Source: Myxococcus sp. RHSTA-1-4 (lineage in GTDB: Bacteria; Myxococcota; Myxococcia; Myxococcales; Myxococcaceae). Taken from it: a DNA stretch of 64,000 bases. Shown here in pieces: positions 1 through 64,000 of this stretch. The stretch lies in the NCBI RefSeq assembly GCF_020037125.1, contig NZ_JAIQDG010000015.1:1-64000 (forward strand), written 5' to 3'. Position 1 is the stretch's first letter, and each line of letters opens with the position of its first letter. Made by a program: the position numbers and the translations under genes. The notes under the pieces were generated by a model, which worked only from the letters and a program-made list of their open reading frames with translations, was not told the origin of the DNA and did not search any database.

Positions 1-173
1 TGACGGCCCGCCTGCTCCTGACGGATGCCCATCAACCAGCCGGCTTGCTCGCCCATCAGCAGACGTGCGCGTCAACACCATGGCAGGACGCATCCGCGCC
101 CTGACTGAGCCCGCGCGGGCCCGCGAGGCAGGGACGCACGGAGTGGCGCCCCCGCCGCCAGGAGAGGCCTGGC

Positions 174-566
174 CTGCCGGACCAACGCAAATGGGATGCA
201 ATCTGGGAGCTGAACCGCCGCGTCACCGGCCAGGGGCAGCCCTTCCCGGTGACGGACGAAATCCGAGCTCTCCTTCAAGCAACCGCGCCGGATGTGGCTA
301 CCAGCCCAGAAGAAGCCGAGCGGGCACTGCGGACCGACGCGAGCACGGCCGAGCTGTTGAGGGAGGTTGCAACGCACATCCGCCAAGGTTCGCGCCGCCT
401 GCCGCGTGTCATGCGGGAGGTGGACCAGCGCAATCAGGCGGGTGACGTGGATGGTGCTCGAAGGCCGTTGTTGGACGTGCGCAATGTGGGCCAGCTCCGG
501 CAGCGAGGCGCCGGCGCGACCCGTCCTGCCCGCTCCATCCAGCAGCGCGGCGCAGTCTCGCACTGA
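174..566 (+). pseudogene. DUSAM-type paralogous family protein, probably degraded
   Basis: The frame encodes a DUSAM-like protein, a family of about 110-130 residues multiplied in Myxococcus relatives and of unknown function. The conserved opening (KWDAIWELNRRV, then VTDEIRALL) begins at about 186, upstream of the first usual start codon, a GTG at 249. No in-frame ATG, GTG or TTG lies between the stop at 102-104 and that GTG. A CTG at 174 sits 6 nt after AGGAGAGG and would give the normal family N-terminus. The middle (EVATHIRQGSRRL, AGDVDGARRPLLDV) still fits the family, but the last 30 or so residues do not. Either a CTG start is used with a diverged tail, or this is a decaying copy. Family assignment is moderate; intactness is doubtful. 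Positions 1-173 show nothing I can assign. Confidence 0.42.
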
Positions 567-621
567 GACGTGGCGTGTGTTCCCGTCAGGCGCGGGCGTC
601 TGGCGTAGATTCGCCGGTCTC

Positions 622-1794
622 ATGCCCCTGACCCGACTGGACTGTACGAAGTGCGACCGGACGTACGCGCCGGGCGTCGTGCTGAACCTGTGCGCCGCGT
701 GCAACGCGCCGCTGTTCGCGCGGTACGACCTGGAGCGCGCGGCACGGACGCTGCGGCCGGAGGCGCTGGCCTCGCGCGAGCGCTCCATGTGGCGCTACCA
801 CGAGGTGATGCCGGTGGAGGACCCGGCGCAGCGGTTGAGCCTGGGGGAGGGCTGGACGCCGCTGTTGTCCGCGCCCCGGCTGGGCGCGCACCTGGGCATG
901 AAGCGCGTGTGGGTGAAGGACGAGAGCGGCAACCCGACGGGCTCGTTCAAGGCGCGCGGGTTGTCCGCGGCGGTGACGATGGCGAAGGTGCTGGGCGCGA
1001 AGGCGGTGTGCCTGCCGTCGGCGGGCAACGCGGGGAGTGCGCTGGGGGCCTACGCGGCGCGCGGCGGGCTGGAGGCGCACGTCTTCGTGCCGAGGGACAT
1101 CGCCAGCCTGTTCCTGATGGAGACGCGCGCGTACGGCGCCCACGTGGAGACGGTGGACGGCCTCATCACGGATGCGGGGCGCATCTGCGCGGGGCTGGCG
1201 AAGGAGCACGGCTGGTACGAGTGCGCGACGCTGAAGGAGCCCTTCCGCGTGGAGGGCAAGAAGACGATGGGCTACGAGCTGGCGGAGCAGCTCGGGTGGA
1301 CGCTGCCGGACGTCATCCTCTACCCGACGGGGGGTGGTACGGGGCTCATCGGCATGTGGAAGGCGTTCGAGGAGATGGAGGCCATGGGCCTCATCGGCTC
1401 GAAGCGGCCGCGCATGGTGGCGGTGCAGGCGGAGGGGTGCGCGCCGATTGTGAAGGCGCACGCGGAGGGGAAGCCGGACGCGCCGATGTGGCCCGGGGCG
1501 ACGACGCACGCGCACGGCCTGCGGGTGCCCAAGGCGCTGGGGGACTTCCTGATTCTGCGCGCGGTGAAGGAGAGCCGGGGCACGGCGGTGGCCGTGACGG
1601 AGGCTGAAATCATCCAGGGCGTGAAGGACGCCTGCTCCGCCGAGGGACTCTTCGTCGCACCGGAGGGCGGCGCGTGCGTGGCGGCGCTGCGCAAGCTCCT
1701 GGCGGCGGGGCAGGTGACGCCCGAGGAGTCCGTGGTGGTGTTCAACACGGGCACGGGCTTCAAGTACGTGGAGAACATGGCCCCGCTGTGGTGA
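622..1794 (+). CDS. thrC: threonine synthase (PLP-dependent)
   Basis: This 390-residue cytoplasmic enzyme would convert O-phosphohomoserine to threonine using pyridoxal phosphate. The N-terminus has a zinc-ribbon-like pair (CTKC and CAAC, residues about 7-30) typical of one threonine synthase group. The PLP lysine is K110 in NPTGSFKARG, and the phosphate-binding loop is PTGGGTGL near residue 234. The start is the ATG at 622, because the frame upstream is not family-like. No thrA, thrB or other amino-acid gene is adjacent, so the assignment rests on the protein alone. A related fold-type II PLP enzyme, such as a threonine synthase-like paralog, cannot be excluded. Confidence 0.85.
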   Translation: MPLTRLDCTKCDRTYAPGVVLNLCAACNAPLFARYDLERAARTLRPEALASRERSMWRYHEVMPVEDPAQRLSLGEGWTPLLSAPRLGAHLGMKRVWVKDESGNPTGSFKARGLSAAVTMAKVLGAKAVCLPSAGNAGSALGAYAARGGLEAHVFVPRDIASLFLMETRAYGAHVETVDGLITDAGRICAGLAKEHGWYECATLKEPFRVEGKKTMGYELAEQLGWTLPDVILYPTGGGTGLIGMWKAFEEMEAMGLIGSKRPRMVAVQAEGCAPIVKAHAEGKPDAPMWPGATTHAHGLRVPKALGDFLILRAVKESRGTAVAVTEAEIIQGVKDACSAEGLFVAPEGGACVAALRKLLAAGQVTPEESVVVFNTGTGFKYVENMAPLW

Positions 1795-1818
1795 CGCGGG
1801 GCCACATGGCCGGGCCGG

Positions 1819-3132
1819 CTACTGGGTGAGGTAGAAGACGCCGAGGCACATCTCGTCGTCGGTGCCCTCGCCCCAGGAGCGGTCGGTGGCGCCCGGGGCG
1901 CTGTTGTCCCAGTGGCACTCGACGTTCAGCCGGTCCCCGTTCCAGAGCTGCACGGGCTTCTGAAGGTAGTAGCTGCCCTGCCAGTGGAAGTCCCAGTGGG
2001 GAATGTCCAGGAGGCACTCGCGGGCACCGGAGGCGCGCTGGATTTCGGCGCGAGTGCGAGTGCCCCGGGTGTGCATGTGCAGGGCGGCGGAGTGGATGGT
2101 GACGGGCACGCCGTTCTGGAAGACGCCCCCGGTGATGAAGGACGCGAAGGGCGTCAGTTCCTGGGACCACAGGTGCGAGGTGTCTGCGCTCCCGGCGGGA
2201 ATCGGCATGGGGACGGTGCCCCGCGGCCAGCCCGGGTTGGCCCAGGGCTGGACGATGGCGACCTTCCGCACGGTGTCGTCGACCTTGAAGGCGACGGCGG
2301 TGCGGTCCGAGCCGGCGCGCTGGCCGTGGTCGTTGTAGTGGACCTGGAGGATGACCTTGGAGCCGGGCTCGATGCGCAGGCCGGTGTCCTCGGGGAAGTC
2401 CTGGCCGAGGGTGCCGGGAGCCCAGCCGCCCAGCCACGTGGCGCGGGTGGCGTCGGGGCCACCGGGGCCGCCGAAGCAGGTGTAGCCGGGGCCGGCGGAG
2501 GCGTCATCGAGGGCCTGGTAGGCGGCGGCCTCGTCGGGCTGGGCGAGGAAGGCGATGACGTGGTGGACGGTGGCGCGGTTGCCCGGGTCGGCGCGGAAGC
2601 CGGTGATGTAGCGCGTGCGCGTCTCGGGCCAGTCGATGAGGAAGCAGCGGTAGTCGTCGGGGGACTGCTGGGGGAGGTAGGCGTCGGCCATCTCCAGCCG
2701 GACGTCGACGCGGGACAGGCCGCCGGTGGGGGCGACGGGAGCGGGGGCCTCGGCCGGGTTGCCCTCGGCGGCGCCCTCGTCCACCCAGCGCGTGAGCAGG
2801 GCCACCTGCGTGTCGTTGAGCGAGCGGTCCTGCTGGTACGTGGAGCAGTCCGCGGCTGGGGGCCAGGGCGGCATGGTGCGGGCCTGGACGGCGGACCGGA
2901 TGGCGGCGCGGTGGGCGAAGGCGTCGGCGTACGTCTGGAGCGCGAAGGGGGCGATGCCGCCCTCGACGTGGCAGGTGCCGCACTTCTGTTGCATCAGCGG
3001 CGCGACGTCCTTGTGCCAGGTGGCCGGAGTCTGGGGCGCGGTGGGAGTGGGCGCCGGGTCGTTCCCGCTGCATGCGGCGGCGACGGCGAGGAGCGCGCAC
3101 GCGAGCGCGCGGAAGTGGAAGGGGCGGGACAT
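1819..3132 (-). CDS. lipoprotein: c-type cytochrome plus copper type II monooxygenase-like domain
   Basis: A 437-residue predicted outer-membrane lipoprotein; the ATG at 3132 gives a signal peptide ending in the lipobox AAAC. Residues about 45-115 carry one heme attachment motif (CGTCH) in the style of c-type cytochromes, with MPPWPP as a plausible Met axial ligand region. The rest resembles the peptidylglycine alpha-hydroxylating/dopamine beta-monooxygenase fold: VHHVIAF supplies the CuH histidine pair, LQVHYN another, and LHMHTRG the CuM His-x-His. The family is called copper type II ascorbate-dependent monooxygenase and is common in myxobacteria; the substrate is unknown. It lies 70 nt downstream of the GH31 gene on the same strand and could be co-transcribed. 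The fused heme may deliver electrons, which is inference. Confidence 0.75.
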   Translation of the reverse strand: MSRPFHFRALACALLAVAAACSGNDPAPTPTAPQTPATWHKDVAPLMQQKCGTCHVEGGIAPFALQTYADAFAHRAAIRSAVQARTMPPWPPAADCSTYQQDRSLNDTQVALLTRWVDEGAAEGNPAEAPAPVAPTGGLSRVDVRLEMADAYLPQQSPDDYRCFLIDWPETRTRYITGFRADPGNRATVHHVIAFLAQPDEAAAYQALDDASAGPGYTCFGGPGGPDATRATWLGGWAPGTLGQDFPEDTGLRIEPGSKVILQVHYNDHGQRAGSDRTAVAFKVDDTVRKVAIVQPWANPGWPRGTVPMPIPAGSADTSHLWSQELTPFASFITGGVFQNGVPVTIHSAALHMHTRGTRTRAEIQRASGARECLLDIPHWDFHWQGSYYLQKPVQLWNGDRLNVECHWDNSAPGATDRSWGEGTDDEMCLGVFYLTQ

Positions 3133-3201
3133 GAAGACCTCGGCTGCACGGGGCCCGGGAGGCGTGGGTCGTTGCATCATGCCTCACTCTGGCTCTCGGG
3201 C

Positions 3202-5595
3202 TCACGTATCCACCGTCAGCCGCGTCCAGCCCGCGGCCACGCGGATTTCCAGCACACCTCGCTCGAACGTGTACGAGCGCGCGCCCGTCACCCCACTCAC
3301 GTAGGGCAGTCCGTACACGTGAAGCGTCTCCTCCGCGCGCGCCAGGGGCAGCACGCCCTCCACCCGCTGCTCCAGCTCGAGCGCGCCGTCCGCCTGCCGC
3401 CCGCTCAGCAGGGTGAGGCGTGAGTCGCCATACCCGTCCCCCGCGTCCTCATAGAGCCGTCCGTGCACCTCCGGGGCCGCGTGCAGGTGCCACTCCAGGT
3501 GGCCCCAGTTGGCCGTGGTGGTGTGCTTCGCCGGCCGTGTCAGCGCCACCGCGCCGCCCGCGCGCAGCCACACCGGCACCGTGTCCAGGGGCCCCTCCGC
3601 GATGACGTGCCGGCCGCCCTCGACAATCGCGCCCGGCCGCTCCAGGCCGGGCCACTCCAGCCACAGCCCCGCGGGCAGGTACGCCAGCCGCTTCGTGTGC
3701 CCGGGGCGCACCACCGGCGCCACCAGCAGGTCCTCCCCGAAGAGGAACTCGTCATACGCCGCCACCGTCTCCGCATCCTCGGGCGCGTGCAGCACCAGCG
3801 GGCGCAGCGGGGGCAGTCCCGTCTCCGCGGCCTCGTGCATCAGCGTGTAGAGCGTGGGCAGCAGCCGGTAGCGCCGCTTCAGCGCCTCGCGCGCCAGGGA
3901 CAGGTACGGCTCACCGAAGCGCCACGGCTCCTGCGGCTCCGTGCCCTTGCCCGCGTGGTTGCGCATCAGCGGGTAGAAGGTGCCCGTCTGCATCCACCGC
4001 ACCAGCAGCTCGCCGCTCGGGTGGCCGATGAAGCCGGGGATGTCCACGCCCGTGAAGGGCACACCCGACAGGCCCAGCCCCACCAGCATGGGAATGCTCG
4101 TCTCCAGTTGCGTCCAGTGGCTGGAGTTGTCCCCCGTCCACACCGCCGCGTAGCGTTGGATGCCCGCGGAGCCCGCGCGCGTGAGGAGGAAGGGCCGCGC
4201 CTCCGGCCGCATCTCCCGCAGTGCCTCGTACGCCCCCTTCGCCATGCCCAGCGCGTAGACGTTGTGCACCTCCAGGTGCCGCTTGTCCCCGTGCCGCGCG
4301 TCGTACGGCAGCGTCTTGCCCTCCACCGTGCCAACGCCCTGGGCGCGCTCGTTGCTGATGGTGAAGATGCCGACGTCCGGCTGCACCGCGAAGCAGGACG
4401 GCTCGTTCATGTCATTCCAGAAGCCGGCCACGCCCAGCGCCACGAAGTCACGGTGCAGGCCGCCCCACCAGCGCTGCACCTCCTCGCGCGTCAGGTCCGG
4501 GAAGACGGCGGGGCGGGGCCACACCTCGCCCACCAGCACGTCGCCGCGGTCGTACCGCACCAGGAAGTCGCGCTTGCGAGCCTCGTCGTACACGGACCAC
4601 CCCGGCTCCTGCTTCAGCGCCGGGTCGACGATGGGGACCACGCGCACGCCCTCGGCGGCGGCGTCACGGATGAGCGCCGCCGGGTCCGGGAAGCGCGTCC
4701 GGTCCCACGTCCAGGCCTTGTAGGTGTCCATGTAGTCGATGTCGAGGTACACGCAGTCCAGTGGTAAATCCCTCGCGCGGTAGCCGCGGATGACGCCCCG
4801 GATGTCCTGCGCGCTCTCGTATCCCCAGCGGCTCTGCTGCGCGCCCAGGCTCCACAGCGGCGGCAGCGGCATGCGGCCGGTGAGCGCGGTGTAGCGGCGC
4901 ACCACGTCCGCCGGCCGGGGGCCGACGAAGAGATAACAGTCCAGCTCCGGCCCCCAGGACTCCCACTCCATCCGCGTGCCGTCCGCCAGCGCCACGTCCA
5001 CCTCGGAGCGCCACGTCTCGTCCAGGTACAGGCCCCAGGCCACGCCGCCGCGCAGGCCCACGAAGAAGGGGATGGACTGGTAGAGCGGGTCCGTGTCCGG
5101 GTGGTGCGGCAGCACGTCCGTGTTCCAGAACGTGAAGTGCATGCCGCGCTTGTCCAGCGGGCCCACCTTCTCGCCGAAGCCCAGGTAGGCCTCGCCCGGC
5201 GGCGCGTGCAGCGTCAGCCAGGAGCGGTATGTGCTCATCGGGTAGCCGGCCTTCACCTCGCCGGCCACGCGGGTGCTGCGCGCCAGCTCGCGCCCGGCCG
5301 CGTCGTGGAAGCTCCACGTGCCGGTGTCCGTCGCCAGCTCCAGCGCCGCGTCCTCCGTGTGTACCCGCACACGCCCGTCCTCACGCGTCACGTCCAGGGG
5401 GCGGAGGCCGGAGGTTCCCACCACGGCCCACGAGCGCCTGGCGGGAAGCTGGGGATGCAGGAAGCCAACGGTGGAGGACGTCGGCGCATGCCGCAGCCGC
5501 AGCACGCCGGGGAGGGGACAGGAGACCTCCAGCGTGGCCCGCGGTCCCCACAGCCGCAGGCGGGCAGGCTCGACGGCCAGCTCTTCGATGCGCAT
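3202..5595 (-). CDS. glycoside hydrolase family 31 alpha-glucosidase
   Basis: A 797-residue GH31 enzyme that would release glucose (or xylose) from the non-reducing ends of alpha-glucosides with retention. The catalytic nucleophile is D395 in WNDMNEPS, and the acid/base is D489 in WTGDNSSHW; both motifs are intact. An N-terminal beta-sandwich (residues about 1-200) precedes the barrel, and a C-terminal beta domain with a DAGDGYGD segment follows. I chose ATG 5595 because the N-terminal domain begins there and the upstream frame is Pro/Arg-rich noise. There is no signal peptide, so it probably acts in the cytoplasm on imported maltodextrins or glycogen-derived sugars. No sugar transporter is next to it. 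Family call is firm; substrate is not. Confidence 0.88.
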   Translation of the reverse strand: MRIEELAVEPARLRLWGPRATLEVSCPLPGVLRLRHAPTSSTVGFLHPQLPARRSWAVVGTSGLRPLDVTREDGRVRVHTEDAALELATDTGTWSFHDAAGRELARSTRVAGEVKAGYPMSTYRSWLTLHAPPGEAYLGFGEKVGPLDKRGMHFTFWNTDVLPHHPDTDPLYQSIPFFVGLRGGVAWGLYLDETWRSEVDVALADGTRMEWESWGPELDCYLFVGPRPADVVRRYTALTGRMPLPPLWSLGAQQSRWGYESAQDIRGVIRGYRARDLPLDCVYLDIDYMDTYKAWTWDRTRFPDPAALIRDAAAEGVRVVPIVDPALKQEPGWSVYDEARKRDFLVRYDRGDVLVGEVWPRPAVFPDLTREEVQRWWGGLHRDFVALGVAGFWNDMNEPSCFAVQPDVGIFTISNERAQGVGTVEGKTLPYDARHGDKRHLEVHNVYALGMAKGAYEALREMRPEARPFLLTRAGSAGIQRYAAVWTGDNSSHWTQLETSIPMLVGLGLSGVPFTGVDIPGFIGHPSGELLVRWMQTGTFYPLMRNHAGKGTEPQEPWRFGEPYLSLAREALKRRYRLLPTLYTLMHEAAETGLPPLRPLVLHAPEDAETVAAYDEFLFGEDLLVAPVVRPGHTKRLAYLPAGLWLEWPGLERPGAIVEGGRHVIAEGPLDTVPVWLRAGGAVALTRPAKHTTTANWGHLEWHLHAAPEVHGRLYEDAGDGYGDSRLTLLSGRQADGALELEQRVEGVLPLARAEETLHVYGLPYVSGVTGARSYTFERGVLEIRVAAGWTRLTVDT

Positions 5596-5777
5596 GCGCG
5601 GATTGTAGGGAGGGCAGTCAACCGGGCGGCATACGAAGAATGTCAGGGGCGCGGGAGATGTTCTTGGCGGACACCCATGTGCCCTCGTTCGAGGCACGGC
5701 TTCCAGCACCGGACGGGCGCTCCTACCGAGGGGCGCGGGTCTGGCGGAGGCGAGATGAGGCAGCAGGACGTACGACG

Positions 5778-6500
5778 ATGGCATTCGAGGGACCGCGGGG
5801 CGATGCCCTGCACACGCTGAGGAGTGATGGGCGCCTGCGCGCGCGGCCGGACAAGGCCCGCGGCGAGAAGGCCGGACCGAAGGGGCTGCACCCGCTGGGG
5901 TTGGGCGGCAAGCGGGACGGGCTGCTGTACGTGCCGGAGGACTACAGCCCGGAGAAGCCGGCGGCGCTGGTGGTGATGCTGCACGGCGCGGGAGGCAACG
6001 CGCGGCAGACGCTGGGCTGGCTGCAGGACCTGGCGGACACGGAGGGCTTCCTGCTGCTGGCGCCCGAGTCGCGTGCGCCCTCGTGGGACCTCGTCATGGG
6101 GGACTACGGGCAGGACGTGGCCTTCCTGGACCAGGTGCTGGACCACGTCTTCGAGCGCTACGCGGTGGACCCGGAGCGGGTGGTGCTGGCGGGCTTCTCG
6201 GACGGGGCTTCGTACGCGCTGTCACTGGGCATCATCAACGGCGACCTGTTCCGGCACATCATGGCCTTCTCGCCGGGCTTCGCGGCGCCGCGCGACTCGC
6301 ACGGGACTCCGCGCCTGTTCATCTCGCACGGGGACAAGGACGGGGTGCTGCCCGTCGCGCGGTACAGCCGCCGCATCGTCCCGCAGTTGGAGGCGGCGGG
6401 GCTGGACGTGCGCTACCACGAGTTCAAGGGCGGCCACGTGATTCCGCCCGAGGTCGTGGGCGAGGCCATCGACTGGCTGAACGCGGCCGGAGGGCGCTGA
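5778..6500 (+). CDS. alpha/beta-hydrolase, phospholipase/carboxylesterase type
   Basis: A 240-residue cytoplasmic-looking esterase of the carboxylesterase/phospholipase (Abhydrolase_2) kind. The nucleophile elbow GFSDGAS places the catalytic serine at residue 141. The acid is in HGDKDGVLPV and the histidine in GGHVIPPEV, completing a Ser-Asp-His triad in the usual order. VVMLHGAGGN near residue 55 forms the oxyanion region. The ATG at 5778 starts just after a purine-rich GAGGCAGCAGG. It is divergent from the GH31 gene with a 182-nt spacer that should hold both promoters. The physiological ester is unknown. Confidence 0.78.
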   Translation: MAFEGPRGDALHTLRSDGRLRARPDKARGEKAGPKGLHPLGLGGKRDGLLYVPEDYSPEKPAALVVMLHGAGGNARQTLGWLQDLADTEGFLLLAPESRAPSWDLVMGDYGQDVAFLDQVLDHVFERYAVDPERVVLAGFSDGASYALSLGIINGDLFRHIMAFSPGFAAPRDSHGTPRLFISHGDKDGVLPVARYSRRIVPQLEAAGLDVRYHEFKGGHVIPPEVVGEAIDWLNAAGGR

Positions 6501-6547
6501 GGCAGGTTCGAAGGGGAGTTGTGGCGGCTTTCCGGGGGGCTCATGCG

Positions 6548-6760
6548 ATGCTCCCTCCCGCACAGGCCATGACACAGCCACCGCCCGAATCGCTGCCCTT
6601 TCCGGAAAGCCTCTGCCACCGCTGCGCCGCGCCGCCGCGCTACGTCCAGTCGCGGACGTCCACGTTCATCATGTGCCCGCTGCTGCCCCGGAAGTACCCG
6701 CCCCAGCCGGTGCGCATCTGCGCGCTGTTCCGGCCCGCGGAGCCGGACGCGTCCCGGTAG
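6548..6760 (+). CDS. small conserved Cys-containing protein
   Basis: A 70-residue product from the ATG at 6548 (after a GGGGGG purine run); ATG 6569 would give 63 residues. The sequence has a CHRC pair followed by a stretch with TSTFIMCPLLP and PPQPVRICALF. That makes four cysteines arranged like a small zinc or Fe-S binding knuckle. I recall similar short proteins in myxobacteria but cannot name a function. Composition and third-position GC fit a real gene. It ends 22 nt before the convergent stop of the DUF2254 gene. Confidence 0.5.
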   Translation: MLPPAQAMTQPPPESLPFPESLCHRCAAPPRYVQSRTSTFIMCPLLPRKYPPQPVRICALFRPAEPDASR

Positions 6761-6781
6761 CCCCCGCCGGCGCCGCCCGCG

Positions 6782-8122
6782 TCAGTGCACGACGGGCGCG
6801 TTCGGAGGGGCGAGCTGGCGCAGCGGGTTCTGGGCGTGCATGGCGGCCTCACGCACCGCTTCCAGGTCCGCGGGCAGCAGCGGCGCGCGCTCGCAGCCCT
6901 GGAGCGTCAGGTCGAGCTGGCGCTCCAGCTCCCGCTGCGTACCGAGCCGGTCCGCGCCCTCCACCGCCTCCCAGAGCATCCGCAGGGAGCGCACCAGGGC
7001 GATGGCCACCTGGGGGTGGGGCGCCGCGTAGACGCGGAGCTGCTCGAAGGCATGACGGACGTACTCCGCGTGGTCGAGGTCCCACGGTTGCAGCAGCACG
7101 GAGCCGTTGTCCGCCACGCGCACCTGCGGGGGCAACTCGGTGAGCAGCAGCGGCCGGAGGATGGTGGCCATGCGCACCACCACCTCGATGGCGGTGGTGG
7201 GGTCGTTCACCGCCGGGGAGAGGGAGCGCAGGGCGATGTCCGAGAGCTGCCGCAGCCCGAAGTCCACGTCCTGCCGGGTCGTCCGGCGGTCCCCCACCGC
7301 CAGCGAGGCCTGGATGGCACGCCCCACCGTCTCTCCCCGCGGAGGCCGCGGCCAGAGGGTCGCGAGCGGGATGCCCTTCGCGAGGAAGGCCCCCACCCGT
7401 GTCTCCAGCCGCAGCACGCTGCCCGGGGGAATCGCCGCGAGCAGTCCCGTGGTGTTCACCTGCTGGACCCAGCCACTGACCTGAGCGCTCACCACGAGCG
7501 GCGGGCCGAGTCCGGACACGTCGGGCGGCTCTCGTGGCGGGAGGTGTCGCCGCATCCGGCATATCGCATCGACCTGCCCGACGGTCTCCTCGGTGATGGA
7601 GGCGATGATGCTGCCCACGTACTGCCGGCGCGCGATGCGGTGCAGGTAGAGCACCAGCGCGATGACGCTCACCAGGGTGAGGAGCACCGCGACATCAACG
7701 GTGAGGTGTGGCACCGCGGTGGGCGTCGACTCGAGGTTCTCCGGCAGCGCCCTGAGCGCCAGCACGCAGTAGGTGAAGACCGCCGTGAGCAGGCCCACCA
7801 CCACCTTGCCGAGCCGCTCGCGAAAGAAGGTGTGCAGTACACGCGGGGAGAACTGCCCGCTGGCGAGCTGCATGGAGACCACGAGGAGCGAGAAGACCAC
7901 CCCCACGGTGGTGATGGTGGCACCGGCGATGGTGCTCAGGAGCTGGACGGTGGCCTCGGAGGAGAGGCGCAGGAAACCCGGGAGCGAGCGCGGCTCGAGG
8001 ATGCGGTCCAGCCGGGAGACCGTGAGCTCCAGCAACACGGCTCCCAGCACCATGACGGCGGGGATGATGAGCAGACTCTCGCCGAGCCGGTTGGCAAGCG
8101 ACCGGACACGAAGGAGCAGCAT
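6782..8122 (-). CDS. DUF2254 family integral membrane protein
   Basis: A 446-residue inner-membrane protein. Four hydrophobic segments occupy the first 180 residues (around LIIPAVMVLGAVLLELTV, ATITTVGVVFSLLVVSMQLA, VGLLTAVFTYCVLAL and DVAVLLTLVSVIALVLYL). A soluble C-terminal half follows, with the RQDVDFGLRQLSDIALRSLS and AVNDPTTA stretches characteristic of DUF2254. ATG 8122 is preferred because the upstream frame lacks membrane or family character. The role is unknown; the family has been suggested to be channel-like, which I treat as inference. It is divergent from the DUF1800/DUF1501 operon across 263 nt. Confidence 0.75.
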   Translation of the reverse strand: MLLLRVRSLANRLGESLLIIPAVMVLGAVLLELTVSRLDRILEPRSLPGFLRLSSEATVQLLSTIAGATITTVGVVFSLLVVSMQLASGQFSPRVLHTFFRERLGKVVVGLLTAVFTYCVLALRALPENLESTPTAVPHLTVDVAVLLTLVSVIALVLYLHRIARRQYVGSIIASITEETVGQVDAICRMRRHLPPREPPDVSGLGPPLVVSAQVSGWVQQVNTTGLLAAIPPGSVLRLETRVGAFLAKGIPLATLWPRPPRGETVGRAIQASLAVGDRRTTRQDVDFGLRQLSDIALRSLSPAVNDPTTAIEVVVRMATILRPLLLTELPPQVRVADNGSVLLQPWDLDHAEYVRHAFEQLRVYAAPHPQVAIALVRSLRMLWEAVEGADRLGTQRELERQLDLTLQGCERAPLLPADLEAVREAAMHAQNPLRQLAPPNAPVVH

Positions 8123-8314
8123 CGAGCGATAGGGATGCCAGTCCACGCTCCTACGATGGGGACACCCGCCGACCCTGGCAGGGCGAGAGGTGTCCACTGG
8201 AGGACCCCCCGGTACCTCCAGGCACGGTGGAGAGCGAGGGCCCGGTGCCCCGGCGCTCCGAGCCCTCCGCGCTGGGTTCTTTCCTTTGGCGAGACTTGAA
8301 TGTTTATTCAGTTT

Positions 8315-8335
8315 GTCCTGCTTTTCATGCAGGAC
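8315..8335. promoter_or_regulatory. inverted repeat in DUF1800 leader
   Basis: GTCCTGC (8315-8321), a 7-nt TTTTCAT spacer and GCAGGAC (8329-8335) form a perfect palindrome in the only AT-rich patch of this intergenic region. It lies 50 nt upstream of the DUF1800 start codon. A weak TTGAAT-N17-TGCTTT promoter-like pair starts at 8296. Operator or leader hairpin are both possible. Confidence 0.35.
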
Positions 8336-8385
8336 GGCTCTGGCGCGGGCCGAAGGCCACGCGCATTTCCAAGAAGGAGTCCTGG

Positions 8386-10053
8386 ATGACCCGACGTTAC
8401 GCTCTAGCCCTCGCCGTGCTCGCGTCAGCCTGCGCGCCGGAAGGGGCCCCGCCCGAACAACCCGACCCACAGCAGCTCGGTGAGGAGGCGCAGGCCATCG
8501 AGCCGCTCGACACTCCCTCCGAGGAGAACGCCATCCGCTTCCTGGAGCAGGCCACCTTCGGCCCGCGCCTCGCGAACGGGGCCACCACGCTGCCCCTCGA
8601 CTCGGTGGAGCGCGTGGTGTCGGTGGGCATCACCCAGTCCATCTCCGACCAGTTCAGCGCCCCGCGCTCCCTGTTCGATGGCACCAGCGCCAGCAAGGAC
8701 CTGGGCTCGCAGTTCTTCGTCAACGCCGTCACGGGACAGGACCAGCTCCGGCAGCGGGTGGCGTTCGCGCTGAGCCAGGTCCTCGTCATCTCCCAGTCGG
8801 GCATCCCGGAGAACACGAGCACCCCCGAGTCGGAGCCCAAGGTGGCGATGGCGGGGTACCTCAACCTGCTCTCCTCGCGCGCCTTCGGCAACTTCCGCAC
8901 GCTCCTGGATGCCGTCACGAAGGACCCCGCCATGGGGACGTACCTCGACATGGCGAACAACAAGGCCTTCAATACGAAGGGCGAGCCCATCGAGCCCAAC
9001 GAGAACTACGCGCGGGAGCTGCTCCAGCTCTTCACGCTGGGGCTCCACAAGCTGAACGAGGACGGCACCCAGCAACTCGACGGCGAGGGGGCGCCGATTC
9101 CCGCCTACACGGAGGCCCACGTCCAGGCCTTCGCCCATGCGCTCTCCGGGTGGACCTATGGCGGCGCCGCCTGCCCCACGGTGGGGCGCTCCAACCCGGC
9201 CAGCTATGCGCAGCCGATGATTGGCTGCGATGTGAACCATGACTCCAGCTCGCAGGTGCTCCTGCGGGGCGTCTCGACGACGAACGGGGCCGGCGCCGCG
9301 CAGCACCTGAAGGAGGCGCTCGACAACATCTTCGCGGACCCCAACCTCCCGCCGTTCATCTGCAAGCAGCTCATCCAGCACCTCGTCACCAGCAACCCCA
9401 GCCCCGCGTACGTCCAGCGGGTGGTGAACGTCTTCAAGAACAACGGCAGCGGCGTGCGCGGGGATTTGCGCGCGGTGGTCCGCGCCATCCTGGAGGACAA
9501 CGAGGCGCGTGGCCCGCAGCCGCCGCTGTCGCTGTACGCCACCTACGGGCACCTGCGCCCGCCCGCGCTGTTCATCACCAGCGTCGTCCGGTGGCTGAAC
9601 GTGCAGCTCGACACGTCCGCGGACAAGGACCCGGGCGCGAAGCTCAATAGCTGGAGCCGCGCGCTGGGCCAGTACGTGCCCCGTCCGCCCTCCGTCTTCA
9701 GCTACTACCCGCCCAACACGCCCGCGCCCGGAGGCAACGGCCTGCTGGGCCCCGAGTTCGCCATCCTCGACACGGCCACCGTCGCCGCGCGCGCCAACTT
9801 CGTACACGAGCTGCTCTACTCGACCGCGCCCGCCACCGCCGGAGTCGTCATCGACCTGAGCACCGTGCCCGCGGACCCCGATGACCTGGTGCTCTGGCTG
9901 GGCCGCTACCTGCTGCACGACACCATGTCGTCCGACCTCCAGCTCGTCGTCTACAACGCCATCACCGACCCGCGCGCCGGCGACACGACGCGAAGGAAGA
10001 AGCTGGGCTTCTTCCTCACGTCGCTTTCCCCCGAGTTCCAGATCCAGCGGTGA
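8386..10053 (+). CDS. DUF1800 family secreted lipoprotein
   Basis: A 555-residue member of DUF1800, a secreted family of unknown activity. ATG 8386 follows AAGGAG at good spacing and opens a signal peptide with lipobox ASAC. The family hallmarks are visible: an N-terminal RFLEQATFGP, the central NENYARELLQLFTLG block (residues about 205-220), an AFAHALSGWTY segment and KQLIQHLVTSNPSPAYVQRV. It is followed at once by a DUF1501 gene, the near-universal partner of DUF1800 in bacteria. The two are therefore likely to work together at the cell surface or in secretion of a product. Confidence 0.82.
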   Translation: MTRRYALALAVLASACAPEGAPPEQPDPQQLGEEAQAIEPLDTPSEENAIRFLEQATFGPRLANGATTLPLDSVERVVSVGITQSISDQFSAPRSLFDGTSASKDLGSQFFVNAVTGQDQLRQRVAFALSQVLVISQSGIPENTSTPESEPKVAMAGYLNLLSSRAFGNFRTLLDAVTKDPAMGTYLDMANNKAFNTKGEPIEPNENYARELLQLFTLGLHKLNEDGTQQLDGEGAPIPAYTEAHVQAFAHALSGWTYGGAACPTVGRSNPASYAQPMIGCDVNHDSSSQVLLRGVSTTNGAGAAQHLKEALDNIFADPNLPPFICKQLIQHLVTSNPSPAYVQRVVNVFKNNGSGVRGDLRAVVRAILEDNEARGPQPPLSLYATYGHLRPPALFITSVVRWLNVQLDTSADKDPGAKLNSWSRALGQYVPRPPSVFSYYPPNTPAPGGNGLLGPEFAILDTATVAARANFVHELLYSTAPATAGVVIDLSTVPADPDDLVLWLGRYLLHDTMSSDLQLVVYNAITDPRAGDTTRRKKLGFFLTSLSPEFQIQR

Positions 10054-10058
10054 GCCCC

Positions 10059-11603
10059 ATGACCTTCTCTCGACGCAAGTTCCTCCAAGGTGCCACCAGC
10101 AGCCTGGGCTTCCTCGCCGCCGCGGCCACGCTCCCGAAGTGGCTGGGTGAGGCGAAGGCCGCCACGCTGACCGGCTACGCGGGCTACCGCGCCACGGTGT
10201 GTGTCTTCCTGCTGGGCGGCAATGACAGCAACAACGTCATCGTCCCCCTGGGCAGCACCCCCTACGCGCAGTACCTGGCGGCGCGGCCCAACGTGGGCAT
10301 CCCCCAGGGCTCGCTCCTGCCCATCAACCCCGTGGGGCTGACCGCGGGCTCCTACGGGCTGCACCCCGCGCTCACGCGCCTCCAGGCGCTCTTCGAGCAG
10401 GAGCGCGCCGCCGTGCTGTGCAACGTGGGCCCGCTCGTGCTGCCCATGCTGAAGAGTGACTACACGACGGAAGCGGTGGCCCGGCCGGACAACCTGTACT
10501 CCCACAGTGACCAGCAGGACGCCTGGGCGAGCGCCATCGCGAACCCCTCCACCGCGGCGCTGCCGCTGGCCCTCGTGGGCAAGGCCACGGGGTGGGCCGG
10601 CCGTGTCGCGGACAAAATCCACGGCCTGAATCCGGGCGAGTACCCCGAGGTGACCTCGTTCGGAGGCAAGGCGCTCTTCGCCGCGGGCGCGGTGCGCCAG
10701 CCGATGATGGTGTCGTCGAGCGGCACGCTCGCCTTCCGCCAGACGACCGACGCCAACTTCAACGCGCTCCAGAACGAGGCGCTCTCCCAGGTGGTGGGCA
10801 TCGACAACGACGTCACGCTGGAGGCGTCCTACGGTGGGGTGTTCACCACGGCGCAGGCCTTCGCCACGGCGCGCACCACGGCGCGAGACGCGGCCTGGAA
10901 CGCGCTTCCCCAGGCCACGCGCGACGCGATTGACGCCCTGTTCGTCCCACCGCCGACGGGGAGCACGGGCTGGTCGCTGCACACGCAGCTCAAGCAGGTG
11001 CTGCGGGACCTCATCGCCGGAGCCATGCCCACGGCGAGCGGAGGGCTCGGCGTCCGGCGGCAGGTGTTCTCGGTGGGGCTCGGTGGCTTCGACACCCACG
11101 TGGGACAGCGGGCGACCCAGGACGCGCTGCTCGCGCAGCTCGACTTCTCGCTGGCGGCCTTCCACCAGGCCATGGACCTGCTCCGCGCGGAGGGCATCTT
11201 CGGCGCGAGCCCGCCGCAGGCCACGCTCTTCACGATGAGCGACTTCAGCCGGACGCTGATGGAGAACTCCGACCGGGGCACCGACCATGCCTGGGGGAGC
11301 CATGCCCTCGTCCTGGGAGACCGTGTCCAGGGGCGCCGGCTCTACGGCCCCTTCCCCAACCTGGACCTGTCGGGGAACGCGGTGAACAACCTCAGCACCG
11401 TCGACTCCAAGGGGCGCTGGATTCCCACGCTGACGGTGGACCAGTACGCCTACAGCCTCGCGTACTGGCTGGGGCTCAACACGGCCACGGAGCGTGACTA
11501 CGTGTTCCCCAACCTCGCGGGCTACGTGGCCTCGGCCACGGCGAGGAGCTTCCCGTCGTCCGCGCGCTCGTACCGGATTGGCTTCATGCTGCCGGACGCG
11601 TAG
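10059..11603 (+). CDS. DUF1501 family Tat-exported protein
   Basis: A 514-residue DUF1501 protein. The N-terminus has a twin-arginine signal (SRRKFLQG, then SLGFLAAAATLP), so it should be exported folded. Family blocks include VFLLGGNDSNNVIVPL near residue 55, GLGGFDTHVGQ near 350 and the metal-binding-looking TDHAWGSHALVLGD near 405. DUF1501 belongs to the alkaline-phosphatase-like superfamily, but its activity is not established. ATG 10059 is chosen; a GTG at 10050 would overlap the upstream stop by 4 nt and add three residues. It forms an operon with the DUF1800 gene. Confidence 0.83.
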   Translation: MTFSRRKFLQGATSSLGFLAAAATLPKWLGEAKAATLTGYAGYRATVCVFLLGGNDSNNVIVPLGSTPYAQYLAARPNVGIPQGSLLPINPVGLTAGSYGLHPALTRLQALFEQERAAVLCNVGPLVLPMLKSDYTTEAVARPDNLYSHSDQQDAWASAIANPSTAALPLALVGKATGWAGRVADKIHGLNPGEYPEVTSFGGKALFAAGAVRQPMMVSSSGTLAFRQTTDANFNALQNEALSQVVGIDNDVTLEASYGGVFTTAQAFATARTTARDAAWNALPQATRDAIDALFVPPPTGSTGWSLHTQLKQVLRDLIAGAMPTASGGLGVRRQVFSVGLGGFDTHVGQRATQDALLAQLDFSLAAFHQAMDLLRAEGIFGASPPQATLFTMSDFSRTLMENSDRGTDHAWGSHALVLGDRVQGRRLYGPFPNLDLSGNAVNNLSTVDSKGRWIPTLTVDQYAYSLAYWLGLNTATERDYVFPNLAGYVASATARSFPSSARSYRIGFMLPDA

Positions 11604-11616
11604 CCGTCGCGGGCTC

Positions 11617-11648
11617 GGGGCGGCGCGCGCAGCGGAGCGCGTCGCCCC
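11617..11648. terminator. bidirectional hairpin between convergent genes
   Basis: GGGGCGGCGCGC (11617-11628) pairs with GCGCGTCGCCCC (11637-11648) with one G-T pair and an 8-nt loop. It sits between the convergent DUF1501 and queD genes and has no T-run. Confidence 0.55.
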
Positions 11649-11655
11649 GGACGCC

Positions 11656-12054
11656 TCATTCGTCGACGGCGTAGACGGTGCAGGCGGAGGTGCAGGTCTC
11701 CGCGACGCGAATCTTCACCACCCGCGCGCCGGGCACCGTCAGGCGCTCGAAGAGCCACGCGGCCAGCAGCTCGCTCGTGGGGTTCTCCAGCCCGGGCACC
11801 TCGTTCAGGAGCCGGTGGTCGAGCTGGGCGTGGATGCGCTGCCAGGCCGCGGTCAGCTCGGCGAAGTCGACAATCCAGCCGAGCCGGGGGTCCACGGGGC
11901 CCCGGATGGTGATTTCCACGTTGTAGCTGTGCCCGTGCATCCGCGCGCACTTGTGGCCCTCGGGCACGTGGGGGAGCCGGTGCGCGGCCTCGAAGGTGAA
12001 CTCCTTCGAGATTTCAGTCACGAGCACGGGCTTCTTCGCGGGGCGGGTCTCCAT
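11656..12054 (-). CDS. queD: 6-carboxy-5,6,7,8-tetrahydropterin synthase / 6-pyruvoyl-tetrahydropterin synthase family
   Basis: A 132-residue cytoplasmic zinc enzyme of the PTPS/QueD family, which converts 7,8-dihydroneopterin triphosphate to 6-carboxytetrahydropterin in the queuosine pathway. Zinc ligands are in FEAAHRLP and MHGHSYNV. A catalytic-site Cys is in GHKCARMHGH, a QueD-type arrangement. IVDFAELTA and LDHRLLNEV are also family blocks. ATG 12054 gives a usual-length protein. It starts 23 nt after the unknown gene 12078-12701 on the same strand, so the two are probably co-transcribed. No queC, queE or queF is nearby. An archaeal-type or biopterin role is possible but less likely. Confidence 0.8.
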   Translation of the reverse strand: METRPAKKPVLVTEISKEFTFEAAHRLPHVPEGHKCARMHGHSYNVEITIRGPVDPRLGWIVDFAELTAAWQRIHAQLDHRLLNEVPGLENPTSELLAAWLFERLTVPGARVVKIRVAETCTSACTVYAVDE

Positions 12055-12077
12055 CGTGGGGGGGCCTTCTACCCCCG

Positions 12078-12701
12078 TCACGTCCGTGAGTCGAGCGGGA
12101 GGAAGCGGGCCTCGTATTCCGAGAGAAGCCCTGGAAAAGCGATGCACTTCTGGATTTCGGGGTACACGCCCGTGGAGTAGCGGATGGACGCGTAGGCGAC
12201 GAGCTCCGTGAACAGCGCCAGCCGGGCCTCGGGAGGGGTCCGCCGGACGTGGTCATGGAAGGCCAGCACCTCTCCCTCCAGGGAGAAGGGCCGCAGGTAC
12301 AGGACGTGCGGCAGGACGTCATGGACGATGCGGAAGAGGCAGTTCTCCTCCGGCGTCCAGAGGGGGTGCACGCAGTGCTCGGTGTTGATTTCGAGCCGCC
12401 CCCGCTCCACGTCCGCGGCGATGTCCTCGGGGCCGGAGTAGACGGTCCGCGTGGAGAACCCGATGTCCAGGTGCGGCCGCACGAGCGCGTGGACCTCCCG
12501 CGTGTGGTCCATCAGCGCCTGCCACGAGAAGGCGAAGGCGGGGTCGACGAGCCGGTCATCCGCGGCGTAGGCGTCCGTCACCCGCGTCGCGAACGCCAGG
12601 AGCGGAGCGGGCTGGAAGGCCGCGGGGTCCGGGTCCGCATAGTCAGAGGCGGGCAGGTGCTGGTCGAACAGCTCACGCAGGACGCTCGTGACAGGGGCCA
12701 T
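12078..12701 (-). CDS. hypothetical protein co-oriented with queD
   Basis: I do not recognise this 207-residue protein. It has no signal peptide or membrane segment. The middle contains a His/Cys/Glu-rich stretch (NTEHCVHPLWTPEENC, residues about 118-133) and VHDVLPHVLYLRPF, with four His in about 22 residues, which could bind metal. Its stop is 23 nt upstream of queD, suggesting co-transcription. Its start (ATG 12701) faces the regB gene across 133 nt. A small inverted repeat (ATCGG-N6-CCGAT, 12727-12742) lies just upstream. Confidence 0.6.
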   Translation of the reverse strand: MAPVTSVLRELFDQHLPASDYADPDPAAFQPAPLLAFATRVTDAYAADDRLVDPAFAFSWQALMDHTREVHALVRPHLDIGFSTRTVYSGPEDIAADVERGRLEINTEHCVHPLWTPEENCLFRIVHDVLPHVLYLRPFSLEGEVLAFHDHVRRTPPEARLALFTELVAYASIRYSTGVYPEIQKCIAFPGLLSEYEARFLPLDSRT

Positions 12702-12793
12702 GGCGATGCCTCCGGGACACGAGGATATCGGTGCGTGCCGATGAGCGACCCTGCCCTGGAGGGAGGGGTGAGGTGCCGTGCAGGTGGGCGCCG

Positions 12794-12812
12794 GTGCGTC
12801 AACTTGACGCAC
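12794..12812. promoter_or_regulatory. palindromic operator upstream of regBA (candidate RegA box)
   Basis: GTGCGTCAA, one C, TTGACGCAC is a perfect 9-bp inverted repeat. Read as half-sites it is TGCGTC-N5-GACGCA. It ends 22 nt before the regB start codon and lies in the regB/12701 divergent region. The published RegA/PrrA/ActR site is also a GCG(A/G)C-type dyad with a 5-nt or longer gap. The same dyad recurs at 14781-14797. Confidence 0.6.
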
Positions 12813-12834
12813 TCACTCCGTGACGGCCCGGGGT

Positions 12835-14226
12835 ATGAAGGGAAGCGTGTCCAGCGTGTCGACCGACGCCCGGGCCGTCCCACCCGGTGCTCCGCTGCTG
12901 AACGCGGAGCCGCCGCGCCATGCCTACCGCAGCTCGGCCCGGGAGGTGGTGGCGCGGCTCTCCTCCAGTGCCATCGCGCTCGGCTGGCTGGTGCGGCTGC
13001 GCTGGCACGCGGCCGCCGGGCAGGCGCTGACGGTGCTCGTCGTCTCGAACGGGCTCGGGGTGGAGCTGCCGGTGGCGCCGCTGCTGGCCCTGGTGGCGAC
13101 GACGGCGGTGTCCAACCTCCTCCTCGCGCTGTGGCTCGCCCGCGCCTCCACCGTGCGCCCGGGTGTGCTGGGCGGCGTGCTCGTGCTCGACCTGCTGCTG
13201 CTGACGGGGTTGCTCGCGCTCTCCGGAGGGCCGGCCAATCCGTTCGGCATGCTGTATCTCGTCCACGTGACGCTCGCGGCGCTCGTGCTGGGCCCGCGCT
13301 GGACGGTGCTCATCGCGCTGCTGTCCATGCTGGGCTACGCGAACCTCTTCGCCTTCCACGTGCCCCTGCCGCGGCCGGCGCATGGTGGCGCCGGGGAGGC
13401 GGAGTCGCTCCACCTGGTGGGCATGTGGATTGCCTTCGCGCTCACCTCCGGGGTCATCGCATTCGTGGTCGCCCGGGTGTCCGCGGCGCTGAGGGACCGG
13501 CAGGAGGCCGTGGTCCGGGCGCAGCAGCTCACGGCGCGGGCGGAGAAGCTCGCGTCCCTGAGCACGCTGGCCGCGGGCGCGGCGCATGAGCTGGGCACGC
13601 CCCTGGGCACCATCGCCATCGCCGCCAACGAGCTGGAGTCCCTCATCCTGGAGGAGCCGGGCGAGGCACTGGAGGACGCGCGCCTCATCCGCGACGAGGT
13701 GGAGCGGTGCCGCGACATCCTGGAGCGAATGAGCGCGCGGGCCGGCCGGTCGATGGGGGAGGTGCCCGAGCGGACCACGACGGGGGCGGTGCTGGCGCGG
13801 CTGCGGGAGCAGCTCGGCGCGGCGGAGCTGGCCCGCCTCCGCTTCGATGCGGGCCCGGACCTGCCGCTGTGGTGCCCGGTGCGGGGGCTGGTGCAGGTGC
13901 TGGCGAACCTGGTGCGCAACGGGCTCCAGGCGAGTGACGCCACCCAGGCGGCCGTCACCGTCACGGCGCGAGGGGACGGGGAGCGCCTGTGCTTCACGGT
14001 GGAGGACCTGGGCACCGGAGTCCCCCGCGCGCTGCTGCCGCGCCTGGGCGAGCCCTTCTTCACCACCAAGCCCGCCGGGCAGGGCATGGGGCTGGGGCTC
14101 TTCCTCAGTCAGACGTACGCCGAGCTGTGCGGAGGCCGGCTGGAGCTGGTGTCCGAGGAGGGGCGGGGGACGCGGGTGACGCTGGAATTGCCCAGCCGGA
14201 CGGAGGCCGTCTGTGCGGCCGGGTGA
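12835..14226 (+). CDS. regB: redox-sensing histidine kinase, RegB/PrrB/ActS type
   Basis: A 463-residue membrane sensor kinase. About six hydrophobic segments fill residues 45-215. Between two of them is GGPANPF (131-137), the GGxxNPF quinone-binding motif that defines RegB. The phospho-acceptor is H251 in the RegB-style AAHELGTPLGTI box. C292, 41 residues later in EVERCRDIL, matches the position of the redox-active Cys of Rhodobacter RegB. The ATPase domain has NLVRNGLQAS, EDLGTGVP and GMGLGLFL. ATG 12835 is used; GTG 12820 is possible. It overlaps regA by 14 nt and is preceded by a perfect palindrome. It should sense respiratory redox state and phosphorylate RegA. Confidence 0.85.
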   Translation: MKGSVSSVSTDARAVPPGAPLLNAEPPRHAYRSSAREVVARLSSSAIALGWLVRLRWHAAAGQALTVLVVSNGLGVELPVAPLLALVATTAVSNLLLALWLARASTVRPGVLGGVLVLDLLLLTGLLALSGGPANPFGMLYLVHVTLAALVLGPRWTVLIALLSMLGYANLFAFHVPLPRPAHGGAGEAESLHLVGMWIAFALTSGVIAFVVARVSAALRDRQEAVVRAQQLTARAEKLASLSTLAAGAAHELGTPLGTIAIAANELESLILEEPGEALEDARLIRDEVERCRDILERMSARAGRSMGEVPERTTTGAVLARLREQLGAAELARLRFDAGPDLPLWCPVRGLVQVLANLVRNGLQASDATQAAVTVTARGDGERLCFTVEDLGTGVPRALLPRLGEPFFTTKPAGQGMGLGLFLSQTYAELCGGRLELVSEEGRGTRVTLELPSRTEAVCAAG

Positions 14227-14764
14227 AGCGTCCCCCACGGTGCTCGTCGTCGACGATGACGAGACGTACCGCGAGCGGCTGGTGCGGGCCTTCGGCCGGC
14301 TCGGCTTCGTGGCGCACGGAGCGGCCAGCGTGGGAGAGGCGCTCGAGCGCGCACGGGAGCTGCGCCCGGGGTACGCGGTCATCGACCTGCGTCTGCCGGA
14401 CGGCTCCGGACTGGACCTGGTGCGCGAGCTGAAGGCGGTGGACGCGCGCACCAGGATGGTGGTGCTCACCGGCTACGGGAGCATCGCCACGGCGGTGGAG
14501 GCCGTGCGGCGGGGTGCCACGCACTACCTGCCCAAGCCGGCGGACGTGGACGACATCCTGCTGGCCTTCGCCGGAGCCACGCTGCCGGAGGGCCAGGAGG
14601 CGGCCCGGGAGCACGAGGTGCCCTCGCTGGCGCGCGCGGAGTGGGAGCACATCCAGCGCGTCCTCGCGGACTGCGGAGGAAACATCTCCCAGGCCGCGCG
14701 GCTGCTCCGCATCCAGCGGCGGAGCCTCCAGCGCAAGCTGGCCAAGCACCCCGTGCCGAAGTGA
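14213..14764 (+). CDS. regA: response regulator, RegA/PrrA/ActR type
   Basis: A 183-residue two-domain regulator. The receiver (residues 10-125) has the acidic cluster DDD, phospho-acceptor D58 in VIDLRLPDG, and the conserved Lys in PKPADVDD. The C-terminus is the short Fis-type helix-turn-helix of RegA (GNISQAARLLRIQRRSLQ). It has no sigma-54 AAA domain, which separates it from NtrC proteins. The GTG start at 14213 lies inside regB (14-nt overlap), giving tight coupling. In proteobacteria this regulator controls respiration, photosynthesis and other redox genes; likely targets here are itself and the adjacent cytochrome-like pair. Confidence 0.85.
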   Translation: MRPGEASPTVLVVDDDETYRERLVRAFGRLGFVAHGAASVGEALERARELRPGYAVIDLRLPDGSGLDLVRELKAVDARTRMVVLTGYGSIATAVEAVRRGATHYLPKPADVDDILLAFAGATLPEGQEAAREHEVPSLARAEWEHIQRVLADCGGNISQAARLLRIQRRSLQRKLAKHPVPK

Positions 14765-14780
14765 GCCCGCGCCCACGGGG

Positions 14781-14797
14781 TGCGTCATCAAGACGCA
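14781..14797. promoter_or_regulatory. second TGCGTC-N5-GACGCA dyad, upstream of diheme lipoprotein gene
   Basis: TGCGTC (14781-14786), ATCAA, GACGCA (14792-14797) repeats the half-sites and 5-nt spacing of the dyad before regB. It starts 17 nt after the regA stop codon and ends 49 nt before the next start codon. A further dyad, TGCGCC-N8-GGCGCA (14812-14831), follows immediately. Confidence 0.6.
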
Positions 14798-14845
14798 TGA
14801 AGCGCCCCGGGTGCGCCGTTAGGTTGGCGCATGTCGGGAGGCTCG

Positions 14846-15901
14846 ATGTCCACTCCGCGCCTGGGCGCGCTTCTTCTCATCCTCGTGGTGCTGCCCGGCT
14901 GGGGCTGCAACCGGAAGTCCACCCCGGAGGTGTCCGGGTGGAGCGAAACGGACGGTGGCGTCCGGTGCGAGGGGCTCCAGCATCTGGCCTGCACGGGCCT
15001 CTATGGCGAGGGCGGCACGGGCTGGAAGACGAGGACGGTGCCCCCGGAGGTGCGGCCCTTCACCCCCGGCCTCCAGCTCTGGAGCGACGGGCTGGACAAG
15101 TCGCGTTTCATCTTCCTGCCGCCGGGGACACGCGTGGACACCTCGCGGATGGACGAGTGGCGCTTCCCGGTGGGGACGAAGCTCTGGAAGGAGTTCCGGT
15201 GGAAGGGCCGGCGCATCGAGACGCGCTTCCTGTGGAAGCGGCCCAACGGCACCTGGCTGCGGACGACGTACCGCTGGAGCGACGACGAGCGCACCGCGCT
15301 CGAATTGACGGACGGCGAGCGCAACGTCCCCGGAACGAAGGACTACGAAATCCCCAGTCAGGCGGACTGCCTGACGTGCCACGGCGGTCGCGCGGACGGG
15401 GTGCTCGGGTTCGAGGCGGTCGCGCTCGCGCACCAGGACGCGCGGGGGGTGACGCTGGAGCGGCTCGTCCAGGAGGGACTCCTCACACACGCGCCCGGGC
15501 AGGCGCTCCGAATCCCCGGAGCGCCGGTGGAGGCGGAGGCGCTGGGCTATCTGCACATGAACTGCGGCGTGTCATGCCACAACGTCAACCTCCACGCGCT
15601 CGGGAGCACGTCCGGGCTCCACCTGCGCCTGGAGGCCGGCGAGCTCGGCTCCGTGGAGGCGACGGACACCTGGCGGACGTCGGTGGGCGTGAAGTCCCTC
15701 TTCCAGACCTCGGGACTGTTCGGAGGCAGCCACCCGCGCGTCACGCCCGGGGACGCGAAGCGCAGCACGCTGCTGCACCGCATGGCCGCTCGTGGAGACG
15801 CCGCGCAGATGCCGCCGGTGGGCACGCGCGTGGTGGACGAGCAGGGCCACGCGCTCATTCAACGATGGATTGACGCCATGCCCGCCCGGGCGGGCCGGTG
15901 A
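14846..15901 (+). CDS. putative diheme c-type cytochrome-like lipoprotein
   Basis: A 351-residue predicted lipoprotein (signal peptide, then GWGC). It resembles the HNE_0200/SO2930-type family of periplasmic proteins: LQLWSDGLDKSRFIFLPPGT, WRFPVGTKLWKEF and a GYLHMNCG block. One standard heme motif, CLTCH (175-179), is present. A second has one extra residue, CGVSCH (240-245), so it may be a CxxxCH heme site or not bind heme. The start is ATG 14846, which follows GGGAGG, rather than ATG 14831. Next to RegBA and a RegA-type dyad, a role in electron transfer is a reasonable inference. Its stop overlaps the next start. Confidence 0.65.
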   Translation: MSTPRLGALLLILVVLPGWGCNRKSTPEVSGWSETDGGVRCEGLQHLACTGLYGEGGTGWKTRTVPPEVRPFTPGLQLWSDGLDKSRFIFLPPGTRVDTSRMDEWRFPVGTKLWKEFRWKGRRIETRFLWKRPNGTWLRTTYRWSDDERTALELTDGERNVPGTKDYEIPSQADCLTCHGGRADGVLGFEAVALAHQDARGVTLERLVQEGLLTHAPGQALRIPGAPVEAEALGYLHMNCGVSCHNVNLHALGSTSGLHLRLEAGELGSVEATDTWRTSVGVKSLFQTSGLFGGSHPRVTPGDAKRSTLLHRMAARGDAAQMPPVGTRVVDEQGHALIQRWIDAMPARAGR

Positions 15902-16374
15902 ACGACATGCTCTATTCCGTGGTGTTGCTCCTGCACTCGTGGCTGCGCTGGGGCGTGGTGGTGCTCGGCGTGGTGGTGCTGGGAAGGTCCCTGGTGGGCT
16001 GGCTGCGCGGCCGGGACTGGACCCACTCCGACCGGCGCCTCCAGGTGCTGCTCGTCTCCGTGCTCGACCTCCAGTTCCTGCTCGGGCTGACGCTCTACTC
16101 CGTGCTCAGTCCGCTCACGCCAGGGACGATGGAGGCGTTCCGGACCAGCATGTCCGTCTCCTTCCTGCGGTTCTTCACCGTGGAGCACCCGGTGATGATG
16201 CTCCTGGCGCTCACCGCCGCGCATGTGTCGTCCCAGCTGAGCCGCCGTGCCGAGGCGCCCCATGCGCGGCACCGCGTGTGGGCGGTGGGAATCCTCGTGA
16301 CGATGCTCCTCGTCGTGCTCGGGATTCCCTGGCCCTGGCTGTCCCACGGCCGGCCCCTGTTCCGGGGCTTCTGA
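15898..16374 (+). CDS. four-TM membrane protein, cytochrome-b-like
   Basis: A 155-158-residue integral membrane protein with four hydrophobic helices. It has an N-terminal LLHSWLRWG, DLQFLLGLTLY, FFTVEHPVMMLL and a C-terminal IPWPWL. This LHSxLRW/VEHP pattern is shared with small proteins labelled cytochrome B in Bacteroidetes. The intramembrane His residues (LHSW, VEHP, AAHV) could ligate heme b. GTG 15898 overlaps the upstream TGA (GTGA); ATG 15907 is an alternative with little Shine-Dalgarno help either way. It is the second gene of the putative redox operon and may be the membrane partner of the diheme-type lipoprotein. Confidence 0.62.
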   Translation: MNDMLYSVVLLLHSWLRWGVVVLGVVVLGRSLVGWLRGRDWTHSDRRLQVLLVSVLDLQFLLGLTLYSVLSPLTPGTMEAFRTSMSVSFLRFFTVEHPVMMLLALTAAHVSSQLSRRAEAPHARHRVWAVGILVTMLLVVLGIPWPWLSHGRPLFRGF

Positions 16375-16412
16375 CCGCGGACCTCCACCCGGAAGGGGGT
16401 GGAGGCCCGCGG
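16375..16412. terminator. bidirectional hairpin between convergent genes
   Basis: CCGCGG (16375-16380) pairs with CCGCGG (16407-16412) and CCTCCACCC (16382-16390) with GGGTGGAGG (16397-16405), separated by a single A-C mismatch and closed by a 6-nt loop. It lies between the convergent 4-TM and M28 genes. Confidence 0.6.
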
Positions 16413-16420
16413 GGCCGCGG

Positions 16421-17638
16421 CTACTGCGCGGTGCCCTTGGCCAGCTCGGCCACGTACGCGGCGGCAATCTTGGTGAACTTGAGCGCGTGGGTGGCGGTGC
16501 CCGAGGAGCGGGCAAGCGTGTCGCTCGAGGTGTGGATGTACGGGTTGCCGGCGCTCACCGTGGCCTCGAAGGGGATGGACGCGGCGTAGCCCAGGTTGTG
16601 CCACGCGGCGTGGTCCGAGCACCCGTAGCCGCACGAGGTGTTGGTCTGCGGAATCTTCACGTACGTGGTGATGAGGTTGCGCAGGAACGTGTTCTGCGCG
16701 GCGTGGGTGTAGTCGGTGACGACGCCGACATCGATGGTGGACGAGCCCTTGTAGTTCGTCATGTCGAGCTGCAGGACGCCCACCACGTTGATGCCGTTGT
16801 TCTTGTGGTAGGTGGCGATCTCCTTGGAGCCGCGCAGGCCCACCTCCTCGGCGGCGTAGGCCATGAACTTCACCGTGCGCTGCGGCCGGTAGTTGCGGGC
16901 CATGGCGGCGCGGATGACCTCCGTGAAGGACGCCACGCCCGAGGCATCGTCATCCGCGCCCGGCGCGGTGCTGCCCGACTGGTTGATGGAGTCCAGGTGC
17001 CCGCCCACCACCACGACCTCGTTCGGCAGCGTGGTGCCGCGGATGGTGAAGATGACGGACGGCTGGGCCCAGCTCGCGTGCCGGAACAGCTCCACGGTGA
17101 CGTCGGTGCGGGTGGCGGGGACGTAGCTCTTCCACTTCGACAGCAGCCAGTTGGCCGCGTCCACGCCGCTTTGTGACGTGTAGTAGCGCGTCGTGTAGCT
17201 CGACAGCGAGGTGATGGTGCTCCGCACGTTCGACTCCAGCACCGTGCCCATCAGCGTGTTGACGGTGGTGGCGTTGTCGAGCGTGTAGGTGACCAGGCTC
17301 TGCGGGGCCACGGCCGGGGCGGGCTCCAGCGAGGCCAGGGCCTCCTCACGGGTGTCATAGGTGATGAAGCCCGCGCACCGGTTGAAGCGCTCGTGCATGA
17401 GCGTCGCGAGCCGGGAGAGCTGCGACTCGCGCAGGCGGAACACCGACGCGTGCTCCTTTGCCAGGACGGTGGCGGGCTCGTCCCAGCCCGCGCTCTTGAA
17501 GGACTCGCGCATGGGCGCGACCGCGTCCGTGCCCAGGGTGACCCAGACCTCCCGGTCCGGAGGCTCGCTCTTGCGCTGCTCGGCGAAGGCGGGGGTGGTG
17601 CTCAGCAGCATCAGGGAGACGGGAATCAGCCTCTTCAT
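16421..17638 (-). CDS. secreted M28 family zinc aminopeptidase
   Basis: A 405-residue exported peptidase similar to Vibrio leucyl aminopeptidase. The signal peptide ends near TPAFAEQ, and residues about 25-110 look like an inhibitory propeptide. The two-zinc site is visible: His in VVGGHLDS, Asp in GADDDASG, Glu pair in YAAEEVGLRG, Asp in QLDMTNY and His in NPYIHTSSD. A Cys pair in SCGYGCSDH probably forms the disulfide seen in the Vibrio enzyme. ATG 17638 follows GAGGAG by 8 nt. It probably removes N-terminal hydrophobic residues from prey or secreted proteins. Confidence 0.88.
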   Translation of the reverse strand: MKRLIPVSLMLLSTTPAFAEQRKSEPPDREVWVTLGTDAVAPMRESFKSAGWDEPATVLAKEHASVFRLRESQLSRLATLMHERFNRCAGFITYDTREEALASLEPAPAVAPQSLVTYTLDNATTVNTLMGTVLESNVRSTITSLSSYTTRYYTSQSGVDAANWLLSKWKSYVPATRTDVTVELFRHASWAQPSVIFTIRGTTLPNEVVVVGGHLDSINQSGSTAPGADDDASGVASFTEVIRAAMARNYRPQRTVKFMAYAAEEVGLRGSKEIATYHKNNGINVVGVLQLDMTNYKGSSTIDVGVVTDYTHAAQNTFLRNLITTYVKIPQTNTSCGYGCSDHAAWHNLGYAASIPFEATVSAGNPYIHTSSDTLARSSGTATHALKFTKIAAAYVAELAKGTAQ

Positions 17639-18090
17639 GCGCACAGCTCCTCAGGGGCGGGGGTGGGGTGTTGCGCCGCATGCGGCGAGGGCCCGCTCCA
17701 TGCGGCCCCTCGCGGCGGGAGCAGTCTGTTTTTCCGATAATACAGATTAAAATGGAATCGGAGGGATGTGCCGCGGTGAACAGAGGTCTCCGACCGGGGG
17801 GCGAGGAGGGCGCGGGCGTGCACCGGTGCGTCTCACGGTGCGGCCGCCCGGGGGCACGCCGTGCGCGTTGCTTGCCTCGGCCCGCCGCGTTCCCACTTTC
17901 AGGTCATGGGGCAGAGCCTCTTCTCTTCCCGCCCGCCGGCGGCTTCAGTGGGGAGTGGAGCCGGCCGGGCATGGGGGGCCCGACGGGAAGAGACACGCTC
18001 GGGCCCATGCCCACCACGCCGCCCGCGTGAAGCCGCTGGACATGGCGGAGTGCCGTGCGTCCCCCCGCGCCCGCCGCGTGGAGGGGGGCC
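17639..18090. other. intergenic region with AT-rich patch
   Basis: About 450 nt between divergent genes. The only notable feature is an AT-rich patch at 17725-17755 containing TCTGT-N12-ACAGA and, on the minus strand, TATTAT, a likely promoter area for the peptidase gene. The rest is GC-rich with no convincing gene. Confidence 0.4.
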
Positions 18091-20661
18091 ATGTCGCGCT
18101 CGCCTCGCCGGCTGCTGATTGCACTGACGTTGGGGCTGGGGCTCGCCATCACCGCGGGGCTGATGGCCTTCGACAGGCTGGTGGGGGCCAGCCTGGAGCG
18201 CGAGGCCCTGCTGCAGCAGGCGACCCGCGCCGAGAACCTGGCCAGCCAGCTCCAGACCCGCCTGGAGGCGGCGGAGCAGGTGGCGCGCACCGTGGCCGCC
18301 CTGTCCGCCCCGCTGCGGAGGCGCTCCGACGTGGAGTCCCTCGCCCAGGGCACGCTGGCGTCCACGTCACCGGAGTACGTCTACGGCATCGGCGTGTGGT
18401 TCGCCCCCTACGCGCTGGAGCCCCGCAGCCGCTGGGTGGGGGCGTATGCCCACCGCGAGCTCGACGAGGGGCAGCGCATCGTCCTCACCTACGAGTGGTC
18501 CACCCCGGCCTACGACTACCACCGCCAGCCCTGGTACCGGCAGGGCCTCCAGGCGGGGGCGGACCCCTTCCTCACGGAGCCCTACTTCGACGTGGACTTC
18601 GTCTACTCCACCTTCACCATGCCCTTCGTGGCCGCGGACGGGACGCTCCGGGGCGTGGTCACCGTGGACGTCATCCTCCCTCAGCTTCGCGCCCTGGTGG
18701 CCCGGGCGAACACCACCCCGCACGAGAGCTTCTTCGTCGTCACGCGCGCCGGCCGGCTCTTCGCCCACCCATGGGAGGAGCCGCTCGTCGCCTGGGCCAG
18801 GGAGCGCGGCCGCGTGGGCCCCGGCGGCGTCCTGTCGGACCTGACGCTCGAGGACCTGCGCGCCTACGAGGAGGCGCATGGGCTGGCCGGCGACCGGCAC
18901 ACACAAATCGCCGCCGTGCGGGACGCCGGGTGGACCGTCCATGTCTCCACGGACACGAACCGGCTCTTCGCCGACACCCGCCGGCTGCACACCACGCTGC
19001 AGACGGTGGGCCTCACCGTCTGGGTGGCCCTCCTCGCCGCCATGGTGGCCGGCGTGCGCACCCTGCGGGTCCGCGCATTGTCTCGCGCGCTCCTGGAACA
19101 GGAGCGGGAGCGGGAAGTCTTGGAGCGCAGCGGGCGGATGCTGCGCGAAGTGCTGGAGACTTCCATGGACGGCGTGGCCGCGGCGGACGCTGGAGGGCGG
19201 CTGGTGGCGTGGAACACCAGCGCGGAGCGCATCTTCGGCTGGCCCCGGAAGGACGTGCTCGGCCTTCCAGCGGTGGAGGTCGTCTGCAGGCCAGAGGACC
19301 GGGCCCTGCGCAGCCACCAGTTCGCGCGCCTCATCGCGTCGGGGGGCGCAATGCTGCCGGCCTGCCGCCTGGAGGCGCTGGCGATGCGCCGGAATGGAGA
19401 GGTGTTCCCCGTGGAGGCGAGCCTCTCCGCGGTGCCCACCGAGGGCGCGTACCGCGTCTATGCCTTCTTCTCGGACATCACCGGACGGCGCCAGGCGGAG
19501 GAGGAGCGCCAGCGGATGCTGGAGCGGCAGCGCGACCTGCTGTCCCAGCTCCGGCGCCGCTCCGCCGAGCTGCGGGCCATCATGGACAACATGCTGGAGG
19601 GCGTCTTCGTGGCCGACCAGGAGGGCCGGCTCTCCTTCGTCAATCAGGCGGGCCTGCGGATGTGCGGGGGGGACCCGGGGGTGCTGAACGCGGAGGCGCC
19701 GTACGCCGGTTCCTTCCGTGACATGGACGGTGCGCCACTGCGGCGCGAAGCACTGCCGCTCTTCCGGGCCCTGCGGGGCGAGGTGGTCCTGGGCCGCGAC
19801 CTCCGGGCGCTCGAGCCCGGAGGGGAGCGGGTGCTGCGCATGAACGCGGCCCCCATTCCGGATGAGGAGGGCCGGGTGTCCGCGGCGGTGGTGGTCATCC
19901 ATGACGTCACCGAGGCGGTGGAGTTCGACCGGCTCAAGGATGAATTCGTGCGGATGGCCGCCCATGAGCTGAAGACCCCGGTGACGGTGATGAAGTCCTT
20001 CGCCCAGCTCGCGCTCAAGACGGGGGCCGGCCACGACGCCACCCTGTCCCGGTTGCTGGAGGGCATCGACCGGGGCGCCAACCGCATCGACCAGGTGGTG
20101 CGCACGCTGCTCGACGTGTCCCAGCTGCACCTGCGGAGCATGCGGCTGGTGGAGGAGCCGATGGACCTGCGGCCCCTGGTGGAGGCGACGGCGCGGCGCA
20201 TGTCCGAGACGCGGCCGGGACACCCCATCCACGTGCGCGGGGAGGGGGCGCTGCCGGTGTGGGGAGACGCGGCCCGCCTGGAGCAGGTGCTGGTGGCACT
20301 GCTCGACAACGCCGTGCGCTACTCACCCTCGCTGACGCCCGTGGAGGTGGAGCTCTCCGCCCGGGAGGGCCTGGCGGAGGTGTCCATCCGGGACCGTGGC
20401 ATCGGCATTCCCGCGGACAAGCAGGCCCGCCTCTTCCACCGCTTCTACCGGCCCCATGCGGGGACGGAGCATGACCGGGGAGGACTGGGCGTGGGGCTCT
20501 ACATCGCGCGGGAAATCGTCCAGCAGCACGGGGGCCAGCTCACGCTGGAGAGCCGGGAAGGCGAGGGGACCACCGTCCACCTCCGCCTTCCGCTACGCGC
20601 GGTGCGAGCCGGAAGCGAGGCCCGTGCCGTACCTCACGAACAGGAAGGTGCATCCGCATGA
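18091..20661 (+). CDS. membrane histidine kinase with dCache sensor and two PAS domains
   Basis: An 856-residue sensor kinase. A TM helix at residues 8-28 and a second near 310-330 (VGLTVWVALLAAMVAGV) enclose a periplasmic dCache-type sensor: YVYGIGVWFAPYAL, the WYRQGLQAG motif and ASTSPEYVYG. Then come PAS 1 (residues about 350-470), a coiled linker, PAS 2 (about 500-610), a HisKA domain with the phospho-His in RMAAHELKTPV, and a HATPase domain (LLDNAVRYS, DRGIGIP, GLGVGLYIAREI). ATG 18091 follows GGAGGGGGG. The receiver gene overlaps its stop (ATGA), so the pair is co-translated. The ligand is unknown; dCache domains often bind small metabolites. Confidence 0.85.
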   Translation: MSRSPRRLLIALTLGLGLAITAGLMAFDRLVGASLEREALLQQATRAENLASQLQTRLEAAEQVARTVAALSAPLRRRSDVESLAQGTLASTSPEYVYGIGVWFAPYALEPRSRWVGAYAHRELDEGQRIVLTYEWSTPAYDYHRQPWYRQGLQAGADPFLTEPYFDVDFVYSTFTMPFVAADGTLRGVVTVDVILPQLRALVARANTTPHESFFVVTRAGRLFAHPWEEPLVAWARERGRVGPGGVLSDLTLEDLRAYEEAHGLAGDRHTQIAAVRDAGWTVHVSTDTNRLFADTRRLHTTLQTVGLTVWVALLAAMVAGVRTLRVRALSRALLEQEREREVLERSGRMLREVLETSMDGVAAADAGGRLVAWNTSAERIFGWPRKDVLGLPAVEVVCRPEDRALRSHQFARLIASGGAMLPACRLEALAMRRNGEVFPVEASLSAVPTEGAYRVYAFFSDITGRRQAEEERQRMLERQRDLLSQLRRRSAELRAIMDNMLEGVFVADQEGRLSFVNQAGLRMCGGDPGVLNAEAPYAGSFRDMDGAPLRREALPLFRALRGEVVLGRDLRALEPGGERVLRMNAAPIPDEEGRVSAAVVVIHDVTEAVEFDRLKDEFVRMAAHELKTPVTVMKSFAQLALKTGAGHDATLSRLLEGIDRGANRIDQVVRTLLDVSQLHLRSMRLVEEPMDLRPLVEATARRMSETRPGHPIHVRGEGALPVWGDAARLEQVLVALLDNAVRYSPSLTPVEVELSAREGLAEVSIRDRGIGIPADKQARLFHRFYRPHAGTEHDRGGLGVGLYIAREIVQQHGGQLTLESREGEGTTVHLRLPLRAVRAGSEARAVPHEQEGASA

Positions 20662-21059
20662 ATGGCGCGCATGTCCTCGTGGTGGATGATGACCCGGACC
20701 TCGTGGAGGTCGTCACGCTCGCCCTGGAGATGGCGGGCTACCGGGTGTCGCAGGCGTCCAATGGCCTGGGGGCGCTGAGGGTGCTCGAGCGCGAGCTGCC
20801 CCAGCTCATCCTGCTCGACATGCGGATGCCGGTGATGGACGGCTGGACGTTCGCCCGTGAGCTCCGCGCGCGGTATGGCTACCGCGTCCCCGTCGTGGTG
20901 GTCACCGCGGCCGAGGACGCCCGGCTGCGGGCGCGCGAGGTGGAAGCGAACGCCTGGCTGGGCAAGCCGTTCGACGTGGACGCGCTGCTGGCCACCGTCG
21001 GGCGCTTCGCGTCCGCCGCGCAGGAACATGAGGCGCCGGCTTCACACGGAGTGCGGTGA
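20658..21059 (+). CDS. single-domain response regulator (CheY-like)
   Basis: A 133-residue stand-alone receiver with DDDPDL, phospho-acceptor Asp in LILLDMRMPVMDGW, the switch Thr in VVVTAAED and Lys in LGKPFDVD. It has no output domain, so it signals by protein contact or passes phosphate on. ATGA overlap with the kinase gene makes that kinase the obvious phosphodonor. Confidence 0.85.
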   Translation: MNGAHVLVVDDDPDLVEVVTLALEMAGYRVSQASNGLGALRVLERELPQLILLDMRMPVMDGWTFARELRARYGYRVPVVVVTAAEDARLRAREVEANAWLGKPFDVDALLATVGRFASAAQEHEAPASHGVR

Positions 21060-21195
21060 CTGCGTCGCGAGCGGGCCCGGCCGCCTGCCTGCCGGAGGGG
21101 CGAGGGTGACCCGTTCACCTCGGGTCCTCCCGGACCGTCTCCATGACGATGCCCGGGGACGCTAGAGTCCGTGCACGGGCATCGGGGGACTCTGG

Positions 21196-22092
21196 ATGGC
21201 AAGACCTCACGGAAGTGTCCTGGAGGAGTACAACTCCCTCCGGGAGCAGCAGAAATCACGGCCGCTGAGCCCCGAGGAGGAGCAGCGCCTGGAGCTGCTC
21301 CGGGACGTGCTGCTGGAGCTGGGCGCGCTGCCGCCGGAAGGCAGCCCGCTGCCCGCCCGTCCCGCGCGGGCCGACGCGGTGCTGGAGCTGTCGTTCGCGA
21401 CGCATGAGGACGTGGTGCGCGCGTACAGCAAGAACATCGGGGCGGGCGGCCTGGCCATCAAGACGTCCCGCGTGCTGCCGCCGGGCAGCACCCTGGAGCT
21501 GCGCATCAAGCTGCCGGACGCGCCCCAGCCGCTTTTCGCGCAGGGGCAGGTGGCGTGGGCCCGCGAGGACGAGATGGGCGTGGCCTTCACGCAGCTTCCG
21601 GCCGAGGCGGAGCGCCGGCTGAAGGAGTTGCTCGCGGCGGATGCCTCGCTGCTCAATCGCGTGCGGAGCGTGCTGAAGTCGGACGTCATCGAGCTGCTGA
21701 AGAAGGACGTGCGCGAGCTGGGCAAGGCGCCCGCGCCCCAGGCCGCGCGGGCCCAGGAGGTGGACACGCGGCCCCTCATCATGGTGCGGCTGCTGGACGC
21801 GCGGCTGATGGAGCTCGTCACGGAGCTGTTCACCCAGCAGGCGCTGCGCATCACCTCGGAGGCGGACAAGGCCGCGTCCATCATCGTCGTCGACACGGGC
21901 ACCGCGCTCGACGTGCTCCGGGCCGTGGGCCGTCCCGGCGTGCGCATCGTCATGGTGAACGTGAGTGGCCCGGACTCGCTGGTGGGCCGGCTGACGAACC
22001 TCAACCCCGCGGCGTACGTGAAGCACCCGGCCACCGCGGCCACGGTGCTCCAGGCGGTGACGCGGCTGCTGGCGGCCGCCGGTCCGCGCTGA
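21196..22092 (+). CDS. PilZ-domain protein (TIGR02266-type)
   Basis: A 298-residue cytoplasmic protein. The first 50 residues are a charged helical segment (LREQQKSRPLSPEEEQRLE). Residues about 58-140 are a PilZ domain of the myxobacterial TIGR02266 kind (YSKNIGAGGLAIKTSRVLPPG, AQGQVAWAREDEMGVAF). The classic c-di-GMP RxxxR and (D/N)xSxxG residues are only partly kept: NIGAGG replaces NxSxxG, and no clear RxxxR is visible, so binding is uncertain. The C-terminal 100 residues resemble a degenerate receiver (PLIMVRLLDARLMELVTELF, VRIVMVNVSG). Possible roles are motility or surface regulation. Confidence 0.72.
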   Translation: MARPHGSVLEEYNSLREQQKSRPLSPEEEQRLELLRDVLLELGALPPEGSPLPARPARADAVLELSFATHEDVVRAYSKNIGAGGLAIKTSRVLPPGSTLELRIKLPDAPQPLFAQGQVAWAREDEMGVAFTQLPAEAERRLKELLAADASLLNRVRSVLKSDVIELLKKDVRELGKAPAPQAARAQEVDTRPLIMVRLLDARLMELVTELFTQQALRITSEADKAASIIVVDTGTALDVLRAVGRPGVRIVMVNVSGPDSLVGRLTNLNPAAYVKHPATAATVLQAVTRLLAAAGPR

Positions 22093-22202
22093 GCGCGCCG
22101 TGGGTGGGGCCCCGGCTCCTGGTCTAGAGTGGGGCCGCTCGTGGGGCTGTCCGCCGTGACGGACGCGGGCGTGGCCCGTTATGGGAGGCAAGGCGGAAGG
22201 TC

Positions 22203-23849
22203 ATGGACTGCGACTGGCTCATCATCGGCTCGGGGTTTGGCGGGAGCGTCAGCGCGCTGCGGCTGACGGAGAAGGGCTACCGCGTGGTGATGCTGGAGAA
22301 GGGCCGGCGCCTGCGGGGGCCGGACTTCCCCAGGACGAACTGGGACCTGAGGCGCTGGCTGTGGATGCCGCAGCTCGGCTGGCGGGGCCTGTTCAAGATG
22401 ACCTTCTTCCGCCACGTCACCGTGCTGTCGGGAGTGGGCGTGGGCGGCGGCTCGCTCGTTTATGCCAACACGCTGCCCATCCCGAAGGATGACTTCTTCC
22501 AGTCCCCGTCCTGGGGCCACCTCGCCGCCTGGAAGGAGGAGCTGGCGCCGCACTACGCCACCGCGCGGCGGATGCTCGGGGCCACCGTCAACCCGCTGAA
22601 CACCTTCCCGGACAAGGTGCTCAAGGAGGTGGGGGAGGACCTCGGCCGCACCGACTTCCAGTCCACCACCGTGGCCGTCTACTTCGGCGAGCCCGGTGTC
22701 ACCGTGAAGGACCCGTACTTCAACGGCGAGGGGCCCGAGCGCACCGGCTGCAACGCTTGCGGTGGCTGCATGCTCGGCTGCCGGCACGGCGCCAAGAACA
22801 CGCTCGACAAGAACTACCTGTACCTGGCGGAGAAGCGCGGCCTCACGCTGCACGCGGACACGGAAGTCACGTGGGTGCGCCCGCTGCCGGAGGGTGGCTA
22901 CGAGGTGGAGGCGCTGCGGGGCGCGCGGCGCTTCTTCCGGGAGAAGCTGCGCTTCACCGCGCGCAACGTCATCTTCGCCGGCGGTGTGCTGGGCACCATG
23001 GACCTGCTCCTGAAGCTGAAGGAGCACCCGGACGGGCTGCCCCGGCTGTCGGAGCGGCTGGGGGACGGGGTGCGCACCAACTCGGAGGCGCTCATCGGCA
23101 TCGTGAGCGGGCGCAAGGACCAGGACCTGTCCCGGGGCATCGCCATCGGCTCCATCCTCCACACCGACGCGCGCTCGCACCTGGAGCCGGTGCGCTACTC
23201 GGACGGCTCGGGCTTCTTCCGGCTGCTGATGGCGCCGCAGGTGTCCGGGGCCACGCTGCTCTCCCGGCTGGCGCGGCTGCTTGGAATGCTGGCGCGCCAC
23301 CCGATGCGCTTCCTCAAGGCCTGGTTCGTCCCCAACTTCGCGCGGCGGACGATGATTCTCCTCTACATGCGCACGCTGGAGGGACACCTGCGCATGCGGC
23401 GCGGGCGTGGGTTGACGACGGCGCTGCGCAAGGGCGTGCTGACGGGTTTGCAGGAGGGGCCGGCGCCCACCTCCAACATGCCGGAGGCCTTCGACCTGGC
23501 GAAGCGCGTGGCCGGCAAGCTGGACGGCTACCCGATGACGATGGTGAGCGAGACGCTGCTGGGCATCCCCACCACCGCGCACATCCTGGGCGGCTGCTGC
23601 ATGGGGGACTCGGCGCGGACGGGCGTCATCGACCACCGCCACCGCGTCTTCGGCTACGACGGGCTGTACGTGGTGGACGGCTCGGCCATCTCCGCCAACC
23701 CGGGCGTCAACCCGTCGCTGACGATTACGGCGCTGGCCGAGCGCGCCATGACCTTCATCCCCGCGGCGAAGGAGCTGCCGCGCGGGGACACGGACGCGGT
23801 GGTGGAGCCCGCGGCGAGGACCGCGGGCCCCGTGGCCGCCGCCCGTTGA
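22203..23849 (+). CDS. GMC-type flavoprotein oxidoreductase, cholesterol-oxidase-like
   Basis: A 548-residue FAD enzyme of the cholesterol oxidase branch of GMC oxidoreductases. The FAD-binding GSGFGGSVSALRL is at residues 8-20, the flavin-attachment region is VLSGVGVGGGSLVYANT, and the C-terminal substrate/FAD block is YVVDGSAISANPGVNPS. The GCNACGGCMLGCRHGAKNT block, with four cysteines (about residue 183), is typical of this branch rather than of true secreted cholesterol oxidases. There is no signal peptide. It likely oxidises a sterol or other lipid alcohol; steroid isomerase activity is not established. The gene ends 4 nt from the convergent OmpA-family gene. Confidence 0.8.
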   Translation: MDCDWLIIGSGFGGSVSALRLTEKGYRVVMLEKGRRLRGPDFPRTNWDLRRWLWMPQLGWRGLFKMTFFRHVTVLSGVGVGGGSLVYANTLPIPKDDFFQSPSWGHLAAWKEELAPHYATARRMLGATVNPLNTFPDKVLKEVGEDLGRTDFQSTTVAVYFGEPGVTVKDPYFNGEGPERTGCNACGGCMLGCRHGAKNTLDKNYLYLAEKRGLTLHADTEVTWVRPLPEGGYEVEALRGARRFFREKLRFTARNVIFAGGVLGTMDLLLKLKEHPDGLPRLSERLGDGVRTNSEALIGIVSGRKDQDLSRGIAIGSILHTDARSHLEPVRYSDGSGFFRLLMAPQVSGATLLSRLARLLGMLARHPMRFLKAWFVPNFARRTMILLYMRTLEGHLRMRRGRGLTTALRKGVLTGLQEGPAPTSNMPEAFDLAKRVAGKLDGYPMTMVSETLLGIPTTAHILGGCCMGDSARTGVIDHRHRVFGYDGLYVVDGSAISANPGVNPSLTITALAERAMTFIPAAKELPRGDTDAVVEPAARTAGPVAAAR

Positions 23850-23853
23850 AGGA

Positions 23854-24369
23854 CTACAGGCGGACCTGCAGCTCGTAGCGGCGGTTCTTCGCCTTCTTGG
23901 CCGCCGTGTTGTCCGGCTTCACCAGGGGCTTCTCGGAGCCGAAGCCCACGGCGGTGATTTCCGCGCGGGGGATGCCGCGCGCCGCCAGCTCCTTGACGAT
24001 GGTCTCCGCGCGCTCCTCGCTGAGCTTCTTGTTCTTGGCCGCGTCACCGGACGAGTCCGTGTGGCCGGAGACCTCGAACTTGTAGCTCTTCACACCGGCG
24101 CCATCGAGCTGCTTCTTGGCGTCGATGAGGGCGTTGGCCAGCTTCTTCAGCTTCGCGTCGCAGCCGGGCTCCAGCTCGGCGGTGCCCGTCTTGAAGCTGC
24201 ACTGGTTCTTCCGGCCCTCGTCCATCAGCTTGGTGTTGACGCGCTTCTCGACGGCGCCCTTGCCGGCGTCGCCCGCCGTCTTCTTGATGGAATCCAGCAT
24301 GCCCTGCGCGGAGGCCACTCCCGGGAGGGCCAGCAGCGACACGGTGAGGCACAGCGCCTTGAGCTTCAT
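23854..24369 (-). CDS. OmpA-family periplasmic protein
   Basis: A 171-residue exported protein: signal peptide ending at VASAQ, then a short Lys-rich helix (residues 22-50). The OmpA-like peptidoglycan-binding domain (FEVSGHTDSSGD, LSEERAETIVKEL, AVGFGSEKPL, NRRYELQV) covers residues 55-171. The diaminopimelate-contact Asp and Arg (HTDSSG and NRR) are present. There is no lipobox or barrel, so it is a soluble tether or sensor of the cell wall. It is divergent from the dGTPase gene. Confidence 0.82.
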   Translation of the reverse strand: MKLKALCLTVSLLALPGVASAQGMLDSIKKTAGDAGKGAVEKRVNTKLMDEGRKNQCSFKTGTAELEPGCDAKLKKLANALIDAKKQLDGAGVKSYKFEVSGHTDSSGDAAKNKKLSEERAETIVKELAARGIPRAEITAVGFGSEKPLVKPDNTAAKKAKNRRYELQVRL

Positions 24370-24547
24370 GGGATGAACTCCTGTGGGTCGGGTGGAACGG
24401 CGCGCAAGGCTGCCCAGGGGCGGGCGCCACGTCCAGCGCGGAGAAGTCCCCGGAGCGGGGGACACGGGGCCCGGCCGCCAGCCCGCCGGGCGGGGAGTGT
24501 CCGGTGGCCGCCCGGGAAAACTTGCCTCGGCCGCAGGGCGGAGCAGC

Positions 24548-26041
24548 ATGGGCGGCGGGTCTTCTTCGCACAGTGAGGCAGGCGTGGGCAGCAACGGTCG
24601 AACGGAGAGATGGCGGCAGCTCCTGTCGCCGCATCGGGTGGGGACACCTGCTCCGAAGGAGGGCGCGGTGGTGAAGGCCGCGCCACCGCCGGACGAGCGC
24701 ATCCTCCCGGATGAGCGGACGCCCTATGACCAGGACTACGACCGCATCGTCTTCTCCAGCGAGTTCCGCTGCCTGCACGACAAGACGCAGGTATTCCCCC
24801 TGTCCTCCAGCGACTACACGCGCACGCGGCTGACCCACAGCATCGAGGCCTCGTGCGTGGGGCGCTCCCTGGGACAGATGGCCGGGAGATTCCTCCTGCG
24901 TGAGCAGAAGGTGGAGCTGGAGCCCTCGCACCTGGGCACCATCGTCGCGGCGGCGTGCCTGGCGCACGACATCGGCAATCCGCCCTTCGGGCACTCGGGC
25001 GAGGCGGCCATCCAGCACTGGGTGGAGCAGAAGCTGGCGTCCCCGGGGCCGGAGGGCCCCCTCAAGACCGACGCCGAGTGGAAGGACCTGCAGAGCTTCG
25101 AGGGCAACGCCCAGGGCCTGCGCATCCTCACCCGGCTCCAGTCACGCGAGCGGTGGGGCGGGCTGCGCTACACGGCTGCGACGCTGGGGGCGATGAGCAA
25201 GTACCCGCGTCCCTCGGTGCTGCCCGGCGGGCGGCCGCCGGTGAAGGGACGCGTGTCGGAGAAGAAGTTCGGTTACTTCCAGGACGACCAGAAGCTGGCG
25301 GTGGAGGCCTTCAAGGCGCTGGGGCTGAAGGAGCGCGAGCCCGGCGTCTTCTCGCGGCACCCGCTGGCCTTCCTCGTCGAGGCGGCGGACGACATCTGCT
25401 ACGCGGTCATCGACCTGGAGGACTCGGCGAAGCTGGGGCTGATTCCCATGGAGGAGGCCTGCAAGCTGTTGGAGGGCGTGCTGCCGCCACAGCCGGTTCC
25501 CGGCAGGGAGCCGCGGCCGCCTCCGGCGCACCTGGAGACGCGCATGGCGCAGGCGCGAGCCCGGGCCATCGGCCTGCTGATTCCGGCGTGCGTGAAGGTC
25601 TTCCTGGAGCACGCGGAGGAGATGGAGGAGGGAAGCTGGGAGACGCCGCTGGTGTCGGCGCACCCGGACGTGCGCGAGCAGCTGGAGCGCATCAAGAGCA
25701 TCACCCGGCGCAAGGGCTACGAGAGCGAGCGGGTGTTGCAGATTGAGAGCGCGGGCTTCAAGACGCTCGGCGGCCTGCTGGACATGTTCGTGTCGGCGGT
25801 GGTGACGGACTCGCCGAACCGCGAGGAGCGGAAGCTGCGGCAGCTCCTCCCCATGGAGTCCTTCCAGCGGCCGGAGTTCGCCGAGGTGGACCAGAAGAAG
25901 CCGCCCGAGCGCGACGCGGCGATTGAGCGGCTGTCGAAGTACCAGCGCCTGCTGTGCGTGACGGACTACATCTCCGGAATGACGGACGGCTTCGCGGTGG
26001 AGTTGTTCCAGCGGCTGTCCGGCATCAAGCTTCCGACGTAG
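24548..26041 (+). CDS. dgt: deoxyguanosinetriphosphate triphosphohydrolase
   Basis: A 497-residue HD-domain enzyme close in length to E. coli Dgt (505). It would hydrolyse dGTP (or other dNTPs) to deoxynucleoside and triphosphate, limiting dNTP pools. Metal ligands are His in RLTHSIEAS and the His-Asp of LAHDIGNPPFGHSGE; the later Asp is in EAADDICYAVIDLEDS. Family blocks RCLHDKTQVFPL and FEGNAQGLRIL are intact. ATG 24548 is followed by a low-complexity leader of about 50 residues, so a later start is possible. The next gene begins 2 nt after its stop. Confidence 0.85.
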   Translation: MGGGSSSHSEAGVGSNGRTERWRQLLSPHRVGTPAPKEGAVVKAAPPPDERILPDERTPYDQDYDRIVFSSEFRCLHDKTQVFPLSSSDYTRTRLTHSIEASCVGRSLGQMAGRFLLREQKVELEPSHLGTIVAAACLAHDIGNPPFGHSGEAAIQHWVEQKLASPGPEGPLKTDAEWKDLQSFEGNAQGLRILTRLQSRERWGGLRYTAATLGAMSKYPRPSVLPGGRPPVKGRVSEKKFGYFQDDQKLAVEAFKALGLKEREPGVFSRHPLAFLVEAADDICYAVIDLEDSAKLGLIPMEEACKLLEGVLPPQPVPGREPRPPPAHLETRMAQARARAIGLLIPACVKVFLEHAEEMEEGSWETPLVSAHPDVREQLERIKSITRRKGYESERVLQIESAGFKTLGGLLDMFVSAVVTDSPNREERKLRQLLPMESFQRPEFAEVDQKKPPERDAAIERLSKYQRLLCVTDYISGMTDGFAVELFQRLSGIKLPT

Positions 26042-26043
26042 CC

Positions 26044-35186: not shown

Positions 35187-36950
35187 TCAGTCCCCTTCGC
35201 CCAGGTAGCGGAACAGGGAGCGCAGGCCGATGCCCAGCGCCGCGGCCGCGTCCTTCTTGCTGCCGCCACAGCGGGCGATGGCCTCCCGCACGTAGCGCTG
35301 GACGAAGGCCTCGCGCGCCTCCTCCAGCGGAACCATGGGCGTGGCGTCTCCGCCCAGCTCCAGGTCCTCGGGGCCCAGCAGCTCGCCCGGCGCCAGCACC
35401 GCCGCGCGCCTCACCCGTGAGACCAGCTCGCGCACGTTTCCGGGGAACGGGTGGCCTCGCAGTGCCTCCGCCGCCTTCTGCGTGAAGCCCCGGGCCTTGC
35501 GCCCTTCCTGCGCCAGCACGTGATGGGCGATGAGGAGCGCGTCGTCATCCCGCTCGCGCAGCGGAGGCACCTCCACGCGCACCTCTTCCAACCGGTACCG
35601 CAGGTCGGCCCGGAAGGCGCCCCGTTGGACGGCCTCCTCCAGGGACGCATGCGTGGCGGACACCACGCGCACGTCCACCTTGCGCGGCGAGTGTTCGCCC
35701 AGCCGGGTCACCTCGCGCTCCTGCACCACGCGCAGCAGCCGTGTCTGGAGCGCCAGCGGCATGTCTCCAATCTCGTCCAGGAAGAGGGTGCCTCCGTCGG
35801 CCGCCTCCACCAGCCCCATCCGGTCCGTGCCCGCGCCGGAGAAGGCTCCGCGCGCGTGGCCGAAGAGCTCGCGCTCGATGAGGTTCTCCGGCAGTGCCGC
35901 GCAGTTGATGGCCACCAGCCGCCCGCGCCGTCCGCTGCGGCGGTGGAGCGCCCTGGCCACCAGCTCCTTTCCCGTCCCCGTCTCCCCCTGGATGAGGACG
36001 TTGAGCGGGGTGGGCCCCAGCCGCTCCACCTGCCGGTAGAGGGCGCGCATGGCCGGCGACTCACCGATGAGTCCCTCGAAGGTGGCCGCCTCGATGCGCC
36101 GGGTGAGCCCCTCCACCTGTGCGCGAAGTTCCGTCAGCTCCCGGCGGGTGGCCAGCAGCAACGCCGTCAGGGAGGACAGCGCCATCGCCTCCTCCAACTC
36201 CGCCGCCGTGAAGGGTGGGGCGCCCGGGCGCCGGCCCAGGTACACCACCGACAGCGGGGCGGGCTCCACGCGCAGCGGAAGCACCAGCGCCGAGGACAGG
36301 CGCAGTGCTTCCACGCTGGGGGCCCGCGCCAGCGCCGCGTCCGCTCCCACGTCCGCCACCCGCACCGGAGCGCCCGAGGTCAGCACCCGGTCCACCAGGC
36401 TGTCCACCACGGCCGCCTCCGGCACCGGTCCGGTGGAGCACAGCACGCGCCGCGCGCCCTCCCGTGAATCCGCCGCGACCAGGAAGCCCACGTCCGCCGC
36501 CACCACCTCGGCGAGGCCGCGCATCGCCGTCTCCAGCAATTCCATGGGCGGCCGCTGCACCAGGAGCCGTGACGCGAGCTCCGTCAGGACCGTCACCAGC
36601 CGCCCCTGCTCTCCTCGTGGCGCGAGGGGGTGGGACGCGCCGGTGCCCGCCGCTTCCGGGGCCTCATGGGACGGAGGCTCGGCGAGTTCCAGCTCCACGC
36701 TCCCCACGCGGAACCGGTCCCCGGGTTCCAGTGGCGCCAGGTCCACGCGCCGGCCGCGAACGCGGACGTCACAGCCCTTGCCGGCCGGAGACACGCTCCA
36801 GCCGCGTGAGTCCCGGAACAGGAGCGCATGGCTGGGCTTCACGCCGGGCGCGGCGAGGACCGCATCGCAGGTGGAATCGGAGCCGACGGAGATGACCGGC
36901 TTGTCCAGCGGGAGTCGGCGGCCGTCGGGAAGGACGAGGACCTGGGGCAT
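35187..36950 (-). CDS. sigma-54-dependent activator with FHA and GAF domains
   Basis: A 587-residue enhancer-binding protein. Residues about 1-90 are an FHA phosphothreonine-binding domain (VISVGSDSTCDAVL, VKPSHALLFRD). Residues about 115-270 are a GAF domain. The AAA+ domain (about 290-525) has Walker A GETGTGKE, Walker B GGTLFLDEIGD and the sigma-54 contact loop as GAFSGA instead of GAFTGA. The C-terminus is a Fis-type HTH (GSKKDAAAALGIGLRSLFRYL). No receiver is present, so control should come through FHA or GAF. The Ser/Thr kinase three genes downstream is a plausible upstream signal. ATG 36950 is preferred. Confidence 0.87.
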   Translation of the reverse strand: MPQVLVLPDGRRLPLDKPVISVGSDSTCDAVLAAPGVKPSHALLFRDSRGWSVSPAGKGCDVRVRGRRVDLAPLEPGDRFRVGSVELELAEPPSHEAPEAAGTGASHPLAPRGEQGRLVTVLTELASRLLVQRPPMELLETAMRGLAEVVAADVGFLVAADSREGARRVLCSTGPVPEAAVVDSLVDRVLTSGAPVRVADVGADAALARAPSVEALRLSSALVLPLRVEPAPLSVVYLGRRPGAPPFTAAELEEAMALSSLTALLLATRRELTELRAQVEGLTRRIEAATFEGLIGESPAMRALYRQVERLGPTPLNVLIQGETGTGKELVARALHRRSGRRGRLVAINCAALPENLIERELFGHARGAFSGAGTDRMGLVEAADGGTLFLDEIGDMPLALQTRLLRVVQEREVTRLGEHSPRKVDVRVVSATHASLEEAVQRGAFRADLRYRLEEVRVEVPPLRERDDDALLIAHHVLAQEGRKARGFTQKAAEALRGHPFPGNVRELVSRVRRAAVLAPGELLGPEDLELGGDATPMVPLEEAREAFVQRYVREAIARCGGSKKDAAAALGIGLRSLFRYLGEGD

Positions 36951-37081
36951 GGCGGCGGAGGAGGTGCGGTGTGCCGTCCGCATATCAGGAATGCGGCGGC
37001 CGGGTGTCAGGACGCATGGGGCCGCCGTCCATTCAAGATGGGTCCGCCTTGGGGCCGTCGCCTCGTGTTCCCAACGGAGAA

Positions 37082-37107
37082 AGCACCGCCCCGTTCCTGG
37101 CGGTGCT
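37082..37107 (-). terminator. rho-independent terminator of gene 37172-38392
   Basis: AGCACCGCC (37082-37090), an 8-nt loop and GGCGGTGCT (37099-37107) form a perfect 9-bp stem. On the minus strand it is followed by TTTCTCC. It is 65 nt past the stop codon of the gene it would end. Confidence 0.65.
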
Positions 37108-37171
37108 GGGCGTGGCGCACGCCGTGGACTCGCAGCGGCGCGCCAGGGAAAACGAGGTCAGGCAACCGATA

Positions 37172-38392
37172 TCAAGGAATGGGAGTCGCGGCCGTGGGGC
37201 TGGACTGCTGCTGCCGCTGCTTCAGCGCCGCCTCCTCCTTGGTGATTGCCTCACCCTTTTCCAGCAGTTCCTGCTCCTTCTTTGCGAGAGCGGCCCGCTC
37301 GGCAAGCTCTTTCTCGAACCGCTCCAGCGCATTCTTGCGCTCCTCGAGTGCAGCGGCTCGCTGGGCGGCGATACGAGCCTCAAACTGCTTCCGCTCCAGC
37401 GCGAGCGCCTCTTGGCCATCCTGAAGGGCCTTTTCTTGAGCCAGCTTTGCCCGCCGGTCCGCGAGGGCCTTCTCGCGGGCGCTGATATCCTGGCGCTCAT
37501 CGAGTTCTCGCTCCCGAGCCGCAAGCTCACCTTCCTTCTTCTTCAGCTGCGCCTCCGCATCTCCAAGGGAAGACAGGTCAAAGGCGCCACCCACGCTCAC
37601 GCTGGGCAGGAACTGTCCGTTGGTCAGCCCGGCAACTCGCCCCATCAACAAGGGAAAGCGCACACCGAAGGAAACCTCATTGAGCTGCCCGAAGAGTCCC
37701 GCCTCGAAACCAACGTAGAGACGCTGAGGACTACCCAATGCCTCGCGAAGGAAATCCTGGTCCGACCACGCGTTCCCAAGGATGCTGCGGCCCGTGACGC
37801 CCACATGGGTGAGGAGCCGCAGCGAGTTCTTCCCGGCCTGTTTCGTGACTCTCATGCTGAACCCTAACGAGGTGGCCATGACCAGCACGCCGCGTGTTTG
37901 CTCCGCACGGCCCGTACCCGTATCGGCCGCGAGCCTCCAATCGGCGGCTCCGAGAATCACCTCGGTGTACCCTCCCCAGACAGACGCAGTGCGTTCGAAG
38001 AGCCACCCGTCGTACTTGACGTGGGCGGACCAAGATGATGATTCGGGGGACAGCGTGAACCGCGCAAGCTCAGCGCGGCCCGTCAGGCCGTACGCCTCCG
38101 AGCCGCGGCTCAGGCCAATGGCGAGCTGCGAGAGGTCCCCTCGGGTGCGAAGCAGCGATACGCTGAAGGCGGCCCGGCCATCGGCGGCCTCCCGGAGTTC
38201 CCCATAGCCGCTGCCGAGCAGCTGCCATTCGCCCACGTCGTCAGTGCCGCCCTCTTCTGAGTTCTCCGCCCTGGCTTTGGCTTCCGCCGTGAGTCTACGG
38301 ACTTGATCCACGCTCGGAGCTGGCAATGGAGCTTGTGCCCAGGAGGCGGTCCCCAAACACAGGGCCACCGTGAATACGAAACGCTTCAACAT
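37172..38392 (-). CDS. exported protein with beta-rich domain and C-terminal coiled coil
   Basis: Not a family I recognise. The 406-residue product has a signal peptide (MLKRFVFTVALCLGTASWAQ). Residues about 50-285 are rich in alternating hydrophobic strands and aromatics (VWGGYTEVILGAADWRL, LYVGFEAGLFGQLNEVSFGVRFPL), resembling an outer-membrane barrel. Residues 290-395 are an almost uninterrupted Lys/Glu/Ala coiled coil (EAQLKKKEGELAARERELDE). ATG 38392 follows AAGGGGGG. Third-position GC is visibly lower than in neighbours, with AT-rich flanks and its own terminator, so it may be a recent acquisition. An envelope-spanning scaffold is possible. Confidence 0.6.
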   Translation of the reverse strand: MLKRFVFTVALCLGTASWAQAPLPAPSVDQVRRLTAEAKARAENSEEGGTDDVGEWQLLGSGYGELREAADGRAAFSVSLLRTRGDLSQLAIGLSRGSEAYGLTGRAELARFTLSPESSSWSAHVKYDGWLFERTASVWGGYTEVILGAADWRLAADTGTGRAEQTRGVLVMATSLGFSMRVTKQAGKNSLRLLTHVGVTGRSILGNAWSDQDFLREALGSPQRLYVGFEAGLFGQLNEVSFGVRFPLLMGRVAGLTNGQFLPSVSVGGAFDLSSLGDAEAQLKKKEGELAARERELDERQDISAREKALADRRAKLAQEKALQDGQEALALERKQFEARIAAQRAAALEERKNALERFEKELAERAALAKKEQELLEKGEAITKEEAALKQRQQQSSPTAATPIP

Positions 38393-38412
38393 ACAATTCC
38401 CCCCTTCTTGAG

Positions 38413-38450
38413 TAGGAAAATACCTTTCCTATAGAGATGCCAGATTGGCA
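38413..38450. promoter_or_regulatory. two adjacent palindromes in AT-rich divergent promoter region
   Basis: TAGGAAA-ATACC-TTTCCTA (38413-38431) and TGCCA-GAT-TGGCA (38438-38450) are perfect dyads 6 nt apart. They lie 20-58 nt upstream of the start of the 37172-38392 gene in AT-rich DNA. They look like operator sites or overlapping regulator boxes. Confidence 0.45.
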
Positions 38451-38559
38451 GATGTGATTTGGATTGAACACCCTCCTCACCTGCGATTCATCTCCAGGGC
38501 CTGACTACCACTGGGGAGGTATGGGTGGGGGAGGCCGGCCTCGGTTACGAAGGGCCTCC

Positions 38560-38892
38560 ATGGGTTCCTTCACCCTCCGCATCCTTCCCGCGGTGCTGCT
38601 TCTCCTCGGCGCCTGCGATTACTCGCTGGACGGTGCATCGGGCGCCTGCTCCGACACGAATTGCGCCAACTACACCTCGCAGACGGCGGCCCAGGCCGCG
38701 TTCGACGCCGACCCGGAGTGCCGGGATGACCTGGATGCGGATGATGATGGGATTGCCTGCGAGGAGCCCGGCAACAGCGTGAGGACGTGTTCCTCCACGT
38801 CCGCTTGCGGGTGCTCGAACAAGAACAAGGACGTCTGCGGGGGGGACCCGTGCTGCCGGTGGGTTGTTGGCTCGGGCTGCGGCTGCCGTTAG
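38560..38892 (+). CDS. lipoprotein with Excalibur-type calcium-binding motif
   Basis: A 110-residue lipoprotein (LLLLGAC lipobox). Residues about 30-66 match the Excalibur motif: a Cys, then a helix (TSQTAAQAAFDAD) and a DxDxDG-xx-CE loop (LDADDDGIACE) that should bind Ca2+. The last 40 residues carry nine or ten Cys (CGCSNKNKDVCGGDPCC, SGCGC) and probably fold by disulfides. ATG 38560 follows GAAGGG. Excalibur domains are usually wall-associated; a surface role is likely. Confidence 0.65.
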   Translation: MGSFTLRILPAVLLLLGACDYSLDGASGACSDTNCANYTSQTAAQAAFDADPECRDDLDADDDGIACEEPGNSVRTCSSTSACGCSNKNKDVCGGDPCCRWVVGSGCGCR

Positions 38893-38962
38893 CGGCCCGG
38901 TCGCGCGCATTCTCGCGAATCTTCAGCCGGCCACCCGGCCGGCGCTCAAGGGGGGTACGACA

Positions 38963-39316
38963 ATGACAGTGCGGTATGACGCCAACATCATTCGCGAGCA
39001 CGCCGCTGCTCTCTACAGCCGGGCAGCTCGCATCGTCTTCATGACGGGATTCATCGGCTGCGTCTTCGGCGCCATCGCCGGGGGCGCTCTCGGCGCCTCG
39101 TCGGGTGGGAGCCGTGGAGTCTTCATGTTGCTCGGTGCGCTCTTCGGGACGTTGGTCGGAGTGACCATCGGCCGAGGCCGGGCATTCGTTCTCCAGCTCC
39201 AGGCGCAGACGGCGCTCTGCCAGGTCGCCATCGAGGCGAACACCCGCAGGGCGGCGGATGCCGCCGCTGAGGCCTCGCGCCCGGTGCCTTCGGGCCACAT
39301 CGCGCAGGTGGGGTGA
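38963..39316 (+). CDS. small membrane protein
   Basis: A 117-residue protein with two Gly/Ala-rich hydrophobic helices (VFMTGFIGCVFGAIAGGALGA and GVFMLLGALFGTLVGVTIG) joined by a short SSGGSRG turn. Short charged ends include an Ala/Glu-rich C-terminus. It has no recognised domain. ATG 38963 follows a GGGGG run. It is convergent with the gene ending at 39344. Confidence 0.55.
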   Translation: MTVRYDANIIREHAAALYSRAARIVFMTGFIGCVFGAIAGGALGASSGGSRGVFMLLGALFGTLVGVTIGRGRAFVLQLQAQTALCQVAIEANTRRAADAAAEASRPVPSGHIAQVG

Positions 39317-39343
39317 CCGCCAAGGTGGGTTCGATTGCCAGGG

Positions 39344-39730
39344 TCATCCGCGTGCGAGGCGGGGGCGGGCAACGCCCGCGAGCTTGAGCGCGAAGATGCC
39401 AAGCACGAAGAGGGACTGGGCCGCGACGAGCGCGACGCCGAGGCCGGACATCCGGGGGCCGTACGCCACGAGGAGCGCGACGCTGCCCAGCACCCACGCG
39501 CCGTCGACCGCGAGGTGCACTCGCGCGGCACGCGGGGGAACCGATGGCTGGGCCCCCGTCCACGCATTGAATCCGGCCCAGGGCACCAGGAACAGCCCCA
39601 CGCCAGGCAGGAAGGCCGGGGGCAGGGGCCAGCCGGCGAGCGTGGTGAGCGGCGAGGCCCAGAGCAGGAGGGCCGCGCCCATGGAGATGGCGGCAAGGGC
39701 ATCGAGGCGGTAGATGAAGCGGTGCGACAT
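39344..39730 (-). CDS. four-TM membrane protein
   Basis: A 128-residue hydrophobic protein with four predicted helices (around AAISMGAALLLWA, PGVGLFLVPWAGF, DGAWVLGSVALLVAY and LGVALVAAQSLFVLGIFAL). It resembles small uncharacterised membrane proteins of alphaproteobacteria and myxobacteria. It is divergent from the XRE regulator gene, 122 nt away, and is the natural candidate target of that regulator. Confidence 0.6.
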   Translation of the reverse strand: MSHRFIYRLDALAAISMGAALLLWASPLTTLAGWPLPPAFLPGVGLFLVPWAGFNAWTGAQPSVPPRAARVHLAVDGAWVLGSVALLVAYGPRMSGLGVALVAAQSLFVLGIFALKLAGVARPRLARG

Positions 39731-39852
39731 GCGGGGACCTTCCGGTGAGGGTGAGCCTCCGCAGATTCGAATGTGCCCGGAGCCCCCCGCAATGACCTCG
39801 GAGGGAAGTGCGTCGCCGCTCAGCCTCGGGTACCGGCCGGGAGGAGCCCACG

Positions 39853-40668
39853 ATGCGTGACGGTGGCGACGGGAGCACGGAGGGCACCAGGCGCCCCACG
39901 GCGCGGCTGAAGGCGAAGTCCACGGCGGCTGCTGGTGGCGGGCTGGGCGCGCTGTTGAAGGACTGGCGCGCGCTGCGTGGCATGAGCCAGCTCCGCCTGG
40001 CGCTCGAAGCCGAGGTCTCCCCCCGTCACCTCGCGTTCATCGAATCGGGCCGGGCGGTCCCCAGCCAGGACATGGTGCTGCGGCTGGCGGACGCGCTGAT
40101 GCTCGGGCTCCGGGAGCGCAACGTCCTGCTCGTGGCGGCAGGCCATGCGCCTCGGTTCGGCGAAGGCGCGTGGAACAGCGAGGAGCTGAAGGAGCTCCGG
40201 CGGGCGGCGTCGATGATGCTCGCGGCGCATGAGCCGTACCCCGCCCTCGTGCTCGACGCGGCATCGACGGTGCTCGACGCGAACACCGGCGCGCTCACGA
40301 TGATGGGGGAGGGGCGCGACGCGCTCGGGCGCATCAACCTGATGGACCTGGTCTTCTCACCCGGCCGCGTCCGCTCGGCCATCGGGAACTGGTCCGAGGT
40401 GGCGGGCTTCCTGCTCCACCGGCTGCGGGAGAACGCCAGGCTACGCGGCCCCCGCTCCGAGGCCGCGCGCGTGCTGGAGCGCGTGCTCGCCTTCCCCGAG
40501 GCGCGTCACCTGCCGCCCATGCCGGGCGGCGCGGGCTCCGTGCTGGTGCCGTTGACCTTCACCGTCGACGGCGTCACCACGCACTGGTTCACGACGGTCA
40601 CCACCTTCGGGGCGCCCCTCCACGCGCTGGCCGAGGAAATCACCATCGAGCAGTTCCACCCGCGCTGA
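39853..40668 (+). CDS. XRE-family regulator with MmyB-like ligand domain
   Basis: A 271-residue transcription regulator. Residues about 32-95 are an XRE helix-turn-helix (LRGMSQLRLALEAEVSPRHLAFIESGRAVPSQDMV read as a whole fits the family). The C-terminal half matches the MmyB-type ligand-binding domain: HEPYPALVLDAASTVLDANTGAL, NLMDLVFSPGRVRSAIGNW and THWFTTVTTFGAP. Such domains bind fatty acids or similar hydrophobic ligands. ATG 39853 follows GGAGGAG by 6 nt. Probably represses or activates the divergent 4-TM gene. Confidence 0.82.
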   Translation: MRDGGDGSTEGTRRPTARLKAKSTAAAGGGLGALLKDWRALRGMSQLRLALEAEVSPRHLAFIESGRAVPSQDMVLRLADALMLGLRERNVLLVAAGHAPRFGEGAWNSEELKELRRAASMMLAAHEPYPALVLDAASTVLDANTGALTMMGEGRDALGRINLMDLVFSPGRVRSAIGNWSEVAGFLLHRLRENARLRGPRSEAARVLERVLAFPEARHLPPMPGGAGSVLVPLTFTVDGVTTHWFTTVTTFGAPLHALAEEITIEQFHPR

Positions 40669-40701
40669 GGGACGCCGGAATGCGCCGGGGAGGAAACATG
40701 C

Positions 40702-41355
40702 TCAGTCTCCCGCGACGGCGAGCTGCCAGTCCCCCTTGGACGTGATTCCCAGGCGCAGGCCGAGGTAGCCCGTCCCGCCGTCCTTGGCCTTCCAGTCATT
40801 CTCCGCGTTCGTGACGTGCACGGCGGGCCAGAAGTACAGGTCACCCTGCTTCGCACCGGGGAGGTTGAGCACCTGGACCATGCGTGCCAGCACGGGCTCT
40901 CCCTCCGCTTCCGCCTTCCGCCAGAACGCGACCGGGTCCTTGCCGCCATTGAAGCTGAACCGCAGGCCCTGGCCATTCTCATTGGCCAGCGCGCCCAGCG
41001 CCGCGTAGTCGCACGCCACGGCGGCGGTGATGATGGCGCGGCGCATGCGCTCCACGGCGGGAGGTGGGGGCGGAATCGGAATGTGCGTCTTCGCGCTCAG
41101 CGTGCCCGCCGAGCACGCCGCGCTCCCCGCGTCCGGCGAGGCGGTCTGCTCAGCCAGGGCTCCCGCGTCCGGCGCACCCGCATCCTCGACCGCGGCCACG
41201 GGAGGAGGCTCCGGAGTCAGGGCCCCGGCGTCGGGCACCTCGGCACTGGCGCGGGCCGCACCGGCATCCACTTCGGCGGCGGGGCCGGAGGGGCGCTCCG
41301 AGCAGGCACAGAGCGAGACAGCGACACAAGCGGACAGCAGCGCGGACCGGTTCAT
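40702..41355 (-). CDS. hypothetical lipoprotein
   Basis: A 217-residue lipoprotein (SALLSACVAVSLCAC). Residues 20-85 are an Ala/Asp/Pro-rich linker with repeated DAGA units. A small globular region follows (about 100-217: RMRRAIITAAVACDYAALGALANENG, GDLYFWPAVHVTNAENDWKAKD, GYLGLRLGITSKGDWQLAVAGD), ending in a strand pair typical of NTF2-like or DUF4878-style proteins. Function unknown. Confidence 0.62.
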   Translation of the reverse strand: MNRSALLSACVAVSLCACSERPSGPAAEVDAGAARASAEVPDAGALTPEPPPVAAVEDAGAPDAGALAEQTASPDAGSAACSAGTLSAKTHIPIPPPPPAVERMRRAIITAAVACDYAALGALANENGQGLRFSFNGGKDPVAFWRKAEAEGEPVLARMVQVLNLPGAKQGDLYFWPAVHVTNAENDWKAKDGGTGYLGLRLGITSKGDWQLAVAGD

Positions 41356-41407
41356 GGCGCGCCCGTTGTAGATCAGGGCACGCGGACGAGGCACCGGTTT
41401 CGGGCGC

Positions 41408-41626
41408 TCAGCCCCCGCCCTTCGGTGACTCGATGACGACGGCGAACGGGTCGAACGGCGTGTCGTCCCGCTTCTTCGGCTTGTTGTCGGGCATGCCCCA
41501 CTCGCCAGTGGGGTGGTCCGGCCGCACGGAGGAGTACGGGTCGATCTTCACCGGCACCCCGAACACCTTCGGGTTCTTCTTCGGCTCCGCGGGCTTGCCG
41601 AAGTTGGACTGGCTGTCGTCGCTCAT
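41408..41626 (-). CDS. small hypothetical protein
   Basis: A 72-residue polar, Pro/Lys-rich protein (KPAEPKKNPKVFGVPVKID, DNKPKKRDDTPFDPFAVVIE). It is predicted to be largely disordered and has no recognised domain. Base use is normal for the genome and it fills the gap between two other genes. ATG 41626. Confidence 0.5.
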   Translation of the reverse strand: MSDDSQSNFGKPAEPKKNPKVFGVPVKIDPYSSVRPDHPTGEWGMPDNKPKKRDDTPFDPFAVVIESPKGGG

Positions 41627-41722
41627 ACCCCCAGTCTACCGCGACGGCCGTCCGCCTGCTTCCTGGCCCTCCCTCCGCGAGAAGCTTGGGCCTCGTCCCG
41701 GACGGGGCGATACTCCGCCCCC

Positions 41723-42397
41723 ATGTGTGGCCGTGTCACCGTCCGGACCTCTCCTGATCAGCTCGTGGCCGAACTGGGCCTCGCCGGCATCCGCGCCGCC
41801 GTGGATCGCCCGCGCTACAACCTGTGTCCCACCCAGCAGATGCCCGTGGTCGTCAACGACGGCGCCCGCATGCTGGACGCCTTCCGCTGGGGCCTCATCC
41901 CCTCGTGGGCGAAGGACCCGAGCATCGGCAGCAAGCTCATCAACGCCCGTGGCGAGACGGTGGCGGAGAAGCCCAGCTTCCGCACCGCGCTCAAGAAGCG
42001 CCGCTGCCTGGTGCTCGTGGACGGCTGGTACGAGTGGAAGCAGTCCACGAAGCCGAAGACGCCGTACCACTTCCACCGCAAGGACGGGAAGGCCCTGGCC
42101 CTGGCCGGCCTGTGGGAGGAGTGGACGGCGCCGGACACCGGCGAGGTGCTCAACACCTGCACCATCATCACCACCGGCCCCAACGCGCTGATGGCGCCCA
42201 TCCACGACCGGATGCCCGTCATCCTCGCGCCCCAGGCCCAGGAGCTGTGGCTGCGTCCCGAGCCGCAGGACCCGGCGGTGCTCCTGCCGCTGCTGGTGCC
42301 CTTCTCCGAGGACACGCTGGAGGCCTACGAGGTATCTCGCGTCGTCAACTCACCCACCAACGACATCCCCGCCTGCGCGGAGCGCGTGGCCGCCTGA
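41723..42397 (+). CDS. SRAP-domain protein (YedK/HMCES family)
   Basis: A 224-residue SOS-response-associated peptidase-like protein. The catalytic Cys2 directly follows the start Met (MCGRV). Other family residues are Asn in NARGETV, Glu in GWYEWK and His in PIHDRMPVIL. YedK and HMCES crosslink to abasic sites in single-stranded DNA through Cys2. The family length (220-230) is matched. The next gene starts 1 nt after its stop. ATG 41723 is certain because Cys2 must be residue 2. Confidence 0.9.
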   Translation: MCGRVTVRTSPDQLVAELGLAGIRAAVDRPRYNLCPTQQMPVVVNDGARMLDAFRWGLIPSWAKDPSIGSKLINARGETVAEKPSFRTALKKRRCLVLVDGWYEWKQSTKPKTPYHFHRKDGKALALAGLWEEWTAPDTGEVLNTCTIITTGPNALMAPIHDRMPVILAPQAQELWLRPEPQDPAVLLPLLVPFSEDTLEAYEVSRVVNSPTNDIPACAERVAA

Positions 42398-42398
42398 C

Positions 42399-43283
42399 AT
42401 GAGCACGAACCCTTCGCTTCGAGAGCGCCTGCAGTGGTCCCTGGCGGACTTCGCCATCCGGTGGCTGGAGCGCCTGTTCGCGGCGGTGCACAGCCAGCTC
42501 GCCCATCTCCGGTGGCTCCGCCTGCGCCATCGGCTGTTCAAGCCCCGGCCCGGAGACATCTACATCGTCACCGCGCCCAAGGCGGGCACGACGTGGGCCC
42601 AGCAAATCGTCCACCAGCTCCTCACGGAGGGGCGCGGCGAGTTCGACCACGTCTATCAGGTGGCCCCCTACCTGGATGTGCTCGGTGAGCGGCGCGAGGC
42701 GGGGCGTTTCCTGGAAGCACTGCCCTCGCCGCGCGTCCTGAAGACGCACCTGAACCACGAGCACCTGCTCCCGCCCGCCGACAGCCGCATCCTCTACGTC
42801 ACCCGCGACGCGTCCGACAGCCTGCTCTCGTACTTCCACCACCGGTGCCTGCGCGAGGGCTTCCACCTGGACTTCGACGCGTTCTTCCGCGGCATGCTGG
42901 CCCGCAACCCGTGGAGCGACCACCTGAAGTCCTGGTGGCCGCACCGCTCGGATCCGAACGTCCTCCATGTCCGCTACGAAGACCTGATTGCCGACCTGGA
43001 GGGTGGCATCCGCCGCATCGCGGCCTTCCTCGGCATTCCCATCCAGGAGGAGCGCATGCCGGACATCCTCCACAAGTGCGGCTTCGCGTACATGAAGCAG
43101 CACAACACGCGCTTCGACATCCGGCTGGGCTTCTACGACTCGACGGGCCCCGGGGGCGGCTTCATCCGGAAGGGCGTCGTCGGCGCGGGCCGCGCCGCGC
43201 TCAGCCCCGAGCAGCAGGCCGCGCTGGGCGCCGTGGTGGACCGGCTTCGCGGCAAGCTGGGCATCCGCGCGGCGGAACTGTGA
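42399..43283 (+). CDS. PAPS-dependent sulfotransferase
   Basis: A 294-residue cytosolic-type sulfotransferase that would transfer sulfate from PAPS to an alcohol or amine. The 5'-phosphosulfate loop is PKAGTTWAQQIV (residue about 60). The 3'-phosphate motif is YVTRDASDSLLSYFHH, and the C-terminal GxxGxxK-like element is RKGVVGAGRAAL, where the last Lys is replaced by Arg. RLGFYDSTGPGGGF is the usual pre-loop. It is directly behind the SRAP gene and probably shares a transcript, without an evident functional link. Confidence 0.82.
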   Translation: MSTNPSLRERLQWSLADFAIRWLERLFAAVHSQLAHLRWLRLRHRLFKPRPGDIYIVTAPKAGTTWAQQIVHQLLTEGRGEFDHVYQVAPYLDVLGERREAGRFLEALPSPRVLKTHLNHEHLLPPADSRILYVTRDASDSLLSYFHHRCLREGFHLDFDAFFRGMLARNPWSDHLKSWWPHRSDPNVLHVRYEDLIADLEGGIRRIAAFLGIPIQEERMPDILHKCGFAYMKQHNTRFDIRLGFYDSTGPGGGFIRKGVVGAGRAALSPEQQAALGAVVDRLRGKLGIRAAEL

Positions 43284-43325
43284 AGCACGCGTCAGGAGCT
43301 CCAGGGCTTTCCGAGCATCCTTGTC

Positions 43326-43343
43326 TCCCAGGCCACCCTGGGA
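43326..43343 (+). terminator. hairpin after sulfotransferase gene
   Basis: TCCCAGG, CCAC, CCTGGGA is a perfect 7-bp dyad 43 nt past the stop codon, followed by AAGTAAGATTGTT. Confidence 0.4.
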
Positions 43344-43469
43344 AGTAAGATTGTTCAGTACCTCGGGAAAAAGTGGCCGGGGCAGAAACCTTGGAAGACA
43401 AAACAACGATAATCGCCTCCAGCGGTGGGCCAGGGTCGGCCCTCCGTATTCCCCAGTGGAGGCGTACTA

Positions 43470-44393
43470 ATGAAGGGTCTCTCGCGTTTCGGTGTCCTGA
43501 GTGCGTGTGTGCTCGCAACGGCTTGTGTCACGAAGGAGGAGCCCACGACGGCACCGACGGAGACCGGGTCTCCGGAGCAGGGCACGCAGTCGCTGTCCGC
43601 GAAGGCCGCTGAACGCTGCGGCACGCGCCAGCTCACGGACGACGAGGAGAAGCAGGTCAAGGAGCACCTCGCGAAGCACGCGGAGGCGGCGAGGAAGCCC
43701 GGGAGTGGCGGTGGGGCGTCCGTGACGGGCGGCACCATCAACGTCTACTTCCACGTCATCAACAAGGGCACCGGCGTCTCCAACGGCGACCTGACGTCGA
43801 CGATGATCAACGACCAGATTGCCGTGCTCAACGACGCCTACGCGCCGTGGGGCTGGACCTTCAACCTGGTCCAGACGACCCGCACGACCAACAGCACCTG
43901 GTTCAACAACTGCGGCGACAGCACGGTGGAGACGGCGATGAAGACGGCGCTCCGCCAGGGCTCGGCGGACGACCTCAACATCTACAGCTGCAACCCGTCC
44001 GGCGGGCTGCTGGGCTGGGCGACCTTCCCGAGCTGGTACGCCAGCGCGCCCACGGACGACGGCGTGGTGCTGCTCTACTCGTCGGTGCCGGGCGGCTCGG
44101 CGGCCCCGTACAACCTGGGCGACACGGGCACGCACGAGGTCGGCCACTGGATGGGCCTGTACCACACGTTCCAGGGCGGCTGCTCCAAGACGGGCGACTC
44201 CGTGAGCGACACGCCCGCCGAGCAGAGCGCCGCGTTCGGCTGCCCCGCCAACCGCGACACGTGCCGCGGCACGGGCCTGGACCCCATCTACAACTTCATG
44301 GACTACACCGACGACGCCTGCATGGACCACTTCACCGCGGGCCAGGACGCGCGCATGGACCAGATGTTCAGCGCGTACCGCTACGGCAAGTAG
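43470..44393 (+). CDS. M43 (pappalysin/cytophagalysin-like) zinc metalloprotease, lipoprotein
   Basis: A 307-residue exported protease. The signal peptide has lipobox LATAC, so it may be surface-anchored or later released. An acidic/Lys-rich propeptide-like region covers residues 20-85. The active site is HEVGHWMGLYH (His-His-Glu with the third His, residue about 225) and the Met-turn follows in YNFMDYTDD. Cys pairs (NNCGDS, IYSCNPS, GGCSKT, GCPANRDTC) suggest disulfides. ATG 43470 follows GGAGG. Probably an extracellular enzyme used in predation or matrix turnover. Confidence 0.85.
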   Translation: MKGLSRFGVLSACVLATACVTKEEPTTAPTETGSPEQGTQSLSAKAAERCGTRQLTDDEEKQVKEHLAKHAEAARKPGSGGGASVTGGTINVYFHVINKGTGVSNGDLTSTMINDQIAVLNDAYAPWGWTFNLVQTTRTTNSTWFNNCGDSTVETAMKTALRQGSADDLNIYSCNPSGGLLGWATFPSWYASAPTDDGVVLLYSSVPGGSAAPYNLGDTGTHEVGHWMGLYHTFQGGCSKTGDSVSDTPAEQSAAFGCPANRDTCRGTGLDPIYNFMDYTDDACMDHFTAGQDARMDQMFSAYRYGK

Positions 44394-44412
44394 TCGTGGG
44401 TTGAAGCGCTGA

Positions 44413-44447
44413 GCGCCACCGGGGGCCGGGCGTGTCCCCGGTGGCGC
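44413..44447. terminator. bidirectional terminator between M43 protease and AraC genes
   Basis: GCGCCACCGGGG (44413-44424) and CCCCGGTGGCGC (44436-44447) form a perfect 12-bp stem with an 11-nt loop between the convergent genes. On the plus strand it is followed by CCGTTGT. Confidence 0.7.
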
Positions 44448-44462
44448 CCGTTGTACCCGTCC

Positions 44463-45497
44463 TCAGGTCACCGCCCCGGGGGCGTGCTCCTTCTGCCAGG
44501 CCAGGGGCGTCGTGCCACTCCAGCGCCGGAAGGCGCGGGTGAAGGCGCTGGGGTCGCTGAAGCCGAGCAGGAAGGCAATCTCGAAGTGGGCGAGCTGCCC
44601 GTCGCGCAGGAGCTGGAAGGCGCGCTCGCGGCGCACCTCGTCCTCGAGTCCCGCGAAGGACGCGCCTTCCTCACGCAGGCGGCGCTGCAGGGTGCGCTCG
44701 CTCACGGCAAGGCGCGAGGCCACCTCCGCCGGGCCCAGCTCTCCGGTGCGGGGCTGGGCCGCCAGCATCTCGGTGACGCGCTCCCGCCACGTGCGGCGCT
44801 CCGCCGCGTGTGCGCCGGCCAGCGCTGCCTCGGCGCGGGCGTGCAGGAGGTTGCCCAGGTCGATGTCCGCGTGCCGGATGGGGAGCGAGGGGATGGGCTC
44901 ATCCGCCTCCATGACGTAGGCCCCGGCGTCGTACTCCGCGGCGATGCCGAGGAAGGACTCCACCTCGGACGAAGCCGCGTGACGTGGGTGCGCGAAGCGG
45001 AGCCTTTTCGGACTCCAGTGCGTGCCGGTGAGGGCACGGCCCGCGGCCACCATGCCGAGCATCAACCCCTCGGTGGGGTGCCGCAGCGCCACGGCCCAGG
45101 CGTCCTCGGGGTGGAGCCGCAGCTCCGTGCGCATTCCCGAGGGCGTGTCGGTGGTGTGCCACTCCGTGCGCGGGTCCAGCAGCGCGTTGACGCGGCAGTG
45201 CCGCACCAGGGCGGTGCGCAGGTCGGGGCTGTTGACGAGCACGTACCCCACCAGGCCGAAGTGGGTGGGCTCCAGGCACTCCGCCAGCCGCACGCCGAGC
45301 GGCTGGGAGCCGCCCACCGAGACGAGCAACTCCCAGACGCGGCGCAGCGCCTCGTACGACACGCGGGTGTCCGGGGCGGCCAGCCGCTCCTCCGTCTCTC
45401 CGGTGGCCTCCAGCAGGCGTGGCCGCGGAATGCCGAGCGACTCCCCCACGCGGAACAGCGTGCGGAAGATGGAAGACTGGAGCGACCGCGCGAGCAT
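44463..45497 (-). CDS. AraC-family transcriptional regulator
   Basis: A 344-residue regulator with the Arabinose_bd/OruR-type N-terminal domain seen in ArgR-like and virulence AraC proteins (residues about 15-200: LRRVWELLVSVGGSQPLG, HFGLVGYVLVNSPDLRTAL, HWSPKRLRFAHP). The AraC HTH pair follows (about 245-340: LAVSERTLQRRLREEG, IAFLLGFSDPSAFTRAFRRWSGTTP). ATG 45497. Although the frame stays open far upstream, that part is antisense to the P450 gene. It is divergent from the P450 gene, with 135 nt between starts, so the P450 is its likely target. Confidence 0.85.
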   Translation of the reverse strand: MLARSLQSSIFRTLFRVGESLGIPRPRLLEATGETEERLAAPDTRVSYEALRRVWELLVSVGGSQPLGVRLAECLEPTHFGLVGYVLVNSPDLRTALVRHCRVNALLDPRTEWHTTDTPSGMRTELRLHPEDAWAVALRHPTEGLMLGMVAAGRALTGTHWSPKRLRFAHPRHAASSEVESFLGIAAEYDAGAYVMEADEPIPSLPIRHADIDLGNLLHARAEAALAGAHAAERRTWRERVTEMLAAQPRTGELGPAEVASRLAVSERTLQRRLREEGASFAGLEDEVRRERAFQLLRDGQLAHFEIAFLLGFSDPSAFTRAFRRWSGTTPLAWQKEHAPGAVT

Positions 45498-45632
45498 CGG
45501 GCATGGGCAGCATGGACCAGGGGCTTCGGGGCCGCAATCCGGCGTGGCGGCGGGGGACAACGGGTTGGCGGCCCGGGGCAATGCACCCGGCGTCCCTTCG
45601 CGCCATGTATCGCCGTGCAAGGAGACGCCGCC

Positions 45633-47021
45633 ATGATGACCACCGCCATGCCCACGTCGAACACCACCGCCCCCCGAACCGCCTCCGGGCCCCGGGGCCA
45701 CCTGCTCTTCGGCGTGCTGCCCGAGGCGCGCCGGGACGTGCTCGGCCTGCTGACGCGGACGGCTCGCGAGTACGGGGACGTGGCCCGCTACCGGCTCGGG
45801 CCCATCACCTCGCACCTCATCACGCACCCGGACGGCGTGCGCCACGTGCTGCAGGAGCACGTGAAGAACTACACCAAGGACCACTTCTCCTACCGGCTGG
45901 TCAGCCGCGTCGCGGGCAACGGGCTGCTCACGAGCCAGGGCTCCTTCTGGCTGCGGCAGCGGCGGCTGGCCCAGCCCGCCTTCCACCGGCAGCGCATCTC
46001 CGCGATGGCGGAGGCGATGACGCGGGCGACGGTGGAGATGCTGGAGCGCTGGGACGCGCACGCCGCGCGCGGTGAGCCGGTGCCGGTGGTGGAGGAGATG
46101 ATGCGGCTGACGCTGACCATCGTCGCGGATGCCCTCTTCGGCACCTCGATGGGGGACAAGGCGGCGGAGGTGGGGGCCGCGTTCAACGTGCTGAGCGAGC
46201 AGACCACCACCCGCTTCCGCACGATGCGCCTGCTGCCTCCAGTGCTGCCCACCCGCTATGACCGCGAGTTCCGCGCCGCCGGACGCACGCTGCAGACCAC
46301 CGTCATGGACATCATCTCCGAGCGGCGCCGGCGGAACGAGGACCGGGGCGACCTGCTCTCCATGTTCATGCTGGCGCGGGACGAGGACACCGGCGAGTCG
46401 ATGACCGACGAGCAGCTCCGCGACGAGGTGCTCACGATGCTGGTGGCCGGCCATGAGACGACGGCCACGACGATGAGCTGGGTGTGGGCGCTGCTGGACC
46501 AGCACCCGCACGTGGAGGCGAAGCTGCACGCCGAGCTGGACGCGGTGCTGGGAGGCCGTCCACCCACGGCCGCGGACGTGCCCCGGCTGGGCTATACGCG
46601 CATGGTGGTGGAGGAGGCGATGCGGCTCTACCCGCCCGCGTACATCTTCAGCCGGGCCGTGAAGGAGGACGACGTCATCGGCGGCTTCCGGATTCCCGGG
46701 GGCACCACCGTGGACCTCAGCCCCTACGTCACCCACCGTCACCCCGGCTTCTGGGCGCGCCCGGAGGAGTTCCTCCCGGAGCGCTTCTCGCCCGAGGCCT
46801 CCGCGCAGCGCCCGCGCTACGCGTACTTCCCGTTCAGCGGCGGTCCGCGCCAGTGCATCGGCAATGGCTTCGCGATGATGGAGGCGCAGCTCATCCTCGC
46901 CACCGTGGCGCAGCGCTTCCGGCCGAGGCGTCTCCCCGGCCACGAGCTTACGCCCGAGCCGCTCATCACCCTGCGCCCCAGGGGGAGCCTGCCCATGCAC
47001 CTGGAGCGGCGCGGGTCATGA
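45633..47021 (+). CDS. cytochrome P450
   Basis: A 462-residue P450. The heme-binding loop FPFSGGPRQCIGNGF holds the thiolate Cys near residue 410. The I-helix oxygen-activation motif is AGHETTATT, the K-helix ExxR is EEAMRLYPP, and PERFSPE precedes the loop. It has no N-terminal membrane anchor. The sequence resembles class-II-like bacterial P450s related to BM3 and fatty-acid or terpene hydroxylases (CYP102/CYP4-like). No ferredoxin or reductase is adjacent. ATG 45633 follows AAGGAG. It overlaps the convergent Hsp70 gene by 6 nt. Confidence 0.88.
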   Translation: MMTTAMPTSNTTAPRTASGPRGHLLFGVLPEARRDVLGLLTRTAREYGDVARYRLGPITSHLITHPDGVRHVLQEHVKNYTKDHFSYRLVSRVAGNGLLTSQGSFWLRQRRLAQPAFHRQRISAMAEAMTRATVEMLERWDAHAARGEPVPVVEEMMRLTLTIVADALFGTSMGDKAAEVGAAFNVLSEQTTTRFRTMRLLPPVLPTRYDREFRAAGRTLQTTVMDIISERRRRNEDRGDLLSMFMLARDEDTGESMTDEQLRDEVLTMLVAGHETTATTMSWVWALLDQHPHVEAKLHAELDAVLGGRPPTAADVPRLGYTRMVVEEAMRLYPPAYIFSRAVKEDDVIGGFRIPGGTTVDLSPYVTHRHPGFWARPEEFLPERFSPEASAQRPRYAYFPFSGGPRQCIGNGFAMMEAQLILATVAQRFRPRRLPGHELTPEPLITLRPRGSLPMHLERRGS

Positions 47022-48533
47022 GGCCACGCGCCTGGGGGCGCGCAGGTCGGTGATGGGCAGGGGGTGGCGCTGGCCCTGGGGGGAGACGAGCGCGGCGTTG
47101 AGGACGAAGTCCTGGCCCATGCGCAGCTCCAGGGTGGTGGGCCCCTTGTGGGTGGTGCGCCACTCCAGGTCGATGCGGACGGTGCCCAGCAGCTCGCGGT
47201 CCACGGTGGTGGCGTCGAGCGACTCGAAGAGGGCCACGGAGATGGGGCCGGGGATGAGGGGCAGCTCCAGGGTGATGGACTTCGTGGCGGGCACGGGGGT
47301 GTTGGCGGGGATGACCTCGTGCTGGGCGCCGCCCGGCACCATGATGCCAATGGACATGGGCACCACGTCCGCGAGCCCGGCGATGCCGCGCGCCAGGTTG
47401 CGCCCGAGGATGGCCGCGCCCACGCACACGCCCAGCTCCGGGTGGACCTCCTTCTCCGAGGACAGGCGCTTGAAGTGGGCGAGGCGCTGGCGGATGGCGG
47501 GCATGCGCGTCTGGCCGCCCACCAGCACCAGCTCGTCAATCTGGTCGGACCTGAGCTTCGCGCGCTCCAGCACGTCGTCGCAGGCGGACGCGGTGCGCTC
47601 GATGAGCTGGAACACCATCTCCTCGAGCTGCTGGCGGGTGAGGGTGTAGTCGAAGTCGATGAAGGCGCCGTCCTTCTGGGCGATGCAGGGCACGCGCAGC
47701 ACGGTGGCGTCGCGCTGGCTGAGGGACATCTTCGCGGTCTCGGCGGCGAAGACGAGCCGCTGCATCACCACCTTGTTCCCGCGCAGGTCGATGCCGTGCT
47801 TGCGCTGGAAGTCCTCCGCCAGCATCTCCACGACGCGCTCGTCGAAGTTGGCGCCGCCGAGGAAGGCGTCGCCGCCGGTGGCCAGCACCTTCACCACGCG
47901 GTTCTGCACGGCGAGCAGGGTGGCGTCGAAGGTGCCGCCGCCGAGGTCGAAGATCATCACCGTCTGCTCGGGGTTGCGCAGGTTGGCGTAGTAGAGCGCG
48001 GCGGCGGTGGGCTCGTTGACGATGGCGCGCACCTGGAGGCCGGCCTGCTCGGCGGCCTGCCGCACCGCCTCGCGCTGGCGGATGCTGGCGTGGGCCGGCA
48101 CGGTGAGCACGCACTCGCGGAAGGGCTCCCCGGCGGCATGGTTCGCCAGGGTGAGGATCTGCTTGATGATGAGGTGGGCAACCTCGGTCAGCGACGTCTG
48201 CTTCCCGTACATCGTCACGGCGGTGTAGCCGTCCGGGGCCTCGACCAGCTCGAAGGCGTACTTGTCCTTGTGCTGGGTGACGTACTCGGACTGGAAGCGG
48301 CGTCCCAGGAAGCGCTTGGCGCCGAAGACGGTATGGCGCGGGTCGTCGATGATCTGCCGCCGCGCGGCATGACCGACGATGGACTTGTCCGCCGCGTGGA
48401 ACCACACCACGGAGGGCAGGGTGAAGCTCTTGTCCGTCACGGGCACGAGACGCAGCTTGCCCGCCTTGTCGAAGAAGGCCGCCGAGGTGTTCGTGGTCCC
48501 GAAGTCGATTCCGAGGATGGAGGCCGTGCTCAT
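47016..48533 (-). CDS. Hsp70/DnaK-like protein lacking the lid
   Basis: A 505-residue Hsp70-family protein. The ATPase domain (residues 1-375) has phosphate-1 GIDFGTTNT, phosphate-2 FDLGGGTFD and adenosine loop VLVGGQTRMPAI. NEPTAAALYYA is the connect region. A short beta substrate-binding domain follows (about 385-495; SIGIMVPGG, IPANTPVPATKS), but the helical lid and EEVD-like tail of DnaK (638 residues) are absent. No DnaJ or GrpE gene is near. Stand-alone lidless Hsp70s are frequent in myxobacteria; their clients are unknown. Confidence 0.85.
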   Translation of the reverse strand: MSTASILGIDFGTTNTSAAFFDKAGKLRLVPVTDKSFTLPSVVWFHAADKSIVGHAARRQIIDDPRHTVFGAKRFLGRRFQSEYVTQHKDKYAFELVEAPDGYTAVTMYGKQTSLTEVAHLIIKQILTLANHAAGEPFRECVLTVPAHASIRQREAVRQAAEQAGLQVRAIVNEPTAAALYYANLRNPEQTVMIFDLGGGTFDATLLAVQNRVVKVLATGGDAFLGGANFDERVVEMLAEDFQRKHGIDLRGNKVVMQRLVFAAETAKMSLSQRDATVLRVPCIAQKDGAFIDFDYTLTRQQLEEMVFQLIERTASACDDVLERAKLRSDQIDELVLVGGQTRMPAIRQRLAHFKRLSSEKEVHPELGVCVGAAILGRNLARGIAGLADVVPMSIGIMVPGGAQHEVIPANTPVPATKSITLELPLIPGPISVALFESLDATTVDRELLGTVRIDLEWRTTHKGPTTLELRMGQDFVLNAALVSPQGQRHPLPITDLRAPRRVAS

Positions 48534-48700
48534 GCGGGCCGGAGTTTCCCACGTCCGGGAGCCCGCTTCAGCCCCTGAAGTGGTGGGCCCGGTCGCCTGC
48601 CGCCTCTTCACCTGGGGTCGAAGGCGGAGCGGCACGGAGAGGCCGGGCGAGGTGGGCAGGCCGCCCCGGTTGGTGGACGCAGCGGGGCTGCATCATTGCC

Positions 48701-48895
48701 GCGCTTGCACAGGCAGAGGCAGACACTCGGCGCTGGGACTCCTTCTGCATGCGGGCGCATTGGGGACCCGGCGAGCCGGCGCTCGAAGCCACAACCGCGC
48801 AGCTCGAGGCGGCGGGCCAGCAAGGCTGGGAACTCGTCACGGTCGATGAGGGGACCTACTGCATGAAGCGTCCCCTGCGCCAGGCACGCGCGCCC
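48701..48895 (+). pseudogene. remnant resembling DUF4177-type small protein
   Basis: A coding-like stretch without an obvious start or stop of its own. It reads as RRWDSFCMRAHW, then QLEAAGQQGWELVTVDEGTYCMKRP. The (Q/E)GWELV-V-(D)-YxKRP pattern is that of DUF4177-like proteins, whose N-terminus is W-E-Y-F/K. The frame runs on past 48895 into sequence antisense to the 49011-49703 gene with lost family character. Probably a decayed copy; an ATG at 48749 gives a shortened product. Confidence 0.35.
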
Positions 48896-49010
48896 CTATT
48901 ACGCGCCGCAGGTGGCGCCGCGGTTCACCCGCCCCCTCCCGTCAGGACCTGGGCTGCCACCACGGGGGCAGGAGGAGCAGGGCCAGCGCGCCGGAGCGGG
49001 GCGCGCGGCG

Positions 49011-49703
49011 TCAGCCGCCACGCTTCCCAGCCCGGAACTCGGTGGCCCATCGCTCCAGGGTGGCCGTCACCCCGCCGCCCTCGGCCTGTCGTGGCATGGC
49101 CGGGCTGCGTCGCGGTACCGGCGCCGGGGGCGCTCCCTCCGCGCTGGAGGGCAGTGTCTCCGGCCGGCCCTTCTTCCGGACCCACGCGCGCGGCGAGGCG
49201 CCGGTACGAGGCGCGTCGGCCGGCGGGGCGGCCTTCTCCGCCTCCGCCCGGCGTTTGCGCGAGAGGATGACGTCGGGGAGGCTGTGGGGCGCGGCGTCCT
49301 CCACCCACAAGCGGTGCAGGCGCCCGGTGGCCACCATGAGGCGCCGCTTCTGGTAGTGCGCGGCGCAGTACCCAAGGCTCCGCACCGGGTTGCGGCAGCC
49401 GATGACAGCGCAGGCCCGGGGCCGCGGCTCGGCGGCGGCAGGTGGCGCAACCTGCTCGGCCACCGGTGCGGTCCCGGCAGGGGCGCCCAGGCGCGCGTTG
49501 CGAGGGTGATGCCGCCCCCCAGACAGCCGAGCTGCAAGGCGCTCCAGGTCCGACGCCAGTCCGGAGAGAGACGCCTTCAGCGCGCTGCGGAGCGCATTCC
49601 GAAGGGACTCATCCAGCGACAGCGGGGCAGGGGACAGAGCGTCGGAGGCAGAGGGGCGAGGCCCCCGAGATGGAGTGGATCGACGGCGAAGGGGTCTGGG
49701 CAT
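49011..49703 (-). CDS. conserved myxobacterial protein with CxxxxC-x9-CxxH motif
   Basis: A 230-residue basic protein. The core (residues about 97-150) is CAVIGCRNPVRSLGYC-AAH-YQKRRLM, a C-x4-C-x9-C-x2-H arrangement like a small zinc knuckle, then GRLHRLWVEDAAPHSLPDVIL. The N-terminus is helical with LRNALRSALKASLSGLASDLERL. The C-terminus is disordered and Pro/Arg/Ala-rich. Similar proteins in Myxococcus are labelled vegetative protein; no function is known. Nucleic-acid binding is a guess from the basic charge and the putative zinc site. Confidence 0.62.
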   Translation of the reverse strand: MPRPLRRRSTPSRGPRPSASDALSPAPLSLDESLRNALRSALKASLSGLASDLERLAARLSGGRHHPRNARLGAPAGTAPVAEQVAPPAAAEPRPRACAVIGCRNPVRSLGYCAAHYQKRRLMVATGRLHRLWVEDAAPHSLPDVILSRKRRAEAEKAAPPADAPRTGASPRAWVRKKGRPETLPSSAEGAPPAPVPRRSPAMPRQAEGGGVTATLERWATEFRAGKRGG

Positions 49704-49760
49704 GTGGAGTGGCTTCGCTGCCGGGGTCGCGCGGACGCGGCGAACCGGAACGTGCGCTGA

Positions 49761-50000
49761 TGGTTAACACGCCCCTTTCGTGGTGCACAGCCCTCGCCCA
49801 TGAATGCTGGTGGCTGCTCGTCCGCCACCAGCAGCCGGGCCTTCACCGCCGCCCAGCAGTTCGCGGGCCACTCCACCCCCGCCGCCACCGCCACGTCCTA
49901 CGCGGGCCGGGACGTGGAGCACCAGGCGAGCCGCGTCGCCGCGTTCCGTCTGGTGGACGCCCCGGCGGCCGAGCACGCCGCGGGCACACGGGAAGCTGTC
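49761..50000 (+). pseudogene. possible C-terminal remnant of a tyrosine recombinase
   Basis: Within a 350-nt stretch lacking a convincing gene, one plus-strand frame reads SSRAFTAAQQFAGHSTPAATATSYAGRD. The order AxQxxxGHSTPAxTxxYxxRD resembles the end of XerD-like integrases, where GH-S and the final Tyr are catalytic. The upstream HxLRHT part is missing. This is a short, uncertain match; chance cannot be excluded. Confidence 0.25.
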
Positions 50001-50052
50001 AGCATGGCTGCCCGCCCACGCAGCACGCAAGAGGGGCAGGGGATGCAGGGGG

Positions 50053-51561
50053 TTACGACTCCGACTGCCCGCGCCGCAGGCCCAGTGCCTTCATCTTCTT
50101 GTAGAAGTGCCCACGCTCCAGGTCGAGGATGCGCGCCGCTTCCGTCACGTTGTCGTGCGTGTGCGCGAGCACGTGAACGATGATTTCGCGCTCCGCGTCC
50201 TCCACCTGCTCGCGGAAGGTGCGGTCCACGCGGGGGCGGAAACCCGCCTGCGCCGGGGCCACCGCCGCCGGCACCGGAGCCGGAGCCGCCAGGGCCGGCG
50301 CGGGCGTGTTGGAGGCCTCCGTGAGCGCCGCCTCCGCGCCAGGGGAGGGGACGGGCGCCGGAGCACTCTCGGCCGGGGATGGAGGCAGCGCCACCGTGCG
50401 GCCCCGGGGCAGCAACTCCAGCGCGTCCGTCCGGGTGATGATTGGCCCCTCGCAGAGGATGGCCAGCCGCTCCACCAGGTTGCGCAGCTCGCGCACGTTG
50501 CCCGGGTAGTCGTAGGCGCTCATCACCGCGAGCGCCTCGGGTGAGAGCGTCAGCGGCCGGCGCCCGTTCTTCGAGCACGCCTCGCCGAGGAAGGTGTTGA
50601 TGAGGTCCGGCAGGTCCTCCCGCCGCTCTCGCAGGGGCGGCGAGTGAATCTGGACGACGTTGATGCGGTAGTACAGGTCCTCGCGGAAGCGCCCGGCGGC
50701 AATCTCCTTCTCGAGGTTCTTGTTCGTCGCGGCGATGACGCGCACGTCCACCTTGAGCGTCTCCGTGCCACCCACACGCTCCAGCTCGCCCTCCTGCAGC
50801 ACGCGCAGGAGCTTGGCCTGCATCGCCGGCGGCATGTCGCCAATCTCGTCGAGGAAGAGCGTGCCCTCGTGCGCCAGCTCGAACTTGCCCCGGCGCACGC
50901 TCACCGCGCCGGTGAAGGCGCCCTTCTCATGGCCGAACAGCTCGCTCTCGATGAGCTCGTGCGGCACCGCCGCGCAGTTGAGCTTCACGAACGGCTGGCC
51001 CTTGCGCCGTGAGTTCTGGTGCAGCGCCCGGGCGATGAGCTCCTTGCCCGTGCCGTTCTCGCCCGTGATCAGCACCCGCCCCTCCGAGGGCGCCGTGCGC
51101 TGGATGAGGGAGAAGATGCGCTGCATGGCCGGGCCGCTGCCCACCATGTCGTAGCGCCCGAGCTGCGCCCGCAGCTCCCGCAGCTCCTCCATGGCCGCCT
51201 GGTGCTTGAGCACGTTGCGCAGCGCCACCAGCATCCGCTCGCGGGCGATGGGCTTCTCCAGGAAGTCCCTCGCCCCCAGCTGCGTCGCCTTCACCGCCGT
51301 GTCGATGGTGCCGTGCCCCGACATCATGATGACGGGAAGCTCCGGCTTCAGCTCCGTCAGCCGCGCCAGCGCCGTCAGTCCGTCCATGTCCGGCATCTTC
51401 ACGTCCATCAGCACCGCGTCCACCGGCCGCGCGCTCACCACGTCCAACGCCACCTGCCCGCTGCTGGCCAGGTGCGTCTGATACCCGGCGAGCTGCAATG
51501 ACTGGCTCAAGGTGAGCAGGATGTTTTTCTCGTCGTCGACGATGAGGACGGAGGCGGGCAT
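50053..51561 (-). CDS. NtrC-family sigma-54 response regulator
   Basis: A 502-residue regulator with receiver (residues 4-120; phospho-Asp in VLMDVKMPDMDG, Lys in EKPIARE), AAA+ domain (about 140-370; GENGTGKE, intact GAFTGA loop, GTLFLDEIGD) and a Pro/Ala linker (about 385-440). The C-terminal Fis-type HTH is DNVTEAARILDLERGHFYKKM. It should activate sigma-54 promoters when phosphorylated; no histidine kinase gene is next to it. ATG 51561 is used. It is divergent from the OmpA/Pal lipoprotein gene. Confidence 0.9.
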   Translation of the reverse strand: MPASVLIVDDEKNILLTLSQSLQLAGYQTHLASSGQVALDVVSARPVDAVLMDVKMPDMDGLTALARLTELKPELPVIMMSGHGTIDTAVKATQLGARDFLEKPIARERMLVALRNVLKHQAAMEELRELRAQLGRYDMVGSGPAMQRIFSLIQRTAPSEGRVLITGENGTGKELIARALHQNSRRKGQPFVKLNCAAVPHELIESELFGHEKGAFTGAVSVRRGKFELAHEGTLFLDEIGDMPPAMQAKLLRVLQEGELERVGGTETLKVDVRVIAATNKNLEKEIAAGRFREDLYYRINVVQIHSPPLRERREDLPDLINTFLGEACSKNGRRPLTLSPEALAVMSAYDYPGNVRELRNLVERLAILCEGPIITRTDALELLPRGRTVALPPSPAESAPAPVPSPGAEAALTEASNTPAPALAAPAPVPAAVAPAQAGFRPRVDRTFREQVEDAEREIIVHVLAHTHDNVTEAARILDLERGHFYKKMKALGLRRGQSES

Positions 51562-51690
51562 GGAGGGCGCTCCCAGCGGCGGGCCGCGGCGCGCGGCCAC
51601 TCGCGGGTCAATGACGCAATCTCACGGAAAATATTTGGAGATTCAAGGGTTTCGGGGCGTGCCCGGGGTGTCTCGGAAGGGACAAATGCT

Positions 51691-51719
51691 TTGACTCGTC
51701 TCGTTACTGCGACTAGACG
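51691..51719 (+). promoter_or_regulatory. sigma-70-like promoter
   Basis: TTGACT (51691-51696), 17 nt, TAGACG (51714-51719). The -35 box and spacing are good; the -10 box is a weaker match. It lies 59 nt upstream of the Pal-like lipoprotein start. Confidence 0.45.
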
Positions 51720-51777
51720 CGACACAGTTGCCCGTGGAGCGGGCGTGCTTTCGTATTTCACGAATTCGGGAGGAATG

Positions 51778-52530
51778 ATGCGTCGGATTTCCCTTTGGGC
51801 GGGGCTCTCCCTCGCCATGGCCGTGCTGACCGGCTGCCCCCCTACGTACCCCAACTGCAAGGATGACTCGACGTGCGCCGAGAAGGGCGAGGTCTGCGTC
51901 CAGGGGACCTGCCAGGAGTGCGCGACCGACGCGAACTGCAAGGAGGGCTTCACCTGCCAGAACAACAAGTGCGCGCCCAAGCCGCCCGAGTGCACCACCG
52001 ACGCGGCCTGCGGCGAGGGCCGTATCTGTGAGGCCGGCAAGTGCGCCGAGGCCCAGTGCAAGGACGACTCCGCGTGCCCCGGCGGTGGCAAGTGCCAGGC
52101 CGGCCGCTGCCAGGCCCCGACGGACACCTGCACCACCAACACGGACTGCGGCGAGGGCCAGGAGTGCCAGGCCGGCAAGTGCGTGACGGCCGCCGCGGAC
52201 CGCTGCGACTGGAGCCCCATCCGCTTCGGCTTCAACGAGTCCTCGCTGACCTCCGAGGCCCAGCAGCGCCTGTCCGACCTGGCCGCGTGCATGAAGTCGG
52301 GCCAGCAGGGCGCCCTCACGCTCGCCGGGCATGCGGACGAGCGTGGCACCGAGGAGTACAACCTCCAGCTGTCCAACCGCCGCGCGGCCTCCGTGAAGCG
52401 GTACCTGACGGACCTGGGCGTCGCGGCCAACCAGCTGAAGACGGTGGGCTATGGTGAGACCCGCCCCGTCAGCAACGCCTCCTCGGAAGAGGCGTGGTCC
52501 GAGAACCGCCGCGTCGAGTTCCAGCGCTAG
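51778..52530 (+). CDS. Cys-rich lipoprotein with C-terminal OmpA/Pal domain
   Basis: A 250-residue outer-membrane lipoprotein (lipobox LTGC). Residues about 25-135 contain Cys-rich modules (CKDDSTC, CATDANC, CTTDAAC, CKDDSAC, CTTNTDC, each followed by C-x(4-5)-C). Residues 145-250 are an OmpA/Pal peptidoglycan-binding domain (IRFGFNESSL, LAGHADERGTEEYN, LSNRRAASVKRYL, VGYGETRPV, NRRVEF). Length after the Cys modules matches Pal. The protein therefore tethers a Cys-rich head to the wall. ATG 51778 lies 4 nt after GGGAGG; ATG 51775 is also possible. No tol genes adjoin. Confidence 0.8.
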   Translation: MRRISLWAGLSLAMAVLTGCPPTYPNCKDDSTCAEKGEVCVQGTCQECATDANCKEGFTCQNNKCAPKPPECTTDAACGEGRICEAGKCAEAQCKDDSACPGGGKCQAGRCQAPTDTCTTNTDCGEGQECQAGKCVTAAADRCDWSPIRFGFNESSLTSEAQQRLSDLAACMKSGQQGALTLAGHADERGTEEYNLQLSNRRAASVKRYLTDLGVAANQLKTVGYGETRPVSNASSEEAWSENRRVEFQR

Positions 52531-52552
52531 TCTGAGGTAGGCTGCGCGCTCA

Positions 52553-52987
52553 ATGGCCGTCCACGAGCCCGAAGCGCGTCAGTCCTATCTCGTCTTCGCC
52601 TGCGGCAGTAGCTGGTACGCGGTGCCCGCGGAGAGCGCGGCGGAGGTTGTCACCTTCCCCGAGCTCACGCGGGTGCCCGGTGCCCCGCCCCACCTGCTCG
52701 GCGTGTTCGCCCACCGGGGAGAGGTCATCCCGGTGGTGGACCTGGGCCTGCTGGTGGCAGGGGTCAGTCAGTCCTCGCGGCGGGCGGTGCTGGTGCGCCT
52801 GCCGCGCGGAACCCTCGCCCTCACGGCCAGCACGGTGGCCGGCGTCTCCCCGGTGACGGGGACGCTGGAGCCGCTCGGCCCCACGGGCGTCCACGTCCAC
52901 CTGCGCGGCCCCGCCAAGAGCGGCCCCCGGGACGTGGCCGTCATCGACCCGGAAGGCCTCTTCGACCACCTCAGCCAGGGGGCTTGA
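52553..52987 (+). CDS. CheW-like adaptor protein (FrzA position)
   Basis: A 144-residue CheW. YLVFACGSSWYAVPAESAAEVV, LTRVPGAPPHLLGVFAHRGEVIPVVDL and AVLVRLPRG are the usual CheW blocks. It would bridge the MCPs and the CheA kinase encoded downstream. It is the first gene of a seven-gene same-strand operon and starts 22 nt after the OmpA/Pal stop, so transcription may read through from that gene. Confidence 0.85.
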   Translation: MAVHEPEARQSYLVFACGSSWYAVPAESAAEVVTFPELTRVPGAPPHLLGVFAHRGEVIPVVDLGLLVAGVSQSSRRAVLVRLPRGTLALTASTVAGVSPVTGTLEPLGPTGVHVHLRGPAKSGPRDVAVIDPEGLFDHLSQGA

Positions 52988-52990
52988 GCC

Positions 52991-53362
52991 GTGGGCCCGC
53001 TCAGCGTCCGGGGGATGCTCCTGTGTCACGCGGGGCCCCACCGCATCGCCTTCCACGCGCACGAGGTGGCGTCCATCGCCTCGCCGGAAGGCGTGTCCGC
53101 GGCCTCCGCCCGGCGTGCCTTCCAGGCCCCCGACGGCGCCTCGCGCGTGCTGGTGTCCTCGTCGGGGGGCGCGGTGGGCGTGGACACGCTGGAAATCGAG
53201 GCGGAGCCGCACCCGGTGCTTCCCGCGCCTCCGCTGGCGGTGCGCGTCTCGGGCGGTAGCCTCCAGGGCTTCGTCGTGGTGCAGGGGAAGCTCTGGCCGC
53301 TGGTGGGACTGGTGGACTTCGAGCGCTTCCTGCGCGGGCTCGTCGGGGAGGAGGCGGCATGA
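52991..53362 (+). CDS. second, divergent CheW-like protein (FrzB position)
   Basis: A 123-residue CheW-domain protein that is more divergent than its neighbour. It keeps GPHRIAFHAHEVASIASPEG, SSGGAVGVDTLEIE and WPLVGLVDFERFL. The loop around PHLLGV/HRGEVIPV of a standard CheW is missing, as in FrzB, which cannot bridge CheA normally. GTG 52991 is 3 nt after the previous stop. The next gene overlaps its stop (ATGA). Confidence 0.7.
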   Translation: MGPLSVRGMLLCHAGPHRIAFHAHEVASIASPEGVSAASARRAFQAPDGASRVLVSSSGGAVGVDTLEIEAEPHPVLPAPPLAVRVSGGSLQGFVVVQGKLWPLVGLVDFERFLRGLVGEEAA

Positions 53363-55146
53363 AGGCACCGGAGGGGCTCAAGGGGTTGGCGCGGTGGACG
53401 GCGCTCCCCGCGTCGCAGGGCAGCGGCGTGGGCATGGTGCTGGCGCTGCTGCAGGCGTGGCGGACGGACGCGGTGCCGGAGGGGGCCTGGGGCCTGCTCC
53501 TGGGGCTGGTGGCGATGGCGCTCGTGGGCTCGCTGTGGCTCTTCCACGCGTTTGCCTGGCGGGCGCTGCGCACGCTGTCCGCGCTGGGCGAGGGACGGCT
53601 GCCGCCCACGCCGGAGCACCTGCGCGCCGCGTTGCTGGAGGCGCGCGCCTTTCCCGAGCGGTGCTTCGCCTTCATCCTCCAGAACTGGGTGGGCGGCGCG
53701 CTGCTGATGGCCATCCTCTTCGTCCCGCTGGCGGGCGCGTCGTGGACGCTGGGGCTGCGCATCGTCCTGGCGGGCGTGTCCCTGGGGCCGCTGAGCGCGC
53801 TGCTCATCTACCTGCTGGTGGCACGCCGGGCGCGCCGGGCCGTGGAGATGATTGCCTCGCAGGGGCTGACGCCGCTGGATGTGGTGGCCGCGGCGCCGCC
53901 CCGGCGCATGCACATCCGCCGGCGCATGGTGCTCTTCACCGCCATCGCGGTGCTGTGCCCCTCCATCTTCATCCTGGACGCGTCCGTCTCCCGCACCTTG
54001 CGGGTGGTGGACCAGGTGGTGGCGGCTTCGCCCGGCCTCCAGGAGGGCGTGGCGGAGCAGGCCCACGACGGGGGCGGGCTGGAGGTGGCCGGGCTCATCA
54101 CCCTGCTGGTGATGCTCACCGCCTACCTGGGCGGCACCGTCATCGCCGAGCCGCTGCGCTCGATTACGGAGGACGCCACCCTCATCGCCCAGGGAGACCT
54201 GCGCCCGCCGCGCGTCATCGCCGCGGAGGACGAGGTGTGGGCCACCTCGGCCGCCTTCGCGCAGATGCAGGCGCAGCTCGGGCAGGCGCTCATGCAGCTG
54301 CGGCGCGCGGGCCTCCAGATTTCCACCACCACCGAGCAGCTCGTGGCCACCTCCGGCGAGCAGGAGTCCGGCGCGGACGAGCAGGCCAGCTCGCTCAACG
54401 TGACGAGCGCCACCACGGAGGAGCTGGCGCGCTCGGCGCAGCAGATTGCCGGCAACGCCGAGTCCGTGTCCGCCATCGCCGAGACGACCTTCACCGCCGC
54501 CCAGACGGGCCAGCGCGGCGCGGCCGCCTTCCTGGGCGCCATGCAGCGCATGAAGGAGGACAACCAGGCCATCGCCGACGCCGTGGTGCGCCTCAACAAG
54601 CGCGTGCAGCAGATTGGCAAGGTGGTGGAGTTCATCAACGAAATCGCCGACAAGTCGGACCTGCTGGCGCTCAACGCGGAGCTGGAGGGGACGAAGGCGG
54701 GCGAGGTGGGGCGGGGCTTCTCGCTGGTGGCCGCGGAGATGCGGCGCCTGGCGGAGAACGTCATCCGCTCCACCAAGGCGATTGAGCAGCTCATCGAGGA
54801 GATTCGCGACTCGACGCACGCGGCGGTGATGGCCACCGAGGCGGGGCTGAAGACGACGGAAGCGGGCACGGTGCTGGCGGCGCAGGTGGACGAGAGCCTG
54901 AGTCTCATCCTGGAGCTGGCGCGGCAGACGTCGCACGCGGTGCGCAGCATCTCCCTGGCCACGCAGCAGCAGCAGACGGGCACGGACCAGCTCGCCGCCG
55001 CCATGGGGGACATCCTCCGCGTCACCGAGCAGAACTCGGCGGCCACCAAGCAGATGGCCGCGGCCAACGCGGACCTGGCCTCGCTGGCGCGTGACTTGAA
55101 ACGGGTGGTGGAGCGCTTCCACGTGGGGGCTGGAGATGAGGCGTGA
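53359..55146 (+). CDS. membrane methyl-accepting chemotaxis protein
   Basis: A 595-residue MCP. The N-terminal 250 residues contain about six hydrophobic segments with very short loops, so there is no large periplasmic sensor; stimuli may be sensed in or near the membrane. A HAMP domain (AEPLRSITEDATLIAQGDL) precedes the methyl-accepting coiled coil. The hairpin tip reads ALNAELEGTKAGEVGRGF instead of the E. coli NAAVEAARAGEQGRGF, a variant like FrzCD. Its tip region is identical in DNA to that of the following MCP gene for roughly 100 nt. No CheR-binding pentapeptide at the end. Confidence 0.88.
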   Translation: MKAPEGLKGLARWTALPASQGSGVGMVLALLQAWRTDAVPEGAWGLLLGLVAMALVGSLWLFHAFAWRALRTLSALGEGRLPPTPEHLRAALLEARAFPERCFAFILQNWVGGALLMAILFVPLAGASWTLGLRIVLAGVSLGPLSALLIYLLVARRARRAVEMIASQGLTPLDVVAAAPPRRMHIRRRMVLFTAIAVLCPSIFILDASVSRTLRVVDQVVAASPGLQEGVAEQAHDGGGLEVAGLITLLVMLTAYLGGTVIAEPLRSITEDATLIAQGDLRPPRVIAAEDEVWATSAAFAQMQAQLGQALMQLRRAGLQISTTTEQLVATSGEQESGADEQASSLNVTSATTEELARSAQQIAGNAESVSAIAETTFTAAQTGQRGAAAFLGAMQRMKEDNQAIADAVVRLNKRVQQIGKVVEFINEIADKSDLLALNAELEGTKAGEVGRGFSLVAAEMRRLAENVIRSTKAIEQLIEEIRDSTHAAVMATEAGLKTTEAGTVLAAQVDESLSLILELARQTSHAVRSISLATQQQQTGTDQLAAAMGDILRVTEQNSAATKQMAAANADLASLARDLKRVVERFHVGAGDEA

Positions 55147-55153
55147 GGGGACC

Positions 55154-56965
55154 ATGAGCGAGTCCAGCAAGCCCCCCCGCCGGGCCTCCTTCAGCCGGCA
55201 CCTGATGATGCCCGTCCCCCTGGCGAACCTGGTGGGCGCGGCGCTCAGCCTGCACTTCGCGTCACTCACCCTGGCCGGCGACCTTCAGGGCGGGGGGCCG
55301 CGGCACCTCGCGCTGGTGGGCGGGGCGTTGACCGCGCTGGCCCTGGTGGCGGGCTCCCTGGGCTCCCTGGGGCGGCTGCGCACCCTGCGCGGGCTGGAGC
55401 GCGGGGACGTGCCCTCCACGCCGGACCGGCTGGCGGCGGCGGTGGCGGAGGTGACGCGCGCCCCGGACGAGGACTTCCTCGGCTCGCTGGGACTGTGGCT
55501 GTTCACCACCGTCTCCATGGCTGCCGGCATGTGGGGCCTGGACCGGGTGGAGGTGGGAGTGGCGGTGCGCATCGCCGCGCTGGGGCTGATGTTCGGGCCG
55601 CTCACCGCGCTGCTCGTCCACTGCCTCGTCATCCTCCGCTCCCGGCAGGTGGTGCTCTGGCTGGCGGAGCTGGGCATGACGCACGCGCAGCTCATCGCGG
55701 CCATGCCCCGGCGGGGGGAGATTCGCGCGCGGCTGGTGGCCTTCACCTTCATCTGCGTGGTGACGCCCGCGGTGCTGTCCGAGCGGCTGGCGTCGGCGCT
55801 GGGCAAGCGCCTCCTCGAACAGCTCCTGGAAGAGGACAACAGGTTCCAGGTGGACACGCTGCGCATGGATGCGCTCACCGAGGGGGGCCTGCTGGTGGTG
55901 CTCGTCTTCGGACTGGCGCTGCTCACCGCCTGGCTGGGCGGCACGCTGCTGGGCCGGCCCCTGCGCGAGCTGTCCGGCGAGGCGCGCCGCATCGCCGAGG
56001 GCGACCTGGCCAGCCCGCGCGTGGTGCCGGCCGAGGACGAAATCTGGGACGTGTCCGCGGCCTTCACCACCATGCGGGCGCACCTGGCGGACGTCATGTC
56101 CCAGCTCCAGCGCGCCGGGGCGCAGATTTCCGCCACCACGGAGGAGATTCTCTCCACCTCCGGGCGCTACGAGGCGGGCGCCACGGAGCAGGCCAGCTCG
56201 CTGGACGAGACGAGCGCCACCACGGAGGAGCTGGCGCGCTCGGCGCGGCAGATCGCCGAGAACGCGGGCTCGGTGGCGGAGATTGCCCACCGCACGCTGG
56301 GGGCCGCGGAGCAGGGGCAGCGCAGCGCGGAGGACTTCCTCGGCTCCATGGGGCGCATGCGCCAGGACAACGGGGCCATCGCCTCCGCGGTGGTACGCCT
56401 CAACAAGCGCGTGCAGCAGATTGGCAAGATTGTCGAGTTCATCAACGGCGTGGCCGACAAGTCGGACCTGCTGGCGCTCAACGCGGAGCTGGAGGGGACG
56501 AAGGCGGGCGAGGTGGGGCGGGGCTTCTCGCTGGTGGCCGCGGAGATGCGGCGCCTCGCGGAGAACGTGCTGGAGTCCACCAAGGAGATTGAAGGGCTCA
56601 TCGAGGAGGTGCGCGAGGCGTCCGCCGCGGCCGTGTCCGCGACGGAGGGCGGCGTGCGCGCGGTGGAGACGGGCACCACGCTGGCCCAGCAGGTGTCCGA
56701 GTCGCTGCGGCAGATTGTCGACCTGGCCGGACAGACGTCGGACGCGGTGCGCAGCATCTCCCTGGCCACGCAGCAGCAGCAGACGGGCACGGACCAGCTC
56801 GCGGAGACGATGGCGGACATCCTCCGCATCACCCAGCAGAGCCTCAACGCCACCAAGCAGGTGAGCACGGCCAACACGGACCTGCTGGTGCTGGCGAGGG
56901 ACCTGCGGGGCGTGGTGGAGCGCTTCCAGATTGGCCAGGAGCCGCTCCGGGAGGAGGACAGTTGA
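55154..56965 (+). CDS. second membrane methyl-accepting chemotaxis protein
   Basis: A 603-residue MCP paralogous to the gene before it and of the same plan: multiple hydrophobic segments in residues 20-270 (LANLVGAALSLHFASLTLAG, LWLFTTVSMAAGMWGL, AALGLMFGPLTALLVHCLVIL, FTFICVVTPAVL, LLVVLVFGLALLTAWLGG), HAMP (RPLRELSGEARRIAEGDL), and signalling domain with the same ELEGTKAGEVGRGF tip. ATG 55154 follows GAGGGGACC. The tandem arrangement suggests duplication and possible mixed receptor arrays. The stop overlaps the cheA TTG start. Confidence 0.88.
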   Translation: MSESSKPPRRASFSRHLMMPVPLANLVGAALSLHFASLTLAGDLQGGGPRHLALVGGALTALALVAGSLGSLGRLRTLRGLERGDVPSTPDRLAAAVAEVTRAPDEDFLGSLGLWLFTTVSMAAGMWGLDRVEVGVAVRIAALGLMFGPLTALLVHCLVILRSRQVVLWLAELGMTHAQLIAAMPRRGEIRARLVAFTFICVVTPAVLSERLASALGKRLLEQLLEEDNRFQVDTLRMDALTEGGLLVVLVFGLALLTAWLGGTLLGRPLRELSGEARRIAEGDLASPRVVPAEDEIWDVSAAFTTMRAHLADVMSQLQRAGAQISATTEEILSTSGRYEAGATEQASSLDETSATTEELARSARQIAENAGSVAEIAHRTLGAAEQGQRSAEDFLGSMGRMRQDNGAIASAVVRLNKRVQQIGKIVEFINGVADKSDLLALNAELEGTKAGEVGRGFSLVAAEMRRLAENVLESTKEIEGLIEEVREASAAAVSATEGGVRAVETGTTLAQQVSESLRQIVDLAGQTSDAVRSISLATQQQQTGTDQLAETMADILRITQQSLNATKQVSTANTDLLVLARDLRGVVERFQIGQEPLREEDS

Positions 56966-59619
56966 ACCCGAGCGACCGCCTGCTCAAGCAGTTCCGGGAC
57001 CTGGTGACGGTGCGCCTGGAGCGCATCAACCGGTCGCTGATGGAACTGGAGTCCGGCGCCAACGCGGAGGCCGGAAGGGGCGTGCTGCGCGAGCTGCACG
57101 GCCTCAAGGGCGAGGCCCGGATGATGGGCTTCGACGACATCAACGCGCTCGTCCATGAGATGGAGGAGCTCGTCCGCGCCACCGAGCCCCACCGCTACAC
57201 GCTCACCCCCGCGTCCGCCGATGCGCTCCTCCTGGCCGCCGACGCGGTGCTCCTCCTGTCCGGGGCGCTTCCCTCGGCGGACTCGCCCCCCCGGGTGGAC
57301 CAGCTCGTCGCGTCGCTCCAGTCGTGCATCCGCGCGGAGACGGAGCGCGCGCCCGCCTCGGCCTTCAAGCCCATTTCCGCCGCCACGCCCGACACGGCCT
57401 CCGTGGCTTCGGGGAGCATGGCTCGTGGTGGGGCGGCGGCACGGGGGCCGACGGCTCCGGGAGCCCCGGCGCGTGGCGAGGCGGGAACCCCGGGTGACGG
57501 AGGGCTCGCGACCTCGGGCGCGGAGGGGCTGGCGGGGGCGTCCGGAGCGCCGGCGCGAGGTGGGCCGGTGTCCTCGGGAGCGGGGCGCGCCCTGGTGGCC
57601 CCCCCGGTCCGGGGGGCGGAGGAGGCGGTGGCCTCCGGGCTGGAGGTGCCATGGGTGACCTCCCATGAGCCGGCGCGGGGTGGGGCCGTGGCCTCCGGTA
57701 CGACTGGCGCGGCTCCCGCGCGCGCCGTGCCTCCGTCCGGCTCCGGTGCCCGCTCCCGGGAGTGGCCCTCCGTCCCCAGGAGCGAGGGCGAGCCTTCCGC
57801 GGGTACGGCGCGGACTGCCGCCTCCGCCACGGCCACCGCGGCGGCGAACCTGGGCCGCATGCCGGCCCCGGGAGCCGCGGCGGCACGGGGCGCCGCGGGC
57901 CCCACGGGGACGGCGCGGCAGCCGGAGGCGCGCTCGGACACGGCGGTGCGCATCGGCGTGGCCAGCCTGGACCTGCTGACCAGCGCCGTCACCAACCTCA
58001 CCCAGGTGGCGCGGCGGCGCGAGCTGGCCAACGCCCGGCGCCTGGCCCTGGCGCGCGAGCTGAGCCAGCTGGCGCGCGAGGCGGAGGACCTGGGGCCCGC
58101 CGGGGCGGCGCTGGCCGCGAGGCTGGGCACGGCCAAGGAGCTGGCCGCCGCCCTCCACCGGGAGTCCAAGCTCCTGTCCAACGCGGAGCTGCGAGATTTG
58201 GGCATGGTGGTGGAGGAGGTGCAGACGCTGCGCATGCTCCCGCTGTCCGTCCTCTTCGAGCCCTACCCGCGCATGGTGCGGGACTTGTCGCGCGCGCTGG
58301 GCAAGGAGGTGGAGCTCGTCGTCGACGGCGAGGACACCCGCGCGGACCGGGCGGTGGTGGAGGCGCTGCGCGAGCCCCTCATGCACCTGGTGCGCAACGC
58401 GCTGGACCACGGGCTGGAGACGCGGGTGGACCGGGTGGCGTCCGACAAGAAGCCCCGGGGCTGCCTCACGCTGCGCGCCGCGCGGGAGGGCAGCCGCATC
58501 ATCCTCCGCGTGGAGGACGACGGCATGGGGATGGACCCGGCCCAACTGCGGAAGGTGGCCGTGCGCAGGGGCTTCCTGGACGAGGCCGCCGCCAACGCCC
58601 TGTCGGACGCCGCGGCCCGCGAGCTCATCTTCCTGCCCGGCTTCACCTCGCGCGAGGTGGTGACGGACCTGTCGGGCCGGGGCGTCGGGCTGGACGCCGT
58701 GCGCACCTCCATCCAGGCCCTGGGGGGCGATGTGGGAGTGGAGTCCGCGCCCGGCTGGGGCACCATCTTCGAGCTGAGGGTGCCCGTCTCCCTCACCGTG
58801 GCGCCGCTGCTCTTCATCCAGGTGGGGGAGGAGACGCTGGCCCTGAGTGCCACCCACGTCTCCCGGGCCCTCAAGGTGGAGTCGGCGGACCTGTGCGAGG
58901 TGGCCGGGCGCCCCTCGCTGCTGGTGGAGGGCCGCGTGTTGCCGCTCGCCCCGCTGGCCACGCTGCTGGGCCTGGCGGCGGAGCGCCCCGCGCTCGAGGG
59001 CGAACTGGCGCTGGTGGTGAAGAGCCAGGGCGGGGCCGCCGCGCTGGTGGTGAACCGGGTGCTGGAGGAGCGGGTCCAGGCCATCCTCCCCCTGAAGGGG
59101 GTGCTCACCCGCTTCGCCCACCTCTCCGGCGCCACGTCCCTGGCGGATGGGCGCCTGGCCATGGTGTTGTCGGCCGCCTGGCTCACGGCCAGCGCCCACG
59201 GCACCGCGCCCCTGCGGCTGCCCCGGCTGGCGGTCCTGGAGCCCCCCTCCCGCCGCCGCCGCATCCTCGTGGTGGACGACTCCCCCCTCACCCGGGAGCT
59301 CATCTCCAACCTCCTGGAGGCGGTGGGGTATGACACTGTCATGGCGGGAGACGGGGCCGAGGCACTGGACGTGCTGGCCTCCCACCCGGTGGACCTGGCC
59401 GTCACGGACCTGGAGATGCCGGGGATGGACGGCCTGGAGCTGACCCGCCGCCTCAAGGGCCACCCCGTCCACTCCCGCCTGCCCGTCGTCATCCTCACCA
59501 CGCGTGGTGGGGAGGAGGACCGGCGGCGTGGGTTGGCGGCCGGGGCGGACGGTTACATCACCAAGGGGGACCTGGTGCGCCAGGACCTGGTGGACGTGGT
59601 GGGGCGCCTGTTGGGCTGA
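56962..59619 (+). CDS. CheA-receiver hybrid kinase (FrzE-like)
   Basis: An 885-residue chemotaxis kinase. HPt domain at residues 1-110, phospho-His in LHGLKGEARMMG. A low-complexity Ala/Gly/Pro linker spans about 125-325, then dimerisation (about 330-420), HATPase (NALDHGLETR, DDGMGMDPAQL, GRGVGLDAVR), a CheW-like domain (about 610-745), and a receiver (about 760-885; VVDDSPLTRELI, phospho-Asp in AVTDLEMPGMDG). CheA fused to a receiver is the FrzE layout. The start is TTG 56962 after GGGAGGAGGA, overlapping the MCP stop. No separate cheY is in the operon, so output may pass through the fused receiver. Confidence 0.88.
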   Translation: MNPSDRLLKQFRDLVTVRLERINRSLMELESGANAEAGRGVLRELHGLKGEARMMGFDDINALVHEMEELVRATEPHRYTLTPASADALLLAADAVLLLSGALPSADSPPRVDQLVASLQSCIRAETERAPASAFKPISAATPDTASVASGSMARGGAAARGPTAPGAPARGEAGTPGDGGLATSGAEGLAGASGAPARGGPVSSGAGRALVAPPVRGAEEAVASGLEVPWVTSHEPARGGAVASGTTGAAPARAVPPSGSGARSREWPSVPRSEGEPSAGTARTAASATATAAANLGRMPAPGAAAARGAAGPTGTARQPEARSDTAVRIGVASLDLLTSAVTNLTQVARRRELANARRLALARELSQLAREAEDLGPAGAALAARLGTAKELAAALHRESKLLSNAELRDLGMVVEEVQTLRMLPLSVLFEPYPRMVRDLSRALGKEVELVVDGEDTRADRAVVEALREPLMHLVRNALDHGLETRVDRVASDKKPRGCLTLRAAREGSRIILRVEDDGMGMDPAQLRKVAVRRGFLDEAAANALSDAAARELIFLPGFTSREVVTDLSGRGVGLDAVRTSIQALGGDVGVESAPGWGTIFELRVPVSLTVAPLLFIQVGEETLALSATHVSRALKVESADLCEVAGRPSLLVEGRVLPLAPLATLLGLAAERPALEGELALVVKSQGGAAALVVNRVLEERVQAILPLKGVLTRFAHLSGATSLADGRLAMVLSAAWLTASAHGTAPLRLPRLAVLEPPSRRRRILVVDDSPLTRELISNLLEAVGYDTVMAGDGAEALDVLASHPVDLAVTDLEMPGMDGLELTRRLKGHPVHSRLPVVILTTRGGEEDRRRGLAAGADGYITKGDLVRQDLVDVVGRLLG

Positions 59620-59700
59620 CGGGCTCCGCCCTCAACGTCCTGAGGACAGTCCCTCGCATTGGCTATACTCCCCGACTCGCGCACGGGGTATGGACAGGGC

Positions 59701-60759
59701 ATGGGCAAGAAAGTGTCGGTGCTGGTGGTCGATGACTCACTCATCTGCCGACAGCTCATCTGCGACGCGCTGAGCAAGGACCCCGACATCGACGTCGTGG
59801 GCTCCTGCGCGGACGGCAAGCAGGCCATCGAGATGACGAAGGAGCTGCGGCCCCACGTCATCACCATGGACGTGGACATGCCCGTCATGGACGGGCTGAC
59901 GGCCACCGAGCACATCATGGCCGAGTGTCCCACACCCATCCTGGTGCTGACGGCGGACCCGCGCTCGCAGGCCCCGGAGCTGACCTACCGCGCGCTGGAG
60001 CTGGGGGCGCTCGCGCTGCAGATAAAGCCCGCCATCGACGCGGGGCCGGAAGCGTGGAACCTGGTCCGGGAAATCAAGCTGCTGTCCAGTGTGCGCGTCA
60101 TCCGCCACATCCGTCGGCCCCAGAAGGGGAACATCACCCCGCCCCGGGTGGCCACCTCGGTGCTGCCGGCGGTCTCCATGGGCGTGGTGGCGGTGGCGGC
60201 CAGCACGGGCGGACCGCAGGTGCTCTACCGGATGCTGTCGGAGCTGCCGGCGGACTTCCCCGCGCCCATCGTCATCGTCCAGCACATCAACGCGGCCTTC
60301 GCCGAGTCCCTGGCGGGGTGGCTGGCCAACACCAGCCGGCTGAAGGTGCGGCTGGCGCAGGACGGCGAGCCGCTGATGCCGGGGCACGTGCTCATCGCCC
60401 CGCCGGGGCAGCACCTGGTCATCCCCTTCCGGGGCCGGGTGGGGCTCAAGCCGGGCGTGGAGCGCGACGGGCACATGCCGTCCGGCACGGTGCTGCTGGA
60501 GAGCGCGGCGCGGACGTACGGGCGGCGCGCGGTGGGGCTGGTGCTGACGGGCATGGGCGCGGACGGCGCGGACGGGCTTCTGGCCATCAAACAGGCGGGA
60601 GGTCTGGCGCTGGCGCAGAACGAGGAGTCCTGCGTGGTCTTCGGCATGCCGGGCGCGGCGGTGGAGCGCAAGGCGGTGGACCACCTCATCCACGGGGACG
60701 ACGTCGCGGCCACGCTGTCACGGCTGGCGCGCGGTGAGTCCCTCGCCGTGGGGCGCTGA
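59701..60759 (+). CDS. cheB: CheB methylesterase/glutaminase (FrzG position)
   Basis: A 352-residue CheB. Receiver at residues 5-120 ([12 protein letters not shown], phospho-Asp in [13 protein letters not shown]). Catalytic domain at about 160-350: Ser in [12 protein letters not shown], His in [11 protein letters not shown] and Asp in [10 protein letters not shown], with RDGHMPSG as a family block. It removes methyl groups from MCP glutamates. ATG 59701, 81 nt after the kinase gene; TGGCTATACTCCCC in that gap looks a little like a promoter but is unproven. Confidence 0.9.
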
Positions 60760-60765
60760 CCTCGG

Positions 60766-62253
60766 GTGGGGGCCACGGGGGCGCAATGGGCGGGCGTACG
60801 CGCCTTCCTCACGGCGCGTACGGGCATGGCGCTGAGCGGCCCCCAGGTCCGCCGGCTGGATGAGCGGCTGGACGCGCGCAGCCGCGGGCTGACGCCGCAG
60901 CAGTACCTCAACTTCCTCAAGTCCCCCTCCGGCGCGCTCGAGCTGGAGGAGCTCATCAACGCGGTGGTGGTCCACAAGACGGACCTCTTCCGGGACGAGG
61001 TGCAGCTCGCGGCGTTCCGCGCCGAGGTGCTCGCGCCGCTGGTGGACGGGGCGCGGCGGCCGCTGCGAGTCTGGAGCGCGGGCTGCGCCACCGGCGAGGA
61101 GGTGGCCACGCTGCTGGTGATGCTGGCGGAGCTGGGCGCGGACCCGGGCAGCACGGTGCTGGGCACGGACATCTCCGTGCAGGCGCTGCGGCGGGCCCAG
61201 ACGCTGGGCTTCACGCCGGAGCAGGTCCGCCGCGTGCCTCCCGCGCTGCGCGAGCGCTACTTCGTCGAGACAGCGGCTCGCGTCGTGCTGGTGCCGGCGC
61301 TGCGGGCGCGGGCCAACTTCCAGCTCCACAACCTGATGGACACGCCGTACCCCGTGCCCGCGGGGGGTGGGGGCTTCGACGTCATCTTCTGCCGCAACGT
61401 GCTCATCTACTTCACGCCGGAGGCGTTCCAGCGGACGGTGGAGGTGCTGGCCGCGAGCCTGGCGCCGGGGGGCACGCTGGTGCTGTCCTCCTCGGAGCCG
61501 CTGCTCCGGTTGCCCCCGTCCCTGCGGGTGCTGCGTGGGGAGCAGGCGTTCTTCTATGTCCGGGCGGAGGACTCCGGGGGCGGGGGGGGGGGCCTGGCGC
61601 TCCCCGTGGAAGGGGGGCGCAAGCGTGACTCGGGCCGCTTCGCCGCCGTCAGCACGGAGGCGAAGCCCCCCGAGGCCGAGCCCACTCCCGGACGCACGCG
61701 GGACTCCGGGCGCTTCGCCGCCATCGGCGCGGGGATGGAGACTCCCACGGTCGAGCCCGCTCCCGGACGCACGCGGGACTCCGGGCGCTTCGCCGCCATC
61801 AACGCGGGGATGGGGACTCCCACGGCCGAGCCCGCTCCCGGACGCACGCGGGACTCCGGACGCTTCGCCGCCATCGGCGCGGGCACGCCCACGGCCGGGG
61901 CCATGCCCCCGACGCCCACCGGGCCCGTCGACCCCGCCTCCACGGAGGCGGACCTGCTCTTCGCGTGCGTGCTGGACGGCGCGTCCACGGGGACTCCGGA
62001 CGACACGGCGGAGCGGGACTTGCGCCGCTGCCTCGCGCTGGACCCGGACCACGCCGCCGCGCGCTACCTGCTGGGCCTCCTGCTGGAACAGGGCGGCCGG
62101 CCCGCCGAGGCCGCCGCCGAGTACCGCCGCGCGCTCCAGTCCCTGGAGGCCGGCCGCGCGCGCCCCGTGCCCTTCTTCCTCAACCCCTCCCGGCTCCAGG
62201 TCGCCTGCGCCCACGCCGCCGAGCGCCTCGAGGCGGCCGGCCGGAGCCGCTGA
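60766..62253 (+). CDS. cheR: CheR methyltransferase with C-terminal repeat and TPR region (FrzF-like)
   Basis: A 495-residue CheR. The N-terminal helical domain and SAM-binding methyltransferase (RVWSAGCATGEE, LGTDISVQALRRA, FDVIFCRNVLIYF) cover residues 1-260. Residues about 280-380 are four copies of an RDSGRFAA unit in Pro/Gly-rich spacers, three of them exact 75-nt DNA repeats. The C-terminus (about 395-495; RRCLALDPDHAAARYLLGLLLEQGG, EAAAEYRRALQSLE) is TPR-like, as in FrzF. GTG 60766, 6 nt after cheB. It should methylate the two MCPs. Confidence 0.87.
   Translation: MGATGAQWAGVRAFLTARTGMALSGPQVRRLDERLDARSRGLTPQQYLNFLKSPSGALELEELINAVVVHKTDLFRDEVQLAAFRAEVLAPLVDGARRPLRVWSAGCATGEEVATLLVMLAELGADPGSTVLGTDISVQALRRAQTLGFTPEQVRRVPPALRERYFVETAARVVLVPALRARANFQLHNLMDTPYPVPAGGGGFDVIFCRNVLIYFTPEAFQRTVEVLAASLAPGGTLVLSSSEPLLRLPPSLRVLRGEQAFFYVRAEDSGGGGGGLALPVEGGRKRDSGRFAAVSTEAKPPEAEPTPGRTRDSGRFAAIGAGMETPTVEPAPGRTRDSGRFAAINAGMGTPTAEPAPGRTRDSGRFAAIGAGTPTAGAMPPTPTGPVDPASTEADLLFACVLDGASTGTPDDTAERDLRRCLALDPDHAAARYLLGLLLEQGGRPAEAAAEYRRALQSLEAGRARPVPFFLNPSRLQVACAHAAERLEAAGRSR
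61620..61900 (+). repeat. 75-nt tandem repeats inside cheR
   Basis: Copies of GGACGCACGCGGGACTCCGG recur at 75-nt spacing (near 61690, 61765 and 61840), encoding RTRDSGRFAA-I-x-AG-PxP-spaced 25-residue units. A diverged copy (RDSGRFAAVSTEAKPPEAEP) precedes them at 61625. All maintain the reading frame. Confidence 0.8.
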
Positions 62254-62336
62254 AGGGGCAGCCGGGCGGGCTTGCCGGCTCCGGGCATGCGAGAAGTCCG
62301 GACGGGCGGGGGATTTGGCCGTAAGATGCCGGCCCC

Positions 62337-63182
62337 ATGCGAAGGCTCGTCCTGCTCGCCCTGCTGGCACTCCCTGGCTGCTTCTACCCCGCCGACCGTG
62401 GCCGCGCCCTCGAGGCGAAGGTGGACCGGCTCGGCGCCGACACCGCCCAGATGCAGTCGCAGTTGAAGGAGGCGCGAGAGCAGCTCGCCGCCACGCTGCC
62501 CAAGATTGACGAGAAGGTCGCCGAGGTCACCAAGGCCCTCCAGGGCCTGGACACCGCCGCGCGCCGCAAGGACGCGGACATCGGCATCCAGCTCCAGAAG
62601 TCCGTGGAGGACCTGGCCCAGCTCCGTGGCCAGGTGGAGACCTACCTCCACAAAATCACCGAGCTGGAGACCGCCCTCGCCGAGCAGGACAAGAAGCTGC
62701 TCGCGCTCCAGGGCACGGAGGCGGTGAAGGAGGCCGAGGCGAAGAAGAAGGCCGAGGAGCTCCAGCGCCCCACCGACAAGAAGGAGTTCCTCGCGCTGGC
62801 CCAGGAGAAGGCCAAGGCGGGCGAGGTGCTGCTGGCGCGCCAGCTCTACACCGAGTTCCTCAAGAAGTGGTCCAAGGACCCGCTGGTGGGCGACGCCCAC
62901 TACGGCCTCGGCGAGACGTACTTCAGCGAGTCCCGCTGCCGCGAGGCCCTCTTCGAGTACGGCAAGGTGGTGCAGGAGCACCCGAAGGCGTCGACCGCGC
63001 CGGACGCGTACCTGCGTTCCTCGGAGTGCTTCGCCAAGCTGAAGATGAAGGATGAGTCGCGGCTGGCGCTGGAGGAGCTCGTGAAGGGCTACCCGAAGTC
63101 CGCCGCGGCGAAGACCGCGAAGGAGCGCCTCGCCGAGCTGGACAAGGCGGCGAAGACTCCCGCGAAGAAGGGGAAGAAATGA
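62337..63182 (+). CDS. CpoB/YbgF-like lipoprotein with coiled coil and TPR repeats
   Basis: A 281-residue lipoprotein (lipobox LPGC). Residues 25-145 form a long coiled coil (LEAKVDRLGADTAQMQSQLKE, ELETALAEQDKKLLAL). Residues 155-270 hold three TPR units of the YbgF/CpoB type (GEVLLARQLYTEFLKKWSKDPLVGDAHYGLGETY, CREALFEYGKVVQEHPKA, KDESRLALEELVKGYPKSA). CpoB coordinates outer-membrane constriction with wall synthesis; here no tol-pal genes are visible. It overlaps the following selenoprotein gene by 4 nt (ATGA), so the two are translated together. Confidence 0.8.
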   Translation: MRRLVLLALLALPGCFYPADRGRALEAKVDRLGADTAQMQSQLKEAREQLAATLPKIDEKVAEVTKALQGLDTAARRKDADIGIQLQKSVEDLAQLRGQVETYLHKITELETALAEQDKKLLALQGTEAVKEAEAKKKAEELQRPTDKKEFLALAQEKAKAGEVLLARQLYTEFLKKWSKDPLVGDAHYGLGETYFSESRCREALFEYGKVVQEHPKASTAPDAYLRSSECFAKLKMKDESRLALEELVKGYPKSAAAKTAKERLAELDKAAKTPAKKGKK

Positions 63183-64000
63183 ACCTGCGTCCGACGCGGC
63201 TCGCCGCGCTCGCGCTGCTGCTCCTGCTGCCCCTGGTGGCGGGCGCGGCGCCGAAGCAGCTCGTGCTGCTCTTCACCGGAGACAATGGGGGCGAAATCGC
63301 CCCCTGTGGTTGAAGGCACAACCCGTCTGGCGGTCTGGCCAGACGAAAGATGGCGCTTGAGAAGGAGCGCGCGAAGGGCGTGCCGGTGCTCGTGCTGGAT
63401 GCGGGCAATGCGCTCTTCAAGAGCCGTGACAGCGGCGAGGCGCCGGACGCGAAGGCGCGCGCGGAGCTGCTGCTGTCGCAGATGGACGCGCAGGGCACCG
63501 CGGCCATGGCCGTGGGCGCGCGCGACCTCGTGCTCGGCGTGGACTTCCTGAAGAAGGGGACGAAGAAGGCGAAGCTGAAGCTGCTGTCCGCCAACCTGGT
63601 GGACGGCGAGGGCAAGCCGTACTTCCCCGCCTCGCTGGTGACGGACGTGGGCGGCGTGAAGGTCGGCGTGGTGGGAGTGTCCCCCGCCACGGACAAGCCG
63701 CAGCCCGCGGGGCCGGCCGTGAAAGGGAAGCCTCAGCCGATGATGCAGGGCCTGCCGGTGCAGTCCGCGGTGGCGGCCGAGGCGAAGCGCCTGCGCGAGC
63801 AGGAGAAGGTGGACGTCGTCGTGCTGCTGGCGGCGGTGCCCTACGACGAGGCCTTCCGCCTGGCCGAGCGGGTGGAGGGCGTGGACTTCGTGGTGCAGTC
63901 TCACGACGGCCGCGGCGTGGGCGTGGCGCAGCGCCAGGCCTTCGCCACCGTGGTTCCGCCGGGAGACCGGGGCCGGCAGCTCGCCCGCCTGGAGCTGGCC
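63179..64000 (+). CDS. putative selenoprotein: secreted 5'-nucleotidase/metallophosphatase-like protein with in-frame TGA (Sec45), partial
   Basis: The gene begins at ATG 63179 and runs off the window in frame (274 codons seen). A signal peptide (LAALALLLLLPLVAGAA) precedes LVLLFTGDNGGEIAPCG, then TGA at 63311-63313, then RHNPSGGLARRKMALE. Proteins of the UshA/SoxB-like 5'-nucleotidase group with an EPCGC-x(5)-GGLARR motif have Cys at the TGA position, so Sec45 replaces that Cys. The downstream frame keeps family blocks (VLVLDAGNALF, VGARDLVLGVDFL, VGVVGVS, VDFVVQSHDGRG). The usual first metal His is not kept (GDN), so phosphatase activity is uncertain. A SECIS hairpin follows the TGA. Conventional prediction would start it at ATG 63350 or call it broken. 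Confidence 0.85.
63311..63345 (+). promoter_or_regulatory. bacterial SECIS element (UGA plus hairpin)
   Basis: TGA at 63311-63313, then 18 nt, then loop GGTCTG (63332-63337). The loop is flanked by the perfect 8-bp stem CGTCTGGC (63324-63331) and GCCAGACG (63338-63345). E. coli fdhF has the same GGTCTG, also 18 nt after its Sec UGA, which is the SelB-binding part of the SECIS. The rare AGA and CGA codons here suit the stem, not the genome's codon preference. Confidence 0.88.

Follow-up and report, generated by a model that had tools for sequence, protein, structure and literature searches.

Near-invariant palindromes at a Myxococcus RegBA-like locus are candidate operators of its RegA-type regulator

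Introduction

What controls a RegBA-like two-component locus of Myxococcus sp. RHSTA-1-4 whose kinase and regulator genes lie between two copies of the same palindrome? A first-pass annotation of the window (the whole 64,000-nt stretch of contig NZ_JAIQDG010000015.1 analysed here) had read these palindromes as RegA operators that provide autoregulation and control of the adjacent operon, together forming a self-contained redox regulon. We compared the promoters across 27 Myxococcus/Pyxidicoccus genomes, in each of which the orthologous regB locus was found, and derived genome-wide dyad statistics from pattern searches of the genome. The dyads are probably operators of the RegA-type regulator encoded between them, predicted to activate regBA, a cytochrome/membrane-protein operon and a DUF3817 gene.

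Results

The window carries two exact copies of TGCGTC-N5-GACGCA, as the first-pass annotation had claimed, with the same 6-nt half-sites and the same 5-nt spacer. Site A (12794-12812, unstranded), the candidate RegA operator of the regBA operon, is a perfect 19-nt dyad, GTGCGTCAACTTGACGCAC, in which GTGCGTCAA and TTGACGCAC flank one central base, C (GTGCGTCAA-C-TTGACGCAC); the TGCGTC-N5-GACGCA core occupies 12795-12811. Site B (14781-14797, unstranded), the candidate operator of the cytochrome/membrane-protein operon, reads TGCGTCATCAAGACGCA. Site A ends 34 nt before the conserved regB GTG at 12847, and site B ends 48 nt before the likelier cytochrome start, ATG 14846.

The exact dyad is rare and confined to promoters. 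No other exact copy occurs in the window, where allowing up to two mismatches yields eight matches, the number seen in shuffled DNA; only the exact form is therefore informative. The suggested genome scan returned three exact copies in 11.2 Mb, against about 1.2 expected by base composition. All three are intergenic, 24-49 nt before a start called by a codon-usage gene caller built for the present analysis. The worry that the motif might be common inside coding regions holds for one-mismatch copies, which are mostly intragenic in this genome, and not for the exact form.

Both sites are present at the orthologous promoters in 27/27 genomes, so the proposed comparison with related species turned up no loss. 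The 12 half-site bases of site B do not vary across the 27 genomes, and those of site A vary at one position of 12, the last, which is A or G. Pairwise identity reaches 92-100% in the half-sites, as against 34-47% in the flanks upstream of the dyads and 46-56% downstream, and the only other positions kept to a similar degree are those of the -10 block at site B and a few immediately adjoining the dyads. We rejected the idea that the dyads are chance palindromes of high-GC DNA as having next to no probability, because orthologous loci keep dyads and spacing in every genome at two promoters whose flanks diverge fast, even if one-mismatch versions are frequent, mostly in genes, and chance alone would give about one exact copy per genome. 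A main role as an element of the divergent gene at 12078-12701 was also rejected, because other species have a different gene on that side yet keep the dyad next to regB. Upstream of the locus, DUF1800 (PF08811) and DUF1501 (PF07394) genes lie side by side at 8416-11603 of the window.

The locus encodes a kinase with RegB features. The regB-like gene (12847-14226, plus strand) matches NF033792 with E 9.8e-80 and 268.4 bits, below the cut-off of 350. GTG 12847 is its better start, because it is conserved in 27/27 genomes, unlike the upstream ATG 12835, which is missing in several species; its position 7 nt after the -10 element suggests a leaderless mRNA. Known RegB features are a GGxxNPF quinone motif and a redox-active cytosolic cysteine near the H-box (Cys265 in R. 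capsulatus) (PMC8191878). GGxxNPF is present in 27/27 orthologs, the H-box reads HELG[TS]PL, and a VERCR motif, also in 27/27, places a putative redox cysteine 41 residues past the phospho-histidine in the 23 orthologs measured. The kinase thus resembles RegB/PrrB/ActS in these three features and in its six-helix-type membrane region, but differs in falling short of the equivalog cut-off and in having a second RegBA pair, about 46% identical, in the same genome.

The partner gene encodes a RegA-like response regulator of about 180 amino acids (14213-14764, plus strand; codon-model start GTG 14240), with a receiver domain (PF00072) and a Fis-type HTH (PF02954). It aligns over its full length to the response-regulator structure 3RQI, and its HTH aligns to the PrrA effector domain 1UMQ. 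NF033791 is its best family by far, at 180.4 bits against a cut-off of 250. Because both proteins score below the NCBIfam cut-offs, we call them RegB-like and RegA-like and claim no curated equivalog membership. The recognition helix of this regulator, RegA1, reads IQRRSLQRKL; QRRSLQR is found in 27/27 genomes and differs from the RegA/PrrA/ActR signature HRR[ST]LQR.

The dyads come close to the published motifs of this regulator family, which are YSCGGC-N5-GWCRMA for PrrA, GNGRCRTTNNGNCGC for RegR and SSGNVRDNHYSNCSS for RegA (PMC5506826). All dyads tested match these alpha-proteobacterial consensuses at 11/12 positions for PrrA, 8-9/11 for RegR and 10-12/12 for RegA. An 11/12 PrrA match is reached by 0.03-0.16% of random window stretches, and the sole PrrA mismatch is consistently the T at half-site position 5. 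The system resembles the alpha-proteobacterial RegA/PrrA/RegR/ActR systems in its Fis-type HTH regulator, its GCGNC-N5-GNCGC core, the N5 spacer of PrrA and its proposed targets, the regulator's own operon and cytochrome genes. It differs in the half-site TGCGTC, with T where PrrA and RegR have a purine or G, in a dyad that is nearly invariant instead of degenerate, in a fixed distance to the -10 element and in a count of about three exact promoters per genome. Earlier work found no strong consensus by PrrA ChIP-seq (PMC4263372), and a search in Acidithiobacillus failed (PMC5506826).

Could an unrelated dimeric transcription factor bind the dyads and control regBA and the redox genes instead? 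Many regulator families have perfect dyads, and the link from RegA to the dyad is a prediction from sequence. We nonetheless judge such a factor very unlikely, as half-site and spacer largely fit the RegA/PrrA motif, the second, paralogous regBA operon carries a counterpart dyad with corresponding spacing, and the sites have no further regulator gene as a conserved neighbour.

The dyads hold a fixed position relative to putative -10 elements. On the plus strand, the -10-like hexamer TATGAA (12834-12839) lies 22 nt past the 17-nt core of site A, and TAGGTT (14820-14825; TAGGGT in most species) lies 22 nt past site B. Across the 27 genomes this gap varies between 22 and 24 nt at site A and measures 22 nt (once 23) at site B, where it holds although the downstream gene differs between species. 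A dyad centre about 31 nt before the -10 element would sit near -43, although the RegA sites described elsewhere are frequently more distal (PMC5506826, PMC4064962). The -10 elements and transcription starts used here are predictions from sequence. Neither the site A nor the site B promoter has a -35-like hexamer at the normal distance, and the dyad position would suit a class II activator that replaces the -35 box. A sigma-70 promoter using TTGACG of site A as its -35 element was considered and rejected, since that hexamer lies 24 nt from the -10 element.

This geometry also bears on the sign of regulation. A dyad-bound repressor would block RNA polymerase near -43 until a signal released it; the dyad does overlap the position where a -35 box would be, and autorepression is a common arrangement. 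Such repression seems unlikely to us. An activator-dependent promoter calls for just such a fixed 22-nt gap and missing -35 hexamer, fixed phasing is unnecessary for a repressor, and RegR and PrrA mostly activate their direct targets (PMC4064962, PMC4263372).

Behind site B lies a two-gene operon. Its first gene (14846-15901, plus strand) encodes an SO2930-type di-heme c-type cytochrome lipoprotein (TIGR03806, E 9.4e-47, 159.7 bits, cut-off 313), most likely starting at ATG 14846, which has the Shine-Dalgarno sequence GGGAGG ahead of it. The protein resembles those of TIGR03806 operons in matching nearly the whole domain model and in having the expected two heme motifs, CLTCH and CGVSCH. The differences are its score below the cut-off, the CX3CH form of the second motif and a partner protein of no named family. 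CX3CH (in the reading frame 14831-15901) is unusual for a c-type heme, and it is kept in 4/4 orthologs checked.

The second gene (15898-16374, plus strand) encodes that partner, a four-helix membrane protein in which His10 and His94 are conserved and His106 and His122 nearly invariant. Sequence searches found no Pfam family and no match for it. Its AlphaFold model is a confident four-helix bundle (pLDDT 88.6), whose best match in the PDB is no better than E 0.33.

The gene content behind site B varies. The membrane-protein gene is the one most often retained behind site B-type dyads; some species have lost the cytochrome gene and carry the membrane-protein gene directly behind the dyad. In two genomes (G069 and G072) it is absent, while dyad and cytochrome remain. 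In several species the locus continues with genes encoding a c-type cytochrome, a 2Fe-2S protein and a molybdopterin oxidoreductase. Homologs of the operon in another genus (g7), preceded by a TetR gene, have no dyad.

Several side observations concern this locus. M. xanthus AM003 (G078; L249 3175-3735) has the membrane-protein gene reduced to its C-terminal end. Two genomes (G073, L018 4029; G079, L091 3926) carry an extra dyad, [CT]GCGTCGATTTGACGCA, just past the membrane-protein stop and with no gene start near. A record labelled 'Comamonas sp. KCTC 72670' (L171) carries a Myxococcus-type regBA/cytochrome locus, and its name therefore looks wrong.

The regulon reaches beyond the locus, which is where the description 'self-contained' fails. 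The third exact copy in this genome, site C (C42:118996), lies on another contig in the promoter of a DUF3817 gene (PF12823), a promoter with no clear TA-type -10 element. This gene occurs in 27/27 genomes, of which 15 have the exact dyad and 11 a version differing by one base; in the remaining one the dyad is cut off by the end of the contig. A fourth target appears in one species, M. qinghaiensis, where an exact dyad precedes a di-heme peroxidase/MauG-like gene and the gene of a further member of the site B membrane-protein family.

Counts of exact dyads put the regulon at about three promoters per genome. The 27 genomes hold 76 (16 at site A, 27 at site B, 15 at site C, 1 at the peroxidase operon and 17 others), so that 59 of the 76 stand at four promoters: those of regB, the cytochrome/membrane-protein operon, the DUF3817 gene and one di-heme peroxidase operon. 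The other 17 roughly equal the 19 copies of a reversed control dyad and are outnumbered by the 37 of an N6-spacer control. A wider regulon built on one-mismatch sites was rejected, since these gave no convincing further target in the genome studied. A GTDB scan for the dyad with TAGNGT found 21 stretches; none of those from genera other than Myxococcus/Pyxidicoccus had a RegA-linked gene. In a distant genus (G087; L237, C233, 1079-1754) genes for a site B-family membrane protein and DUF3817 overlap in one operon, which links the site B and site C targets independently of the dyad.

A second pair, RegBA2, has a dyad of its own. The paralogous regBA2 operon occurs in every genus member, here at C11:20042-21939 with a kinase about 46% identical to that of the window. 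A search of the genome with the full promoter architecture picked out the regBA2 promoter unaided, along with site B and one further place. The regBA2 dyad, TGCGACAAC[AT]CGCC[GA]CA, is followed by TA 22-24 nt later and occurs once per genome. It stands at the operon in 27/27 genus genomes, 16/16 of genus g6, 2/2 of genus g5 and two single genomes (G004 and G007), a placement read directly in 21 genomes and inferred from coordinates in the rest. Its half-sites are always TGCGAC / TG[CT]GGC, which sites A and B never have. With the promoter layout the same, half-site position 5 is T at RegA1 dyads and a purine at RegA2 dyads, and in all members examined the recognition helix starts with Gln in RegA1 (IQRRSLQ) and His in RegA2 (IHRRSLQ), which carries HRRSLQR.

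These differences suggest two partly separated RegA systems. We advance only tentatively that the single helix residue sets half-site base 5, Gln with T and His with purine, and so separates the duplicated redox regulons. A genome of another genus (G003, 13.8 Mb) has only the RegBA2 pair. Its sole exact dyad nevertheless precedes a homolog of the membrane-protein gene and has TAAGGT 21 nt beyond it, and a related TGCGTC-type dyad precedes its DUF3817 gene; RegA2 or another protein can thus use TGCGTC dyads. The site C orthologs of G069 and G072 have one half-site TGCGAC. Together these cases, the first combining the His form with TGCGTC dyads, make a strict residue-base code doubtful.

RegA2, its recognition helix being almost the same, could bind the RegA1 dyads too. 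The dyads might then be RegA-family operators of which RegA2 is the main or a joint regulator, the two systems cross-talking. The one-residue difference between the helices, the G003 dyad before the membrane-protein gene and the TGCGAC half-sites of two site C orthologs all fit such an arrangement. Set against them, RegA2's own promoter uses half-sites never found at sites A and B, and site A sits at regBA1 itself, which leaves a RegA2-led arrangement a possibility but not the one we would expect.

Another genus (g3; L306, L307, L309-L311; position 1501) shows a conserved dyad, TGCGACAC[AC]ATGCCGCA, with a -10-like TATGG or TATCG about 22 nt later. It precedes a gene for an MbnP copper-binding protein (TIGR04052, E 4.8e-76, G002), which at two of these loci is followed by a MauG-like di-heme gene. 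It is a likely RegA2 target.

Discussion

Several lines of evidence converge on the dyads as operators of RegA1. Conservation in 27/27 genomes, fixed -10 spacing and the 11/12 PrrA match support this reading. So do the alignment of the RegA HTH with 1UMQ and 3RQI, the same-spaced dyad at regBA2 and the rarity of exact dyads, all three of which lie in promoters. It is weakened by a kinase and regulator below the NCBIfam cut-offs and by G003, which keeps dyads with RegBA2 alone. Of the original proposal, RegA-type operators at the regB and cytochrome promoters gain strong comparative support here, while the redox role of the target genes is read from their domains.

From sequence we infer that RegA binds, that it activates rather than represses, where transcription begins, and that the signal is a redox one; the mechanism would run as follows. 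The RegB-like kinase, judging by its motifs, would sense quinone or thiol redox state and under that signal phosphorylate RegA. A RegA dimer would bind TGCGTC-N5-GACGCA centred near -43, standing in for the -35 box, and recruit RNA polymerase to the -10 element 22 nt on. RegA would activate its own regBA operon and the adjacent di-heme cytochrome/membrane-protein operon, and the same operator would drive the DUF3817 membrane-protein gene elsewhere in the genome.

Members of the RegA family are well known for the degeneracy of their binding sites. In contrast, a sharp, near-invariant operator at a fixed promoter position would define a small regulon in the genus of Myxococcus xanthus and name three uncharacterised target groups: the di-heme cytochrome, the four-helix membrane protein and DUF3817. 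The paired RegBA systems, with matching but different operators, offer an easy test of RegA specificity that changes one residue and one base. Should the proposed code hold, the Gln/His-T/purine pairing would represent a naturally evolved switch of specificity, in regulators that were long considered to have no sharp DNA motif.
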